Shown: positions 1 through 64,000 of the stretch, piece after piece
Numbering within the stretch: the first letter of the stretch is position 1
Layout: each line of letters opens with the position of its first letter
From: Anaeromyxobacter diazotrophicus
GTDB lineage: Bacteria; Myxococcota; Myxococcia; Myxococcales; Anaeromyxobacteraceae
Assembly (NCBI RefSeq): GCF_013340205.1
Contig: NZ_BJTG01000001.1
Span: 310,001-374,000, forward strand
Direction: 5' to 3'
DNA length: 64,000 bases
Translations under genes and position numbers: made by a program
The notes under the pieces: generated by a model
The model's input: the letters and a program-made list of their open reading frames with translations, nothing else
What the model was told of the DNA's origin: nothing
Database searches by the model: none

Positions 1-51
1 TTCCCCAGCCGGCCGCCCCCCCGGGCACCGCATCTCAAGAAGGAGGAGTCC

Positions 52-2077
<2,026 letters not shown>

Positions 2078-2106
2078 TCCCCCTCACCCCGAACCCGACG
2101 TGAACG

Positions 2107-2137
2107 AGAGGCCGCCCCCGGGCGGCCTCTTTTTTTT
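2107..2137 (+). terminator. Intrinsic terminator of groES-groEL
   Basis: AGAGGCCGCC (2107-2116) pairs perfectly with GGCGGCCTCT (2121-2130) around a four-base loop. The stem runs into eight T residues (2130-2137). This is a textbook Rho-independent terminator and the clearest one in the window. Confidence 0.95.
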
Positions 2138-2152
2138 GCCCTCCGCCCGACC

Positions 2153-2590
2153 TCACCCGACGAGCGGGAAGAGCCGGCGCGCGACCTCCCCGAGCAGCGC
2201 GAGGAGCTGCCCCGGGAAGAGGAGCACCGGCGCGGCGAGCGCGAGCGCCGCCAGGAGCGCCCAGGCGCGCCGCCGGACGATCCGGTCCTGCCGGTCCATG
2301 AAGACGGAGGTGCCGAAGAGGGCCAGCGTGAGCGTGCCGCCGGTGGCGAGCGCCGCCGGCAGGGGGAACCCGTAGGCGCGCAGCGCGGCCGCGACGGCCG
2401 CCAGGCCGAGCGCGTTGAGCAGGTCGCGGCCGTTGCCGGCCCACCAGGCGCGCGCCTCCTCGCGCCGCAGCCGGACGCCCAGCTCCTGGAGCACCACCAG
2501 CAGCGCGACCGCGACCAGGTAGGCCGCGGCCGCGACCGCGCGCGCCGTCTCGCTCCTCGCCTCGAGCGACCAGAGGGGGCCGGGGGTCAT
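2153..2590 (-). CDS. Small integral membrane protein, unknown function
   Basis: A 145-residue hydrophobic protein. After a short polar N-terminus (MTPGPLWSLEARSE) it has about four predicted membrane segments: LVAVALLVVLQELGV, LLNALGLAAVAAAL, ALATGGTLTLALFGT and ALLAALALAAPVLLF. A charged linker (RREEARAWWAGNGRD) sits between segments one and two. The ATG at 2590 is preferred because the frame upstream of it is Arg/Gly-rich and overlaps the divergent gene region. I do not recognise a family. It converges on groEL and is separated from it by the groEL terminator. Confidence 0.6.
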   Translation of the reverse strand: MTPGPLWSLEARSETARAVAAAAYLVAVALLVVLQELGVRLRREEARAWWAGNGRDLLNALGLAAVAAALRAYGFPLPAALATGGTLTLALFGTSVFMDRQDRIVRRRAWALLAALALAAPVLLFPGQLLALLGEVARRLFPLVG

Positions 2591-2753
2591 CGCCGCGCAT
2601 CGTACCTGCGCGGGGGGCGCGCCGCACCACGGATGGCGCCGCGCGCCCCCGGGGCCGCCGCCGGCCATTCCCGGCTCGGTGGGTTCCGCCGTCCGGGGCT
2701 CCTCTGCAACGGCGCGCGAGGCGCACCATGCTCTTCGGACGGAGGAGACGACC

Positions 2754-2918
2754 ATGGCCGAGACGAAGAAGGGCGGGTTCCACGCCCTCGAGGAACGCAT
2801 CCACCAGCTGGAGGAGGACGACAAGAAGCGCGAGCAGCAGGCGTCGGCCGAGCCGGAGCGCGGCCGAGGATCGAAGCGGGGCGAGGGCGAGGCGGCGCCG
2901 CCCGCCGAGCGGAAGTGA
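2754..2918 (+). CDS. Small charged hypothetical protein (54 aa)
   Basis: A 54-residue, very hydrophilic protein. It opens MAETKKGGFHALEERIHQLE and continues with a Glu/Lys/Arg stretch that could form a short amphipathic helix or coiled coil. The Pro/Ala/Glu tail looks disordered. The ATG at 2754 has a good purine-rich ribosome binding site (GGAGGAGACG) just upstream. It is followed 25 bases later by another small gene on the same strand. No function can be assigned. Confidence 0.55.
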   Translation: MAETKKGGFHALEERIHQLEEDDKKREQQASAEPERGRGSKRGEGEAAPPAERK

Positions 2919-2943
2919 CCCGCGCCTGGCAGGGAGCGCCGCC

Positions 2944-3141
2944 ATGAGCGTGCTGGTCGAGGACGTGGTGAGCCACCGCCTGTACGAGCTGCCCGAGGAC
3001 GCGCCGACGAGCGATCGCCCGCGGCGCCGTCCCATCTCCGCCACGGTGCCGGTGGAGGGGCGCGAGACGCGCGAGGAGTTCTACCTCGCCGCCGCCAAGT
3101 GGCCGGAGCTGCGCGGCCACCGGCTGCGGGTGGTCGGATAG
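2944..3141 (+). CDS. Small hypothetical protein (65 aa)
   Basis: A 65-residue soluble protein beginning MSVLVEDVVSHRLYELPED, with an Arg-rich middle (SDRPRRRPIS) and a C-terminal half that looks folded (EFYLAAAKWPELRGHRLRV). It has a moderate GGGAG-type ribosome binding site. It lies between another small gene and the SDR gene (27 bases downstream) and could be co-transcribed with both. No family is recognised. Confidence 0.5.
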   Translation: MSVLVEDVVSHRLYELPEDAPTSDRPRRRPISATVPVEGRETREEFYLAAAKWPELRGHRLRVVG

Positions 3142-3168
3142 CGCCGCCGCCGCGGCGAGGGGGACGTC

Positions 3169-3768
3169 ATGAAGGTCGTCGTCATCGGGGCCACCGGCAC
3201 CATCGGCAAGGCCGTCGCCGAGGCGCTGGCGCCCCGGCACGAGGTGGTGAGGGTCGCGCGCCACGGCGCCGTCCAGGCGGACCTGGAGGACCCGGCGTCG
3301 CTGGCGCGGCTGTTCGAGACGGTGCGGGACGTCGATGCGGTCGTGTGCTGCGCCGGGAGCGCCGCCTTCAAGCCGCTGGCGCAGCTCGCCGACGCGGACT
3401 TCGAGCTCGGCCTGCGGAGCAAGCTCATGGGGCAGGTCCACCTCGTCCAGGCGGCCGCGCCGCGCCTGCGCGACCGCGGCTCCATCACGCTCACCGGCGG
3501 CGTGCTGGCGCACGAGCCGATGCCGGGCGGCGCCGCCATCTCGCTCGTGAACGCGGCGCTGGAGGGGTTCGTCGCCGGCGCCGCCCTCGAGCTGCCGCGC
3601 GGCCTGCGCGTGAACGTGGTCAGCCCGCCCTGGATCACCGAGACCCTGAAGGCGCTGAAGATGGACCCCTCGATCGGCATCCCGGCGGCGGCCTGCGCGA
3701 AGGCCTACCTCGCCGCGGTCGAGGGGAAGCACCAGGGCGAGACGCTCGAGGCGCGGAAGTTCGCCTGA
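3169..3768 (+). CDS. Short-chain dehydrogenase/reductase-like protein, atypical active site
   Basis: A 199-residue single-domain Rossmann protein of the SDR superfamily, shorter than classical members (about 250). The dinucleotide-binding motif GATGTIG is at residues 8-14, followed by a strand ending VQADLEDP and the CCAG motif (the NNAG equivalent) near residue 62. The Ser-Tyr-Lys triad is not intact: where YxxxK is expected the protein reads AISLVNAALEGF. NAD(P) binding is therefore likely, but classical SDR chemistry is uncertain. The family resemblance is clear; the substrate is unknown. The neighbouring aldo/keto reductase is convergent. Confidence 0.8.
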   Translation: MKVVVIGATGTIGKAVAEALAPRHEVVRVARHGAVQADLEDPASLARLFETVRDVDAVVCCAGSAAFKPLAQLADADFELGLRSKLMGQVHLVQAAAPRLRDRGSITLTGGVLAHEPMPGGAAISLVNAALEGFVAGAALELPRGLRVNVVSPPWITETLKALKMDPSIGIPAAACAKAYLAAVEGKHQGETLEARKFA

Positions 3769-3795
3769 CCGGCGCGCCCCGCCGCCGGGGGCCCT

Positions 3796-4764
3796 TCAGG
3801 CCCCCAGGTAGGCCACCAGCTCGCGGCGGAGCGCCTCGTCCGGCAGCGGGCCGCGCGCGGCGCCGAGGTCGTCGGAGAGGTGCTCGGGGTTGGCGGTGGC
3901 GGGGATGGCGACCGTGACCGCCGGGTGCGCGAGGATCCACTTCAGGAAGAGCTGCGCCCAGCTCGCCGCGCCGAGCTCGCGGGCGAAGGGCGGCAGCGGG
4001 CGGCGGCGCGCCTCGGCGAAGAGCGAGCCGCCCTCGAACGGGCGCATGACGATCACGGCCGTGCCGCTGTCCTTCGCCGCCGGGAGGAGCCGCGCCTCGG
4101 CCTGGCGCACGCCGACCGAGTACGGGAGCTGCACGAAGTCGAGCTTCTCGCGCCGCACCAGGCGCTCGAGCTCGTCGAAGGCGGACAGGGCGTAGTGGGT
4201 CACGCCGAGGTAGCGGATGCGGCCCGCCTCCTTCCAGGCCCGCAGCGTGGGGAGGTGCGCCTGCCAGTCGAGCAGGTTGTGGATCTGGACCAGGTCGAGC
4301 CGGCCGCCCATGCGCCGCTCCGACGCGGCGAGCTGCGCCTCCCCCGCCTCGCGGCCGGTGGACCACACCTTGGTCGCGACGAGGGCCCGCGGCTGCCACG
4401 GCGTGCCGCGCAGGAGATCGCCCACCACCTCCTCCGACCGGCCGTACATGGGCGAGCTGTCCACGAGGCGCGCGCCCGCCTCGAAGAAGCGCCGGAGCAC
4501 CTCGCGCAGCGGCGCGCGGGCGGCCGCGTCGGGTCCGACGTCGAACGTCTGCCAGGTGCCGAGGCCGACCGCGGGGAGCGGCTCGCCGGTGGAGGGGATG
4601 GTGCGGGTGAGCATGCGCGGGCTCGCGGCGCGGGTGGAGCGCGGCCAGGCCAGCGCGGCGGCGGCGCCGGCCGCCAGGGCGAGGAAGCGCCGGCGGGGGT
4701 GTGATCGGACCCGTGGTCGCGGGCCGGCGCGTCCACCGAGGTGGGGACATTTTCGTGACATCAC
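3796..4764 (-). CDS. Tat-exported aldo/keto reductase
   Basis: An aldo/keto reductase-fold oxidoreductase of about 322 residues. The N-terminus carries a twin-arginine signal (RRRFLAL near residues 24-30, then an Ala-rich hydrophobic stretch to AASP), which suggests periplasmic or membrane-associated action, like other Tat-dependent AKRs. The catalytic tetrad is visible: Asp102 (VDSSPMYG), Tyr107, Lys132 (ATK) and His162 (QIHN). The start is uncertain: the GTG at 4764 lacks a ribosome binding site and about 20 residues precede the Arg pair. It is divergent from the redoxin-like gene. The substrate cannot be deduced. Confidence 0.85.
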   Translation of the reverse strand: MMSRKCPHLGGRAGPRPRVRSHPRRRFLALAAGAAAALAWPRSTRAASPRMLTRTIPSTGEPLPAVGLGTWQTFDVGPDAAARAPLREVLRRFFEAGARLVDSSPMYGRSEEVVGDLLRGTPWQPRALVATKVWSTGREAGEAQLAASERRMGGRLDLVQIHNLLDWQAHLPTLRAWKEAGRIRYLGVTHYALSAFDELERLVRREKLDFVQLPYSVGVRQAEARLLPAAKDSGTAVIVMRPFEGGSLFAEARRRPLPPFARELGAASWAQLFLKWILAHPAVTVAIPATANPEHLSDDLGAARGPLPDEALRRELVAYLGA

Positions 4765-4830
4765 GCCAGTACCGAATAGGCTGCGCCGCTATCGGTCGCC
4801 ATCGCGTCGACCGCAGGAGGAGAGGCGCCC

Positions 4831-5400
4831 ATGGGACCATTCCACCAGGAGCTGGAGCCGTCGGGCCAGGGCCGCGGCCGCTGGGTGCGCGGGCTCGTGC
4901 TGGCCGGCGCGGTCGCCGCGGCGCTCGCCCCGGCCCGCCCGCTCGCGTTCTGGAACGTCGCCGTCGGAGACCGCATCCGCGATCGCGAGCTGACCGCGCT
5001 CGACGGCGGGCACCAGCCGCTGCTCGGCCGCGCGCAGGCCACGGTCTTCGTGCTGTTCCGCCCGGACCACGACTTCTCGCTGCAGACGCTGCGCGACGTG
5101 GCGCGGCTGCAGGGCAAGTGCGCGGGGAGCGTGCGCTTCGTGGCGGTGGCCTCGAGCGGCTACGCCCCCGCCGCCCTGCGCGCCACCCTGCGGCAGTCGG
5201 GGCTGCGGGCCACGATCCTGGTGGACCAGCGCGACGCGCTCGCCGGGGAGCTCGGCGCCGACGTGCGGCCGGCGGTGGCCATCGTCGACGAGACGCACCG
5301 ACTCGTCACCTACCAGCCTTACCTCAGCGTCAACATGTACGACGCGCTCTGGGCGGACCTGCGCGGGGTGCTGGAGCGCGGGGGCCTGGCGCGGCGCTGA
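4831..5400 (+). CDS. Redoxin/thioredoxin-fold-like protein lacking the CxxC motif
   Basis: A 189-residue protein with an N-terminal signal or anchor segment (GLVLAGAVAAALAPARPLAF, about 27-47). A domain follows with thioredoxin/AhpC-TSA-like features: a GDRIRDRELTALDGG entry typical of exported redoxins, a strand-loop TVFVLFRPDHDFS, and a later strand plus cis-Pro-like segment GADVRPAVAIVDETH. The strand-loop position where TlpA/ResA proteins carry CxxC reads RPDHDF, and the only cysteine is in GKCAGS. Thiol-disulfide exchange through CxxC is therefore unlikely. It has a strong GGAGGAGAGG ribosome binding site. The fold assignment is inference from pattern. Confidence 0.6.
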   Translation: MGPFHQELEPSGQGRGRWVRGLVLAGAVAAALAPARPLAFWNVAVGDRIRDRELTALDGGHQPLLGRAQATVFVLFRPDHDFSLQTLRDVARLQGKCAGSVRFVAVASSGYAPAALRATLRQSGLRATILVDQRDALAGELGADVRPAVAIVDETHRLVTYQPYLSVNMYDALWADLRGVLERGGLARR

Positions 5401-5458
5401 CGGCAGCGGGCGCGGTCTCGCGCCCGCGGCGCCGGCCCCGACAGGACGAGCGGCCGCG

Positions 5459-7129
5459 TCAGGCGCCCACGGCGGGCTGCCAGCTCGCCCGGTGATCCTC
5501 CGGCCGGCGCCCGGAGGCGCGCGGCAAGGTGACGGTGAAGGAGGTCCCGCGCTCCGCGGTCGAGTCGACGGCGATGCTGCCGCCGTGGGCCTTCACCACC
5601 TGGCTCACGATGTACAGGCCGAGCCCGAGACCGCGCGCGTGGGTGGCGTCGCGGAGGGCGGACCCCCGGCAGAACGGCTCGAACAGCACCGGCATCAGCT
5701 CCGGCGCGATGGCCGGCCCCGCGTTCGCGACCGCGAGCACGACGGTGGCCTCGTCGCCGCGGACGGACACGCGCACGGGCGCGTGGCTCGCGCCGTGCTG
5801 GAGCGCGTTCGAGACGAGGTTCGAGACGACCTGCGCCAGGCGGGCAGGATCCCAGGTGCCGCGTCCGTCGCGCTCCAGCGACAGCTCGATGGCGTGATCC
5901 GGCGCCGAGGCCCGCAGCTCGGCGATCACCTCGCGGCACACCTCGTGGAGATCCGTCGCGACGGGGGCGATCGGCAGGGTCCCGGTGAAGCGGCTGTTCG
6001 TGAAGTCGAGGAGGGTCCCGATCATCTCCAGCATGCGCTGCGCCGCGCGGCCGATCTCCGCGACCGGGTCCCGGGCGCTCTCCGGCAGCTCGTCGCGCCG
6101 CAGCAGGAGCGAGGAGAGCGCCCGGACCGCGCCGAGCGGGCTGCGGAGGTCGTGGCCCAGGATCCCCATCATCTGCTCGCGGAAGGCGAGCGCCTGGGCG
6201 AGCTGCTCCTGCGCACGCTTCTGGTCGGTGATGTCCGTCGCGGCGCCGGTGAGGCCGACGATGGCGCCAGAGCGGTCGCGCAGCGGCTCCTGCGAGACGA
6301 GCAGGTGGTGGACGCCGCCCCGTCGGGCCGAGATCCGGACCTCCTCCTGGGCCCGGCCGCCGGTCTCGAGCACGGCGCGGTCGAGCGCGTTCAGCGGGGC
6401 CGCCTGCTCGGGCCCGACCAGCTCCTCGGTCGTCTTGCCGACGATCTCGCTCGCTCGGTAGCCGAGCGGCGGGTTGTAGACCCACCGGTAGCGGCCCCCC
6501 GCGTCCTGCTCGAAGAGGGTGATGTTGGAGTGGGCCAGGGCCACGCGGAACCGCTCCTCCGTCTCCCGGAGCTTCTGGTGCACCCGCGCGCTCTCCACGA
6601 TCTGGCCCGCCCGCCGCACGAGCTCGCCGGCCAGCGCGACGTCCTCCTCGCCGTACCTCCGCCCCGATTCGGACGTCATCACGAAGGTCATGGTGGCGAC
6701 CGACCTCGAGAGCGTGACCGGGATGACGAGCAGCGAGCAGACGCCGAGCTGGAGGATGAGCTCGAGGTACTCGCCGTCGGCCTCGCTCCGGAGCGTCTCC
6801 TCGGTGCAGTCGGCGACCAGCACCGGCCGCCCGGACCGGGCCGCCCTCGACGCCGGCAGGCGGCGGCGTCCGGCGTGGTCCAAGGGGTACCGGCGCAGGG
6901 CCTCGGCCAGGGGGGCCCGCCCGGGATCCCGGTGAGCGACGTGCATCCGGCGGGCTTCACCGTCCTCGATCACGTCGAAGATGCACCAGTCCGCCAGCTC
7001 CGGGATGGCCAGGCGGCCCACCGCCGTGAGCGCCTCCTCGTACTCCAGGGCGCCGGCGAGAGATCCCAGCTTCGAGAGGAGCGACAGCCGGGCGACGAAC
7101 AGGCAACTGCGGTCGCCAGCGTGCGTCAT
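5459..7129 (-). CDS. Sensor histidine kinase (GAF-PAS-HisKA-HATPase)
   Basis: A 556-residue soluble kinase without membrane segments. It has a GAF-like domain at about residues 35-185, a PAS domain at about 195-315 (ERFRVALAHSNITLFEQD), a short coiled linker, and a HisKA H-box GHDLRSPLGAVRA with the phosphoacceptor His near 325. The HATPase_c domain has N, G1 (GPAIAPE region) and G2 (GLGLGLYIVSQ) boxes ending near 540. The ATG at 7129 is chosen over upstream starts because GGAGGAG lies just before it. No receiver gene is adjacent on its strand. It is divergent from the efflux-controlling kinase at 7411, so a role in the same circuit is possible but unproven. Confidence 0.93.
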   Translation of the reverse strand: MTHAGDRSCLFVARLSLLSKLGSLAGALEYEEALTAVGRLAIPELADWCIFDVIEDGEARRMHVAHRDPGRAPLAEALRRYPLDHAGRRRLPASRAARSGRPVLVADCTEETLRSEADGEYLELILQLGVCSLLVIPVTLSRSVATMTFVMTSESGRRYGEEDVALAGELVRRAGQIVESARVHQKLRETEERFRVALAHSNITLFEQDAGGRYRWVYNPPLGYRASEIVGKTTEELVGPEQAAPLNALDRAVLETGGRAQEEVRISARRGGVHHLLVSQEPLRDRSGAIVGLTGAATDITDQKRAQEQLAQALAFREQMMGILGHDLRSPLGAVRALSSLLLRRDELPESARDPVAEIGRAAQRMLEMIGTLLDFTNSRFTGTLPIAPVATDLHEVCREVIAELRASAPDHAIELSLERDGRGTWDPARLAQVVSNLVSNALQHGASHAPVRVSVRGDEATVVLAVANAGPAIAPELMPVLFEPFCRGSALRDATHARGLGLGLYIVSQVVKAHGGSIAVDSTAERGTSFTVTLPRASGRRPEDHRASWQPAVGA

Positions 7130-7273
7130 GCTCGACTCCTCCGGAGGGGGTTGCGCGCGGGCGCCGCGCCGGCTTTCCATAGCGGCCGGTCCCTCCCGCG
7201 CCAGCCGATGAGGGAGGGACCAGGGGGATGCCGCGGCGAGCCCGGGTCGCGATGGTTGGGCCGGCGGGCCACC

Positions 7274-7290
7274 TGCTCAACCCTTGAGCA
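7274..7290. promoter_or_regulatory. Palindromic upstream activating site 1 (efflux regulon)
   Basis: TGCTCAA-CCC-TTGAGCA is a perfect 7-bp inverted repeat followed by ATCTGCGCC. It ends 92 bp before the sigma-54 promoter of the kinase-regulator operon. Two further copies precede the other efflux units (10109 and 11573). The position and recurrence fit an NtrC-type enhancer site. That the adjacent regulator binds it is inferred. Confidence 0.8.
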
Positions 7291-7382
7291 ATCTGCGCCG
7301 GCTCGCCGCCCCATCGGGCTCACGGCGCGTCGGACGGAGGGGGACGCATTAAAGGGTACGGGCGTGGAGCGACTCGTCTGCC

Positions 7383-7398
7383 TGGCTCGAAACTTGCG
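7383..7398 (+). promoter_or_regulatory. Sigma-54 promoter of the kinase-regulator operon
   Basis: TGGCTCG-AAAC-TTGC matches the -24/-12 consensus TGGCACG-N4-TTGC at all positions but one, with exact spacing. The predicted transcription start (about 12 bases after the -12 GC) falls at about 7408-7410, directly at the ATG of the kinase gene at 7411. The mRNA would be essentially leaderless unless translation starts further downstream. Confidence 0.85.
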
Positions 7399-7410
7399 AA
7401 GAGGCTCACC

Positions 7411-8722
7411 ATGGTCGTCACGACCCTCGTTCAGCCGGACGTCCCCGCACGGCCGGGGATCGCGGTGCGCGCCGTCCGCGCGCTCCAGCACCCACGTCCG
7501 GAGGACGTTTTCCCGCTCGCGTATCACGCCGTGGCGGCGGTGATCCTGGCGGCGGCCCGCTACCCGGGATGGCGGATCGCCGTCCTCGCGATCCCCGCCG
7601 TGCTCCCGCGCGCGCACTTCTATCTCTTCAGCGCCGCCCCGGGGTCGCCGAGGTATGACCCGAAGCGCTGCGTGAACACCGGCCCTGCCGCGGTCGCGTG
7701 GTGGGTCGTCCTCTCGCAGTCGAGCCTGCTCGTCACGACCGCGCTCGCGGTCGCCGTGACCGGTGGCGTGCGAAGCCCGCTGCTCGTCACGGTCTTCGCG
7801 GCGTACGCCGCCGCCGCCTGCCTGGTGGGCGATCGACTCCAGACACGGTTGCTGCTCGGGGCGACGGCGCTCGCGGTCGCCGCGATGGCCATGCTGCCAA
7901 GCGCCTGGGCCGGGCCCGAGCTGCCGGCCTCGGCGCACGCCCTGCTCGTCGCGGTCGCGGTCCTCGGCGCGGGGGCGCTCATCAAGCCGGCCGACGCCAT
8001 GAACTGCAAGCGGCGCGGCGAGCTGGCCCGCGCCCGCGAGGAGATGGCGGCGGACGCGCTCACCCGCGCCCAGAGCCTCGAGCAGATCGGCACGAAGGTG
8101 GCGCACGAGCTCAAGAACCCGCTCACGGGGGTGAAGGCGCTCGTCCAGCTCGGCCTGCGGAACCCCGCCGAGGCCGCGTCGCGCGACCGGCTCGAGATCG
8201 TCGACCGGGAGGTCACGCGGATGCAGGAGATCCTGCAGAACTACCTGTCCTTCACCCGCCCGCTCCAGGAGGTGACGCCGAGGCGCGTCGAGCTCGGGAG
8301 GCTGGTCTCGGACACCCTGGAGGTGCTCTCGGCCAGGGCCGACGGCGCTCGCGTCCGCCTGTACACCCAGGGCGAAGCCGCCATCGACGCCGATCCGCGC
8401 CGCCTCAAGGAGGCGCTCCTCAACCTGGTCGCGAACGCGATCGAGGCCACCCCTCCCGGCGGAGAGGTGGACGTCGAGGTGCGGCCGGCGGGCGGCGACG
8501 CCGAGATCGTGATCCGCGACACCGGGCGGGGCATGACGGCCGAGACGCTCCGGCGCATCGGCACGCCCTTCTTCACGACCCGTGACGACGGCACCGGCCT
8601 CGGCGTGGTCCTGGCGCGCTCGGTCATCGCGCAGCACGGCGGGTCGCTGCGGTACGAGAGCGAGCTCGGCCAGGGGACCCGGGTCCGGGTCGCGCTGCCG
8701 CGCGTGGCGAAGGGAGGCCGCG

Positions 8723-8748
<26 letters not shown>
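7411..8748 (+). CDS. Membrane sensor histidine kinase of the efflux regulon
   Basis: A 445-residue kinase. The N-terminal half (about residues 30-200) holds five or six hydrophobic segments with short loops, so it probably senses a membrane-associated signal. The HisKA H-box is VAHELKNPLTGVKAL with His232, followed by an HATPase_c domain with N-box NLVANAIEA, DTGRGM and GTGLGVVLAR. This arrangement resembles AtoS/ZraS-type partners of NtrC regulators. The 3' end overlaps the response-regulator gene by 26 bases, so the two are translationally linked. No Shine-Dalgarno precedes the ATG, which sits at the predicted sigma-54 transcription start. Confidence 0.93.
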
Positions 8749-10102
<1,354 letters not shown>

Positions 10103-10108
10103 GGCCGC

Positions 10109-10125
10109 TGCTCAGCGCCTGAGCG
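10109..10125. promoter_or_regulatory. Palindromic upstream activating site 2 (efflux regulon)
   Basis: TGCTCAG-CGC-CTGAGCG has a 6-bp perfect inverted repeat core (GCTCAG/CTGAGC), is followed by ATCTGCGCC exactly as at site 1, and lies 71 bp before the sigma-54 promoter at 10197. It begins only six bases after the regulator stop codon. Confidence 0.8.
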
Positions 10126-10196
10126 ATCTGCGCCATCCGCCGCGCTCGCGCCTCCGGCGGCGCGTCTTCGCCGCCCGTGACCGCGGACGATCCGCC

Positions 10197-10212
10197 TGGC
10201 CCGGCCCCTGCA
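10197..10212 (+). promoter_or_regulatory. Sigma-54 promoter of the outer-membrane factor gene
   Basis: TGGCCCG-GCCC-CTGC-A keeps the essential -24 GG and -12 GC with the correct spacing. The predicted start at about 10223 gives a short leader containing the AGGAGGAG ribosome binding site. This rules out the longer frame that begins upstream at 10177. Confidence 0.75.
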
Positions 10213-10239
10213 CTGCGCCCCCCGCAGGAGGAGCGAGTC

Positions 10240-11547
10240 ATGCGGATGGCAAGGTTTCTGGTCGCGCTCGGCGCGGTGATGGCTGCGGCGCACGCGAGCG
10301 CGCTCCAGCCGCTCGAGGAGTTCCTGCGCGGCGCCCGGGCGAGCGGCGCCGACGACGCCGAGGCCCGCGCCCTGCACCGGCAGGCGGGCGCGGACGCGCA
10401 GGGGGCGCTCGGTCGCGCGCTGCCGCGCCTGTCGCTGCGAGGGACCTACACCCGGAACCAGTACGAGACCGACGTCGACCTTCCCGCGGCGGGCGGCGGC
10501 ACGCCCGCGACGGTCACCATCACGCCCAAGGGCCAGCTGGACGGGAGCGCCACGCTCGACGTGCCGCTCGTGAACCTCGCCACCTTCGCCGGGATCGCCG
10601 CCGCCCGCACCGGCGCCCGCGCGGCCGGGATCGCGGCGGCCGCGACCGACCTGCGCGTCCAGGCGCAGGTCGCCCAGGATTACTACCAGCTCGTCGCGAA
10701 CGTCTCGCTCGTCGGCTCGTCGAAGCGGGCGCTCGAGGTGGCTCGCGCCAGCCTGCAGACCGCGGAGCGGCTGCACGCCGCCGGCTCCGTCCCGCTGCTC
10801 GACGTGGACCGCGCCGGGGGCGAGGTGGAGCGCGACGTGCAGCAGGTGGCGGCGGCGGAGCTGCAGGTGGCGCTGGTCGCGCGGGCGCTGGCATCGGCCA
10901 GCGGCGTCACCCCGGAGCTCGACCGCGAGGTGACGCTCGCGGACGACCTCCACGAGGAACCGCCGCTGGAGCGGTTCCAGCCGCCGGACGATCACCTCCC
11001 CTCGCTCGCGGCGGCGATCGAGCGCCGCGTCTCCGCGGAGCAGCTGGCGACGGCGCAGCGCCTCGCGCTGGTCCCCAGCCTGAGCGCGTCCATCACGGAG
11101 CGGGGCACGAACGCCACCGGCTTCTCCGGGCGGGAGTTCTACTGGCAGGGGGTCGTCGCGCTCACCTGGTCCTTCGACCTGACCACGGTCGCGAACATCC
11201 GCTCCCAGGACGCGGCCGCCGACGCCGCGCGCGCGCGGGAGCAGCGCGCCCGGCTCGCCGCGCGCGACGACATCCACGCCACCTGGAGGACGGTCGCGAC
11301 GGACATCGCCCGGAGCCGCTCCGCGCGCGTCCAGGCGCAGGTGAACGCGCGCGCGGCGCAGCTCGCGCTCGAGCGGTACCAGGCGGGCACCGCGACGCAG
11401 CTCGATCTCCTGCAGGCGCAGCGCGACGCCTTCGCGGCCGACGCGGGGCGCATCCAGGCCGACGCCGACCTGGTCAACGCGCGCGCGCAGCTGCGGATCG
11501 CCGCGGGGGTGAGCCTCCTCGAGCCCAGGGCGGAGGTGGCGCCGTGA
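10240..11547 (+). CDS. TolC-family outer-membrane efflux protein
   Basis: A 435-residue outer-membrane factor that would form the exit duct of the tripartite pump encoded downstream. It has an N-terminal signal peptide (MRMARFLVALGAVMAAAHASA) and two alpha-helical OEP repeats rich in Ala, Gln and Arg. Each repeat ends with the typical strand-helix pattern (SLRGTYTRNQYETDVD near 60; SASITERGTNATGF near 285). The closing motif is ALERYQAGTATQLDLLQAQRD. The ATG at 10240 has AGGAGGAG upstream. It has its own sigma-54 promoter and enhancer-like site, and MFP and RND genes follow on the same strand. Confidence 0.93.
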   Translation: MRMARFLVALGAVMAAAHASALQPLEEFLRGARASGADDAEARALHRQAGADAQGALGRALPRLSLRGTYTRNQYETDVDLPAAGGGTPATVTITPKGQLDGSATLDVPLVNLATFAGIAAARTGARAAGIAAAATDLRVQAQVAQDYYQLVANVSLVGSSKRALEVARASLQTAERLHAAGSVPLLDVDRAGGEVERDVQQVAAAELQVALVARALASASGVTPELDREVTLADDLHEEPPLERFQPPDDHLPSLAAAIERRVSAEQLATAQRLALVPSLSASITERGTNATGFSGREFYWQGVVALTWSFDLTTVANIRSQDAAADAARAREQRARLAARDDIHATWRTVATDIARSRSARVQAQVNARAAQLALERYQAGTATQLDLLQAQRDAFAADAGRIQADADLVNARAQLRIAAGVSLLEPRAEVAP

Positions 11548-11572
11548 TCCGTGCCTGCGCGCCCCGGCGGGC

Positions 11573-11589
11573 TGCTCAAGACCTGAGCG
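11573..11589. promoter_or_regulatory. Palindromic upstream activating site 3 (efflux regulon)
   Basis: TGCTCAA-GAC-CTGAGCG has a 5-bp perfect core (GCTCA/TGAGC) flanked by conserved bases and is followed by ATCCGC, close to ATCTGC at the other two sites. It lies 73 bp before the sigma-54 promoter at 11663, in the gap between the OMF and MFP genes. Confidence 0.78.
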
Positions 11590-11662
11590 ATCCGCTCGAC
11601 CTGGCGTCGACTTGCCTCTCCCCGCCCGCGGCGCCGCGCGGTCCGCGCGCGCGGCCGCAGCG

Positions 11663-11678
11663 TGGCCCGTTCTCTGCA
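11663..11678 (+). promoter_or_regulatory. Sigma-54 promoter of the MFP-RND operon
   Basis: TGGCCCG-TTCT-CTGC-A has the same -24 element as the promoter at 10197, correct spacing and an intact -12 GC. The predicted start is near 11689, about 22 bases before the ATG at 11711. Confidence 0.75.
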
Positions 11679-11710
11679 CAGCACCCTTCGATTCCGTCCC
11701 GGAGCGTCCC

Positions 11711-12847
11711 ATGAAGAGCAAGACCAGGCAGCGCATCGTCGTCGTCGTCGGGCTGGTGACCGTCGTCGCCATCCTCGTCGGGGTGAAGGCCGGCCAGATC
11801 GTGACCATGGTCCACGCCGGCGAGTCCTTCACCCCGCCCCCGCAGGCGGTCACCTCCGCCACCGTCCAGCGCGCGGAGTGGGAGGCCGCGCGAGCGGCCG
11901 TCGGCACCCTCGTGGCGGTGCAGGGCGTCACGCTCGGCGCCGAGGTCCCCGGGCGCGTCCGCGAGATCACCTTCCGGTCCGGGGCGGTGGTGAAGGCCGG
12001 CGAGGTGCTCGTCCGGCTCGACACCTCCGCCGAGGACGCGCAGCTCGCGGCGGCGGTCGCGGACGCGGAGCTCGCCAAGGCGACGCTGACGCGGTCGAGG
12101 AGGCTGCGCCAGGGCGAGGTCAACGCCCAGGCCGACCTCGACGCGGCCGAGGCGCGCGCCAAGCAGGCGGACGCCACCGTGGCGAACCTGCGGGCCATCA
12201 TCGCCAAGAAGACCATCCGCGCTCCGTTCGAGGGGCGCATCTCGATCCGTCAGGTGAACCTCGGGCAGATCCTGGCGCCCGGGACGCCGATCGCGTCGCT
12301 GCAGCAGGTGAGCCCCATTCACGCCGACTTCTGGCTGCCTCAGCAGGCGCTGCGGGACGTCGAGGCCGGCGAGCGAGTCCGCCTCCGGACGGACACGTTC
12401 CCGGACGCCGCCTGGGAAGGCGAGGTGTCGACGGTGAACCCCGAGGTGGACCCGGCCACGCGCAACGTCCGGGTCCGCGCCACCTTCCGGAACGCCGACG
12501 GGCGCCTGCGGCCCGGGATGTTCGGGAACGTGGAGGTCCTCGCCTCCCAGAAGCGGCCCGTGCTCACCATCCCGGCCACCGCGGTGATGTACGCGCCGTA
12601 CGGTGACTCGGTCTACGCCATCGAGCCGCAGCAGGGGGCGGCCGGGAAGCCCGCCGCGGTGGTCCGGCAGAAGTTCGTGCGCCTGGGAGAGCGGCGCGGC
12701 GACCTGGTGGCGGTGGTCTCCGGGCTCGGGGCGGGCGAGACCATCGTGAGCAGCGGCGTGTTCAAGCTGCGGAACGGCGCCGCGGTCGCGGTCGACGACA
12801 CCCTGGCGCCGAAGGCGCAGCTCGCGCCGAAGCCGACGGAAGAGTGA
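11711..12847 (+). CDS. RND efflux membrane-fusion (periplasmic adaptor) protein
   Basis: A 378-residue HlyD/AcrA-family adaptor. A single N-terminal membrane segment (IVVVVGLVTVVAILVGV, about 8-25) anchors it. The lipoyl half-motifs are GAEVPGRVREITFRSGAVVKAGEVLVRLD and APFEGRISIRQVNLGQIL, enclosing an alpha-helical hairpin (EDAQLAAAVADAELAKATL). Beta-barrel and membrane-proximal domains follow. The ATG at 11711 lies downstream of the sigma-54 promoter and has GGAGCG before it. The RND pump gene follows after 17 bases. It should bridge the pump at 12865 and the TolC-like protein at 10240. Confidence 0.94.
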   Translation: MKSKTRQRIVVVVGLVTVVAILVGVKAGQIVTMVHAGESFTPPPQAVTSATVQRAEWEAARAAVGTLVAVQGVTLGAEVPGRVREITFRSGAVVKAGEVLVRLDTSAEDAQLAAAVADAELAKATLTRSRRLRQGEVNAQADLDAAEARAKQADATVANLRAIIAKKTIRAPFEGRISIRQVNLGQILAPGTPIASLQQVSPIHADFWLPQQALRDVEAGERVRLRTDTFPDAAWEGEVSTVNPEVDPATRNVRVRATFRNADGRLRPGMFGNVEVLASQKRPVLTIPATAVMYAPYGDSVYAIEPQQGAAGKPAAVVRQKFVRLGERRGDLVAVVSGLGAGETIVSSGVFKLRNGAAVAVDDTLAPKAQLAPKPTEE

Positions 12848-12864
12848 AGGGAGCGGAGCGCGCC

Positions 12865-15800
12865 ATGAGGTTCACCGACATCTTCATCCGACGCCCGGTC
12901 ATCGCCGTCGTCGTCAGCCTCGTCATCGTGATCGCGGGCATCCAGGCCATCCGGACGCTCAACGCCCGCCAGTACCCGCGGAGCGAGAACGCCGAGATCA
13001 CCGTCACCACGACGTACGTGGGGGCGAACGCCGAGCTCGTGCGCGGGTTCATCACCACCCCGCTGGAGCGGGTGATCGCCGCGGCCGACGGCATCGACTA
13101 CATCGAGTCGGAGAGCAAGCAGAACGTGTCCATCATCCGGGCGCGGCTGCGGCTCAACTACGACGCCACCCGGGCGCTCTCGGAGATCGGCTCGAAGGTC
13201 GACCAGGTCCGCGGCGACCTGCCTCCGGACGCGGAGGTGCCGGTCCTGAGCATCGTCTCGGCCGACAGCCAGTTCGCCTCCACCTACCTCTCCTTCTCCT
13301 CGGCGTTCCTGAAGCAGAACGAGATCACCGACTACCTGGTCCGCGTGGTCCAGCCGCGGCTCTCGGCCATCCAGGGCGTGCAGCGCGCCGACATCATCGG
13401 GGCGCGGACCTTCGCCATGCGCATCTGGCTCAAGCCGGATCGGATGGCGGCCCTCAACGTGAGCCCGGCCCAGGTGCGGCAGGCGTTGGCCGCCAACAAC
13501 TACCTCGCCGCCGTGGGCCAGACCAAGGGCTCGCTCGTCCAGGTGAACCTCACCGCGAACACGGACCTGCACTCGGAGAAGGAGTTCCGGGAGCTCGTCG
13601 TCCGCGAGAAGGACGGGGCGACGGTCCGGCTCGGCGACATCGCCGACGTGGTGCTCGGCGCGGAGGACTACGACACCGCGGTGAACTTCAACGGGCAGAC
13701 CGCCGTGTTCATCGGCGTCTGGGCGCTCCCGAACGCGAACGCCCTCGAGGTCGTCCAGCGCGTCCGCGCGGAGATGGCGTCGCTCCAGCAGGACCTCCCG
13801 GAGCAGATCCAGGCCCGGGTCGCCTACGACGCCACCGACTACATCCGCAGCGCCATCCACGAGGTGCAGACCACGCTCACGGAGACGCTCCTCATCGTGG
13901 TCCTCGTCATCTTCCTCTTCCTCGGGTCGCTCCGGTCGGTCCTCATCCCGGTCGTCGCCATCCCGGTGTCGCTCATCGGGGCGGTGTTCCTGATGCAGGT
14001 CTTCGGGTTCACGGTGAACCTCCTGACGCTCCTCGCCATCGTGCTCTCGGTCGGGCTCGTGGTCGACGACGCCATCGTCGTGGTCGAGAACGTCGAGCGG
14101 CACCTGCGCGAGGGGGCGCGGCCCGTGGACGCGGCGATCCTCGGCGTGCGAGAGCTCGTCGGGCCGATCATCGCGATGACCATCACGCTCGCGGCGGTCT
14201 ACGCGCCCATCGCCTTCCAGGGGGGGCTCACCGGCTCGCTGTTCCGGGAGTTCGCCCTCACCCTCGCCGGCGCCGTCGCCATCTCCGGCGTCGTGGCGCT
14301 GACGCTCTCGCCCATGATGTCGGCGTACCTCCTGCGCCGTGAGGAGCGAGGGCTCGCGGCGCGCATCAGCCGCGGCTTCGAGCGCATCAAGGCGGTCTAC
14401 GCGCGCCTCCTCGACCGATCGCTGAGCGGCTCGCGCGGCTCCATCTACGCGGCCTGGATCGTGCTGAGCTTGCTCGCGCTCGCGATGTTCTCGCAGGCCC
14501 CGCGCGAGCTCGCGCCGACGGAGGACCAGGGCGTCATCCTGGGCGTCGTCAACACGCCCTCGAACTCCACGGCCGACCAGCTCGCGCCGCTGACGCACGA
14601 GGTGTTCCGGACGGTGAAGGATCTCCCGGAGTCGAGCTTCGTCTTCCAGGTCACCTCGCCCGACACCGGGTTCTGGGGGACGACGCTCACGCCGTGGGAG
14701 GATCGGAAGCGGAACGCGTTCCAGATCCTGCCGGAGGTGACGGCGCGCGTCTCCAGGATCCCGGGGATCGAGACCTTCCCCATCCTGCCGCCCGCGCTGC
14801 CCGGCGGCGGCCAGTTCCCCGTCGAGTTCGTCATCGCCTCGACCGCGGACACCGCGCAGGTGCTCGAGCTCGCGAAGAAGGTCCAGGAGCGGGCGGTGGC
14901 GAGCAAGATGTTCGCCTTCCCGCCGCTCATCGACGTCAAGGTGGACCAGCCCTCGTCCGAGGTGGAGCTCGACCGCGAGAAGGTGGCGCAGCTGGGGCTG
15001 AACCTCCAGGGCGTGGGGCAGGACCTCGGGGCGGCCACGGGCGGCCACTTCGTCAACCGGTTCAGCATCGGCGGCCGCAGCTACAAGGTCATCCCGCAGG
15101 TGCTGCGCTCCGAGCGCCTCAACCCCGAGCAGCTCAAGGACATCTACGTGAACGGCCGCGACGGCCAGCTGGTGTCGCTCGACTCCATCGCCCGCATCCG
15201 CGACACGGTCACGCCGCGCTCGCTCAACCGCTTCCAGCAGCTCAACTCCGTGAAGATCAGCGGGGTGGCGATGCGGCCGCTCGACGAGGCGCTGCGGTTC
15301 CTGGAGGGCGAGTCCGCCAAGATCCTGCCGAAGGGGTACACGCTCGACTACACGGGCGAGTCGCGCCAGCTCCGGACGGAGGGGAACAAGTTCGTGCCGG
15401 CGTTCCTGCTCGCGGTGGTGCTCATCTTCCTGGTGCTCGCCGCGCAGTTCAACAGCTTCCGCGATCCGTTCGTGATCCTGGCCGGGTCCGTGCCCCTCGG
15501 CATGTTCGGCGCGATGGTGATGATGTTCCTGAAGATGCCCAACCCGACGCTCCACTACTTCACCGACGGCTGGACGACGACGCTCAACGTCTACTCGCAG
15601 GTGGGGCTCGTGACGCTGGTCGGGCTCGTCGCCAAGAACGGCATCCTCATCGTCGAGTTCGCCAACAAGCTGCAGGAGCAGGGGCTCTCGAAGCTCGAGG
15701 CGGTGAAGAGCGCCGCGGTGACGCGCCTCCGCCCCATCCTCATGACGAGCGTGGCGACCGTCCTCGGTCACTTCCCGCTGACGCTGGTGACCGGGCCGGG

Positions 15801-16017
15801 GGCGAAGGCGCGGAACAGCATCGGGCTCGTCCTCGTCTCCGGCATGGCGATCGGGACGGTGTTCACGCTCTTCTTCCTGCCCGCCATCTACCTCCTCATC
15901 GCGCGCGACCACCGGGCGGCCGCGCGCGGCGAGCCCGCCACCGACGACGTCCCGGCCGCGAACGCCGAGGCGCTCGACCTGCCGATCCACGCCGCCCGCG
16001 AGGCGACGCCCTCGTGA
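12865..16017 (+). CDS. RND multidrug efflux transporter (HAE1 type)
   Basis: A 1,050-residue inner-membrane proton-driven pump of the AcrB/MexB class: standard length, twelve membrane segments and two large periplasmic loops. It starts MRFTDIFIRRPVIAVVVSL, typical of the family. Proton-relay aspartates are at 401-402 in GLVVDDAIVVVENVERH, and the second repeat has VGLVTLVGLVAKNGILIVEF. The ATG at 12865 is preferred to an upstream GTG (12844) by family alignment of the N-terminus and a GGAGCGG site. Substrates are unknown. The local two-component system suggests an envelope or toxic-compound signal. Confidence 0.96.
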   Translation: MRFTDIFIRRPVIAVVVSLVIVIAGIQAIRTLNARQYPRSENAEITVTTTYVGANAELVRGFITTPLERVIAAADGIDYIESESKQNVSIIRARLRLNYDATRALSEIGSKVDQVRGDLPPDAEVPVLSIVSADSQFASTYLSFSSAFLKQNEITDYLVRVVQPRLSAIQGVQRADIIGARTFAMRIWLKPDRMAALNVSPAQVRQALAANNYLAAVGQTKGSLVQVNLTANTDLHSEKEFRELVVREKDGATVRLGDIADVVLGAEDYDTAVNFNGQTAVFIGVWALPNANALEVVQRVRAEMASLQQDLPEQIQARVAYDATDYIRSAIHEVQTTLTETLLIVVLVIFLFLGSLRSVLIPVVAIPVSLIGAVFLMQVFGFTVNLLTLLAIVLSVGLVVDDAIVVVENVERHLREGARPVDAAILGVRELVGPIIAMTITLAAVYAPIAFQGGLTGSLFREFALTLAGAVAISGVVALTLSPMMSAYLLRREERGLAARISRGFERIKAVYARLLDRSLSGSRGSIYAAWIVLSLLALAMFSQAPRELAPTEDQGVILGVVNTPSNSTADQLAPLTHEVFRTVKDLPESSFVFQVTSPDTGFWGTTLTPWEDRKRNAFQILPEVTARVSRIPGIETFPILPPALPGGGQFPVEFVIASTADTAQVLELAKKVQERAVASKMFAFPPLIDVKVDQPSSEVELDREKVAQLGLNLQGVGQDLGAATGGHFVNRFSIGGRSYKVIPQVLRSERLNPEQLKDIYVNGRDGQLVSLDSIARIRDTVTPRSLNRFQQLNSVKISGVAMRPLDEALRFLEGESAKILPKGYTLDYTGESRQLRTEGNKFVPAFLLAVVLIFLVLAAQFNSFRDPFVILAGSVPLGMFGAMVMMFLKMPNPTLHYFTDGWTTTLNVYSQVGLVTLVGLVAKNGILIVEFANKLQEQGLSKLEAVKSAAVTRLRPILMTSVATVLGHFPLTLVTGPGAKARNSIGLVLVSGMAIGTVFTLFFLPAIYLLIARDHRAAARGEPATDDVPAANAEALDLPIHAAREATPS

Positions 16018-16023
16018 GCGCGG

Positions 16024-16058
16024 GCGTCCCTCGTCGCGGTCGCAGCGACGGGGGACGC
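16024..16058 (+). terminator. Strong hairpin after the RND operon, candidate terminator
   Basis: Two 14-base arms (16024-16037 and 16045-16058) pair completely with one G-T wobble around a seven-base loop, seven bases after the pump stop codon. There is no T-tract, so it may act as a Rho-dependent stop, a processing barrier or a weak intrinsic terminator. Confidence 0.55.
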
Positions 16059-16493
16059 GGGCGTGGTCTCGGACGGGGGGAAGCCGGCCCTGCCCGAGGA
16101 GGTCCGCCGACGGCCTCGCCCGCGTTGCGCGATCACGCCGGCGGACCTCCGATCGAGGGGGCTAGTGCTGCAGCCACACCCCGGCGTGCGGGGCGCCGGT
16201 CGTGACGTCGGCGGCAGGCCCCGAGCGTCCTGTCGGCGGCGATCCTGGAGGAAGTCGAGCGGCGCGCTGGTGCCGTTGGGGGTCGTGACCGTCAACGGCA
16301 ACGCGGGCGTCCGGCCAGGCCGCCGCGCGCAGCTCGGCCTGCAGGCGCCGGCGCCATTCCCGAAACGAACGCTGGCCCCCGCGAGCCCAGCCTCGCGGGG
16401 GCTCGCCGTCTCCGCGCCCCGCGGCCCTTGCAGGCGCGCGAGGACTGCGCAGATCTCCCCCCGCCGCCACATCCGCGCGGCGAGGAGAGAGCC
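16059..16493. other. Intergenic stretch, no gene seen
   Basis: About 435 bases between the RND hairpin and the SnoaL-like gene. Frames here are short Arg/Pro-rich shadows. I see no RNA gene, no sigma-54 element and no convincing -35/-10 pair. A promoter for the downstream gene presumably lies in its 3' part. Confidence 0.5.
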
Positions 16494-16973
16494 ATGGCCG
16501 TCGACATCAAGCAGGCCCAGCGCCGGTTGCTCGAGGAGGCGTTCGGGAAGGGGAACTTCGGCGCGTACGACGAGATCTGCGATCCCGGCTACCGGGCGCA
16601 CGACCCGGTGACGGGGGACGCCGATCTGAAGCAGGAGAAGGAGTACTGCCGCATGTACCGCACGGCCTTCCCTGACCTCTCGCCCAGCATCCTCCGCAGC
16701 TGGGTGGACGCCGACGGCGACACCTGCATCACCCAGTGGCGCATGAGCGGCACGCACCAGGGCCAGCTCATGGGCGTCGCGCCGACCGGCCGGCGCTGCA
16801 CGGTGGAGGGGATCTCCATCAGCCATTTCAAGGGCGGCAAGCTCCTCGAGGACTGGGTGCAGTGGGACGCGCTCGGCCTGATGCGCCAGCTCGGCGAGGG
16901 CGCCACCGCCAGCGCCACGGCCTCCGCCGCGGGCGCGCGCCCGCAGGCGAGCCAGGCGCAGCCGAAGCACTAG
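16494..16973 (+). CDS. SnoaL-like polyketide-cyclase/ester-cyclase family protein
   Basis: A 159-residue protein whose first 130 residues match the SnoaL-like (NTF2-fold) pattern. It has an initial helix (AQRRLLEEAFGKGNF), then YDEICDPGYRAHDP, then EYCRMYRTAFPDLSPSI. Closing strands include TQWRMSGTHQGQLMGVAPTGR and GISISHFKGGKLLEDWVQWD. The C-terminal 25 residues are Ala/Ser/Gln-rich and probably disordered. The ATG has GAGGAGAGAG upstream. SnoaL-like folds range from cyclases to binding proteins, so the function is open. It is isolated from biosynthetic genes here. Confidence 0.85.
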   Translation: MAVDIKQAQRRLLEEAFGKGNFGAYDEICDPGYRAHDPVTGDADLKQEKEYCRMYRTAFPDLSPSILRSWVDADGDTCITQWRMSGTHQGQLMGVAPTGRRCTVEGISISHFKGGKLLEDWVQWDALGLMRQLGEGATASATASAAGARPQASQAQPKH

Positions 16974-17108
16974 CGGGGCACCCGGGCCCAGGAGCCGCAG
17001 CCGCCCTCGCCAGGGCCACGGGGGTCGTGGTCCTCACCGCGACGTCGCTCGAGCTTGCCGGCGCCCCCCGGCACGCGAGGTTAGGATCGCGCGCGTGGGG
17101 GACGCGAG

Positions 17109-17786
17109 ATGATCGAGCTCGACCACCTGGTCGTGGCGGCTCTTACCCTGGACGAGGGCATGCGCTGGGTGCGGGAGCGGGTCGGCGTCGCGCCCGAGCC
17201 CGGCGGACAGCACCTGGGGTTCGGGACGCACAACGCGCTGCTGCGGCTCGGCGAGGACGTCTACCTGGAGGTCCTCGCGCCCGACCCCGCGCAGCCCGAG
17301 CCGCCCCGCTCCCGGCTGTTCGGGCTCGACGGCGACGCGACGCGCGCGTCGCTGGAGCGGGGCCCGCGGCTCCTGCACTGGGTGGTCCGGACGGGAGCGC
17401 TGGGCGCGGCGATCCGGCGGCTCGCCACCGCGGCCGGGCTCGAGCCGGCCGCGGTCGGCCTCCCGACCCCCATGCAGCGCGGCCAGCTCCGGTGGACCCT
17501 GGCGCTCCCATCCGACGGCTCGCGGCCGCCCGGCGGGTTGCCGAGCGTGATCGACTGGGGCGCGACCCCGCACCCGTGCTCACGGCTTCCCGACCGCGGG
17601 GTGCGGCTCGAGCGGCTGGAGCTCGCCGCCGAAGCCCCGATCGCCTCGGCGCTCGCCGAGCTGACGCGCGATCCACGCGTCGCCCTCGCCGCCGGTGCGC
17701 CGGCGCGGTGCATCGCCCACCTCGCCGCTCCGTCAGGGACCGCGACGCTGGGCGAAGGTCACATCGCGGGGCGCGACGCTACTTGA
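17109..17786 (+). CDS. VOC-superfamily (glyoxalase-like) protein
   Basis: A 225-residue protein starting MIELDHLVVAALTLDEG. It shows the glyoxalase-like pattern of His in the first strand (DHLVV), a GGQHLGFGTHNALLRLG segment, and Glu in YLEVLAPD. A second module follows from about 90 (LLHWVVRTGAL), as in the Glyoxalase_3 type. The metal ligands His5 and Glu (YLEV) are visible. The substrate is unknown. The ATG follows a weak purine stretch (GACGCGAG). It stands alone between the SnoaL-like and glycine-zipper genes. Confidence 0.8.
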   Translation: MIELDHLVVAALTLDEGMRWVRERVGVAPEPGGQHLGFGTHNALLRLGEDVYLEVLAPDPAQPEPPRSRLFGLDGDATRASLERGPRLLHWVVRTGALGAAIRRLATAAGLEPAAVGLPTPMQRGQLRWTLALPSDGSRPPGGLPSVIDWGATPHPCSRLPDRGVRLERLELAAEAPIASALAELTRDPRVALAAGAPARCIAHLAAPSGTATLGEGHIAGRDAT

Positions 17787-17874
17787 TCAATATCAACGCG
17801 GTGCGGAGCAGGGCTCCGGCGCGTGAAGCGCCCGGCGAGGCAGCGCCTCCTGGACGCGATCGAGGGGAGCTGCC

Positions 17875-18411
17875 ATGGAACACGAACGCACCACCAGGAC
17901 GGCGGACGGCACGTGGATGGCCCGGGCTTCGGCGATCGGCGCGGGAGACGTCAGCCTCGCCGTCCGCGGCGAGCTCACGCGGCTGCTGGCCGAGAGCGCC
18001 GGGGATCGGAAGAAGGCGGTCCACGCGGGACTGTCCGCGCTCGTCGCACGGGAGGCGATCACCGGCGGTGAGGCGAAGGAGCTCGCGGCCATCTTCGACC
18101 GGCTCTTCGCCGCTCCGGACGGCTCCGACCCCGAGCTGGCCAAGCGGGTCCGCTCGTATTACCGGGCCCTCGTGCTCGACCAGGCGTCCAGCCCGGCCGC
18201 GCTGGCCGTGGCGAGCGTGCTCAACGCAGGGCCCGCGCCGGGCGCCGCTGGCCAGCCCAGGGCCTCGGCCGTCTCCAAGGGCGACGCGCTGTACGGCGGC
18301 TTCGGCGCGCTGGTCGGCGCCGGGATCGGCGCCGGCTTCGGCGGGCCGATCGGCGCCGGGATCGGCGCCGCTGTCGGCGCGGCCGTGGGGGTGTGCATCG
18401 CGGAGAGCTGA
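17875..18411 (+). CDS. Hypothetical protein with glycine-zipper-like C-terminus
   Basis: A 178-residue protein. The first 130 residues are soluble and helical (VRGELTRLLAESAGDRKKAV, EAKELAAIFDRLFAA). The last 35 form a Gly/Ala repeat (GALVGAGIGAGFGGPIG then AGIGAAVGAAVGV) resembling glycine-zipper membrane-insertion segments. No signal peptide is seen. The ATG at 17875 has GAGGGGAGC upstream. It converges on the RNase P RNA gene. Function unknown. Confidence 0.6.
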   Translation: MEHERTTRTADGTWMARASAIGAGDVSLAVRGELTRLLAESAGDRKKAVHAGLSALVAREAITGGEAKELAAIFDRLFAAPDGSDPELAKRVRSYYRALVLDQASSPAALAVASVLNAGPAPGAAGQPRASAVSKGDALYGGFGALVGAGIGAGFGGPIGAGIGAAVGAAVGVCIAES

Positions 18412-18467
18412 CGACGCGGGGCCGCGCCGCGACGCCCGAGGCGCGCTGGCGCGGCCATGCTCTCGAA

Positions 18468-18897
18468 GTGCCGGAGCCGCCCTGTAAGCCGGGTCCTGTC
18501 CCGCCGGCCTCGCGGCCGGCGGCGGCGTACATTCCTCTCGGACGCGCGTTGCCGCGCGCCTCCAGCGAGCTGTACCCGGAGGCTCCGACCGGGCCGGTCT
18601 TCGACCCGCGCTCGCGCGCGGGTCACGCCCTCGCGGGCGATGCCTCCCTATTCGCTCTTGCACCGGGTGGGGTTTGCCATGCCGCGCCGGTCACCCGGCG
18701 CGCGGTGCGCTCTTACCGCACCGTTTCACCCTTGCCACGCGCGCCTCGCGGCGCCGTTCGGCGGTCTGTTCTCTGTGGCGCTGTCCTGCGGGTCACCCCG
18801 ACCGGCCGTTGGCCGGCACCCTGCCCTGTGGTGCCCGGACTTTCCTCGGCGACCCCTGCCCTGCAGATCGACGCGTACGCCCGGGCGGCTCCGGCCC
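18468..18897 (-). ncRNA. rnpB: RNase P RNA (class A)
   Basis: The catalytic RNA that matures tRNA 5' ends, on the minus strand. Near the 5' end the conserved GAGGAAAGTCCGGGC is read from 18847 to 18833, and near the 3' end ACAGGACCCGGCTTACAG is read from 18499 to 18482. The P1 helix closes perfectly: 18883-18895 pairs with 18470-18482 over 13 bases. About 430 nt is normal for bacterial type A with GC-rich extensions. The exact ends may differ by a few bases. It is the maturation enzyme for the tRNA encoded 3.3 kb away on the same strand. Confidence 0.95.
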
Positions 18898-18940
18898 GGG
18901 GGATGTAACACCGCCCGCGCGGCCTGCCAAGCGGCGGCGT

Positions 18941-20602
18941 TCAGCGCCCGCGATCCCGGGTGGCCCAGAGCGCCGCCAGGACCCCGCGCCGCGCGAAGGC
19001 CAGCCGGTGCCGCCCCGGCCCCAGCACCACGTCGAGGGTGCCGTGCGGAGAGCGCCGCACCGCCTCGGGCGGCACGCCCTCCACGCCCACGAACGGCGTG
19101 GCGAACTGGCTGAAGTGGATCGTGCAGCCCGGGCCGGCGTCCACCTCCAGCGCCAGGCGGGTGAAGTGGAAGGGCTGGGCGAGGTCGCGCGCCGGGGAGC
19201 TCCCGCGCAGGGCGCACCCGTCGAGCGCCACGAAGGGCGCGCGCGGGGGGACCGGCGCGACGCCGCGCGCCAGGAACTCGCCGCCGGCCCAGGGGCCGTC
19301 GAGCGCGTCGAGCGCCCGCGCGATCTCCTCCGCCCGGTGCCAGCCGTAGCGGATGTGCTGCGCGCGCGCGGCGAAGAGGACCTGCCAGCCGACGGCCGCG
19401 GCGACGACCACCCCCGCGACCACCCGCGGCCCGCGCGCGGGCCCGTGCGCGACCGCGGCGGCCAGCTCGCAGAAGAGCGCCACCGCCGCCGGGGCCATGA
19501 AGGCGAGCAGGCGCCAGGGGAACTGGATGACGTCGACCAGCGGCACGCGCCGGTAGAACGGCGCGGCGAGCTCGAGCTGAAGCGCGAAGCAGACGAGCGC
19601 CCCGCCCCCCAGGAGGAGCAGCGCCGGCCGCGACAGCCGCCCCCGCGCGCCGGCGGCGAAGGGCGCGAGGGCGAGCAGCCCGAGGAGCGGGGCCCGCCCG
19701 ATCTCGACGCTGAGCCCCTGCCACTGCTCGCCCCATCGGAAGTTGAAGACGGAGAGATAGCGCTTCGGGATCTGGAAGAGCTCGGCCGGCTGGTAGACGC
19801 GGAGCCTGTCCAGGTCGAACGCCGGCCCGAGCCGGCGGATGGCGACGGCGTACACGCCGGCGGTCGCCGCCAGCACCAGGGCCGTCCAGAGCAGGCTCGA
19901 GCCCACCGGGGACCGCCACGGCGCGCGCCGCCGCGCTGCGCGCTGCGCCACGAGCGCCCAGGCGAACGCGAGCGCGACGAAGATCGTCGCGTAGAGCCAG
20001 AGGACGACGTGCGCGTAGAAGAGCAGCGCCCAGACGGTCCCCAGCGCGACGCCGGCGCGCTCGCCGCGCATGACCCGGAGCGCGTGCACGAACAGCCACG
20101 GCACCAGCATGCCCGCCGCGAGCTCGGCCAGCGCGGCGCGCACCAGCCAGTCGGTGTACGTGTAGGGCGCGAGGATCAGCAGCGCCGCCGCGGCGAGCCG
20201 CACCGCGAGCGGCCACCCCAGCGCGCGGCCGAGCCGCTCCATCCCGAGGCCGCCCACGGCGAGGAACAGCACCACCGCGACGGTCACCGCGCGCAGGCTG
20301 GAGAGGCCGGCGGCGGCCAGCGCGCCCGAGACCGTGTAGAAGAGCCGGTGGTAGAAGAACGGCCCGGGCGTGCCGTGCCCGTTGAAGCAGAAGGGGCTCC
20401 AGGTCGGGAAGAGATCGCCCGCCAGGAAGGCGCGCCGGAACCACTCGGTGCGCTCGAAGGCGGAGAGCGCGTCGTGGTTGTACGGCCAGCCGCGCCCGGG
20501 GAGCACCACCGCCACGGCGAGGAGCGCCAGCCCGGCGATCGCGCCGCCGGCCACGAGCCGCGCCGCGAGCGGCGGCGGGCGATCGGCGGGCGCGGGATCC
20601 AC
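18941..20602 (-). CDS. Large polytopic membrane protein, GT-C glycosyltransferase-like
   Basis: A 553-residue protein with about ten membrane segments spread over residues 12-415 and a soluble C-terminal domain of about 130 residues. The first large loop (GRGWPYNHDALSAFERTEW) holds acidic and aromatic residues where GT-C glycosyltransferases and YfhO-like proteins keep catalytic Asp residues. Later motifs include APYTYTDWLVRAALAELAAG and VIQFPWRLLAFMAP, common in uncharacterised polytopic 6-pyruvoyl-tetrahydropterin-synthase-related membrane proteins. It starts at GTG 20602, four bases after the RNase H-like stop, so it is probably in the same operon. The enzymatic role is inference. Confidence 0.7.
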   Translation of the reverse strand: MDPAPADRPPPLAARLVAGGAIAGLALLAVAVVLPGRGWPYNHDALSAFERTEWFRRAFLAGDLFPTWSPFCFNGHGTPGPFFYHRLFYTVSGALAAAGLSSLRAVTVAVVLFLAVGGLGMERLGRALGWPLAVRLAAAALLILAPYTYTDWLVRAALAELAAGMLVPWLFVHALRVMRGERAGVALGTVWALLFYAHVVLWLYATIFVALAFAWALVAQRAARRRAPWRSPVGSSLLWTALVLAATAGVYAVAIRRLGPAFDLDRLRVYQPAELFQIPKRYLSVFNFRWGEQWQGLSVEIGRAPLLGLLALAPFAAGARGRLSRPALLLLGGGALVCFALQLELAAPFYRRVPLVDVIQFPWRLLAFMAPAAVALFCELAAAVAHGPARGPRVVAGVVVAAAVGWQVLFAARAQHIRYGWHRAEEIARALDALDGPWAGGEFLARGVAPVPPRAPFVALDGCALRGSSPARDLAQPFHFTRLALEVDAGPGCTIHFSQFATPFVGVEGVPPEAVRRSPHGTLDVVLGPGRHRLAFARRGVLAALWATRDRGR

Positions 20603-20606
20603 GGCG

Positions 20607-21362
20607 CTACAGCCGCTCGTCGATGGCCCGGTTCGACATCTCGTCCGCGGCCGCGTTCTCCTCGCGCGGGATGTGCGCCACCCGCACCTCCGGGAAGGCC
20701 TTGAGGAGCGCCTGCGCCTCGTCGTGCAGCGGCCGGAGGTGCTCCGCCTTCACCGCGTAGTCGCCGGCGAGCTGCTTCACCAGCAGCTCGGAGTCGGAGA
20801 AGACGTCGAGCTCCTTGATGCCCATCGCCTTGGCGCGCTTGAGGCCCAGGATGAGGCCGGTGTACTCGGCGACGTTGTTGGTGCTGTCCCCGAGGAACTT
20901 GCCGAGCTTGGCCATGATGTGGCCGGCCGGGCTCACGATGACCGCGCCCGCGCCGGCCGGGCCGGGGTTGCCGCGGGCGGCGCCGTCGGTGAAGAGCCGC
21001 ACCCGCGGCGGCAGCTCGGCCGCCTTCTCCACCGCCTCGGCCCGCTCGCGCTCCGCGTCGAGGGCGCGCTGGCGCTTCTTCTGCTCGCGCTGGGCCTTCG
21101 ACTCGTTCATGGCGGCGTCGAGCTCCTCGGCGCTCTGCTTGGCGGCGCGCTCGACCTCGCTCTGCTTGCGCACCTTGAGCCCCGTCTTGCCCCGGGGGCC
21201 CGGGGCGGGCTCGGCGGCCTTCTCCGACTCCTCCAGGCGGTCGGCGGCGGCCGCGATGAGCTTGCCGATCGCGTCGCGGTCGTGGCCGGCGTAGCGCTGC
21301 AGCGTGCGCGGCAGCTGCTCGTTGGCCGCGATGAAGCGGAGCAGGTCGACGAGGACCGACAC
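20607..21362 (-). CDS. Ribonuclease HI-family protein with N-terminal extension
   Basis: A 251-residue protein. Residues about 120-250 form an RNase H domain that would cleave RNA in RNA:DNA hybrids. The four acidic positions are visible: Asp in LFTDGAARGNPGPAG, Glu in NNVAEYTGLI, Asp in DVFSDSELLV and Asp in ENAAADEMSN. The first 120 residues are highly charged and helical (EKAAEPAPGPRGKTGLKV, AKQSAEELDAAMNESKAQR) and may bind nucleic acid. The GTG at 21362 lies two bases past the zinc-ribbon stop codon, consistent with coupling. It resembles the short 'RNase HI family' type more than E. coli RnhA. Confidence 0.9.
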   Translation of the reverse strand: MSVLVDLLRFIAANEQLPRTLQRYAGHDRDAIGKLIAAAADRLEESEKAAEPAPGPRGKTGLKVRKQSEVERAAKQSAEELDAAMNESKAQREQKKRQRALDAERERAEAVEKAAELPPRVRLFTDGAARGNPGPAGAGAVIVSPAGHIMAKLGKFLGDSTNNVAEYTGLILGLKRAKAMGIKELDVFSDSELLVKQLAGDYAVKAEHLRPLHDEAQALLKAFPEVRVAHIPREENAAADEMSNRAIDERL

Positions 21363-21364
21363 GG

Positions 21365-22117
21365 TCAGGCGGTCGCGGCGGGCGGGTTCACCGCCTCGGC
21401 CGAGTAGATGATGCGGTTGCAGTTGGGGCAGGTCTCGACCGAGTCCGCCCGCTGCAGGACGATGCCGAGCTGGGGCGGGATGTTGCGGTTGCAGCCGCGG
21501 CAGGTGGTGCCGACCACCGGCGCGACCGCCACGCCGGCGCGCTTGCGCTTGATGTTCTCGTACCGGGAGAGGAGCGCCGGGTCGACCTGCTTCGAGGCCT
21601 CGCCGCGCCGCGCCTCCAGCTCGCGCAGCTTCACCTCGTACTCGGCGGCGCGCTTGCCCAGCGCGGCCAGCTCGTCCTGGGCGCCCAGCTCGCGCTCGGA
21701 GAGCGCGTCGGCGGCGGCGTCGAGGCTCTTCTTCAGCTCGACCGCGGCGGCGGCGAGCGCCTTCATCTGCTCGGACTGCCCCTCGTTGGTCTTCTTCGCG
21801 ATCTCGATCTCGCGGGAGAGCGCGGCGTACTCGCGCGGCGTCTTGATCTCGCCCAGGCGCCCCTCCCACTTCTTCACCTTGTCCCGCTCCATCCCGAGCA
21901 GCAGCTCGATCTGGCGGCGCTCGCGCTCGTTGTCCTCGAGGCGCGCCTTCTCCGTCTCGTAGGCCTTCCGGGCGGCCGCGACGCCGGCCTCGATCTCCGC
22001 CCGGCGCGCCGGGACGGTGTCCGCCTCTCCGCGCAGCCCGCCCGCGTCGAGGTCGATCTGCTGCAGCTCCTCCAGCGCCTTCAGCTTCTCACGCAGCGAC
22101 AAGGGTGCTTCCTCCAT
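21365..22117 (-). CDS. C4-type zinc-ribbon coiled-coil protein (DUF164 family)
   Basis: A 250-residue protein. A long coiled coil spans residues about 5-190 (rich in Glu, Ala, Lys and Arg heptads). A C-terminal zinc ribbon has two CxxC knuckles: TTCRGCNRNI and ETCPNCNRII. This matches the zf-RING_7/DUF164 family found next to RNase H-like and NIF3-like genes in many bacteria. The biochemical role is unknown; nucleic-acid or ribosome association has been proposed for relatives. The ATG at 22117 is followed by ATGGAGGAAGC. It heads the zinc ribbon-RNase H-membrane protein operon. Confidence 0.9.
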   Translation of the reverse strand: MEEAPLSLREKLKALEELQQIDLDAGGLRGEADTVPARRAEIEAGVAAARKAYETEKARLEDNERERRQIELLLGMERDKVKKWEGRLGEIKTPREYAALSREIEIAKKTNEGQSEQMKALAAAAVELKKSLDAAADALSERELGAQDELAALGKRAAEYEVKLRELEARRGEASKQVDPALLSRYENIKRKRAGVAVAPVVGTTCRGCNRNIPPQLGIVLQRADSVETCPNCNRIIYSAEAVNPPAATA

Positions 22118-22163
22118 GAGGGCGCGCGCATCGCGCCCGGTTTTTCGCCCGGCTCTCCGGGGA

Positions 22164-22234
22164 TGGGCCCACCAGGATTCGAACCTGGATCCGATCGGTT
22201 ATGAGCCGACAGCTTTACCGTTAAGCGATGGGCC

Positions 22235-22235
<1 letters not shown>
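22164..22235 (-). tRNA. tRNA with CAU anticodon, probably tRNA-Ile2
   Basis: A complete 72-nt cloverleaf. Acceptor GGGCCCA pairs with TGGGCCC, discriminator A; D-stem GCTT/AAGC; anticodon stem GTCGG/CCGAT with loop CTCATAA (anticodon CAT); T-stem CCAGG/CCTGG with TTCGAAT loop. CCA is not encoded. Acceptor pairs C4-G69 and C5-G68 are those recognised by TilS lysidine synthetase, which favours the minor isoleucine tRNA (AUA reader) over elongator Met. Its first base (22235) is also the last base of the rpoD stop codon. Confidence 0.95.
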
Positions 22236-24526
<2,291 letters not shown>

Positions 24527-24627
24527 GGACGGACGCTCCTTGCGCTGCTCGGGAGAAGGGACTTTTGTAACCGGAGCGGACGGACCGAGCCCGCTGAACC
24601 TCTTGAGAATGTTCCGCAGCGCGCCTT

Positions 24628-26487
24628 TCATCCTCGCTCCAGTTTTTCGAGCCGTTTCTTCAACTCGGCGAGCCGGCGCCACGTCGCGATCTGCCGCGTC
24701 GCGAGGTCCGCCGGCGCGGGCGTGCCCGCCCGCTTCACCGCCTCGGTCAGGCGATCGTGCTCCTGCTCCACCGCCGCCAGCCGGGCCCGCAGGATGGCCT
24801 CGCGGAGCGCCCGCTCGGCCGCCTCGGTGGCGGGGCGGGCGGGGCCGAGGAGGTCGCGCACGTGGGCGACGTCCTTCGGCTGGAGGTGCGGGGCGAGCCG
24901 CTCCGGGAGCGCCTCCGCCGGGAGGGCGCCCTCGAGCAGCTCGCGCACCAGCGCCTCGAGCGGGCCGGCCTCGAACAGCGCCAGGAGGTGCTCCTCGCGG
25001 GCGAGCGCGGCGAGCTGGGGGAAGCTGGCGAGGAGCCCGAGCGCGTCCACCGCCGGTCCCCACAGGGCGCCGCGGGCGGCCGGCGCCGCGGGCCTGGCGC
25101 GGGGGGCGGGCGCCGGCTCCGGCGGGGTGAGCTGGTGCGGGCGGGAGGAGACCTCGGCGGCCGCGCCGCCGGCCTCGACCTCGGCCGCCAGCGCGGCGGG
25201 CGAGACGTCGAGGCGCTTCGCCACCCGCTCCTCGAAGAAGGTGCGGGCGAGCCCGGCCGGGACGAGCCCCAGGAACGGCTTCAGCTCGCGGAAGGCGGCC
25301 AGCTTGGACTCCATGGGCGCCGCGGCCGGCGCCTCGCCGCAGTGCACCCGCACCGCCCGCTCCAGCAGGAACTCGGTGAGCGGCGGCGCCGCGGCGACGA
25401 GCGCCTCGAGCGCCGAGAGGCCCTGGCTGCGGGCGAACTCGTCGGGGTCGACCTTGCCGCCGGCGGTCGGCAGGAGGGCGACCTTCCCGGTGACGCCGGA
25501 GGGGAGCAGCGCCTGGGCGGCGCGGGCGGGGGCGGCCTGGCCGGCCGGGTCGCCGTCGAACAGCAGCACCACCTCGCGGCAGTCGCACCGCTTGAGCAGC
25601 TCGACGTGCTCCGGGGTGAGCGCGGTGCCGCACACCGCCACCGCGTTCTTCACGCCCGCCTGGTGCAGGCCGATGACGTCGAAGTACCCCTCCACCAGCA
25701 CCGCCTGCCGCGTGCGGCGGATGTGCTCGCGGGCGAGGTCGATCCCGTAGAGCACCTTGCTCTTCTTGTAGAGGACGGACTCCGGGGAGTTGATGTACTT
25801 GGCGAGCTTGTCGGGGGCGCCGGGCAGCACGCGCCCGCCGAAGCCGATCACCTCGCCGTCGAGCCCGGAGATGGGGACCATGAGCCGGGCGCGGAAGCGG
25901 TCGTAGCGGCCGCCGCCCTCGCGGTGCGCGACCAGGCCCGCCTTGTCGAGCGCGCCCTCGGTGACGCCCTTCGGCGCCAGCCGGGCGGTGAGGTCGTCCC
26001 ACGCGGTGGAGGCGAGGCCCAGGCGGAAGCGCTCCACGGTCTCGCCGGTGAGCCCGCGCGAGGCGAGGTAGGCGCGGCCGACCTCGCCGTGGGCGCTCGC
26101 CAGGCGCGCCGCGAAGTAGCGGGCGGCGGCGGCGCACGCGGCGAGCACCTCGGCGCGCTCCTCGCGCCTCCGGCGCTGCTCGGCCGAGTCCTCCTCGCGC
26201 TCGGGGATCTCCACCCCGACCTCCGACGCCAGCGCGCGCACGATCTCTGGAAACTCCCTGCCCTGCAGCTTCTGCAGGAACTTGAAGACGTCGCCGTACT
26301 CCCCGCAGCCGTAGCACTTGAAGTGCCGGTCCTCCGGGTACACGTGAAAGCTGGCCGTCCGCTCACCGTGAAAGACGCAGCAGCCCTTCCACGTCCGGCC
26401 CGACCGCTTGAGCTCCATGTGGCGGCCGATCACCGCCACGATGTCCACGCGGCTGCGGATCTCGTCGATGACCGCTTCCGGGATCAT
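24628..26487 (-). CDS. dnaG: DNA primase
   Basis: A 619-residue primase that makes RNA primers at the replication fork. The zinc-binding domain has Cys37, His40, Cys58 and Cys61 (CCVFH and CYGCGEYGD). The catalytic core follows with TOPRIM motifs [11 protein letters not shown] and [11 protein letters not shown], and AVCGTALT between them. A Pro/Ala-rich linker (about 440-470) leads to a helical C-terminal domain that should bind DnaB helicase. The ATG at 26487 is 37 bases after the yqeY-like gene. Its stop codon overlaps a possible rpoD start. Confidence 0.97.
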
Positions 26488-26524
26488 GCCACCGCCACAC
26501 CTCGGCGGGGGACGCGCCCCCGGC

Positions 26525-26974
26525 CTACGGCCTGGCGAGCCGCTGCTTCACGAGCTCGCTCACCGCCTTGCCCTCGGCCTTGCCCTGCACCTCGGGGAGC
26601 AGCTCCTTCATGACCTTGCCCATGTCCTTCGGGCCCTGCGCGCCCACGCGGGCGATCACCGCGTCGACGATCTTCGCCAGCTCGTCCGGCGCCAGCTGCG
26701 CCGGCATCCAGCCCTGCAGCACCGCGATCTCGGCCTCTTCCTTCCCGGCCAGGTCCTCGCGGCCGCCGGCCCGGTACTGCTCGACGGCGTCGCGGCGGCG
26801 CTTGATCTCGGAGGCGATGACGGCGTGCACGCCCGCGTCGTCGAGCGGCTTCATGAGCTCGATCTCGCGGTACTTGATGGCGCTCTTCAGCATCCGGACC
26901 GTGGACAGCTTGAGCTGGTCCTTCTCGCGCATCGCGGACTTCAGGTCCGCGTCGAGCTGCTCCTTGAGCGCCAT
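26525..26974 (-). CDS. yqeY: GatB/YqeY domain protein
   Basis: A 149-residue YqeY-family protein starting MALKEQLDADLKSAMREKD. It contains the typical LSTVRMLKSAIKYREIE segment, the AVEQYRAGGREDLAGKEEAEI helix pair, and the C-terminal domain GPKDMGKVMKELLPEVQGKAEGK, which resembles the tail of GatB that binds tRNA. The free-standing protein's role is not established. It lies between rpsU (eight bases upstream) and dnaG, an arrangement common in macromolecular-synthesis operons. Confidence 0.95.
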   Translation of the reverse strand: MALKEQLDADLKSAMREKDQLKLSTVRMLKSAIKYREIELMKPLDDAGVHAVIASEIKRRRDAVEQYRAGGREDLAGKEEAEIAVLQGWMPAQLAPDELAKIVDAVIARVGAQGPKDMGKVMKELLPEVQGKAEGKAVSELVKQRLARP

Positions 26975-26982
26975 GGGGCGGC

Positions 26983-27177
26983 CTAGAACGCCTTCCGCAT
27001 CTTCTTGAGGGCGCGCTTCTTGGCGGCGAGCGCCTTCTTCTTGCGCTTCACGCTCGGCTTCTCGTAGTGCTCGCGCTTGCGGATCTCCGAGAGGATGCCG
27101 GCCTTCTCGCACTGCTTCTTGAAGCGCTTCATGGCGTTCTCGAACGACTCGCCATCCTTGACTCGCACACCCGTCAT
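26983..27177 (-). CDS. rpsU: 30S ribosomal protein bS21
   Basis: A 64-residue, highly basic ribosomal protein. It has [22 protein letters not shown], the bS21 core helix, and a Lys/Arg-rich tail ([21 protein letters not shown]). It sits near the anti-Shine-Dalgarno on the 30S platform. It is the first gene of rpsU-yqeY-dnaG-rpoD. The ATG at 27177 is preceded by AGGGAACC. A promoter and a leader hairpin lie in the 110 bases upstream. Confidence 0.97.
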
Positions 27178-27212
27178 GCGTGGTTCCCTGGGGGAGAAGG
27201 TTCCGAAAAGGC

Positions 27213-27244
27213 GACAAGCCGGGCGGCAAAACGCCCGGCCTGTC
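27213..27244 (-). promoter_or_regulatory. Leader hairpin of the rpsU operon
   Basis: GCCGGGCG (27218-27225) pairs perfectly with CGCCCGGC (27232-27239), and GACA/TGTC (27213-27216, 27241-27244) extend the stem beyond one mismatch. On the transcribed minus strand it is followed by GCC then TTTT. It lies about 20 bases after the predicted transcription start and 36 bases before rpsU. It could be an attenuator or a protein-binding leader; no Rfam class is recognised. Confidence 0.5.
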
Positions 27245-27262
27245 GGGTGACTGAAGGGCCGT

Positions 27263-27291
27263 CTTTAAGACAAAAACCAGTTCGCGGTCAA
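27263..27291 (-). promoter_or_regulatory. Sigma-70-type promoter of rpsU-yqeY-dnaG-rpoD
   Basis: TTGACC (minus strand, 27291-27286), a 17-base spacer and TTAAAG (27268-27263). The -35 overlaps the last codons of hisE. It is the only good match upstream of rpsU and fits the expected growth-linked operon. Confidence 0.6.
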
Positions 27292-27629
27292 GGGGTTTCG
27301 CCGGCCCCAGGACCCCCGGCCGGCCTGGGCGCGTGCCGGCGGGCGAGCTCGGCGTAGACCGCCTGGGGGGTCACGTCGGCCGACGCGAGCAGGACGAACA
27401 GGTGGTAGACGAGGTCGGCGGCCTCGTGCGCCAGGTGGTCCTTCGAGTCCTTGCCGTCGAGCAGCGCCTGGTGCGCCTCGTTCACCTCGTAGGCCTCCTC
27501 GGTGACCTTCTTCCGGATCTTGCTGGGGTTCCCGAGGAGCTTGCGGGTGTAGCTCTCGGCGGCGCCTTCGTCCGCCTTGCGCGACTCGATGACGGCCCAG
27601 AGCTGGGCGAGGAATTTTTCGTCGGCCAT
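27288..27629 (-). CDS. hisE: Phosphoribosyl-ATP pyrophosphatase
   Basis: A 113-residue enzyme of histidine step 2: it removes pyrophosphate from PR-ATP. The MazG-like all-alpha core is visible (SYTRKLLGNPSKIRKKVTEEAYEV), with acidic metal ligands in EEAYEVNEAHQ and HEAADLVYHLFVLL. It is the last gene of the his operon, four bases after hisI. Its final codons overlap the -35 of the rpsU promoter. The C-terminus is extended by a Pro/Gly-rich tail. Confidence 0.96.
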   Translation of the reverse strand: MADEKFLAQLWAVIESRKADEGAAESYTRKLLGNPSKIRKKVTEEAYEVNEAHQALLDGKDSKDHLAHEAADLVYHLFVLLASADVTPQAVYAELARRHAPRPAGGPGAGETP

Positions 27630-27633
27630 GTGA

Positions 27634-28005
27634 TCACCGCTCGTGGTGGGGCGGGGGGTCTCCCGCCGCAGGATCCGGGTCGAAGCAGCTGCGGGCGCCC
27701 GTGTGGCAGGCGGGCCCGGCCTGGCGGACGGTGTAGAGCACGGTGTCCCCGTCGCAGTCCACCCGGATCGCGACCACCTCCTGGGCGTGCCCGCTCGTGT
27801 CCCCCTTGCGCCACAGCTCGCGGCGGCTGCGCGACCAGTAGACGGCCCGGCCGCCCTCGACCGTGAGCGCCAGCGCCTCGCGGTTCGCCCAGGCGAGCAT
27901 GAGCACGGTGCCGTCCAGCTCCTGCGCGATCACCGGCACGAGCCCGCGCTCGTCGAACTTCACCCGGGCCAGCTCGCCCGGCGCGACCGCCACCTGCGCG
28001 CTCAC
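27634..28005 (-). CDS. hisI: Phosphoribosyl-AMP cyclohydrolase
   Basis: A 123-residue zinc/magnesium enzyme opening the purine ring of PR-AMP (step 3). Hallmarks are [51 protein letters not shown] with the Asp metal ligands, and the zinc cysteines in AGPACHTG and SCF. The GTG at 28005 overlaps the hisF stop as GTGA, indicating coupling. HisI and HisE are separate proteins here, not the fused HisIE. Confidence 0.96.
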
Positions 28006-28754
28006 GGCCGCACCTCGAAGCCGCGCTGGCGCAGGTACGCCTTCGCCTCGCCCACCGTGTACTCCCCGTCGTGGAAGATGCTGGCGGCGAGCGCGGCGTC
28101 GGCGTAGCGGAGCCCCTCGGCGAGGTGCTCGAGGGTCCCGACGCCGCCGGAGGCGATGACCGGGATGGAGACCGCGCCGCACACCTTCTCCAGCAGCTCC
28201 AGGTCGTAGCCGCCGCGTGTCCCGTCGCGGTCCATGCTGGTGAGGAGCAGCTCGCCCGCGCCCCGCCGCGCCACCTCGACCGCCCAGGCGACGCCCTCGA
28301 GGCCGGTGGGCTTCGTCCCGCCCGCGATGTAGACCTCCCAGCCGCCGGCCGGGCGCCGCTTCACGTCGATGGCGACCACGAGCGCCTGCGCGCCCGCCAC
28401 CGCCGACAGCCGGTCGACGAGGCCGGGGTCCTTCACCGCCGCCGAGTTCACGCTCACCTTGTCGGCGCCGGCGCGGAGCAGCGCCACCATCTCCGCCTCG
28501 CTGCGCACGCCCCCGCCCACCGTCAGCGGGGCGAAGACGCAGGCGGCGGTGCGCTCCACCAGCGCGAGCAGCGTGCCGCGGTTCTCGCGGGTGGCGGCGA
28601 TGTCGAGGTAGGTGACCTCGTCGGCGCCCTGCGCGTCGTAGCGGCTCGCCGCCTCGACCGGATCGCCGGCGTCGCGGAGGTTCTCGAAGTGGACGCCCTT
28701 CACGACGCGCCCGTCCTTCACGTCGAGGCAGGGGATGATGCGCTTCGCCGGCAT
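28002..28754 (-). CDS. hisF: Imidazole glycerol phosphate synthase cyclase subunit
   Basis: A 250-residue (beta/alpha)8 barrel that joins ammonia from HisH to PRFAR, yielding IGP and AICAR. It starts [20 protein letters not shown] with catalytic Asp11, and has [17 protein letters not shown] (second catalytic Asp near 130), [17 protein letters not shown] and [12 protein letters not shown] phosphate-binding loops. The ATG at 28754 overlaps the hisA stop as TGATG. Confidence 0.97.
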
Positions 28755-29479
28755 CAGCGCCGCTCCTCGCCCGAGGCCGCCCGGAGCGCCTGCGGGAGCT
28801 CGATCCGGCCCTCGTAGAGCGCCTTGCCCACGATGACGCCGGCCAGGCCGGCGGCGCGGCAGGCGCGCACGTCCTCGAGCGAGGCGACCCCGCCCGAGGC
28901 GACCACCTCCACCCCGGCCTCGCGGGCGAGCCTGGCCGCGCCCGCCGCGTCGACGCCGGTGAACATGCCGTCGCGCGCCACGTCGGTGTACTCGACCAGC
29001 GCCACGCCCGCCGCCTTCACGCGCCGGGCGACCTCCGCCGCCGGGAGCCCGCTCCCCTGCTCCCAGCCGGCGACCGCCACCTCGCCCCCCTTGGCGTCGA
29101 TGCCGCAGACGATCCGGCCCGGGAAGCGCGCGCACGCCTCGCGCACGAGCTCGAGCCGGTGCACCGCCGCCGTGCCGAGCACGGCGAAGGCGGCGCCGAG
29201 GTTCAGCACCCGCTCGACGTCGGCGAGCGTGCGCAGGCCGCCGCCCACCTCGAACGGCACCCCGGCCGCGGCGATGGCGCCGATCGCCTCGAGGTTCACC
29301 GGGCGCCCGGCCCGGGCGCCGTCGAGGTCGACCACGTGGATGCGCTGCGCCCCGGCGGCGCCGAAGCCGCGCGCCACCTCGGCCGGATCAGCGGCGTAGG
29401 CCTTGCGCGTCCCGAAGTCGCCCTTCTGGAGCCGCACCACCTCGCCGCCCATGAGGTCGATGGCTGGGAGGACGATCAT
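28754..29479 (-). CDS. hisA: ProFAR isomerase
   Basis: A 241-residue (beta/alpha)8 barrel that opens the sugar of ProFAR to PRFAR. Visible features are the N-terminal [17 protein letters not shown] with catalytic Asp8, [34 protein letters not shown] with the second catalytic Asp, and [13 protein letters not shown]. The ATG at 29479 overlaps the hisH stop as ATGA. Confidence 0.97.
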
Positions 29480-30081
29480 GCCGGCTGGACCTTCACGAAC
29501 CGCTCGAGGAGCGAGAGGCCGACCTGCTGGCTCTTCTCCGGGTGGAACTGGACCGCGAACAGGTTGTCCCGCGCGTACGCGGCGCAGTACGGCGCGCCGT
29601 GCACCGCCACCAGCGACACGCCGGGCACGTCCGCCGGCGCGGCGAAGGAGTGGGCGAAGTAGACGTACTTCCCGTCGAGCGGGCGGAAGAGCGGGTGGCA
29701 GGCGGCGGTGGCGCGCACCGGGCTCCAGCCGATGTGGGGCAGCTTCACCGTGTCGGGCAACCGCGCGATCTTGCCCGGGACGAGCCCGAGCCCACGCACG
29801 CCGCCGTGCTCTTCCCCCTCCTCGAAGAGGAGCTGCAGGCCGACGCAGATGCCGAGGACCGGCGTGCCGCGCCGCACCGCCTCGACGAGCGCCTCGGCGC
29901 AGCCGGAGGCGCGCATGGCGTCGGCGCAGGCCCTCATGGAGCCCTGCCCCGGCACCACCACCCGCTCGGCCCGCCGCACCGCCTCGGGGTCGCGCGTCAC
30001 CTCCACCGCCGCGCCCACGGCGCGGAGCGCGTTCTCGACCGAGCGCAGGTTCCCGGCGCCGTAGTCGAGGAGCGCGATCAC
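29476..30081 (-). CDS. hisH: Imidazole glycerol phosphate synthase glutaminase subunit
   Basis: A 201-residue class I glutamine amidotransferase that supplies ammonia to HisF. The nucleophile is Cys79 in GICVGLQLLFE, and the His-Glu pair is in FAVQFHPEKSQ near the C-terminus. The oxyanion region PGQGSMRACADAM is present. The GTG at 30081 has an excellent AAAGGAGG site. It is separated from hisB by the only long gap (97 bases) in the operon. Confidence 0.97.
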   Translation of the reverse strand: MIALLDYGAGNLRSVENALRAVGAAVEVTRDPEAVRRAERVVVPGQGSMRACADAMRASGCAEALVEAVRRGTPVLGICVGLQLLFEEGEEHGGVRGLGLVPGKIARLPDTVKLPHIGWSPVRATAACHPLFRPLDGKYVYFAHSFAAPADVPGVSLVAVHGAPYCAAYARDNLFAVQFHPEKSQQVGLSLLERFVKVQPA

Positions 30082-30097
30082 AACAGCCTCCTTTGAG

Positions 30098-30120
30098 CTG
30101 GGGGGATGAAGCCCCCCCAG
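30098..30120 (-). repeat. Palindrome in the hisB-hisH gap
   Basis: CTGGGGGG (30098-30105) pairs with CCCCCCAG (30113-30120) around a seven-base loop, immediately upstream of the hisH ribosome binding site. The surrounding 97 bases are C-rich and non-coding. It may be a REP-like element or a transcript-stabilising hairpin. A second copy was not found in this window. Confidence 0.45.
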
Positions 30121-30178
30121 ACCCCCCGCTCGCTCCGGGCCAGCCTCCTCCGGCTGCCCCTGCGCTCGCCACGCGGGT

Positions 30179-30802
30179 TCACAGCGTTCCTTTCGTCGAC
30201 GGCAGCCCGCCGCCCTCGACCGCGGTGGCGGCGCGCAGCGCGCGGGCGGTGGCCTTGAAGATGGCCTCCACCACGTGGTGCAGGTTGCGGCCGTAGCGGA
30301 CGTTCACGTGCAGGCAGAGCGCGGCGTGGTTCACGAGCGCCTGGAAGAAGTCGCGGGTGAGGTCCACGTCGTAGGCGCCGATGAACTTCTTCCCGGAGGG
30401 CAGGTCGGCGTGGAAGGTGAGGTGCGGGCGGCCGGAGAGGTCGACCACCGCCTCCACCAGCGCCTCGTCGAGCGGCACCACCGCGTGGCCGTAGCGCGCG
30501 ATCCCGGTCTTGTCGTGGAGCGCCTGCTTCAGCGCCTCGCCGACCGCGATGCCGACGTCCTCCACCGTGTGGTGGGCGTCCACCTGCAGGTCGCCCTCGG
30601 CCTTCACGGTGAGCGCCATGCCGCCGTGCTTCGAGAGCTGCTCCAGCATGTGGTCGAAGAACGGCACGCCGGTCGACACGTCGGCCGGGCCGGGCGCGAG
30701 CGCGAGCTCGAGCCGGACGTCGGTCTCGCGCGTCTTCCGCGCCACCTTGCCCGCGCGGCGGGCAGCTTTCACGCCAGGACGGCGCGCAGGGCTCGCAGGC
30801 AC
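30179..30802 (-). CDS. hisB: Imidazoleglycerol-phosphate dehydratase
   Basis: A manganese enzyme of about 207 residues dehydrating IGP to imidazole acetol phosphate. Metal-binding motifs are FFDHMLEQLSKHGG, DAHHTVEDVGIAVGEAL, and NHAALCLHVNVRYGRNLHHVVEAIFKA. It is a mono-functional HisB without a phosphatase domain. The GTG at 30802 is preceded by GAGGAG and gives a basic N-terminal extension. An alternative GTG at 30772 would overlap the hisC stop as GTGA and shorten the protein to 197. Confidence 0.95.
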   Translation of the reverse strand: MPASPARRPGVKAARRAGKVARKTRETDVRLELALAPGPADVSTGVPFFDHMLEQLSKHGGMALTVKAEGDLQVDAHHTVEDVGIAVGEALKQALHDKTGIARYGHAVVPLDEALVEAVVDLSGRPHLTFHADLPSGKKFIGAYDVDLTRDFFQALVNHAALCLHVNVRYGRNLHHVVEAIFKATARALRAATAVEGGGLPSTKGTL

Positions 30803-31851
30803 GCTTCGTTCTCCTCGGAGGTTCCGGCCGTGATGCGCAGGCAGTCGTGCAGCGGGCCGGGGCGGGACAGGTTGCGCACGAGGACGCCGCGCGCGAGCAG
30901 GGCCCGGAAGACGGCCGGCGCGTCCGCCACCCGCACCAGGACGAAGTTCGAGTCGCTCGGGAAGACGGTGAGGGCCGGCAGCGCCCGCAGCCCGGCCTCG
31001 AGCTCGCGGCGCCGCTCGGCCACCCGCCGGATGCGCGCGTCGAGCGCCGCGGGCTCGTCGAGCGCGGCGCAGGCGAGCGCGATCGAGACCGAGTTCACGT
31101 TGTAGGGGAGCCGCACCTTGTGCAGCTCGGCGATGGCGTCGGCCGGGCCGACCAGCGCGCCGAGCCGGAGCGCGGCGAGGCCGATCTTGGAGAGCGTCCG
31201 CATGACGAACAGCCCCGGCACCTCGCCCACCCGGCCGAGCTGCGTCGCCCCGCCGAAGTCGCCGTAGGCCTCGTCCACCACCGCCACGCCCTCCATCGCC
31301 CGCGCCAGCCGCTCCATGGCGCCCGCGTCGAAGCGGTTGCCGGTGGGGTTGTTGGGGGAGGCGTAGAAGGCGAGCGCCGGCCGCTCGCGGCGGATGGCCT
31401 CGAGCAGCGCCGCCTCGTCGAGCTGGAACCGCGCGTCGAGCGGCACCGGCAGCGGCACCGCGCCGTGGGCGAGCGCGATGGCCTCGTACTCGCCGAAGGT
31501 GGGCGCCGGGTAGAGCACCCGCGCCGCCCGGCCGTCGCGCCCGCCGCCGAAGGCGGTGAGCAGGATGGAGATGATCTCGTCCGAGCCGTTGCCGAGGAGG
31601 AGCTGCTCGGGCCGGACGCCCCAGCGCCGCGCCAGCGCCTCGCGCAGCGGCCGCGCCGAGACCTCCGGGTAGCGGTGGAAGGCGACCTTCCCGAGCTCGC
31701 GCTGGAAGGCGGCGAGCTCGTCCGCCTCGAGCGGGTAGGCCGCCTCGTTGGCGTCGAGCCGCACCAGCTCCCTCGGCGCGGTGGCGTAGTCGAACGGGCT
31801 GTAGAGCGACAGGTCGAAGACCGCCGGCCGCAGGTGCTCCTTCCAGCTCAT
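30769..31851 (-). CDS. hisC: Histidinol-phosphate aminotransferase
   Basis: A 360-residue PLP-dependent fold-type I aminotransferase. It has the substrate segment VRLDANEAAYPLE, GNGSDEIISIL, the ASPNNPTGN motif, VVDEAYGDF with the PLP-binding Asp, the Schiff-base lysine in TLSKIGLAALRLG, and the Arg that binds the phosphate in DCLRITAGT. The ATG at 31851 overlaps the hisD stop (ATGA). Confidence 0.97.
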   Translation of the reverse strand: MSWKEHLRPAVFDLSLYSPFDYATAPRELVRLDANEAAYPLEADELAAFQRELGKVAFHRYPEVSARPLREALARRWGVRPEQLLLGNGSDEIISILLTAFGGGRDGRAARVLYPAPTFGEYEAIALAHGAVPLPVPLDARFQLDEAALLEAIRRERPALAFYASPNNPTGNRFDAGAMERLARAMEGVAVVDEAYGDFGGATQLGRVGEVPGLFVMRTLSKIGLAALRLGALVGPADAIAELHKVRLPYNVNSVSIALACAALDEPAALDARIRRVAERRRELEAGLRALPALTVFPSDSNFVLVRVADAPAVFRALLARGVLVRNLSRPGPLHDCLRITAGTSEENEACLRALRAVLA

Positions 31852-33236
31852 CGCACCACCTTCAGCAGGCGGGGCTTCGCCTTCGTCCCTCTCCCCTTGC
31901 TCACCTTGCGCGGCGCGCTCGGGCGCGCCTTGCCCGCCGCCACCCTGAACCGGACCGCCCGCGCGTGCGCCTCGAACCCCTCTGCCGCCGCCAGCGCCTC
32001 CACCGCGGGCGCGACCGCCGCCAGCGCGGCTGGCGACAGGTCGAGCACGCTCATCCGCCGGCGGAAGGTGGCGACCGACAGCGGCGAGGCGAAGCGCGCC
32101 GTGCCCGCGGTGGGCAGGACGTGGCTCGGCCCCGCCACGTAGTCGCCCACCGCCTCCGGGGTGTTGGTGCCGGCGAAGACCGCGCCGGCGCGACGGATGC
32201 GCCTCACCCAGCGGGCGGCGTCGGGGAGGAGCAGCGCCAGGTGCTCCGGCGCGAAGTCGTCCGCGAGCGCCACCGCCTCCGCCACGTCGCGCGTCACCAC
32301 CAGCGCGCCGCGCTCGGCGATGGAGCGGCCCGCGATCTCGCGGCGGGGGAGGTCGGCGAGCTGCCGGGCCACCTCCGCGTCCACCTCCTCGGCCAGCGCC
32401 GGGGACGGGGTGAGGAGCACCGGCACGGCGCGCACGTCGTGCTCGGCCTGCGCCAAGAGGTCGCTCGCCGCCTCGCGCGGGTCGGCCCTGGGCCCGGCCA
32501 CCACCACCACCTCGGTCGGGCCGGCGATCATGTCGATGTCGACCTGCCCGAAGACGAGCCGCTTGGCTGCGGCCACGTAGGCGTTGCCGGGCCCGCAGAT
32601 CTTGTCGACCGGCGGCACGGTGGCGGTGCCGTAGGCCATGGCCGCCACGGCCTGCGCCCCGCCGGCGCGGAACAGCTTCGCGACCCCGGCCACGTGGCAG
32701 GCGGCGAGCGTCCACAGGTCCACCTCGCCGGTGCCGCGCACGCCCGGGGAGCAGGCGACGATCTCGTCCACCCCGGCCACGCGGGCGGGGATGGCGGTCA
32801 TGAGGATGGTGGAGGGGTAGCGGGCGGTGCCGCCCGGCGCGTAGACCCCCACCCGCCGGAGCGGCCGCGTCACCTGGCCCAGGGTGGCGCCGGCGCGATC
32901 GCGGAAGGTCTTCACCTCGGCGTCGATCTCGCGCTCGTGGAAGGCCGTGATCCGGCCGGCGGCGAGCTCGAGCGCCTGCCGCGCGGCGCGGGGCAGCTGG
33001 CGGAAGGCGGCCTTGAACTCGGCCGGGCCGAAGGCGAGCGCCTCCGCCGAGGCGGGCTTCCAGCCGTCGAACCGCTCGGTGAGCTCGAGGAGCGCGGCGT
33101 CGCCGCGGGCGCGCACGTCGGCGACCACGCGGGCCGCCGCCTCGCGCACGGGGCCCTCGTCCTCCTCCGAGCCGCGCGCGCACAGCTTCGCCCACGCCGC
33201 GGGGAAGCCGGGATCGGTGGTGTGCAGGGTCTTCAA
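31848..33236 (-). CDS. hisD: Histidinol dehydrogenase
   Basis: A 462-residue zinc enzyme for the last two steps of histidine synthesis. Hallmarks are RRVGVYAPGGTARYPST, ICGPGNAYVAAAKR, DMIAGPTEVVVVAG, LLAQAEHD (zinc and Gln/His ligands), DDFAPEHLALL (catalytic Glu-His) and AGPSHVLPTAGTARF. A basic 25-residue tail (SAPRKVSKGRGTKAKPR) is additional. A TTG start at 33236 (LKTLHTTDPGF) is chosen because GGAG precedes it and the family N-terminus begins there. It is the first gene of the his operon. Confidence 0.95.
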   Translation of the reverse strand: MKTLHTTDPGFPAAWAKLCARGSEEDEGPVREAAARVVADVRARGDAALLELTERFDGWKPASAEALAFGPAEFKAAFRQLPRAARQALELAAGRITAFHEREIDAEVKTFRDRAGATLGQVTRPLRRVGVYAPGGTARYPSTILMTAIPARVAGVDEIVACSPGVRGTGEVDLWTLAACHVAGVAKLFRAGGAQAVAAMAYGTATVPPVDKICGPGNAYVAAAKRLVFGQVDIDMIAGPTEVVVVAGPRADPREAASDLLAQAEHDVRAVPVLLTPSPALAEEVDAEVARQLADLPRREIAGRSIAERGALVVTRDVAEAVALADDFAPEHLALLLPDAARWVRRIRRAGAVFAGTNTPEAVGDYVAGPSHVLPTAGTARFASPLSVATFRRRMSVLDLSPAALAAVAPAVEALAAAEGFEAHARAVRFRVAAGKARPSAPRKVSKGRGTKAKPRLLKVVR

Positions 33237-33260
33237 GGTCGGCTCCGGTGCGAGCCGCTC

Positions 33261-33266
33261 TTTATA
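33261..33266 (-). promoter_or_regulatory. Possible -10 element of the his operon
   Basis: TATAAA on the minus strand, 25 bases before the hisD TTG codon, is the only AT-rich hexamer in the 96-base gap shared with the divergent VIT1-type gene. No matching -35 is seen, so an activator or an extended element may be needed. Confidence 0.35.
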
Positions 33267-33332
33267 GCGAAAAGGGCGGGGGGAGGCGAGGCTCGCCCAC
33301 ACCGCGCCGGGGCGGCTTGATATCCTCCTCGC

Positions 33333-34451
33333 ATGGCCCCCCGGACCGACCTCTGGCTGCAGAACCTCGTCGACGAGCGCGACGGCGCCGCCCTCTACGA
33401 GGGACTGGCGAACGTCGAGCGCGACCCGGCGCGTGCGCGGGCCTTCCGCGAGCTGGCCGAGGGCGAGCGCCGGCACGCCGAGATCTGGCACCGGAAGCTG
33501 CAGAAGGAGGGGGCCGCGCTCCCGCCCGACCGGCCGAGCTCGCGGGTGCGCGTCCTCATCTGGCTGGCGCGGCGGCTCGGGACCAACGCCGTGCTGCCGC
33601 TCGTGCTCGAGAACGAGAGCGACGACGCGGAGAAGTACCAGCAGCAGGGCGGCGAGGCCGAGGCCTCGGCGATGGCCGAGGAGGAGCGGAGCCACCGGGC
33701 GGTGCTGGCCGGCATGGGCGAGGGCCAGCCGCAGGGGGCGCGCTCGGCCATCGCGGTGCGCGAGCGGTGGCACCGCGGCGGCCGCGGCGGGTCCATCCGC
33801 GCCGCCATCTTCGGGATGAACGACGGCCTGGTCTCGAACCTGTCCCTGGTGCTGGGCGTGGCCGGCGCGGTGCACGACCCGCGCACGGTGCTCGTGACCG
33901 GCTTCGCGGGGCTGCTCGCCGGCGCCTCCTCCATGGCGGTCGGCGAGTACACCTCGGTGGCGAGCCAGCGCGACCTCCTGATCCGCCAGGTGGAGCTGGA
34001 GAAGCGCGAGATCGCCGAGGCACCGGAGGAGGAGGCGGCCGAGCTGGCGCTCATCTTCAAGCAGAAGGGGCTCTCCACCGAGCAGGCGAGCCGCACCGCC
34101 GCCGAGATCCTCAAGAACCCGGACCACGCGCTCGACACGCTGGTGCGCGAGGAGCTCGGGCTCGACCCGGAGGACCTCGGCTCGCCCACCCACGCCGCGC
34201 TCTCCTCGTTCCTCATGTTCGCGGTGGGCGCGACCATCCCGGTGCTGCCGTTCCTGTTCCTGCACGGGACGACCGCGGTGCTGCTCGCCTCGGGGCTGGC
34301 GGGGCTCGTGCTGGCGGCGGTGGGCGCGGTGGTGGGGTTCCTGGCCGGGACGAGCCCGGTCCGCTCGGCGGCGCGGATGGTGGGGCTCGCCGCGGTGGCG
34401 GCCGGCATCACTTACGGCGTGGGGCGGCTCTTCGGCGCGTCGGTCGGCTGA
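33333..34451 (+). CDS. Ferritin-like/VIT1 fusion metal transporter
   Basis: A 372-residue protein. The N-terminal 130 residues form a rubrerythrin-like four-helix domain with carboxylate/His metal ligands (RDGAALYEGLANVERD, EGERRHAEIWHRKL, EEERSHRAVLAGM). The rest is a CCC1/VIT1 transporter with about five membrane segments. It contains IFGMNDGLVSNLSLVLG, GASSMAVGEYTSVASQRDLL and the cytoplasmic Glu-rich metal loop (VELEKREIAEAPEEEAAEL). Such fusions detoxify or store Fe/Mn by moving it out of the cytoplasm or into compartments. It is divergent from hisD; the 3' end overlaps the convergent gene by 40 bases. Confidence 0.92.
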   Translation: MAPRTDLWLQNLVDERDGAALYEGLANVERDPARARAFRELAEGERRHAEIWHRKLQKEGAALPPDRPSSRVRVLIWLARRLGTNAVLPLVLENESDDAEKYQQQGGEAEASAMAEEERSHRAVLAGMGEGQPQGARSAIAVRERWHRGGRGGSIRAAIFGMNDGLVSNLSLVLGVAGAVHDPRTVLVTGFAGLLAGASSMAVGEYTSVASQRDLLIRQVELEKREIAEAPEEEAAELALIFKQKGLSTEQASRTAAEILKNPDHALDTLVREELGLDPEDLGSPTHAALSSFLMFAVGATIPVLPFLFLHGTTAVLLASGLAGLVLAAVGAVVGFLAGTSPVRSAARMVGLAAVAAGITYGVGRLFGASVG

Positions 34452-35731
34452 GCGCCCTCGGGCGCGGGCTCCCCCTCCGCCCACGCCTTCTTCCGCTCGC
34501 GCCGGCGCGCGTAGTAGCGGCTGATGGAGGGCAGGCTGAAGCGGTTCATCGTCACCGAGTGGGTGACCGTGGCGTTGAGGCGATCGACGTCGTCGAACCA
34601 GGCCGGCAGGTGCACCGGCCCGGCGCAGATCCCCTCCTCGACGAGGTCGCGCACCAGCTCCGCCTCGTCCACGCTCATCTTGCCCGCCAGGAACGCGCGC
34701 ACGAGGTCGAGGTCGCGCCCCTCCAGCGCCGCGCGCAGGAAGTTGAAGGTGCGGCAGTACCCGCGCTGGTAGGCGACGTCCTTGGTGAAGGGCGCGCCGC
34801 CCTCCAGCACCCCGCCGCGGAAGACGCGCTCGCTCATCTGCGCCGCCTTCGGGGCGGGGAAGCGCGCCAGGAGGTAGCGGTACACCTCGAGGTAGTCGGC
34901 CCCGCGGGCGGCCATGTCCACGGCGATGGTGCGCTCGCCGAGCTCGATGTAGCGCTCGTCGGTGATGTAGCCGGAGAGGAACTCGGACACGATGCCCCCG
35001 CCCTCCTGCGACTCGATGTGGCGCGGCAGGCCGACGCCCATCACCGTCAGCACCGGCTGCGCGTAGCCGTTGGTGGAGGTGAGGACGTGCCACAGCCCCT
35101 CGTGGTGGGCGAGCGCGTGCACCTGGCGCGGGGTGAAGAGCGCGCCCTTCTTCAAGGTGACGCGGGTGGCGCCGGCGGCGGCGTTGGCGGTGAGGCGGGC
35201 GCGGACCACCACCTTCACCTGGCCGCCGAGGTAGGGCGCGCAGAGCGCCTCGACCTGCTTCGCCGCCTCCTCGGCGGTGAGCGTCGCCTCCTCGTTGCGG
35301 GCGCGCGGCCGGGCCGCCCACAGCCGGGCGATGGCGAGGTTGTCCACGGCGCTGTCGGGGAAGCGGTCGCGCGGGTCGCCGTAGATGCGGCGCGAGGCCT
35401 CGTAGAAGCGGCGCGTCCCGCGGGCAGCCAGCATCTGCACCGTGAGCGCGTACTCGTCGCACTTCTCGCGCAGGAGCGCCTCGACCGGGTTGCGGCCGCG
35501 GATCTGCCGCTTCAGCGCCCGCAGCTCCTTCAGCTTGGCGCCGGGGTCGAAGCCCAGCGGCGAGAGCTCGGGGCGCGGCAGCTCCTTCGCGCCCTGGCGG
35601 AAGAAGCGCTCGTGGACCGAGGCGTCCCAGTTGACCGCCTTGAGGATGCGGATGGGCCGCTGCGCCGCGACGATGGCGTCGGAGAGCTGCCGGAGCTGAT
35701 CGGTCGCGGTCACCCCGAGGAACGCTAGCAC
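34412..35731 (-). CDS. QEGLA-motif (DUF1704) metallopeptidase-like protein
   Basis: A protein of about 439 residues of the family annotated as flavohemoglobin expression-modulating QEGLA motif proteins. An HExxxH pattern is visible (HHEGLWHVLTS, near residues 207-213), followed by SQEGGGIVSEFLSGY, the QEG element, with Glu ligands downstream. The same HExxxH arrangement is known in the related eukaryotic tubulin carboxypeptidase MATCAP, so a gluzincin-type peptidase is likely. The substrate is unknown. The start (GTG 35731) lacks a good ribosome binding site; GTG 35713 is an alternative. Confidence 0.85.
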   Translation of the reverse strand: MLAFLGVTATDQLRQLSDAIVAAQRPIRILKAVNWDASVHERFFRQGAKELPRPELSPLGFDPGAKLKELRALKRQIRGRNPVEALLREKCDEYALTVQMLAARGTRRFYEASRRIYGDPRDRFPDSAVDNLAIARLWAARPRARNEEATLTAEEAAKQVEALCAPYLGGQVKVVVRARLTANAAAGATRVTLKKGALFTPRQVHALAHHEGLWHVLTSTNGYAQPVLTVMGVGLPRHIESQEGGGIVSEFLSGYITDERYIELGERTIAVDMAARGADYLEVYRYLLARFPAPKAAQMSERVFRGGVLEGGAPFTKDVAYQRGYCRTFNFLRAALEGRDLDLVRAFLAGKMSVDEAELVRDLVEEGICAGPVHLPAWFDDVDRLNATVTHSVTMNRFSLPSISRYYARRRERKKAWAEGEPAPEGAQPTDAPKSRPTP

Positions 35732-35822
35732 GCCGGGCGGCCCGCGGCCGGCTCGCGCACGCGGCGGCCGCGGGCCGGACCCCCCGAGGCGCAGGGCGCC
35801 CGCGGCGGCGGGCGTTCCAGCG

Positions 35823-35838
35823 CGGCACGGCGGTTGCT
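35823..35838 (+). promoter_or_regulatory. Sigma-54 promoter of the type III secretion locus
   Basis: CGGCACG-GCGG-TTGC-T matches the TGGCACG-N4-TTGCT consensus at every position except the first T, with perfect spacing. The predicted start near 35849 leaves a 19-base leader with AAAGGAG before the ATG at 35868. No enhancer-like palindrome as clear as those of the efflux regulon is seen upstream; a 7-bp repeat CGCCCGC/GCGGGCG lies at 35797-35814. Confidence 0.75.
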
Positions 35839-35867
35839 CTGCCCGCGCCCGAAAGGAGCCTCACGCC

Positions 35868-36323
35868 ATGGAACGCATCGGAACCCTCGTCGTCGCCCCC
35901 ACCACCGAGCGCAAGGCCGAGCCGGACCGCTTCCGGGAGGCGCTGCGCGGCGCCGCCGGCGCGGCGGCGAGCGGGGTGGCCTCGTCGGTCGCGCTCGCCG
36001 CGCCCTTCGTGCCGGGGGGGCCGGTGCTGGCGGGGGCGGTGCGCGCTGCCGCCGCGCCGGCGCTCGCCTCCGCCGCGCGCGCCTCCACCGGCCCGGCCGC
36101 CGGGGCGGCGGCGGGTGCGGCCGGCGCGGGGGCGGCCGCCGACGCGGGCGGCGACGTCCTCGAGGCGACGCGCGTGCTGCAGCAGCAGGCCCAGACCTTC
36201 AACCTCCAGTACCTGCAGCTCCAGGAGGCGATGCAGCGCGAGAGCCGGGAGTTCACCTCGGTCACCAACGTCATGAAGGTGAAGCACGACAGCGCGAAGG
36301 CCGCCATCAACAACATCCACTGA
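35868..36323 (+). CDS. Putative type III secretion needle-like protein (SctF-like) with Ala-rich extension
   Basis: A 151-residue protein. The first 100 residues are small-residue rich (GAAGAAASGVASSVALAAPF, AAAGAAGAGAAADAGG) and partly hydrophobic. The last 50 are amphipathic helical: ATRVLQQQAQTFNLQYLQLQ, then QRESREFTSVTNVMKVKHDS and AKAAINNIH. That tail resembles the C-terminal helix of PrgI/YscF needle subunits (about 80 residues in total), so this may be an extended needle or tip subunit. An alternative is a second rod-like or chaperone-bound component. Position first in the operon, before sctI and sctJ, supports a structural role. Strong AAAGGAG site. Confidence 0.5.
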   Translation: MERIGTLVVAPTTERKAEPDRFREALRGAAGAAASGVASSVALAAPFVPGGPVLAGAVRAAAAPALASAARASTGPAAGAAAGAAGAGAAADAGGDVLEATRVLQQQAQTFNLQYLQLQEAMQRESREFTSVTNVMKVKHDSAKAAINNIH

Positions 36324-36337
36324 GCGTCTCCCCGACC

Positions 36338-36682
36338 ATGGCCGCCCTCCCCATCTCGCCCGCCGCGGCCGCCGCCACCTCGGGCGCGGTCGCCGCCCCG
36401 CGCGCCAGCTTCGGCGCGGCGCTGCGCGCCCAGGTCTCCGCCCTCCCCTGCGCCGCGCCGGCGCCCCACCCGGCGCGCGCGGCGCTCGCCGCGGTCGAGC
36501 AGGCGCGCCAGCGGCTCGACGCGGTGCTGGCGGCGGCGCGGCGGGGCCGCACCTTCAGCGCCCACGAGCTCCTCGCGCTCCAGGCCGACGCCTACCGCTA
36601 CTCGCAGACGGTGGAGGTGGCGTCCCGAGTGGTGGAGCAGGGCGCCCAGTCGGTGAAGCAGGCCGTCAACACGCAGGTGTGA
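36338..36682 (+). CDS. sctI: Type III secretion inner-rod protein SctI
   Basis: A 114-residue protein. The Ala-rich N-terminal half is followed by the C-terminal helix pair diagnostic of YscI/HrpB-type inner rod subunits: SAHELLALQADAYRYSQTVE, then VASRVVEQGAQSVKQAVNTQ. The order sctI then sctJ is the usual one. The ATG is 14 bases after the previous stop with a weak ribosome binding site, suggesting coupling. Confidence 0.75.
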   Translation: MAALPISPAAAAATSGAVAAPRASFGAALRAQVSALPCAAPAPHPARAALAAVEQARQRLDAVLAAARRGRTFSAHELLALQADAYRYSQTVEVASRVVEQGAQSVKQAVNTQV

Positions 36683-36693
36683 GGGAGGCCCCG

Positions 36694-37422
36694 ATGCGCT
36701 GGTCCCCCGCGCTCCTGCTCCTCCTCGCCGCCGGCTGCGGCGGGGAGGAGATCCTGCACGGCCTGGAGGAAGGGCAGGCGAACCAGATCCTGGTCGCGCT
36801 GGACGAGGACGGGGTGCGGGCGGAGAAGCGGCGCGACGAGGGGAGCGAGGGCGCCTGGCGCGTCGAGGTGGAGCGGGCCGAGGCGCCGCGCGCGCAGCGG
36901 CTGCTGGCGGAGCGGGAGCTGCCGCGGCCACGGCCGCCGGGCTTCGGGGAGGTGTTCGGGAAGGGCAGCGTCGTGCCGACCCCCTCCGAGGAGCGGGCCC
37001 TCTACCTGCACGCGCTCTCGGGGGAGCTGGCGCGCAGCGTCGAGGCGATCGACGGGGTGATCGAGGCGCGGGTGCACCTGGCCTTGCCGCCGCAGGACCT
37101 GCTGCGCGCGGAGCCGGCCCCGCCGCCGCGCGCGGCCGTGCTGGTGAAGGCGCGGCCGGGGGCGCGCGGGCGGCTCGAGGCGCTCGCGCCGGGCCTCCAG
37201 GCCCTGGTGGCGGGGGCGGTGGCGGGGCTCGAGCCGGCCGCGGTATCGGTGGTCGTCGCGGAGGCGGCCCCCGGCCTCCCGCCGCCGCGCCCGTCCGGCC
37301 GCGGCCGCGCGCTCCTGCTGGCGCTCGCCGGCGCCACCGCCCTCCTCGGCGCGGGGCTCGCGGCGGCGCCGTACCTCGGCCGCCCCTGGCGGTCGCTGCG
37401 CTGGCCGCGGAAGGCCGATTGA
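36694..37422 (+). CDS. sctJ: Type III secretion inner-ring lipoprotein SctJ
   Basis: A 242-residue YscJ/PrgK/FliF-like ring protein. It has a lipoprotein signal ending LLLLLAAGCGG, ring-building domain 1 (LHGLEEGQANQILVALDEDG), and ring-building domain 2 (LSGELARSVEAIDGVIEARV, then a strand such as AAVLVKARPGA). A C-terminal membrane segment (LLLALAGATALLGAGLAAAP) and a short basic tail close it. The lipobox and single C-terminal anchor identify a non-flagellar system; FliF is larger and not a lipoprotein. The ATG at 36694 has GGGAGG; a GTG at 36679 overlaps the sctI stop. Confidence 0.9.
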   Translation: MRWSPALLLLLAAGCGGEEILHGLEEGQANQILVALDEDGVRAEKRRDEGSEGAWRVEVERAEAPRAQRLLAERELPRPRPPGFGEVFGKGSVVPTPSEERALYLHALSGELARSVEAIDGVIEARVHLALPPQDLLRAEPAPPPRAAVLVKARPGARGRLEALAPGLQALVAGAVAGLEPAAVSVVVAEAAPGLPPPRPSGRGRALLLALAGATALLGAGLAAAPYLGRPWRSLRWPRKAD

Positions 37423-37685
37423 CCCCGGCCCTCCGGCGCCTCGCCGCCCTGTCGGCCGCGCTCGCGCCGGAGGCCGCGGAGCGCTGGCTGCTGCTCGTCT
37501 CGCGCGACGGGCCCGCCGCCGCCTCCCTGGCCGCCGAGCTGGCGCGGGGCGGGCGCGAGGCGCGCGTGGCCGCGGTGGCGGCCGCGTTCGCCGGCGACGA
37601 GCCGCCCCCGCGGACCGTGCCGGTGCACGCTCTCCTCCAGCGGCTCGAGCGCGAGGAGCGCGAGGGCCGCCTGCACTCTCGGTGA
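37419..37685 (+). CDS. Small type III-locus protein, unidentified
   Basis: An 88-residue Ala/Arg/Glu-rich helical protein (PALRRLAALSAALAPEAAER, AAASLAAELARGGREARVAA). A TTG start overlaps the sctJ stop as TTGA, so translation is probably coupled. In other systems this slot holds SctK or SctL; the length is too short for either, and I cannot assign it. It is followed by 690 bases of non-coding sequence and the HNH module, so it may be a remnant of a longer gene cut by an insertion. Confidence 0.5.
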   Translation: MTPALRRLAALSAALAPEAAERWLLLVSRDGPAAASLAAELARGGREARVAAVAAAFAGDEPPPRTVPVHALLQRLEREEREGRLHSR

Positions 37686-38375
37686 CGCCGCCTCTCGAGG
37701 TGCGGCCCCCTCTCCCTGCCCTCTCCCCGGCGGGGGAGTAGGAGGTGAGTGCGCGCGAGTCCTGCTCCCCTCGCCCCGCGGTGCTCCCCTCGCCCCGCGG
37801 AGCGGCTCATGATTTCATCACATCCTCGCGGAAGCCTCGAGGCGGCGGGATCCCGCGGGTCCCTCTTCTCCATCGCCCCGCGCAGCGGGGAGAGGGCCGG
37901 GGAGAGGGGCGTCGCAACCCCGCCCGCAGCTCGGAGCGGTTTCGCGCGAGCTGGCGGGGTTCGGCAGGGAGGGGCGCGGCAGGTGGGCGGGCGGCGCCGC
38001 GCTGGCGGGCGCGGCCGTTGGGCGGACGTCGCACGCGAGGCGGGGCCGCGCGTCCGACGCGGCGGTGCGTGGCCCGGCTCACGACGTGTCCCCAGGGTGA
38101 ATACGCGGGGCTGCGGCGGATGCGGGCCGGGCACCGACATTCACCTATCGTAATCATCGTCTGGGTCGTGCCACATGGGAGCTTGACGCGTTTCCGCGCG
38201 GATCGCGCTTCGGCGGACGCGAAGGCGCGAGGAAGCCTCTCCCGCAACCGCACCGAGCCGCTCCGAGGCGCGGCGGCCGGCCGAACCCGTTCTCGCCGCG
38301 TCCGCCCTCCGAACGGCCCCGGCGCGAACCTCGTGCGTCCGGGGAGGCCGCGAAGACGCATGAGACACTCTCGGT
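37686..38375. other. Non-coding stretch inside the type III locus
   Basis: About 690 bases without a convincing gene. It holds pyrimidine-rich runs followed by their complements (for example CTCTCCCC near 37723 and GGGGAGAGGG near 37887), an island richer in A/T near 38140-38160 (TTCACCTATCGTAATCATCG), and one copy of a 16-base repeat. It looks like the left flank of an inserted module. Confidence 0.5.
37881..37896 (+). repeat. 16-base direct repeat, left copy flanking the HNH module
   Basis: CGCAGCGGGGAGAGGG occurs here and again at 39669-39684, in the same orientation, on either side of the HNH genes. The motif belongs to GGGGAGAGGG-type intergenic sequence common in GC-rich genomes, so it could be chance or a dispersed repeat rather than a target duplication. 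Confidence 0.45.
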
Positions 38376-39110
38376 ATGACCGACGCCCGCGCGCTCTCCC
38401 GCCGCATCGCCTCGCTCCTCGCCGAGGAGCGGAACCGACTCGCCGAGTTTCTCGTCGCCCTGGCGGACTTCGACCGTCAGCGCGGGTGGGGCACGCTCGG
38501 CTACGCCTCGCTCTTCCAGTACCTCGAGCGCGAGCTCCGGCTCACGAGCAGCGCCGCCGCCCGGCGGATGACCGCGGCCGCGCTCGTCCAGCGCTTCCCG
38601 GCGGTCGTGGAGCCGCTCCGCGACGGCCGCGTCTGCATGTCGGTGGTGTACGAGCTCTCGAAGGCGCTCACCCCGGAGAACGCGAGCGAGGTGCTGCCGC
38701 GCTTCTACGGGCTCTCGAAGCGCGAGGCGGAGGCGCTCGTCGCCGAGCTCAGGCCGGTCGCGAATCCGCCGCGCCGCGAGGTGGTCTCGGGGCTCGCGCG
38801 CACCGCGCCGCCGGCGCGTGTCAGCGCGCCCGCGGAGTCGCAGGCCGCCTCGCCTGTACCCGAACGGACTTCGCCGGGGGTACAGCGAGACGCAGACCTC
38901 TTCTCCGCGCCGGCTCGCCCGCGCGATGAGGTGGTGCCCCTCGACGCTGACCTCCGCCGCTACCACCTCGCCGTCTCGAAGGCGTTCCTCGCCAAGCTCG
39001 ACGCGGCCAAGGACGCGCTCTCCCACGCCATCCCCGACGGCGACACCGAGGCGGTGCTCACCGCCGCGCTCGACCTCCTCCTCGAGAAGGCCGCCGACGC
39101 GGCCTCGTGA
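38376..39110 (+). CDS. HNH-associated (DUF222-like) N-terminal protein
   Basis: A 244-residue helical protein. It resembles the N-terminal half of myxobacterial HNH endonuclease-motif proteins: LAEFLVALADFDRQRGWGTL, GYASLFQYLERELRLTSSAA, ARRMTAAALVQRFPAVVEPL and RDGRVCMSVVYELSKALTPE. A variable Pro/Ser-rich linker leads to a second helical unit (YHLAVSKAFLAKLDAAKDAL). Homologues normally continue into an HNH domain, here encoded in the next frame from 39107. It is not related to secretion and interrupts the T3SS gene order. No ribosome binding site is evident before the ATG. Confidence 0.75.
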   Translation: MTDARALSRRIASLLAEERNRLAEFLVALADFDRQRGWGTLGYASLFQYLERELRLTSSAAARRMTAAALVQRFPAVVEPLRDGRVCMSVVYELSKALTPENASEVLPRFYGLSKREAEALVAELRPVANPPRREVVSGLARTAPPARVSAPAESQAASPVPERTSPGVQRDADLFSAPARPRDEVVPLDADLRRYHLAVSKAFLAKLDAAKDALSHAIPDGDTEAVLTAALDLLLEKAADAAS

Positions 39111-39508
39111 AGAAGCCGCGGGCAGCGCCTTCCACGCCCTCCGCTGACCCGCGCCACGTCCCGGCGGCGGTCGCGCGGGAGGTGTGGAAGCGGGACGGCG
39201 GCCGCTGCAGCTTCCGCCTGCCGGACGGGAGCGTCTGCGGCTCGACCAGGCGGCTCGAGCTCGACCACATCCAGCCGGTCGCGCTCGGCGGGCGCAGCAC
39301 CGCCGACAACCTGAGAGTGGCTTGCTGGGATCACAACTCCCTGCACGCGGAGCACGTCTTCGGCAGGGAGCACATGGAACAGTTCCGGAAGGACGCGGGC
39401 CGGAGCGCTCCAGCTCTCGCTGGCGGAAGCACTTCAGGGGCGCGCGGCGAGGAGGCGGAAGCCGCTGGCTCGACGCTCACGCCGCGACGGCGCGGTACCG
39501 GATCGTGA
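39107..39508 (+). CDS. HNH endonuclease domain protein
   Basis: A 133-residue protein. The HNH core runs AVAREVWKRDGGRCSF, then CGSTRRLELDHIQPVALGGR, then STADNLRVACWDHNSLHAEH. The Cys pairs (RCSF/VCGS), the DH, the N of DNLR and the final H are visible. The GTG at 39107 overlaps the previous stop as GTGA. In relatives the two parts are usually one polypeptide, so this is either a translationally coupled pair, a -1 frameshift product, or a recent split. The C-terminal 45 residues are low-complexity. Confidence 0.8.
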   Translation: MKKPRAAPSTPSADPRHVPAAVAREVWKRDGGRCSFRLPDGSVCGSTRRLELDHIQPVALGGRSTADNLRVACWDHNSLHAEHVFGREHMEQFRKDAGRSAPALAGGSTSGARGEEAEAAGSTLTPRRRGTGS

Positions 39509-39826
39509 GCCGATCTCGCGGACGGCGCCGCGGACGTGGGGGCGGCGCCTCGCCGGCGGCGCTCGCCGGACGGTGCCGCCTGGCTCGACGAGGCGGCGAC
39601 CGCTGGACGGCCACGCACCTCTCGGCCGGCTGTGACGTGCCTAGGCCGACTTGTGGCGAATCATGAGGCGCAGCGGGGAGAGGGGCCTCTCGGCGGCGCT
39701 CGCCTCCGCGGACGCCCCTCGGACCACGCGTTCGGTCGCCGGACCCGCCCGTCCCATCGCTCCTCGAGTAGACGCACGTTTTCCACGCCCGAAGCCTGGC
39801 ACGTTCCGTGAAGCAGCGCCTCCCCG
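39509..39826. other. Intergenic stretch between the HNH module and sctQ
   Basis: 318 bases without a convincing gene. It contains the right copy of the 16-base repeat (39669-39684), a small palindrome GAGAGG-GG-CCTCTC (39678-39691), and a -24-like TGGCACG (39799-39805) without a proper -12 partner. sctQ begins at its end with a poor ribosome binding site. Confidence 0.5.
39669..39684 (+). repeat. 16-base direct repeat, right copy flanking the HNH module
   Basis: An identical copy of CGCAGCGGGGAGAGGG at 37881-37896, lying 160 bases after the HNH gene. It merges with a short palindrome to its right. Confidence 0.45.
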
Positions 39827-40801
39827 ATGCCGCTCTCCGCTCTCCCCCTCGCGACGCGCGGCGCCGCCCTGCTCTCCCCCGGGGCGCGCGCCGCCGGCGC
39901 GGAGGCGAGCCGGGCCGCGGCGGCGGCGCTCACCGCGCTCCTGGGGGCGGCGGTCGAGATCGCCGGCACCCCGCTCTCCGGCCCGGGCGCGGCGCTGACG
40001 GGGATGGCGGCGGTGGAAGTCGCGCTCGAGGGCGCCGGCGGCTGCGCCGTCCTGGAGGTCGACGCCCTGCTCCTGGCGCGCGCGCTGGAGAGGCTCGGCG
40101 GCGAACCGGTCCGCACGCCCGCCGCGCGGCGGCCGACCGGTCGGGAGCTGGCGCTCCTCGACCTCTGCACCCTGGCGGCGCTCGACGCCGTGCGCGGCGG
40201 GCCCGTCGAGGCGCTCGTCCCCCGGCTGGCGCTGGGCGGCGGCGCCGCGCCCGAGCCCGGCGCGCTGGTGGTCGCGCTCGAGCTGGGGCTCGGCGAGGAG
40301 CGCGCGCGGGGTCGCCTGCTCGTCCCGGCCGCCGCGCTGCGGGCGCTCTCGCGGCCAGGCGCGCCGACCGCCGCCGCCGCCGAGCTCCCGCTCGAGCTCG
40401 CGCTCCGGCGCGGGGCGATGTCGCTCGCGCGGGCCGACCTCGACCTGCTCGGGCCCGGCGACGTGCTCCTCCTCGATCCAGGGGAGCCGGACGAGGCGCT
40501 GGTCCTGCCGGGCGGGCTCGCGCTCCACGGCCGGCTCGAAGGCTCCCTCTTCCACGTCCAGGAGATCGCGATGACCGAGACCCAGGCCTCCTACCCGCTC
40601 ACGCTCTCCGTCGAGGTGGCGCGGGTGACCGTCACCTTCGGCGAGCTGGCGCGGCTCGAGCCGGGCGCGGTGCTGGCGCTCGACGTCCGGCGTGGCGGCG
40701 CGGTGGTCCTGCGCGCCGGCGAGCGGGCGCTGGCGCGCGGCGAGCTGGTCGACGTGGACGGGGCGCTCGGGGTGCGCGTCGTCGAGCTGGAGGGGCGGTG
40801 A
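39827..40801 (+). CDS. sctQ: Type III secretion C-ring (sorting platform) protein SctQ
   Basis: A 324-residue YscQ/SpaO/FliM-FliN-like protein forming the cytoplasmic pods. The N-terminal part is Ala/Leu-rich with acidic patches. Two SPOA-type domains follow: a degenerate one around 165-235 (LPLELALRRGAMSLARADLDLLGPGDVLLL) and a clear C-terminal one at 254-322 (YPLTLSVEVARVTVTFGELA, LEPGAVLALD, GELVDVDGALGVRVVEL). An internal start at codon 249 may yield the SPOA2 domain alone. The fliO-like gene overlaps the stop (GTGA). Confidence 0.88.
   Translation: MPLSALPLATRGAALLSPGARAAGAEASRAAAAALTALLGAAVEIAGTPLSGPGAALTGMAAVEVALEGAGGCAVLEVDALLLARALERLGGEPVRTPAARRPTGRELALLDLCTLAALDAVRGGPVEALVPRLALGGGAAPEPGALVVALELGLGEERARGRLLVPAAALRALSRPGAPTAAAAELPLELALRRGAMSLARADLDLLGPGDVLLLDPGEPDEALVLPGGLALHGRLEGSLFHVQEIAMTETQASYPLTLSVEVARVTVTFGELARLEPGAVLALDVRRGGAVVLRAGERALARGELVDVDGALGVRVVELEGR
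40571..40801 (+). CDS. Possible internal product SctQ-C
   Basis: An in-frame ATG (codon 249 of sctQ) is preceded by AGGAG at 40560-40564 with a six-base spacer, a better ribosome binding site than that of sctQ itself. The product would be 76 residues covering exactly the second SPOA domain. YscQ, SsaQ and Spa33 are known to make such internal C-terminal products, which pair with the long form in the sorting platform. That it is made here is inferred from the site. Confidence 0.6.
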   Translation: MTETQASYPLTLSVEVARVTVTFGELARLEPGAVLALDVRRGGAVVLRAGERALARGELVDVDGALGVRVVELEGR

Positions 40802-41154
40802 GGCCGTGGAGCCTGCCGGCGGCCGCGGGGCCGCGCGCCCTCGCCGTCGCGGGGGGCGGCGCGCTCGCCCTGCTGGCCGCGGCCGCGGCCGGGGAGCTCG
40901 GCCGCGGGGCGGCCCTCGCCACCGGGCTCTGCGGCCTCGCGATCGCCCTCCTCGCCTGGCGCGGCGCCGGCCAGCCCGCGGGCGCGGCGCCGGAGCTCCG
41001 CGTCGCCGAGCGCCACGCGCTCGGCCGCGACGCCGGGGTGGCGCTGCTCGCCACGGGCGAGCGCCGGCTGGTGGTCGGCTACGGCGCCGCCGGGGTGACG
41101 CTCGTCGCGGAGCTGCCCCCCGCCAGGCCCGCGGGGCCGGGAGACCGGACGTGA
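40798..41154 (+). CDS. FliO-like export-apparatus protein
   Basis: A 118-residue protein with an N-terminal membrane region (ALAVAGGGALALLAAAAAG, then ALATGLCGLAIALLAW). The cytoplasmic domain reads ELRVAERHALGRDAGVALLA, then TGERRLVVGYGAAGVTLVAE, the FliO pattern (VVERxxLGxxxxLxLVxxGxRxLLLG..GVxLL). It lies directly before sctR (fliP), the flagellar position of fliO, which assists FliP assembly. Non-flagellar systems usually lack it. The GTG start at 40798 overlaps the sctQ stop, and its own stop overlaps the sctR start. Confidence 0.7.
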   Translation: MRPWSLPAAAGPRALAVAGGGALALLAAAAAGELGRGAALATGLCGLAIALLAWRGAGQPAGAAPELRVAERHALGRDAGVALLATGERRLVVGYGAAGVTLVAELPPARPAGPGDRT

Positions 41155-41828
41155 CCCCGCTCGCGCTGGCGGCTCCGCCCGCGGGCCTGGCCGAGCGCCC
41201 GGCCGACCTGCTCGTGCTGCTCGGCGCGGCGGCGCTCGTCCCGGCGGGGCTCGTCGTCCTCACCTCGTTCCTCAAGATGGCCGTGGTCCTCTCGCTGACC
41301 CGGTCGGCGCTCGGCGCTCCGCAGATCCCGCCCTCCTCGGCGGTCACCGGCCTCGCGCTGCTGCTCACGCTGGTGGTGATGGCGCCGGTGGCCGAGGAGT
41401 CGTGGCGCCTCGCCCGGGCGGTGCCGGCGGGCGGGATCGACCGCACGCTCGAGGCCGCGGCCGCCGCGGCCGAGCCGCTGCGCGGGTTCCTCGGGCGGTT
41501 CGCGCGGCCCGACGACCGCGAGACCTTCCTCGAGCTGGCGCGGCGCGCGCGCCCGCCGGGCGGCCGCGCCGCCGTGGGCGGCACCGACTTCGCCGTGCTC
41601 GCGCCGGCGTTCGTCGTCTCCGAGCTGCGGCGCGCCTTCACCATCGGCTTCCTGGTGTTCCTCCCCTTCCTGGTGGTCGACCTGCTCGCCGCCAACGTCC
41701 TCCTCGCGCTGGGGCTGACGCAGCTCTCGCCCACGACCGTCGCGCTCCCGTTCAAGCTCCTCCTCTTCGTGGCGGTGGACGGCTGGAAGCTCGTCGCCCG
41801 CGGCCTCGTCCTCGGATACCTCGCCTGA
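41151..41828 (+). CDS. sctR: Type III export apparatus protein SctR (FliP family)
   Basis: A 225-residue membrane protein forming the pentameric core of the export gate. It has LVVLTSFLKMAVVLSLTRSA and LGAPQIPPSSAVTGLALLLT, hallmarks of FliP/YscR, then a loop with RPDDRETFLELA, FAVLAPAFVVSELRRAFTIG, FLVFLPFLVVDLLAANVLLA and LPFKLLLFVAVDGWKLVARG. The GTG overlaps the FliO-like stop as GTGA. It has no cleavable signal peptide, unlike many FliP proteins. Confidence 0.95.
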   Translation: MTPLALAAPPAGLAERPADLLVLLGAAALVPAGLVVLTSFLKMAVVLSLTRSALGAPQIPPSSAVTGLALLLTLVVMAPVAEESWRLARAVPAGGIDRTLEAAAAAAEPLRGFLGRFARPDDRETFLELARRARPPGGRAAVGGTDFAVLAPAFVVSELRRAFTIGFLVFLPFLVVDLLAANVLLALGLTQLSPTTVALPFKLLLFVAVDGWKLVARGLVLGYLA

Positions 41829-41834
41829 GGGGCC

Positions 41835-42101
41835 GTGGAATCGACGCTCCTCGCCCTGGGCCGCGAAGCCGTGCTGCTGGCGCTCCTCGTCTCGGCGCCG
41901 CCGCTGCTGGCCGCGCTGCTGGTGGGGCTCGCCACCGGCGTCCTGCAGGCCGCCACGCAGGTGCAGGACCCGGCGCTCGGCGTCGTCCCCCGGCTCGCCG
42001 CGGTGCTCGTGGCGCTGGGGGTGGCCGGGCCGTGGATCGGCGCGCGCCTGTCGCGCTTCGCGGCGGCGTGCCTCGAGCTCGTGCCCCGGGTGGCGCCGTG
42101 A
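41835..42101 (+). CDS. sctS: Type III export apparatus protein SctS (FliQ family)
   Basis: An 88-residue protein with two membrane segments. It shows the FliQ pattern: LGREAVLLALLVSAPPLLAA, then LLVGLATGVLQAATQVQDPA, then ALGVAGPWIGARLSRFA. Four copies normally wrap the SctR5-SctT core. The GTG start is six bases after the sctR stop. Confidence 0.95.
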   Translation: MESTLLALGREAVLLALLVSAPPLLAALLVGLATGVLQAATQVQDPALGVVPRLAAVLVALGVAGPWIGARLSRFAAACLELVPRVAP

Positions 42102-42889
42102 CCGCGACCCCGCTCCTCGACGCGGTGGCGCCGCTCGTGCCGGGGGCCGCCGCTGCGGCGCTGCACGGGGTCCGCCTGCTGCCGGCCGCGCTCCTCTGCC
42201 CGTTCCTGGGCGGCCCGCTCGTGCCGCCCGCCGTGCGCGGCGCGCTCGCGTTCGGCCTGGGCGCGAGCGCCTGGTCCGCCGCCGGCGGCGGCGCCTTCGC
42301 GGGCGGCGCCCGCGAGCTCCTCGCCGCCGCCGCCCGCGAGCTCGCGCTGGGCGCCGGCCTCGGATTCCTGGCGGGCCTCCCCTTCGAGGCGGCGCGCGCG
42401 GGTGGGCGGCTCGTCGACACGCTGCGCGGCGCCACCCTCGCCGAGCTGCACGTCGCGCCGCTGCGCCAGCGCGAGTCCGCCGCCGGCGACCTGCTCACCC
42501 AGTGGATGGTGGTCCTGGCCGCGGCCGCCGGCGGCGACCGCCTGGTAGTGGCGGCGCTCCTCGACAGCTTCCGCGCCGCTCCGGTGGGCGCGGGCGCGCT
42601 GCCGCCGGGGCTGCTCGAGGCGGGGCTGCGCGGGGCGGGCGAGCTCCTGGCGTGCGCGGTCGCGCTCGGCGCCCCCGCCGCGGCCGGGGTGCTGGCCGCC
42701 GACCTCGCCGTGGCCCTGGCGCTCCGCGCCGCGCCCCAGCTGGCGCTCTCGCCCGCGGCCCAGCCCGCCCGCGCCGCGCTGGGCCTCCTGCCGCTCGCGC
42801 TCGGGGCGGCCGCGCTGGCGGGCCGGCTCACCGCCGCGGTGGCGCTCGCCGCCGGGCTCCTGCGCGGCGCCGCGGCGGGGGCCCCGTGA
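42098..42889 (+). CDS. sctT: Type III export apparatus protein SctT (FliR family)
   Basis: A 263-residue polytopic protein. It has LHGVRLLPAALLCPFLGGPL, FGLGASAWSA, ARELALGAGLGFLAGLPFEA, then ARAGGRLVDTLRGATLAE, the FliR/YscT signature, and a C-terminal half rich in Ala/Leu membrane helices. The GTG overlaps the sctS stop as GTGA. It closes the SctRST gate complex. Confidence 0.94.
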   Translation: MTATPLLDAVAPLVPGAAAAALHGVRLLPAALLCPFLGGPLVPPAVRGALAFGLGASAWSAAGGGAFAGGARELLAAAARELALGAGLGFLAGLPFEAARAGGRLVDTLRGATLAELHVAPLRQRESAAGDLLTQWMVVLAAAAGGDRLVVAALLDSFRAAPVGAGALPPGLLEAGLRGAGELLACAVALGAPAAAGVLAADLAVALALRAAPQLALSPAAQPARAALGLLPLALGAAALAGRLTAAVALAAGLLRGAAAGAP

Positions 42890-43923
42890 GCGAGCGCACC
42901 GAGCAGCCGACGCCGCGGCGCCTGCGCGAGGCGCGCCGCCGCGGCGAGGTGGCGAGCTCCCGCGAGCTCACCGGCGCCGCGGCCCTCGCCGCCGGGCTGG
43001 CGGCGCTCGCGGTGACGGGCCCCGGCGCGGCGCGCGCGCTGGCGGCCCTCCTCCGGCGCGCGCTCCTGGAGGCCATCGGCCCCGCCCCGTCACCGGCGCC
43101 GGCCGCCGCCCTGCTCCGCGCCACCGCCGCGCTCGCCGCCGCGGCGCTCCCGCCGTGCGCCGCCGCGGGGGCGGGCGCGCTCCTCGCCGGCCTCGTCCAG
43201 ACGCGGGGGCTCTTCGCGCCGGAGGCGCTCCGCTTCCGGCCGGAGCGCCTCGACGTGGCGCGCGGGCTCGCCCGGCTCGCGTCCGGCGGCCGGCTCGCCG
43301 CGCTCGGCCTCGCCGCCGCCAAGGCCGCCGCCGCGCTGGCGCTGGCGGCCGGCCTGGTGCGGGCCGCGCTGCCGCAGGCGCTCGCCGCCGCGCGCCTCGC
43401 GCCCGCGCAGCTCCTGCGCCTCCTCCCGGCCCTCGCGCTGCGGGTGGCGCTCCCCGTCCTCGGGCTGCTGGTCGCGCTCGGCCTCCTCGACCTCGCCCTG
43501 GCGCGCTGGCGGCTCCACCGCAGCCTGCGCATGACCCGCGCCGAGGTGCAGCGCGAGCGGCGCGAGGACGAGGGCGACCCGCGCCTCGTCGCGGAGCGGC
43601 GGCGGCTGGCGCGGGCGGGCGGCGCCGGGCCGCTGCGCCTGGCGACCTGCCTGGTGGTGAACCCCACCCACGTGGCGGTGGCGCTGCGGCACGAGCCGCA
43701 CCGCGACGACCCGCCGTGGGTGCTGGCGAAGGGGATCGGCGCGGCCGCGGCGCGGCTGCGCACCGAGGCGCGGCGGGCGGGGGTCCCGGTGGTACGCGAC
43801 CCCGCGCTGGCGCGCGCGCTCTTCCGCCTGGCCGAGGTCGGCGACGCGATCCCGGAGGAGCTGTACGACGCCGCCGCCGCGGTCCTCGTCCACGTCCGCG
43901 CCGGCGCCCAGGAGGGCGGGTGA
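42886..43923 (+). CDS. sctU: Type III export switch protein SctU (FlhB family)
   Basis: A 345-residue protein. It starts with the conserved SERTEQPTPRRLREARRRGE, has four membrane segments, then the cytoplasmic linker (RMTRAEVQRERREDEGDPRL). The autocleavage motif Asn259-Pro-Thr-His262 (VVNPTHVAVALRH) controls the substrate-specificity switch. The C-terminal domain continues with VLAKGIGAAAARLRTEARRA and ALFRLAEVGDAIPEELYDAA. The GTG overlaps the sctT stop as GTGA. Confidence 0.96.
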   Translation: MSERTEQPTPRRLREARRRGEVASSRELTGAAALAAGLAALAVTGPGAARALAALLRRALLEAIGPAPSPAPAAALLRATAALAAAALPPCAAAGAGALLAGLVQTRGLFAPEALRFRPERLDVARGLARLASGGRLAALGLAAAKAAAALALAAGLVRAALPQALAAARLAPAQLLRLLPALALRVALPVLGLLVALGLLDLALARWRLHRSLRMTRAEVQRERREDEGDPRLVAERRRLARAGGAGPLRLATCLVVNPTHVAVALRHEPHRDDPPWVLAKGIGAAAARLRTEARRAGVPVVRDPALARALFRLAEVGDAIPEELYDAAAAVLVHVRAGAQEGG

Positions 43924-45965
43924 ACCCGCTCCACCGCCTGGCCGGCCGGCTCCGGGGCGGCGCGGACGTGGCCCTGGCGCTCCTCGCGCTCGCCACGGTG
44001 AGCCTGCTGGTGGCGCCGCTCCCGGCGTGGCTGCTCGACCTCGCCCTGGCGGCGAACCTGGCCCTCTCCGCGACCGTGCTGGTGGTGGCGCTCTCCGCGC
44101 GCGACGCGCTCGGCTTCGCGAGCTTCCCCACCCTGCTCCTCTTCACGACCCTGCTCCGGCTGGCCCTCGAGGTGAGCTCGACGCGGCTCGTGCTGGCGCG
44201 CGGCGAGGCGGGCCGGGTGGTGCAGGCGTTCGGGCGCATCGCGGTGGCGGGCGACTACGTGGTGGGGGCGGTCATCTTCGCGATCCTGACGCTGGTGCAG
44301 CTCCTCGTGGTGACGAAGGGCGGCGAGCGGGTGGCCGAGGTGGCGGCGCGCTTCACGCTCGACGCCATGCCCGGCAAGCAGCTGGCGATCGACGCGGACC
44401 TGCGGGCGGGGGCCATCGATCCGGCGGAGGCGCGCCGGCGCCGGCGGGCGCTGGAGCGCGAGGGGCAGCTCTACGGCGCGATGGACGGCGCGCTCAAGTT
44501 CGTGAAGGGGGACGCGCTGGCAGGGATCGCCGTCGTCCTCGTCAACGTCTGCGGCGGCCTCGTCGCGGGGCTCGTCCGAGGCCTGCCGCTCCGGGCGGCG
44601 GCGCAGCGGTACGCGCTGCTCGCCATCGGCGACGGGCTCGCGGCGCAGGTCCCGGCCCTGCTCGTCTCCATCGCGGCCGGGGTGGTGGTGACGCGGGTGG
44701 CCGCGGAGGAGGAGGGCGGCAGCCTGGCCCAGGACCTCGGCCGCCAGCTCTTCTCCGATCCGCGAGCGCTCGGCGCGGTGGCGGCGCTCTGCCTGGGGCT
44801 CGCGATCGTGCCGGGCCTCCCCGCGGGGCCGTTCGCGGCGCTCGCGGCCGCGGCCGCGCTGGCGGCCTTCCTCGCCGGCCGGGGCGAGCGCGGCGCCGCG
44901 CGGGCGGGCCGCGCGGGTGCGCCGAGGGGGGCGGGCTCGCTCCCGCTCGCCGCCGCCCCCGCGCAGGCCCCGTCGCCGCTCGCGCTCGAGCTGGCGGAGG
45001 ACCTCCTGCCGCTGGCGGCGAGCGCGCTCGGGCGCGAGCTCCTCCCGGCGGTGCGGCGGGAGGCCTCCGCCGACCTGGGGCTGCCGCTCCCTCCGCTCGC
45101 GCTCCGCGCCGCCCCGCTGCCACCCGGCGGCTGGCGGCTGCTCGTCGACGAGGTCCCCGCCGCGGCGGGCCGCGCGCCGGCGGGCGAGTGGCTCGCGCTC
45201 ATCGACCCCGCGGAGCTGCACGCGGTCGGCATCGGCGCCGCGCCCGAGGTGGAGCCGCTCACCGGGAGCGCGGCCGCGCTCGTGGGCGAGGCCGAGGTGG
45301 CGCGCGCGAGCGCGCTCGCGCCGCTGCGGGGGCCGGCGGAGCGGGTCGCGGCCGGCGTGGCGGCGGGCCTGCGCCGGCACGCCCACGACCTCGTCGGCGT
45401 GCAGGAGGTGCAGGCGCTGCTCGACGAGCTCGAGGCCACGCAGCCGGCGCTCGTGCGCGAGGTCGCGCGCCAGGTCCCGGCGCCGCTCCTGGCCGAGGTG
45501 CTGCGGGCCCTCCTGGAGGAGGGCGTTCCCCTGCGCCCCCTGCCGCGCATCCTGGAGGCGCTCCTCGAAGCGGGCGGCGCGCCCCGCGGCGCGGCCGCCC
45601 TGGTGGACGGCTGCCGCCGGGCGCTGCGCCGGCACCTCGCTCACCGCTACGCCGGGGCTGGGTCGCTCGAGGCGGTGCTCCTCGACCCAGCCGCCGAGGC
45701 GGCGCTGCGCGAGGCGCTGGCCGGGAGCGTGGCCGCGCTCGATCCGCGCGCCGCCGACGGGCTCCTGGACGAGCTCGCGCGGGCGCTCGCGGCGCCCGAC
45801 GCGCGGAACCCCGTGCTGCTCGCGGCCTCGGACGTGCGGCGGCCGCTCCGCCAGCTCGTGGCGGCCCGCTTCCCGAGGCTGGCGGTGCTGTCCTACGAGG
45901 AGCTTCCGGCGACCTGCCCGGTGAGGCCGGTCGGGAAGCTGGCGCTGCCCGCGGCCGAGGGCTAG
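43920..45965 (+). CDS. sctV: Type III export gate protein SctV (FlhA family)
   Basis: A 681-residue protein with an N-terminal half of about eight membrane segments. It carries the FHIPEP-family region (FASFPTLLLFTTLLRLALEV, VVTKGGERVAEVAARFTLDA, MPGKQLAIDADLRAGAIDP). The cytoplasmic domain forms the nonameric ring that receives substrate-chaperone complexes. The GTG overlaps the sctU stop (GTGA). It is the last gene of the locus. Its TAG stop and the TAG stop of the convergent IHF-like gene share the palindrome CTAG at 45962-45965. Confidence 0.96.
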   Translation: MNPLHRLAGRLRGGADVALALLALATVSLLVAPLPAWLLDLALAANLALSATVLVVALSARDALGFASFPTLLLFTTLLRLALEVSSTRLVLARGEAGRVVQAFGRIAVAGDYVVGAVIFAILTLVQLLVVTKGGERVAEVAARFTLDAMPGKQLAIDADLRAGAIDPAEARRRRRALEREGQLYGAMDGALKFVKGDALAGIAVVLVNVCGGLVAGLVRGLPLRAAAQRYALLAIGDGLAAQVPALLVSIAAGVVVTRVAAEEEGGSLAQDLGRQLFSDPRALGAVAALCLGLAIVPGLPAGPFAALAAAAALAAFLAGRGERGAARAGRAGAPRGAGSLPLAAAPAQAPSPLALELAEDLLPLAASALGRELLPAVRREASADLGLPLPPLALRAAPLPPGGWRLLVDEVPAAAGRAPAGEWLALIDPAELHAVGIGAAPEVEPLTGSAAALVGEAEVARASALAPLRGPAERVAAGVAAGLRRHAHDLVGVQEVQALLDELEATQPALVREVARQVPAPLLAEVLRALLEEGVPLRPLPRILEALLEAGGAPRGAAALVDGCRRALRRHLAHRYAGAGSLEAVLLDPAAEAALREALAGSVAALDPRAADGLLDELARALAAPDARNPVLLAASDVRRPLRQLVAARFPRLAVLSYEELPATCPVRPVGKLALPAAEG

Positions 45966-46324
45966 ACCGCGCCGCCGGCGGCGACCGGCGGGGTGCTCGC
46001 GCCGGAGTCGTCGTCCTTGTCGTCGTCGTCGACCGGGAGCGCGCCCTCGATGCGGTTCACGCGGTCGCGGAGCTCCTTGCCGGTCCGGAAGAGGATGCCC
46101 CGCTTCGGCTTCACCGGGATCACCTCGCCCGTCTTCGGGTTCCGGCCCTGGTAGCCCTCGTAGTGCTTGACGTGGAACGCGCCAAGCCCGCGGATCTCGA
46201 TGTTTTCTCCCTTGCACAGGGCCGTCTTCATCGACTCGAAGATGGTCTCGATGGTCGACTCGGCCTGCTTCTGCGTGACGCCGCGCTTCACGACGAGGAT
46301 GTTGATGAGATCCGACTTGAGCAT
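45962..46324 (-). CDS. IHF/HU-family DNA-bending protein with acidic tail
   Basis: A 120-residue protein. Residues 1-93 are a DNABII domain (MLKSDLINILVVKRG, QAESTIETIFESMKTAL, ENIEIRGLGAFHVKHYEGYQ, GRNPKTGEVIPVKPKRGILF), including the DNA-intercalating NPKTG arm. The IHF-beta-like pattern is closer than HU. The last 25 residues are an acidic, disordered tail (VDDDDKDDDSGAST) absent from most IHF. IHF-type bending commonly assists sigma-54 promoters, relevant to this window. It has its own promoter, overlapped by a long palindrome. Confidence 0.93.
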   Translation of the reverse strand: MLKSDLINILVVKRGVTQKQAESTIETIFESMKTALCKGENIEIRGLGAFHVKHYEGYQGRNPKTGEVIPVKPKRGILFRTGKELRDRVNRIEGALPVDDDDKDDDSGASTPPVAAGGAV

Positions 46325-46384
46325 CGAGGCGCTCCGGCGCGATCGGGACTGCCTCCAAACCGAGTCCCGTCCAGGTTGGGAGGA

Positions 46385-46413
46385 AGCCTAGCGGAACCCT
46401 CCGAAATCAGCAA
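46385..46413 (-). promoter_or_regulatory. Promoter of the IHF/HU-like gene
   Basis: TTGCTG (46413-46408, minus strand), 17-base spacer, TAGGCT (46390-46385). The -35 and spacer lie inside a perfect 10-bp inverted repeat (46391-46422). Confidence 0.55.
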
Positions 46414-46422
46414 GGGTTCCGC
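46391..46422. promoter_or_regulatory. 10-bp perfect inverted repeat: operator or terminator
   Basis: GCGGAACCCT (46391-46400) and AGGGTTCCGC (46413-46422) are separated by 12 bases, 29 bases after the stop of the YihY/BrkB-type gene. It covers the spacer and one base of the -35 of the IHF-like promoter. No T-tract follows, so an operator role or a weak terminator are both possible. Confidence 0.5.
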
Positions 46423-46451
46423 TGGCATGGCCAGGATGGCGCCGCAGGCGC

Positions 46452-47711
46452 TCAGGTGCGCTGCGCGGCTCCCCCGCTCCCGGCGGGGCTCCCGCGGGAC
46501 TCGAGCGCCTGGCAGAGCTCCGCGAAGCTCTTCGTGCCGAGCGCCTCGGCGGCCGCCCCCTCGGCGCCCGCGAGCACCAAGGACAGCAAAGTTTCCGCAG
46601 GGTTGCCGCTCGCCGCCGGGGGCTCGCCCGCCACCGCGGAGCGCACATCCGCGAGCGAGATGTGCTCCAGCGGCCGAGCAGGTACGAGCCCGCCGCTGGC
46701 CACCTCCAGCACGAGCCGCCGCCCCCGCAGCGTGGCGACCATCTCGCGCACCGGCTCGGCGAAGGTGCCGATGCGCAAGGCGATCTCGGCCGAGTCCGGG
46801 GGGAGGGCGCCCGCCCGGAACGCGAGCGCCACCTCCAGCATCACCCGCGAGGCGAGGAGCTCGCGGCCGAGGACGGTGCCCTGTCCGGCCGGCGCGTGCC
46901 CGGCCAGGATGACGCGGGCGTGCTGCGCCACGAACGCGACGCGCGCGCCGAACAGCACCACGGTCCAGGACACGTACAGCCAGAGGAGGAAGATGGGGAC
47001 GGAGGCCACCGAGCCGTAGATGGCGTGGTAGCGGAAGAAGCGCGCCACCGCGAGGGTGTAGAGCGCCTTGGCGAGCTCCCAGGCGAGGCCCGCCACGAGC
47101 CCCCCCACCGCCGCCGCCCACGGGCGCACCCGGGTGGCAGGGAGGAACAGGTAGGCGGCCGCGAAGAGCAGGCACGAGACGAGCACGGCCGCGACGCGGA
47201 CGAGCACCTGGCCCACCGGCGCGCCCTCCAAGAAAGCGCTGACCGCGTGCCCGAGGGTGAGCGACCCGGCGAGGAGCAGCGGCCCGAGCGTGAGCCCGGC
47301 CCAGTAGAGCAGCGCGCGCTGCGGCAGCGGACGCGACCGCCGCACCCACCAGATGTCGTTCACGGCCCGCTCGACCTGACCGAAGAGGCTCACCGCCGAG
47401 AAGACGAGCAGCGCGCCGCCCACGAGCCCGGCGCTGGTGGCGTGGGCGTTCCGGACGAAGCGGTCGAGGTAGGGCTCGATCGAGGCGCGCGCCCCGACCG
47501 CCAGGTTGTCGAGCAGGTAGCCGTGGATGCCGCGCCACATCGCGTCGGTGCCGGCGAAGGCGCGCACCACCGTGAACGCCACCACCAGCGCCGGCACCAG
47601 CGCGAAGAGCGACAGGTAGGTGAGCGCCATCGCCCGCAGGCGGACGCTCTCGCCCCGCATGGCGTGCAGGAGCGGCCTGGCGGCGGCGAGGCCGCGTGCC
47701 GCGCGCGTCAC
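46452..47711 (-). CDS. YihY/BrkB-family membrane protein with C-terminal extension
   Basis: A 419-residue protein. Residues 20-285 have six membrane segments with the YihY/BrkB pattern: RAMALTYLSLFALVPALVVA, VEPYLDRF-type loop, VNDIWWVRRSRPL, and a last block FFRYHAIYGSVASVPIFLLW then LYVSWTVVLFGARVAFV. The C-terminal 130 residues resemble the winged-helix extension seen in many YihY proteins. BrkB proteins are often mislabelled RNase BN; transport or lipid roles are suspected. The GTG at 47711 overlaps the RNase E/G stop as GTGA. Confidence 0.9.
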   Translation of the reverse strand: MTRAARGLAAARPLLHAMRGESVRLRAMALTYLSLFALVPALVVAFTVVRAFAGTDAMWRGIHGYLLDNLAVGARASIEPYLDRFVRNAHATSAGLVGGALLVFSAVSLFGQVERAVNDIWWVRRSRPLPQRALLYWAGLTLGPLLLAGSLTLGHAVSAFLEGAPVGQVLVRVAAVLVSCLLFAAAYLFLPATRVRPWAAAVGGLVAGLAWELAKALYTLAVARFFRYHAIYGSVASVPIFLLWLYVSWTVVLFGARVAFVAQHARVILAGHAPAGQGTVLGRELLASRVMLEVALAFRAGALPPDSAEIALRIGTFAEPVREMVATLRGRRLVLEVASGGLVPARPLEHISLADVRSAVAGEPPAASGNPAETLLSLVLAGAEGAAAEALGTKSFAELCQALESRGSPAGSGGAAQRT

Positions 47712-50008
47712 CGGCCCTTGCCGCCCCCGGGCGCCTCGGCCGGCGCCGGGTCACCGGCCGCGCCGGCACCGCCCGCTGCCGCCTCGCTCGCCTCGGCCTG
47801 GGGCTGGGCCTGCGCCTGGGCCGCACCCCGGCCCTGACCGCGTCCGCCGCGGCGACCGCGGTCCTCGCGCTCGCGCTCCTTCTCGCCCCGGTCCTGCCGG
47901 CCGTAGATGTCGAACTGCTCCTGGTGGTAGCCGGACTGCGGCTTCACCTGGATGGTCTTGTTGTACCGGTCCATGAGGTACCGCAGCTCGTCGCGGTCCT
48001 CGCCCTGCAGGATGCGGGCGACCTCGGGGTGGCAGTTCACGACCAGCACCGGCTCCGGGAAGCTGGGCGCGTCGCGGCGGATCTCGCGGAAGATCTCGTA
48101 GGCGACCGTCATCTTGGAGCGGAGGTGCCCCTTCCCGTCGCAGTAGCTGCAGGGCTCGTTCATCATGCGCGTGACCGACTCGCGCACGCGCTTGCGCGTC
48201 ATCTCGACGAGCCCCAGCTCGCTGATCTTGAGGACGTTCGTCTTCGCCTTGTCCCGCCCCAGCGCGTCCTGCAAGGCCTTGAAGACCTTGTCGCGGTTCT
48301 GGGGTTTGTCCATGTCGATGAAGTCGATGATGATGATGCCGCCGATGTTGCGCAGCCGGAGCTGGTAGACGATCTCCTTGGCCGCCTCGGAGTTGATCTT
48401 GGTGATCGTCTCCTCGAGGTTCTTCTTGCCGACGTAGCGGCCCGAGTTGACGTCGACGGCGGTGAGCGCCTCGGCCTGGTCGATGATGAGGTAGCCGCCG
48501 CTCTTCAGCCACACCTTGCGCTGGCTGGCGCGCTTGAGCTCCTGCTCGATCCCGTACGCGTCGAAGATCGGCTCCTCGCCCTGGTAGAGCTCGATCTGCG
48601 ACTCGAGGTGGGGCGCCTGCTCCTTCACGAAGCGGAGGATGCGGTCGTACTCGTCCCGGTCGTCGATGACGAGCTTGTGGACGTCGGCGGTGAAGAGGTC
48701 GCGGGTGGCGCGCAGGATGAGGTCGAGGTCGGGGTGGAGCAGCGCCGGCGCGCCCACCTTGTCCTTGGTGCGGATGATCTCGTTCCACACCTGGATGAGG
48801 AAGCGGATGTCCGCCTCCAGCTTCGGCGCCTCGACGTTCTCCGCCACGGTGCGGACGATGAAGCCGGTGCCCTCCGGGCGCATGCGGTCGACGATCTCGC
48901 GCAGCCGGCGGCGCTCGCCCTCCTTCTCGATGCGGCGGCTGATGCCGATGTGATCGACGGTCGGCATGAAGACGAGGTGCCGCCCCGGCAGCGAGATGTG
49001 GCTGGTGATGCGGGCGCCCTTCGTCCCGATCGGATCCTTCGCGACCTGGACGATGACCTCCTGGCCCTCCTTGAGGAGGTCCTGGATGTTCTTCGTCCCC
49101 TTCTCGCGGCGCTCCTCGCGCCCGTGCCCGTTGTGGCGGGCGTTGCCGCGGTCGCGCTCCCCGCGATCCCCCCGCTCGCCGCGGTCCCCGCGGCCGCGCC
49201 CGTCGCGACGGCCGCGCTCGCGGCCGTCCCGGCCGTCGCGCCCGTCGCGCCCGTCGCGCGCCTCGCGCGCCGCCTCGGCCGGGCGCGCCTCGCGCTGGCC
49301 GCTCGCGGGCGCCGCCGCCGGCGCGGTCACCTCACCGGCCGCCGCCGGAGCCTCGGCGATGGGCGACCCCGCCTCGGCGGGCGTCGCGGGCGTCGCGGCG
49401 AGCTCCAGCTCGGCCTGCGCCGGCGCCTCCGGCGCCGCGGCGGCCTCGGGCGCGGGCGGCAGCTCCGGGACGAGCAGCGGCGGCGGGGCCGGGACGGGCT
49501 CCATGCCGACCGCGTTCGTGAGCGCGATGGGCGCGAGCGGGGCGGCCGCGGGCTCGCCCTCCGCGGGCTGGGCGGCGCCCGCCTCGGCGGCGGCGGCCGG
49601 CTCCGCCGCGGGAGGCGGCGCCTCCGCGGGCTGGCCCTCGCCGGCGGCGGCCGGCGCGGGCAGGGCCGCGCGGGCGCGCGCCTCCTGCTCCTCGGCCTCC
49701 TGCTCGCTCGGGACCTCGTGCAGCGCGTTCGCGTGCTCACCCTCGGTGAGCTCGAACTCCTCCGAGAAGTCGGGGTCGCCGTAGACGTCGCCGACGTACA
49801 GGAAGGCGGCCTTCTCGAGGCCGATGTCCACGAAGGCCGCCTGCATGCCCGGGAGCACCCGGACCACGCGGCCCTTGTAGATGTTGCCGACGATGCCCTT
49901 CTCGCGCTTACGCTCGAGGTAGAACTCGTGGATGGTGCCGCTCTCGACGAGGGCGACGCGCGTCTCAGCGCCTGCGGCGTTGATGACGAGGATGCTCGAA
50001 CCGGCCAT
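47708..50008 (-). CDS. Ribonuclease E/G family protein with S1-domain insertion
   Basis: A 766-residue endoribonuclease for mRNA decay and rRNA maturation. The S1 domain begins at 35-75 (GIVGNIYKGRVVRVLPGMQA) but is broken by about 230 residues. These comprise an acidic Ala/Pro-rich stretch followed by Arg-Gly-Asp-type repeats (ARDGRDGRDGRDGRERG). The domain resumes near 305 (IQDLLKEGQEVIVQVAKDPI). The catalytic domain has GGYLIIDQAEALTAVDVNSG and IIIDFIDMD (the two Mg Asp), and the zinc-link CSYCDGKG near 620. An Arg/Gly- and Gln/Ala-rich tail ends it. It is coupled to the downstream BrkB gene. Confidence 0.95.
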   Translation of the reverse strand: MAGSSILVINAAGAETRVALVESGTIHEFYLERKREKGIVGNIYKGRVVRVLPGMQAAFVDIGLEKAAFLYVGDVYGDPDFSEEFELTEGEHANALHEVPSEQEAEEQEARARAALPAPAAAGEGQPAEAPPPAAEPAAAAEAGAAQPAEGEPAAAPLAPIALTNAVGMEPVPAPPPLLVPELPPAPEAAAAPEAPAQAELELAATPATPAEAGSPIAEAPAAAGEVTAPAAAPASGQREARPAEAAREARDGRDGRDGRDGRERGRRDGRGRGDRGERGDRGERDRGNARHNGHGREERREKGTKNIQDLLKEGQEVIVQVAKDPIGTKGARITSHISLPGRHLVFMPTVDHIGISRRIEKEGERRRLREIVDRMRPEGTGFIVRTVAENVEAPKLEADIRFLIQVWNEIIRTKDKVGAPALLHPDLDLILRATRDLFTADVHKLVIDDRDEYDRILRFVKEQAPHLESQIELYQGEEPIFDAYGIEQELKRASQRKVWLKSGGYLIIDQAEALTAVDVNSGRYVGKKNLEETITKINSEAAKEIVYQLRLRNIGGIIIIDFIDMDKPQNRDKVFKALQDALGRDKAKTNVLKISELGLVEMTRKRVRESVTRMMNEPCSYCDGKGHLRSKMTVAYEIFREIRRDAPSFPEPVLVVNCHPEVARILQGEDRDELRYLMDRYNKTIQVKPQSGYHQEQFDIYGRQDRGEKEREREDRGRRGGRGQGRGAAQAQAQPQAEASEAAAGGAGAAGDPAPAEAPGGGKGR

Positions 50009-50203
50009 GTGGGACCTCGCTGGCCCTGCCGCGCCGCGCGCGTGCGGGATGCGAGGCCACGCATGGCCCTGGCCGCGGCGAGCCGGGGCCTCGAGGGCTC
50101 CGGGTCGTCCAACCGATCGTCGAGCTCGCGCTCACGTCCGCATCCTTCCGCGCCGGCTGCTGCTCTGGCCGCCCCGCGGCGGCCCGGCGGGCGTTCAATG
50201 TGT
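50009..50203. other. Gap between the radical SAM and RNase E/G genes
   Basis: 195 bases, non-coding. No promoter is clear. The two genes are commonly adjacent and may be co-transcribed through it. Confidence 0.4.
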
Positions 50204-52876
50204 TCAGGCGTCGAGGTAACGGGGCGCGCGGGGGATACCGGCCTGCGGTCGCGCGCTGGTCGTCCTCTCGAAGCTGACGCCTTCCTTCAAGACCTTGACT
50301 CCCCTGGGCGGGGCTCCGTCGCCGAACACCGCCGCCAGCACCTCGGCTGGCTTGGCGCTCCCCGACGGGTCCGCCTTCAAGCTGAATGCGACCCGCCGTT
50401 CACCCTCGAGGGCGAGGTGGGTCACGATGTCCTTCAGGTCTATCTCCCTTGCCTTGCCCTGCGCAATCTTCTCGCCGCGCTTTCGGTCCTTCCCCTTCCC
50501 GGGGGAGGTGCGGCGGACGGTCGCCTGGGCCGACTCCTCGAACCGGGCGATGGCGGCGCCGAGCCGCTCCTCGGTCCAATCCGCAGGAAAATCGGCGATG
50601 AAGTGCACTGCCCGGAGCGAGGCGCTGATGGAGGTGGCGCGGGGATCGAGCGGGCGCGCCTCCTCGACGGTCAGGCCGGGCGGCAGCGCCGGGGCGAGCC
50701 GCGCCGCGATGGCGTCCGCGTCCGCGGCGCCGACCAGCTCGAGGTCGAGGTACTCGCAGCGGCTCTCGACGCCCACCGGCAGGGCCGGCCCGAAGGACAC
50801 CTTGGGCTTCGGGTGGAAGCCCTGGGAGTAGGCCATGGGCAGCCCGGCGCGCCGGAGCGCGCGCAGGATGGCGTGCATCGTCTCGAGGTGGGAGAGCGCC
50901 ACCAGCCGGCCGGTCTTGGAGTACCGGACGCGCAGGTGAGTGCGGACCGGCGACTCGGGCGGGCGCGGCGGCCGCGGCGGCTCCGGGACGTAGTCCTTCG
51001 CCTCGTGGACCCGGTTCTTCACCACCTCGTAGTCGCACGCGCCGCAGACGGTGCAGGGGGCGAGGACGCAGTCCACCACCTCGGCCTGGTTGCGCGCCGC
51101 GGCGAGCTGCTTCTGGAGGTAGGGCTTCGAGACGCCGCAGTCGATGCGGTCCCACGGCAGCACCTCGTCGAGCGGACGCCGGCGGTGCGCGAAGAAGGCG
51201 AGCCCGACGCCGTGGACCCGCTCCAGCTCGCGGAAGGCCTCGAGCCAGCGCCCCTCGTCGAACCACTCGGACCAGCCGTCGAGCCGCTGCCCGGCGCGGT
51301 AGGCGGCCAGGATGGCGGTCCCCACCCGGCGGTCGCCGAGCGCCAGCGCCCCCTCGATGGCCGCCTGGCGCGCGTCGTGGGGCTTGAACTGGATGGCGCC
51401 GTTGCGGCCGCCCAGCTCGGCGGTGATGAGCTGCTGCCGCCGCCGCGTCTCGGCCTCCGCGATCATCGGCTCCCACTGGAAGGGCGTGAACGGCTTCGGG
51501 ACGAAGGTGCTGGCCCCGAGGTGGATGGTGGCCGAGCCCTGCCCCTTCGGCAGCGTCCGCCGCGCCACCTGCAGGCAGCGCCGGGCGAGCCCGGCGATGG
51601 CGGCGACGTCCTCGTCGGTCTCCTCGGGGAGGCCGATCATGAAGTAGAGCTTGAGGAGCGACCAGCCGTTCTGGAAGATCGACTCGACCGCCCGGAGCAG
51701 GTCCTCCTCGCGGTTCCCCTTGTTGATGACGGCCCGCATCCGCTCGGTGGCCGCCTCCGGCGCGAGCGTGAACCCGGTCTTCCGGATGCGCCCGATCTTC
51801 TTCGCCAGCTCGTCGCTCATCGTCTCGGTGCGGAGCGACGGCAGCGACATGGCGATGCGCTCGCCCTCCCACCGCTCCAGGAAGTCGTCGAGGAGCGGGT
51901 TCAGGCAGCCGTAGTCGCCCGAGCTGAGCGAGAGCAGCCCGACCTCCTCGTAGCCGGAGGCGGCGAGGCCGGTCTCGGCGAGGCGCAGCACCTGCTTCGG
52001 GCTGCGCTGGCGCGTCGGGCGCGTGATCATCCCCACCTGGCAGAAGCGGCAGCCCCGGGTGCAGCCGCGCTGCAGCTCGATGGGGAGCCGGTCGTGCACC
52101 GTCGCCATGAACGGCACCAGGGGCCGCTCGTAGGCGGTGGTGGAGAGCGCGTCCAGGTCGGGCATCACGCGGCGCTCCACCCGCTCGTAGCCGGGGAGGA
52201 GCGGCTCCAGGGCGGCCAGCGCGCGGGTGGCCGGGTCGAAGCGGGGCGCGAAGAGCGAGGGGACGTAGACCCCCGGGACGCGCGCCAGCGCGCGCAGGAG
52301 CTCGGCCCGCGGCGCGCCGGAGCGCTTCCACGCCAGCACCGCGTCCGCGATCTCGTGGACCACCGCCTCGCCTTCACCCACCGCGAAGGCGTCGAAGAAG
52401 TCCGCCGCCGGCTCGGGGTTCATGGCGCACGGGCCGCCGCCCAGGACCAGCGGGTGCCGCTCGGTCCGCTCGCGCGCGAGGAGCGGGATGCCCGCGAGGT
52501 CGAGCAGCGCCAGCGCGCTCGTGTAGCAGAGCTCGAACTGGAGCGTGATGCCGAGCACGTCGAAGTCGGCCACGCGCGCCCGCGACTCGAGCGTGAAGAG
52601 CGGCTGGCGGCGCTCCCGCAGCAGCGCCTCCATGTCCGGCCAGGGCAGGAAGACGCGCTCGCAGGCGACGTTCGGCCGGTCGTTGAGCGCGTGGTAGAGG
52701 AGGCGGAAGCCCAGGTTCGACATCCCGACCTCGTAGGTGTCGGGGAAGGCGAGCGCGAACTTGAGGTCGGCGGCGCCGAGGTCCTTCACCACGGCGCCGA
52801 GCTCGCACCCCACGTACCGCGAGGGCTTCTGGGCGGCGAGGATCAGCTCGTCGAGGGCGGAGGGGTCGCGGTCCAT
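50204..52876 (-). CDS. B12-binding-like radical SAM protein fused to a DUF2344 domain
   Basis: An 890-residue protein. The N-terminal Rossmann, B12-binding-like part (about 25-200) is followed by a radical SAM core with the cluster cysteines in RGCTRGCRFCQVG near residues 270-278. A second Cys cluster is CTVCGACDY near 605. The C-terminal 240 residues (LRVRYSKTGRLVALSHLETM) match the TIGR03936/DUF2344 domain that is often fused to TIGR03960 radical SAM proteins and lies next to RNase E/G genes. The reaction is unknown; an RNA- or ribosome-related modification is suspected because of the genomic partnership. Confidence 0.93.
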   Translation of the reverse strand: MDRDPSALDELILAAQKPSRYVGCELGAVVKDLGAADLKFALAFPDTYEVGMSNLGFRLLYHALNDRPNVACERVFLPWPDMEALLRERRQPLFTLESRARVADFDVLGITLQFELCYTSALALLDLAGIPLLARERTERHPLVLGGGPCAMNPEPAADFFDAFAVGEGEAVVHEIADAVLAWKRSGAPRAELLRALARVPGVYVPSLFAPRFDPATRALAALEPLLPGYERVERRVMPDLDALSTTAYERPLVPFMATVHDRLPIELQRGCTRGCRFCQVGMITRPTRQRSPKQVLRLAETGLAASGYEEVGLLSLSSGDYGCLNPLLDDFLERWEGERIAMSLPSLRTETMSDELAKKIGRIRKTGFTLAPEAATERMRAVINKGNREEDLLRAVESIFQNGWSLLKLYFMIGLPEETDEDVAAIAGLARRCLQVARRTLPKGQGSATIHLGASTFVPKPFTPFQWEPMIAEAETRRRQQLITAELGGRNGAIQFKPHDARQAAIEGALALGDRRVGTAILAAYRAGQRLDGWSEWFDEGRWLEAFRELERVHGVGLAFFAHRRRPLDEVLPWDRIDCGVSKPYLQKQLAAARNQAEVVDCVLAPCTVCGACDYEVVKNRVHEAKDYVPEPPRPPRPPESPVRTHLRVRYSKTGRLVALSHLETMHAILRALRRAGLPMAYSQGFHPKPKVSFGPALPVGVESRCEYLDLELVGAADADAIAARLAPALPPGLTVEEARPLDPRATSISASLRAVHFIADFPADWTEERLGAAIARFEESAQATVRRTSPGKGKDRKRGEKIAQGKAREIDLKDIVTHLALEGERRVAFSLKADPSGSAKPAEVLAAVFGDGAPPRGVKVLKEGVSFERTTSARPQAGIPRAPRYLDA

Positions 52877-52974
52877 GTCGTCTCGGGCGGCGGGTTGGAA
52901 CCGCCGGTGGCCCGCTCCATGGTTGCTCCCGGCGCCAGGGGGCGCGGGAAAGGGGGCCGAGCTTTTAGCAGGTT

Positions 52975-56973
<3,999 letters not shown>

Positions 56974-57160
56974 CCGTGCTCCTCGCGAGCCCGGAGGAGG
57001 CCCGTGCCCGCGAGTGTACCGCGCGCACCAGGCCCCACCGAGCCACGGACCTGCCCCGAGTTCATGGTCTGAGAGCGGCACCGACCTCCGCCTCCATGCG
57101 CCCCCCTTCGCCCCCGCCGCCGCCGGGCCTCATGGCGGCGGCGCGCGGCGGGGCGCCCGG

Positions 57161-57189
57161 TTGACAGCGCAGGAGCAGAAGCTTAGGAA
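57161..57189 (+). promoter_or_regulatory. Promoter of rho
   Basis: TTGACA, 17-base spacer, TAGGAA (57184-57189, followed by T). A near-consensus -35 and proper spacing make this one of the best sigma-70-type promoters in the window. Confidence 0.75.
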
Positions 57190-57291
57190 TCTCAGCCTCT
57201 CCCGCTGCGAGCTCCCTCGCACACGCACGCACCGAACCGAGCCGGATCCGCGCCGCGCGTCCCCCGCGCGCCACCCCTCAGGACGAGTCCC
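57190..57291 (+). promoter_or_regulatory. C-rich, G-poor rho leader
   Basis: The roughly 95-base leader is rich in C and poor in G relative to its surroundings, with repeated CTC, CCC and CAC runs (for example CTCAGCCTCTCCCGC at 57191). Such unstructured C-rich RNA is what Rho binds. It probably allows Rho to attenuate its own transcription, as known in other bacteria. Confidence 0.5.
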
Positions 57292-58605
57292 ATGCCCGCT
57301 GCCGCTCCCGCCGCCCCCGCCGCCTCTCCCAGCCACACCGACCTCAAGCACATGAAGGTGGCGCAGCTCACCGAGCTCGCGACCTCGCTCCACATCGAGG
57401 CGGCCGGGGCCCTCAAGAAGCAGGACCTCATCTTCGCCATCCTCCAGGCGCAGTCGAAGGTGGCCGAGGAGAAGAAGGAGGAGATGGAGGTCGGCGGCGA
57501 GGGCACGCTCGAGGTGCTCCCGGACGGCTTCGGCTTCCTCCGCAGCCCGGACTTCAGCTACCTGCCCGGCCCCGACGACATCTACGTCTCGCCCTCGCAG
57601 ATCCGGCGCTTCAACCTGCGCACCGGCGACACGGTGCGCGGCACGGTGCGCCAGCCCAAGGAGGGCGAGCGCTACTTCGCGCTGCTCAAGGTCGACTCGA
57701 TCAACGGGCAGCCGCCGGAGGAGAGCCAGTCGAAGGTGCTCTTCGACAACCTGACGCCGCTCTACCCGACCGAGCGGCTCCGGCTCGAGCACGATCCGAA
57801 CGAGATGACCACGCGGGTGGTCGATCTCTTCGCGCCCATCGGCAAGGGCCAGCGCTGCCTCATCGTCTCCCCGCCCCGCGCCGGCAAGACGGTGCTCCTG
57901 CAGAACATCGCGCACGCCATCACGACCAACCACCCCGAGGTCACCCTCATCGTCCTGCTCATCGACGAGCGGCCGGAGGAGGTGACCGACATGGAGCGGA
58001 CGGTGAAGGGCGAGGTCGTCTCCTCGACCTTCGACGAGCCCGCCACGCGCCACGTCCAGGTGGCGGAGATGGTCATCGAGAAGGCGCGGCGGCTGGCCGA
58101 GCACAAGAAGGACGTCGTCATCCTGCTCGACTCGATCACCCGCCTGGCGCGCGCCTACAACTCGGTCGTCCCGCCCTCGGGCAAGATCCTCTCCGGCGGC
58201 GTCGACTCGAACGCGCTCCACAAGCCGAAGCGCTTCTTCGGCGCGGCGCGCAACATCGAGGAGGGCGGCTCGCTCACCATCATCGGCACCGCGCTCGTCG
58301 ACACCGGCAGCCGCATGGACGAGGTGATCTTCGAGGAGTTCAAGGGCACCGGCAACTCGGAGATCGTGCTCGACCGCAAGCTGATGGAGAAGCGCATCTT
58401 CCCGTGCATGGACATCGCGAAGAGCGGCACGCGCAAGGAGGAGCTGCTCCTCCCCCCGGCGTGGCTCTCCAAGATCTACATCCTGCGCCAGACCATCCTG
58501 AACGGGCTCGACAACGTCGAGGCGATGAAGTTCACGCTCGACAAGTTCCGCCAGGTGAAGAACCACGACGAGTTCTTCAAGATGATGGTCGGCGGCGGCA
58601 AGTAG
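57292..58605 (+). CDS. rho: Transcription termination factor Rho
   Basis: A 437-residue hexameric RNA helicase. The N-terminal helix bundle ([20 protein letters not shown]) is followed by the primary RNA-binding OB fold ([38 protein letters not shown]). The ATPase has Walker [12 protein letters not shown] near 200, Walker [18 protein letters not shown], the Q- and R-loop segments ([20 protein letters not shown]), and the catalytic Glu in [13 protein letters not shown] short Ala/Pro N-tail is additional. ATG 57292 with AGGACGAG. rpmE follows, as is common. Confidence 0.98.
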
Positions 58606-58671
58606 GGCGGGCGCTCGTCCTCCGCCGCGGCCGCCCGCACCGCGAGGACCGCCCGGCGCGCCCCGCCGCCC

Positions 58672-58700
58672 TTGACGTAACCGCCCGAACCGACTAGATC
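58672..58700 (+). promoter_or_regulatory. Promoter of rpmE
   Basis: TTGACG, 17-base spacer, TAGATC, 65 bases before the rpmE ATG. The spacing and the TAG-type -10 match the other promoters found in this window. Confidence 0.6.
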
Positions 58701-58764
58701 CCGCCCCCTCGCGGCCCGGACCACGGCGCTCTCGCCGTGCAAGCGGCCGCTCCGAGAAGGAACC

Positions 58765-59166
58765 ATGCGCGAAGGCATCCACCCCGACTACAAGCCGGCC
58801 AAGGTCACCTGCGCCTGCGGGAACGTCATCGAGACCCGCTCGACCCGCGGCGACTTCCACATCGAGATCTGCGCCAACTGCCACCCGTTCTTCACGGGCA
58901 AGCAGAAGATCATGGACACCGCCGGCCGCATCGAGCGCTTCAAGACGCGCTACGCCGCGACCCCGGCCGCGCCCGCCAAGGCCGAGGCGAAGGCCGCCCC
59001 CGCCAAGAAGGCGGAGCCGAAGAAGGCCGAGGCCTCCGAGAACCGCGCCGCCAAGCGCGCCAAGGCGAACGCCGGCAAGCCGAAGCCCAAGGCCGAGGCG
59101 AAGCCCGCCGAGGCGGCTCCCGAGGCGGCCCCGGCCGCCGAGGGCGGCGAGACGCCGACCGCGTAG
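58765..59166 (+). CDS. rpmE: 50S ribosomal protein bL31 with long C-terminal extension
   Basis: A 133-residue protein. Residues 1-70 are a zinc-type bL31 ([58 protein letters not shown]), with cysteine pairs CAC and CANC for zinc. Family members are about 70-80 residues; here 65 further residues are Ala/Lys/Pro/Glu-rich repeats ([20 protein letters not shown]). The extension looks disordered and is histone-tail-like. ATG with GAGAAGGA upstream. Confidence 0.95.
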
Positions 59167-59191
59167 CGCCACCCCGCTGCGCGTCGTCCCA

Positions 59192-59229
59192 GGCGGCGGT
59201 GCCCTCGCGGGCGCCGCCGCCTTCGTCTT
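59192..59229 (+). terminator. Hairpin after rpmE, candidate terminator
   Basis: GGCGGCGGTGCCC (59192-59204) pairs with GGGCGCCGCCGCC (59209-59221) with one wobble, around a TCGC loop, followed by TTCGTCTT. A 13-bp GC-rich stem 25 bases after the stop codon, with a short imperfect T-run. Confidence 0.7.
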
Positions 59230-59285
59230 CGCGGGGCGCGCGCCCGGCGCTTGCGTCGCCGCCGCCCGCGCTGTACTCAGCGCGC

Positions 59286-59495
59286 ATGCCCCGTGCCCCC
59301 CTCGCCGCGCGCCTCGCCGGCCTCGCCGCCCTGGCGCTCCTCGCCGGGTGCCCGGAGGAGCGCCCGGGCGCCGAGAAGCAGATCCCCACCCAGCGCGTCC
59401 CGCCCGCCATGTCGGTCGAGCCCGCCCCCGCCGGCGCGGCCCCCGGCGACGCCGGGACCGCCGCCCCCGACGCGGGCGCGGCGCGGCGCCCGTAG
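59286..59495 (+). CDS. Small putative lipoprotein
   Basis: A 69-residue protein. The signal peptide MPRAPLAARLAGLAALALLAGCPEE ends in a lipobox (LAGC, Cys22). The 47-residue mature part is Pro/Ala/Gly/Asp-rich without a fold. No clear ribosome binding site. It could be leaderless or a chance frame, but the lipobox and G/C-biased codons favour a gene. It precedes the NtrC-type regulator by 22 bases. Confidence 0.5.
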   Translation: MPRAPLAARLAGLAALALLAGCPEERPGAEKQIPTQRVPPAMSVEPAPAGAAPGDAGTAAPDAGAARRP

Positions 59496-59503
59496 CGGCG
59501 CGG

Positions 59504-59509
59504 TATAAA
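59504..59509 (+). promoter_or_regulatory. Possible -10 element of the NtrC-type regulator gene
   Basis: TATAAA lies only eight bases before the GTG start at 59518, so a transcript from it would be leaderless. No consensus -35 is visible. Confidence 0.4.
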
Positions 59510-59517
59510 GGGCTCCG

Positions 59518-60936
59518 GTGGAGCCCCTCATCCTCATCGCCGACGACGAGCCCTCGAACCTCGAGTCGCTGGCGCGCATCTTCGCGCGCGAGGGCTGGAA
59601 GGTCGCGACCGCCGGCTCCGGGGCGGAGGCGCTCGACGTCCTCCGGCGCGAGCAGGTGGCGGTGCTCGTCACCGACCTCATGATGCCGGGGATGAGCGGG
59701 GAGGCCCTCCTGCGCGCCGCCCGCGCCGTCTCGCCCGAGACCGAGGTGGTGCTGGTGACCGCCTACGGCACCGTCGAGGCGGCGGTCTCCGCCATGAAGC
59801 TCGGCGCCTACGACTTCATCACCAAGCCCGTGAAGCGCCACGCCATCGTCAAGTCGGTGCGGCAGGCGCTCGAGAAGGCGTCGCTCGTCGCGGAGAACCG
59901 CGCGCTCAAGGCGCAGCTGGCGGGGCTCGGCGCGGCCGCCGCGCCGGGCGCGCTCGTCGGCAACGCCCCCGCCTTCCGCGCCGCCGTGAACGCGCTCGAG
60001 CAGGCCGCGCCCACCGCGGCCACGGTCCTGCTCGGCGGCGAGAGCGGCACCGGCAAGGAGCTGGCGGCGCGGCTCGTCCACGACCGGTCGCCGCGGGCGG
60101 CCGGGCCGTTCGTGCCCATCAACTGCGCCGCCATCCCCGAGACCATCCTCGAGTCGGAGCTCTTCGGCTACGAGCGGGGCGCGTTCACCGGCGCCGCCGC
60201 GCGCAAGGAGGGCCGCTTCGAGCGCGCGCACGGCGGCACGCTCTTCCTCGACGAGGTGGGCGAGATGTCGCCCGGACTTCAGGTCAAGCTCCTGCGCGTG
60301 CTGCAGGACGGCGTGGTGGAGCGGCTCGGCGGCACGCAGCCGGTCCAGGTCGACGTGCGGATCGTGGCGGCCACCAACAAGGAGCTCGCCGCCGAGGTGC
60401 GCGCGGGCCGCTTCCGCGAGGACCTCTTCTACCGGCTCAACGTCATCGCCGTCCGGCTGCCGCCGCTCCGGGAGCGGCGCGAGGACGTGCCGCTCCTCGC
60501 CAGCACCTTCCTCCGCCGCCTCTCGCTCAAGCACGGGAAGAGCCTCGAGGGGTTCACGCCGGCCGCGCTGGCGGCGCTCGAGGCGTCGCCCTGGCCCGGC
60601 AACGTGCGCGAGCTCGAGCACGCCGTCGAGCGCGCGGTGGTGCTGTCGCGCGGTGGGCTGGTCGACGAGACGGACCTCCCGGAGGCGGTGCGGCGGCCGC
60701 GCTCGGGCACCCCCGCCCCGGCCCCGGCCGGCTCCCTGGCCATCCCCCTCGGCACGCCGATGGAGGAGGTCGAGAAGATCGTGATCCGCGAGACGCTCCG
60801 GCAGACCCACGGCGACAAGACGCTCGCCGCGCAGATCCTGGGCATCGCCGCCCGCACGATCTACCGGAAGCTCGATCGCGACGAGAGCGGGCGGCTCGTC
60901 GAGCCCGGCGGGGGGCAGGGGCAGGACGTCCCCTAG
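59518..60936 (+). CDS. NtrC-family response regulator upstream of type II secretion genes
   Basis: A 472-residue sigma-54 activator. The receiver domain has Asp9/Asp10 (LIADDEPSN) and phospho-acceptor Asp53 ([11 protein letters not shown]). The AAA+ domain has Walker A GESGTGKE near 173, GAFTGA near 221 and LFLDEVGEM. The C-terminal Fis-type HTH is [20 protein letters not shown] near 440-460. No kinase is adjacent. The neighbouring sigma-54 promoter at 61087 and two matching palindromic sites after the gene make gspC-gspD its likely target. GTG start with weak AAAGGG. Confidence 0.95.
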
Positions 60937-60940
60937 GCGC

Positions 60941-60953
60941 TGCCAATTTGGCC
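60941..60953. promoter_or_regulatory. Candidate NtrC-type site A upstream of gspC
   Basis: TGCCAATTTGGCC contains the palindrome GCCAA-T-TTGGC (60942-60952). It is related to site B at 60980-60994 and starts exactly 40 bases before the corresponding position there. Confidence 0.6.
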
Positions 60954-60979
60954 GCGCCCGGGGCGCGCCGGGCGCGGCC
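60950..60979 (+). terminator. 12-bp GC hairpin after the regulator gene
   Basis: GGCCGCGCCCGG (60950-60961) pairs perfectly with CCGGGCGCGGCC (60968-60979), six-base loop, 13 bases after the stop codon. It lacks a T-tract. It sits exactly between, and partly overlaps, the two TGCCAA sites. Confidence 0.6.
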
Positions 60980-60994
60980 TTGCCAAAATGACAA
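60980..60994. promoter_or_regulatory. Candidate NtrC-type site B upstream of gspC
   Basis: TTGCCAAAATGACAA is an imperfect inverted repeat (TTGCCA/TGACAA) sharing TGCCAA--TG-C with site A. It ends 92 bases before the sigma-54 promoter at 61087, a usual enhancer distance. Confidence 0.6.
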
Positions 60995-61086
60995 GGCCGC
61001 GGGCGGCGGTCGGGACCGCGCGGGCGAGCGTACGAGAAATCGCAAGCCGTCGCGGGCCGTTGCATGATGTCCCCGGCCGCCGTCGC

Positions 61087-61102
61087 TGGCACGCGCGTTG
61101 CT
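61087..61102 (+). promoter_or_regulatory. Sigma-54 promoter of the type II secretion operon
   Basis: TGGCACG-CGCG-TTGC-T is a perfect match to the -24/-12 consensus TGGCACG-N4-TTGCT. Predicted start near 61113, 14 bases before the gspC ATG at 61127. This excludes the longer frame starting at 61064. Confidence 0.9.
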
Positions 61103-61126
61103 CACCACCTCCGGGGCGCTCCCCGC

Positions 61127-62119
61127 ATGCTCGACCTCTTCTTCAGAAAATACGCCTGGACGGCCACCCTGCTGCTGCTCTTCGCGGCGGCGTGGCTCTG
61201 CGCACGCACCGTGAACACGGTGGTGGCGGCCGTCATCCGCCCGCGCCCGGCGGTCGACCTCAGCGCGCTCCCCTCCGCGGCGGCCCGCCCCGTCGCGCCG
61301 CCGCGGCTCGACTCCGAGCGGCTGTACGCGCTGGTCGGCCAGAAGCCGCCGGCGGCGCCCGCCGCCGGGCAGGAGGCGGGCGCGGGGGCGCAGCCGCAGG
61401 GGCCGCAGAACTGCGCCGATCGCAACGCGGCGCCGGTGAAGAGCGGCCTGCGCGCCCAGCTCGTGGCCGCGGTGATCTCCGACCACCCGCGCTCCTCCAT
61501 CGCCTCCATCACCGACCTCAACACCCGCGAGACGCGCGTCTACGGCATCGGGGATCAGCTCCTCGGCGCGACCGTCCTCTCCATCGAGCGGCTGCGCGAC
61601 GACCGCGACGCCACCGGCAGCGGGGTCAAGGTGGTCGCCATCGTCTGCGACGGCGGGCAGAAGCAGTACGTGGACTTCGAGCCGGGCGACGGCTCCGGCG
61701 CCCCGCCGCCGCGCCCGCTGGCGCGCCCGGGCGTCCCGGAGGAGGCGGAGCCCGCCGGCCCCAGCGCCGCCGAGGGCGTGAAGAAGCTCGCCGACAACCG
61801 GTACGAGGTGAAGAAGAAGTTCATCGACGAGACGCTCTCGAACCTGAACAACGTCGCCACCCAGGCGCGCATCGTCCCCTCGTTCAAGAACGGCGTCGCG
61901 AACGGCTTCAAGCTCTTCTCCATCCAGCCGGGCTCGCTCTACTCCGCCATCGGCGTGGAGAACGGCGACGTCATCCAGCGCATCAACGGGTACGAGATGA
62001 ACTCGCCCGACAAGGCGCTGGAGGTCTACCAGAAGCTCCGCGAGACCCCGCACATCTCGATCGAGATCGAGCGCAACGGGCAGGTCATCCGCAAGGAGTA
62101 CAACGTCACCGGTCCGTGA
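61127..62119 (+). CDS. gspC: Type II secretion inner-membrane protein GspC
   Basis: A 330-residue protein connecting the inner-membrane platform to the secretin. Short cytoplasmic N-terminus, one membrane segment (ATLLLLFAAAWLCARTVNTV), Pro/Ala linker, the HR domain (SGLRAQLVAAVISDHPRSSI then DQLLGATVLSIERL), and a C-terminal PDZ-like domain (GFKLFSIQPGSLYSAIGVEN, GDVIQRINGYEM). The ATG at 61127 is supported by the sigma-54 promoter position. It is longer than E. coli GspC because of the linker. Confidence 0.93.
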   Translation: MLDLFFRKYAWTATLLLLFAAAWLCARTVNTVVAAVIRPRPAVDLSALPSAAARPVAPPRLDSERLYALVGQKPPAAPAAGQEAGAGAQPQGPQNCADRNAAPVKSGLRAQLVAAVISDHPRSSIASITDLNTRETRVYGIGDQLLGATVLSIERLRDDRDATGSGVKVVAIVCDGGQKQYVDFEPGDGSGAPPPRPLARPGVPEEAEPAGPSAAEGVKKLADNRYEVKKKFIDETLSNLNNVATQARIVPSFKNGVANGFKLFSIQPGSLYSAIGVENGDVIQRINGYEMNSPDKALEVYQKLRETPHISIEIERNGQVIRKEYNVTGP

Positions 62120-62147
62120 AGCACCGCGGCCCGCGACCCGAGACGCC

Positions 62148-64000
62148 ATGCGCAAGCTCCTCCTCCTCCTCGCCGCCGTGCCGGCGCTGGCGCGTCCGCA
62201 GAGCGCCGCCGCCCCGCCCTACCCCGGCGCTCCTCCCCCGCCGCCGCCCGGCGCGGCGCAGTCGCCCGGCGCCCAGTCCTCGGCCGCGCGCGCGGCGCTG
62301 CAGGCGCAGCAGCAGGCGCAGCAGGCCCAGCCGCAGCTGCCCGCGCCCGCCCCCGCCCCGCGCGGCGTCCGCCCCGGCCCGCGCGTCCAGAGCACCCCGG
62401 GCGCGCCCGCCGGCACGGCCGCCGGCGCGGGCGCGGTGGCGCCGCCCGGCGCCGCCGGCGGCACGGCCCACGCCGACGGCGTCTGCAAGCCGATGGAGGG
62501 CAAGTTCCTCCTCGCCTTCAACAAGGCCGACATCGTCGACGTGCTGGAGCAGGCGAGCCGCTGGACGTGCCGCAACTTCGCGTACACGGACGACGTGGCG
62601 CGCGGGAAGATCTCGCTGCTCTCCAAGACCCCCGTCACCGCCGACGAGGCGTACGCCGCCTTCCTGGCGGCGCTCACCGCCAACAACATCGCCGTCTACC
62701 CGTCGGGCCGGTACCACAAGCTCGTCCGCATCGCGGACGCGAAGAAGACGGCCATCCCCACCTACCTCGACGACGGGTCGGTGGCGCCCGCCACCGAGCA
62801 GCCCATCACGAAGCTCTTCCGGCTGCGGTTCGCCGACCCGGATCAGCTGCGCGGCATCATGGGGAACTTCACCTCGCCCCAGGGCGCCGACATCCAGTCC
62901 ATCCCGCCCGACGTCCTCATCATCACCGACCTCGGCCTCAACATCCGCCGCATCGAGCGCATGCTCGAGGCGCTGGACCGCCCCGGCTCCGGGGAGCTCA
63001 TCCGCTTCATCCAGGTGCGCTACGCCGCGGCGCGCGACCTCGCCGACAAGGTGAACCAGGTGTTCCAGGCCACGCCGGGCCAGGCCGGCAAGCCCGGGCG
63101 GCGGCCGGTCATCGGCGGCGTCGCCACCGGCACGCCCGGCGCCCCCGCCCCGGCCCCGGCCCCGGGGGGCGCGGAGGACGGCGCGCTCTCCATCTCGAAG
63201 GTCATGGCCGACGAGCGCACCAACAAGCTCGTGGTCATCGCGGACGACAAGAGCTTCCAGCGCGTCAAGGACCTCGTCGACCAGCTCGACGTGCCGACCT
63301 CCGGCGAGGGGCAGATCCACGTCATCTTCATGCGGAACGCCACCGCCGAGGACCTGGCGCAGACGCTCTCGGCCCTGGCGCAGGGGCAGGCCTCGGCGCG
63401 CAAGAGCGGCACCCCCGGCGCGCCGGCCGGGATCGCGCCGCAGCCGTTCCAGCCGGTGCAGGCCGCCGCCGGCGCCGGCGGCACGCCCGGCGTCACCACC
63501 GCGGCGCTCTTCTCCGGCGAGGTGAAGGTCACCGCCGACAAGGTGGCGAACGCGCTCATCGTGCTCGCCAGCGGCTCCGACTTCGCCACCATCCAGCGGC
63601 TGGTGGACAAGCTCGACCGGCCGCGCCGGCAGGTCTTCGTGGAGGCGGTCATCCTCGAGGTGAACCTGCAGGACGAGAAGCAGTTCGGCGTCTCCGCCCA
63701 CACCGCCATCCCCTACAAGACCTCCGACGGCACCGGCTACATCCCGCTCGGCTCGGAGACGGGCCGCATCAACTCCTTCAGCCCCACCAGCATCGTGCAG
63801 CTGGGCGGCTTCCTCACCGGCCTGGTCGGCCCGACCTCGGCCGAGCTCTCCTCGGTGCTGCCGGGCGTCCCCAGCCTGTCGGTGCTGGTGCAGGCGCTCC
63901 AGACCAACTCGGACGTGAACGTCATCTCGACGCCGCACATCCTCGCCTCCGACAACGAGGACGCCGAGATCACGGTCGGCCAGAACGTCCCGTTCCAGGC
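62148..64000 (+). CDS. gspD: Type II secretion secretin GspD (3' end beyond the window)
   Basis: 617 codons are visible and the frame stays open at the window edge. Signal peptide (MRKLLLLLAAVPALARPQSA), then a Pro/Ala/Gln-rich region to about residue 110, then N0 (MEGKFLLAFNKADIVDVLEQ). Several N1-N3 ring modules follow (LFRLRFADPDQLRGIMGNFT, LIRFIQVRYAAARDLADKVN, GQIHVIFMRNATAEDLAQTL). The secretin core begins with RRQVFVEAVILEVNLQDEKQ, and SDVNVISTPHILASDNEDAE then ITVGQNVPFQ is at the end. The ATG is 28 bases after gspC, no strong ribosome binding site. It would form the outer-membrane channel. Confidence 0.96.
   Translation, partial: MRKLLLLLAAVPALARPQSAAAPPYPGAPPPPPPGAAQSPGAQSSAARAALQAQQQAQQAQPQLPAPAPAPRGVRPGPRVQSTPGAPAGTAAGAGAVAPPGAAGGTAHADGVCKPMEGKFLLAFNKADIVDVLEQASRWTCRNFAYTDDVARGKISLLSKTPVTADEAYAAFLAALTANNIAVYPSGRYHKLVRIADAKKTAIPTYLDDGSVAPATEQPITKLFRLRFADPDQLRGIMGNFTSPQGADIQSIPPDVLIITDLGLNIRRIERMLEALDRPGSGELIRFIQVRYAAARDLADKVNQVFQATPGQAGKPGRRPVIGGVATGTPGAPAPAPAPGGAEDGALSISKVMADERTNKLVVIADDKSFQRVKDLVDQLDVPTSGEGQIHVIFMRNATAEDLAQTLSALAQGQASARKSGTPGAPAGIAPQPFQPVQAAAGAGGTPGVTTAALFSGEVKVTADKVANALIVLASGSDFATIQRLVDKLDRPRRQVFVEAVILEVNLQDEKQFGVSAHTAIPYKTSDGTGYIPLGSETGRINSFSPTSIVQLGGFLTGLVGPTSAELSSVLPGVPSLSVLVQALQTNSDVNVISTPHILASDNEDAEITVGQNVPFQ

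What the first reader, a model, noticed from the sequence alone, without database searches (positions are those of the whole stretch)
40560..40801. Internal ribosome binding site and ATG in sctQ for a separate SPOA2 product
AGGAG at 40560-40564 with six-base spacing before an in-frame ATG at the exact start of the second SPOA domain. It is stronger than the site of the full-length gene. It parallels YscQ-C and SsaQ-short, suggesting that the dual-product C-ring strategy extends to this early-branching system.
Basis: partly seen in the sequence, partly recalled or inferred. Interest (0 to 1): 0.6.

Follow-up and report, generated by a model that had tools for sequence, protein, structure and literature searches.

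The report
Second start codon inside sctQ
A gene of a needle-less secretion machine in a soil myxobacterium carries a second, deeply conserved start signal that very probably makes an extra small ring protein from the same gene; this trick is known from disease-causing bacteria and is here seen in the earliest-branching group of these machines.

Summary
AGGAG (40560-40564), six bases, then an in-frame ATG (40571, codon 249) lies just before the second SPOA domain of sctQ (39827-40801). Its anti-SD pairing is far stronger than at the gene's own start (-7.4 vs -1.1 kcal/mol). It is not chance. Across this genome and its family relatives (six genera) a start codon plus SD is kept in 16 of 18 scorable sctQ genes, the best score of 2140 aligned codon columns in seven T3SS genes. 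The synonymous GC3 dip there is the deepest of 2156 windows. Among 40 more distant genomes of the order the ATG is kept in 37, inside a linker where otherwise only the GAG of the SD is conserved. Best reading: a real internal translation start giving a 76-residue FliN-like SctQ-C, as in YscQ, SsaQ, Spa33 and HrcQ, within a FliM::FliN-like fusion of the secretin-less Myxococcales NF-T3SS, reported as the root lineage of NF-T3SS. Expression was not tested. New member of a known kind; no paper found reports it for this lineage.

The parts
39827..40801 (+). sctQ, full-length product of 324 aa: FliM-middle-like domain, SPOA1 region, linker, SPOA2; ATG start without recognisable SD
40560..40564 (+). 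internal Shine-Dalgarno AGGAG (codons CAG GAG)
40571..40573 (+). internal start codon ATG, codon 249 of sctQ, six bases after AGGAG
40571..40801 (+). predicted short product SctQ-C, 76 aa, FliN-like, about 8 kDa, stop TGA 40799-40801
40595..40789 (+). SPOA2 domain (PF01052 FliMN_C)
   Evidence: 61.7 bits
40798..41154 (+). FliO homologue, GTG start overlapping the sctQ stop (GTGA)
   Evidence: PF04347, 30 bits, over cut-off
41151..41828 (+). sctR (FliP family)
41835..42101 (+). sctS (FliQ family)
42098..42889 (+). sctT (FliR family)
42886..43923 (+). sctU (FlhB family)
43920..45965 (+). sctV (FlhA family)
36679..37422 (+). sctJ (YscJ/FliF family); exact start uncertain

Best explanation
The AGGAG/ATG pair is a working internal translation start. 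From one sctQ mRNA the ribosome makes the full-length protein (FliM-like N-terminal half, SPOA1, SPOA2) and, by starting again at codon 249, a 76-residue SPOA2-only protein (SctQ-C). By analogy with YscQ-C and Spa33-C the short form would dimerise like FliN and join full-length SctQ in the cytoplasmic ring or pod. Shown here: the signal, its conservation and selection at the nucleotide level, and the FliM/FliN-like domain plan. Inferred: that the short protein is made, its stoichiometry and its role.
For: Exact sequence and frame. Start codon plus SD kept in 16 of 18 scorable sctQ genes of the family (window genome included), top of 2140 codon columns in 7 T3SS genes; the next-ranked column is a genuine gene start, sctR. 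Two genomes use GTG, not another valine codon, with SD intact. Deepest synonymous GC3 dip of 2156 windows begins exactly at the start codon. Weak local folding: family mean -10.0 against -18.8 over all seven genes, rank 47 of 2131 columns and third within sctQ; window genome rank 2 of 324 codons. In 40 genomes of other families of the order the ATG is kept in 37; linker columns mostly 17-57% conserved but GAG at -3 and ATG 93% each. Third-base G enriched over the SD codons and depleted upstream. SPOA2 part matches YscQ-C 3uep (E 1.9e-12), HrcQb and FliN. Dual products are shown by others for YscQ, SsaQ, Spa33, SpaO and HrcQ (PMC4295842, PMC4832279, PMC8553256).
Against: No expression data. In one genus (G013-G016) the aligned codon is GTC, GTC, GTG or deleted; only possible GTG substitutes nearby. 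One genome (G137) lacks it and two (G122, G123) have GTG one codon later. The GC3 dip is weak in the 40 more distant genomes (rank 106 of 2042) and the codons after the ATG in the window genome itself are GC-rich. A conserved start plus SD can arise from protein conservation alone, as in sctV (32 of 32), though there the context is 97% conserved against 42% in sctQ.
Confidence: 0.86

Rival explanations
1. The linker motif E-x-x-M is a conserved protein feature (for example a docking motif) and the SD/ATG is a by-product of CAG/GAG codons in a GC-rich genome.
For: CAG and GAG are the usual codons, so Q-E gives AGGAG for free; sctV shows that conserved start plus SD can be protein-driven.
Against: The amino acid at -4 varies (Q, L, K, P, E, V, T) while its third base stays G in 37 of 40, against 31.6 expected; -5 in the near family prefers GTG/CTG, 15 of 18 against 9.2 expected. 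The Met changes to GTG-coded Val or shifts by a codon. GC3 dip and weak folding at the site.
Confidence: 0.07
2. The SD-like sequence is a ribosome pause between SPOA1 and SPOA2 that helps co-translational folding; no new initiation takes place.
For: It lies in the interdomain linker.
Against: A pause needs no start codon at a fixed distance, no start-codon conservation and no downstream GC3 dip.
Confidence: 0.03
3. Internal initiation is real, but its main use is to load ribosomes for the downstream chain of overlapping genes (FliO, sctR to sctV); the short protein is incidental.
For: sctQ stop and FliO start overlap (GTGA), and FliO/sctR, sctS/T, sctT/U and sctU/V also overlap by 4 bases; the window gene's own start has almost no SD.
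Against: FliO has its own strong SD, -9.8 kcal/mol; the start sits at the domain boundary of a FliN-like unit, which coupling alone does not require.
Confidence: 0.1

Closest known systems
YscQ / YscQ-C of the Yersinia Ysc injectisome
   Same: One gene, internal start before SPOA2, short FliN-like product; C-terminal part is the best sequence match among solved structures (3uep).
   Different: The Yersinia product is shown to be made and needed (PMC4295842); here only the sequence evidence exists, and the system is reported to lack secretin and needle (PMC3459982).
SsaQ, SpaO (Salmonella), Spa33 (Shigella), HrcQ (Xanthomonas) dual-product sctQ genes
   Same: Internal start near the SPOA2 boundary; Spa33 uses GTG as some relatives here do.
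   Different: Distant injectisome lineages with demonstrated expression (PMC4832279, PMC8553256).
Flagellar FliM and FliN (separate genes)
   Same: N-terminal half folds like the FliM middle domain and matches PF02154 in 21 of 35 members; SPOA2 is FliN-like; FliO and FliP/Q/R/FlhB/FlhA homologues follow.
   Different: In flagella FliM and FliN are two genes, as in this genome's own flagellar cluster on contig C11; here they form one reading frame.
HrcQA/HrcQB of Pseudomonas syringae
   Same: Same two-part content; HrcQb-C (1o9y) matches the SPOA2 part.
   Different: There the two parts are separate genes (established knowledge).

Membership tests
SctQ family of NF-T3SS | C-terminal SPOA2 (FliMN_C) domain | tested here: met
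   PF01052, 61.7 bits, residues 257-321
SctQ family of NF-T3SS | SPOA1 domain upstream of SPOA2 | tested here: inconclusive
   No Pfam hit in the window protein; the model has strands at 192-244 and matches FliM and the FliM(SPOA)::FliN fusion 4yxb, profile match to FliM 8umd_C over positions 58-260 only E 0.004
SctQ family of NF-T3SS | Encoded with sctJ and the export apparatus sctR-sctV | tested here: met
   window 36679-45965
Dual-product sctQ genes (YscQ-C type) | In-frame internal start with SD at the SPOA1/SPOA2 linker | tested here: met
Dual-product sctQ genes (YscQ-C type) | Start conserved in relatives beyond what the protein requires | tested here: met
Dual-product sctQ genes (YscQ-C type) | Short product detected in cells | not testable with these tools
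   needs proteomics, immunoblot or ribosome profiling
Dual-product sctQ genes (YscQ-C type) | Short product dimerises and binds full-length SctQ | not testable with these tools
   only inferred from similarity to 3uep and FliN
Myxo 'short locus' NF-T3SS of Abby and Rocha | Found in Anaeromyxobacter and Myxococcus relatives with conserved gene order | tested here: met
   same-family loci named Anaeromyxobacter and homologous loci in Myxococcus, Corallococcus, Archangium; J-Q-FliO-R-S-T-U-V order
Myxo 'short locus' NF-T3SS of Abby and Rocha | Lack of secretin and SctF | not tested
   taken from PMC3459982

The most novel reading that the evidence does not exclude
The internal start is the surviving start of an ancestral fliN gene: fliM and fliN fused into one frame in the ancestor of NF-T3SS while the fliN ribosome binding site and ATG were kept, and the Myxococcales systems, with FliM-middle domain, FliO and flagellar gene order still present, preserve that intermediate.
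Probability: 0.35. Interest if true: 0.68.

Novelty: new member of a known kind. Interest (0 to 1): 0.5.

Why it matters
If the short product is made, one-gene two-protein coding of the C-ring reaches the lineage reported as the root of all non-flagellar T3SS, so it would be ancestral and not a late feature of pathogens. It also gives a testable handle on the needle-less T3SS of predatory myxobacteria: a single codon change in Myxococcus xanthus should remove the FliN-like subunit. It warns annotators that a FliN equivalent is hidden inside sctQ in these genomes.

Tried and rejected
GC3 dip as replicate in the 40 distant genomes: weak at the site (rank 106 of 2042), and alignment ends gave stronger dips, so I rely on it only in the near family. 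Ranking by local folding across genes is confounded by conserved stretches of export-apparatus genes (sctR, sctV) that fold weakly; within sctQ the site ranks third. An apparent frameshift in the sister species G001 is only an N gap in the assembly. FliO in this operon looked new but is published for Myxococcota (PMC12403147). A collection scan for names worked but leaves out the window's own record.

Full report
What is there. The window is part of a 4.8 Mb genome (G000, contig C1) whose nearest named relatives are Anaeromyxobacter species. sctQ runs from 39827 to 40801, followed by FliO, sctR, sctS, sctT, sctU and sctV. AGGAG at 40560-40564 is followed by ATCGCG and ATG at 40571, in frame, codon 249 of 324. 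The Pfam SPOA2 domain starts at codon 257. The anti-SD duplex energy is -7.4 kcal/mol at this site and -1.1 at the full-length start.

Is it chance in one genome? Of 49 internal in-frame ATGs in 4623 codons of 13 window genes, this is the only one with a 5-mer SD at a proper distance; one other reaches an equal duplex energy by weaker pairing. The site is also one of the least folded places of the gene (rank 2 of 324).

Near relatives. 18 further sctQ loci were found in the family, about 40-50% identical over the gene (64% over the C-terminal half for the sister species). Aligned, the start column holds ATG in 13, GTG in 3, GTC in 2, and one gap. Among 2140 aligned codon columns of sctJ, Q, R, S, T, U and V this column has the highest fraction of genomes with both a start codon and an SD (16 of 18 scorable); the next is a true gene start, sctR. 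Allowing for amino acid and average codon use, the codons from the start onward are the most GC3-poor of all 2156 eight-codon windows; reduced GC just after the start is a usual mark of real initiation regions (established knowledge). The genera are not independent samples, so I use ranks and not p-values.

Distant relatives. The profile found full-length homologues in about 100 more genomes of the order; 40 were read, from the Myxococcaceae-like family and two neighbouring families. ATG with an SD lies at the aligned position in 37; two use GTG one codon later and one lacks it. The linker there is poorly conserved (mean 42% within 12 columns) but the GAG three codons upstream and the ATG are each 93% conserved. 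The residue before that GAG varies while its third base is G in 37 of 40, and third-base G is depleted just upstream. Named genomes with the same site include Anaeromyxobacter soli, A. oryzisoli, Myxococcus xanthus, Corallococcus, Archangium and Pyxidicoccus species.

A caution. In the distant set sctV has a column with start plus SD in 32 of 32 genomes, inside a stretch 97% conserved in protein. Conservation alone is therefore not proof; the low conservation around the sctQ site and the synonymous signals are what carry the argument.

What the protein is. An AlphaFold2 model from 35 sequences (mean pLDDT 85) matches the FliM middle domain over its N-terminal half (H. pylori 4gc8, TM 0.67 by target). 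PF02154 FliM matches 21 of 35 members and PF01052 all 35. By sequence profile the C-terminal part is closest to YscQ-C, the FliM::FliN fusion, HrcQb and FliN. So this sctQ reads as a FliM::FliN-like fusion, and the internal start would release the FliN part.

Second T3SS. Myxococcaceae carry a second SctQ family. All 20 read have an in-frame GTG, TTG or ATG with an SD in the linker before SPOA2, against a background of 0.28 per window of that size. This is suggestive, weaker than the main case, and mostly not ATG. That this family belongs to the 'long' predation locus (MXAN_2434-2464; PMC12075869, PMC10433427) is inferred.

Literature. Abby and Rocha place the Myxococcales systems at the root of NF-T3SS and report no secretin and no SctF (PMC3459982). 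Dual products are shown for YscQ (PMC4295842), Spa33, where the authors call it a common strategy of NF-T3SS (PMC4832279), and HrcQ (PMC8553256). Searches combining Myxococcales and SctQ found no report of an internal start in this lineage; the library lacks most subscription journals.

Verdict. Observation confirmed, interpretation supported. It is most likely a real internal start making a FliN-like SctQ-C. The mechanism is known, the lineage is new for it, and expression remains to be shown.

Noticed in passing
window 37686-39826: DUF222 and HNH-type genes (38376-39508) sit between sctJ/ORF37419 and sctQ; the J-to-Q distance is 2408 bases here against 261-962 in 18 relatives, so this looks like a lineage-specific insertion that may have removed the normal upstream signals of sctQ.
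   Followed up: partly
window 40798-41154: FliO homologue (PF04347) inside a non-flagellar T3SS operon, in flagellar gene order; FliO in Myxococcota NF-T3SS is already published (PMC12403147).
   Followed up: yes
L198-L217: Second SctQ family in Myxococcaceae: 20 of 20 have GTG, TTG or ATG with an SD in the linker before SPOA2, hinting at a second dual-product gene with weaker start codons.
   Followed up: partly
L021, L022, L024, L025 (genomes G013, G016, G015, G014): One genus of the family has lost the ATG (GTC, GTC, GTG, deletion); three of the four have a GTG with SD at or just upstream of the site, a possible natural displacement of the start.
   Followed up: partly
G000:C4:7288-8556 and G000:C4:335814-337079: The two FliI/SctN-type ATPases of this genome lie on another contig, not beside this T3SS locus; which one serves it is unknown.
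   Followed up: no
window 37419-37685: Short ORF after sctJ with weak homologues at the same place in eight relatives and no Pfam match; perhaps a remnant of a sorting-platform gene (SctK or SctL position).
   Followed up: no
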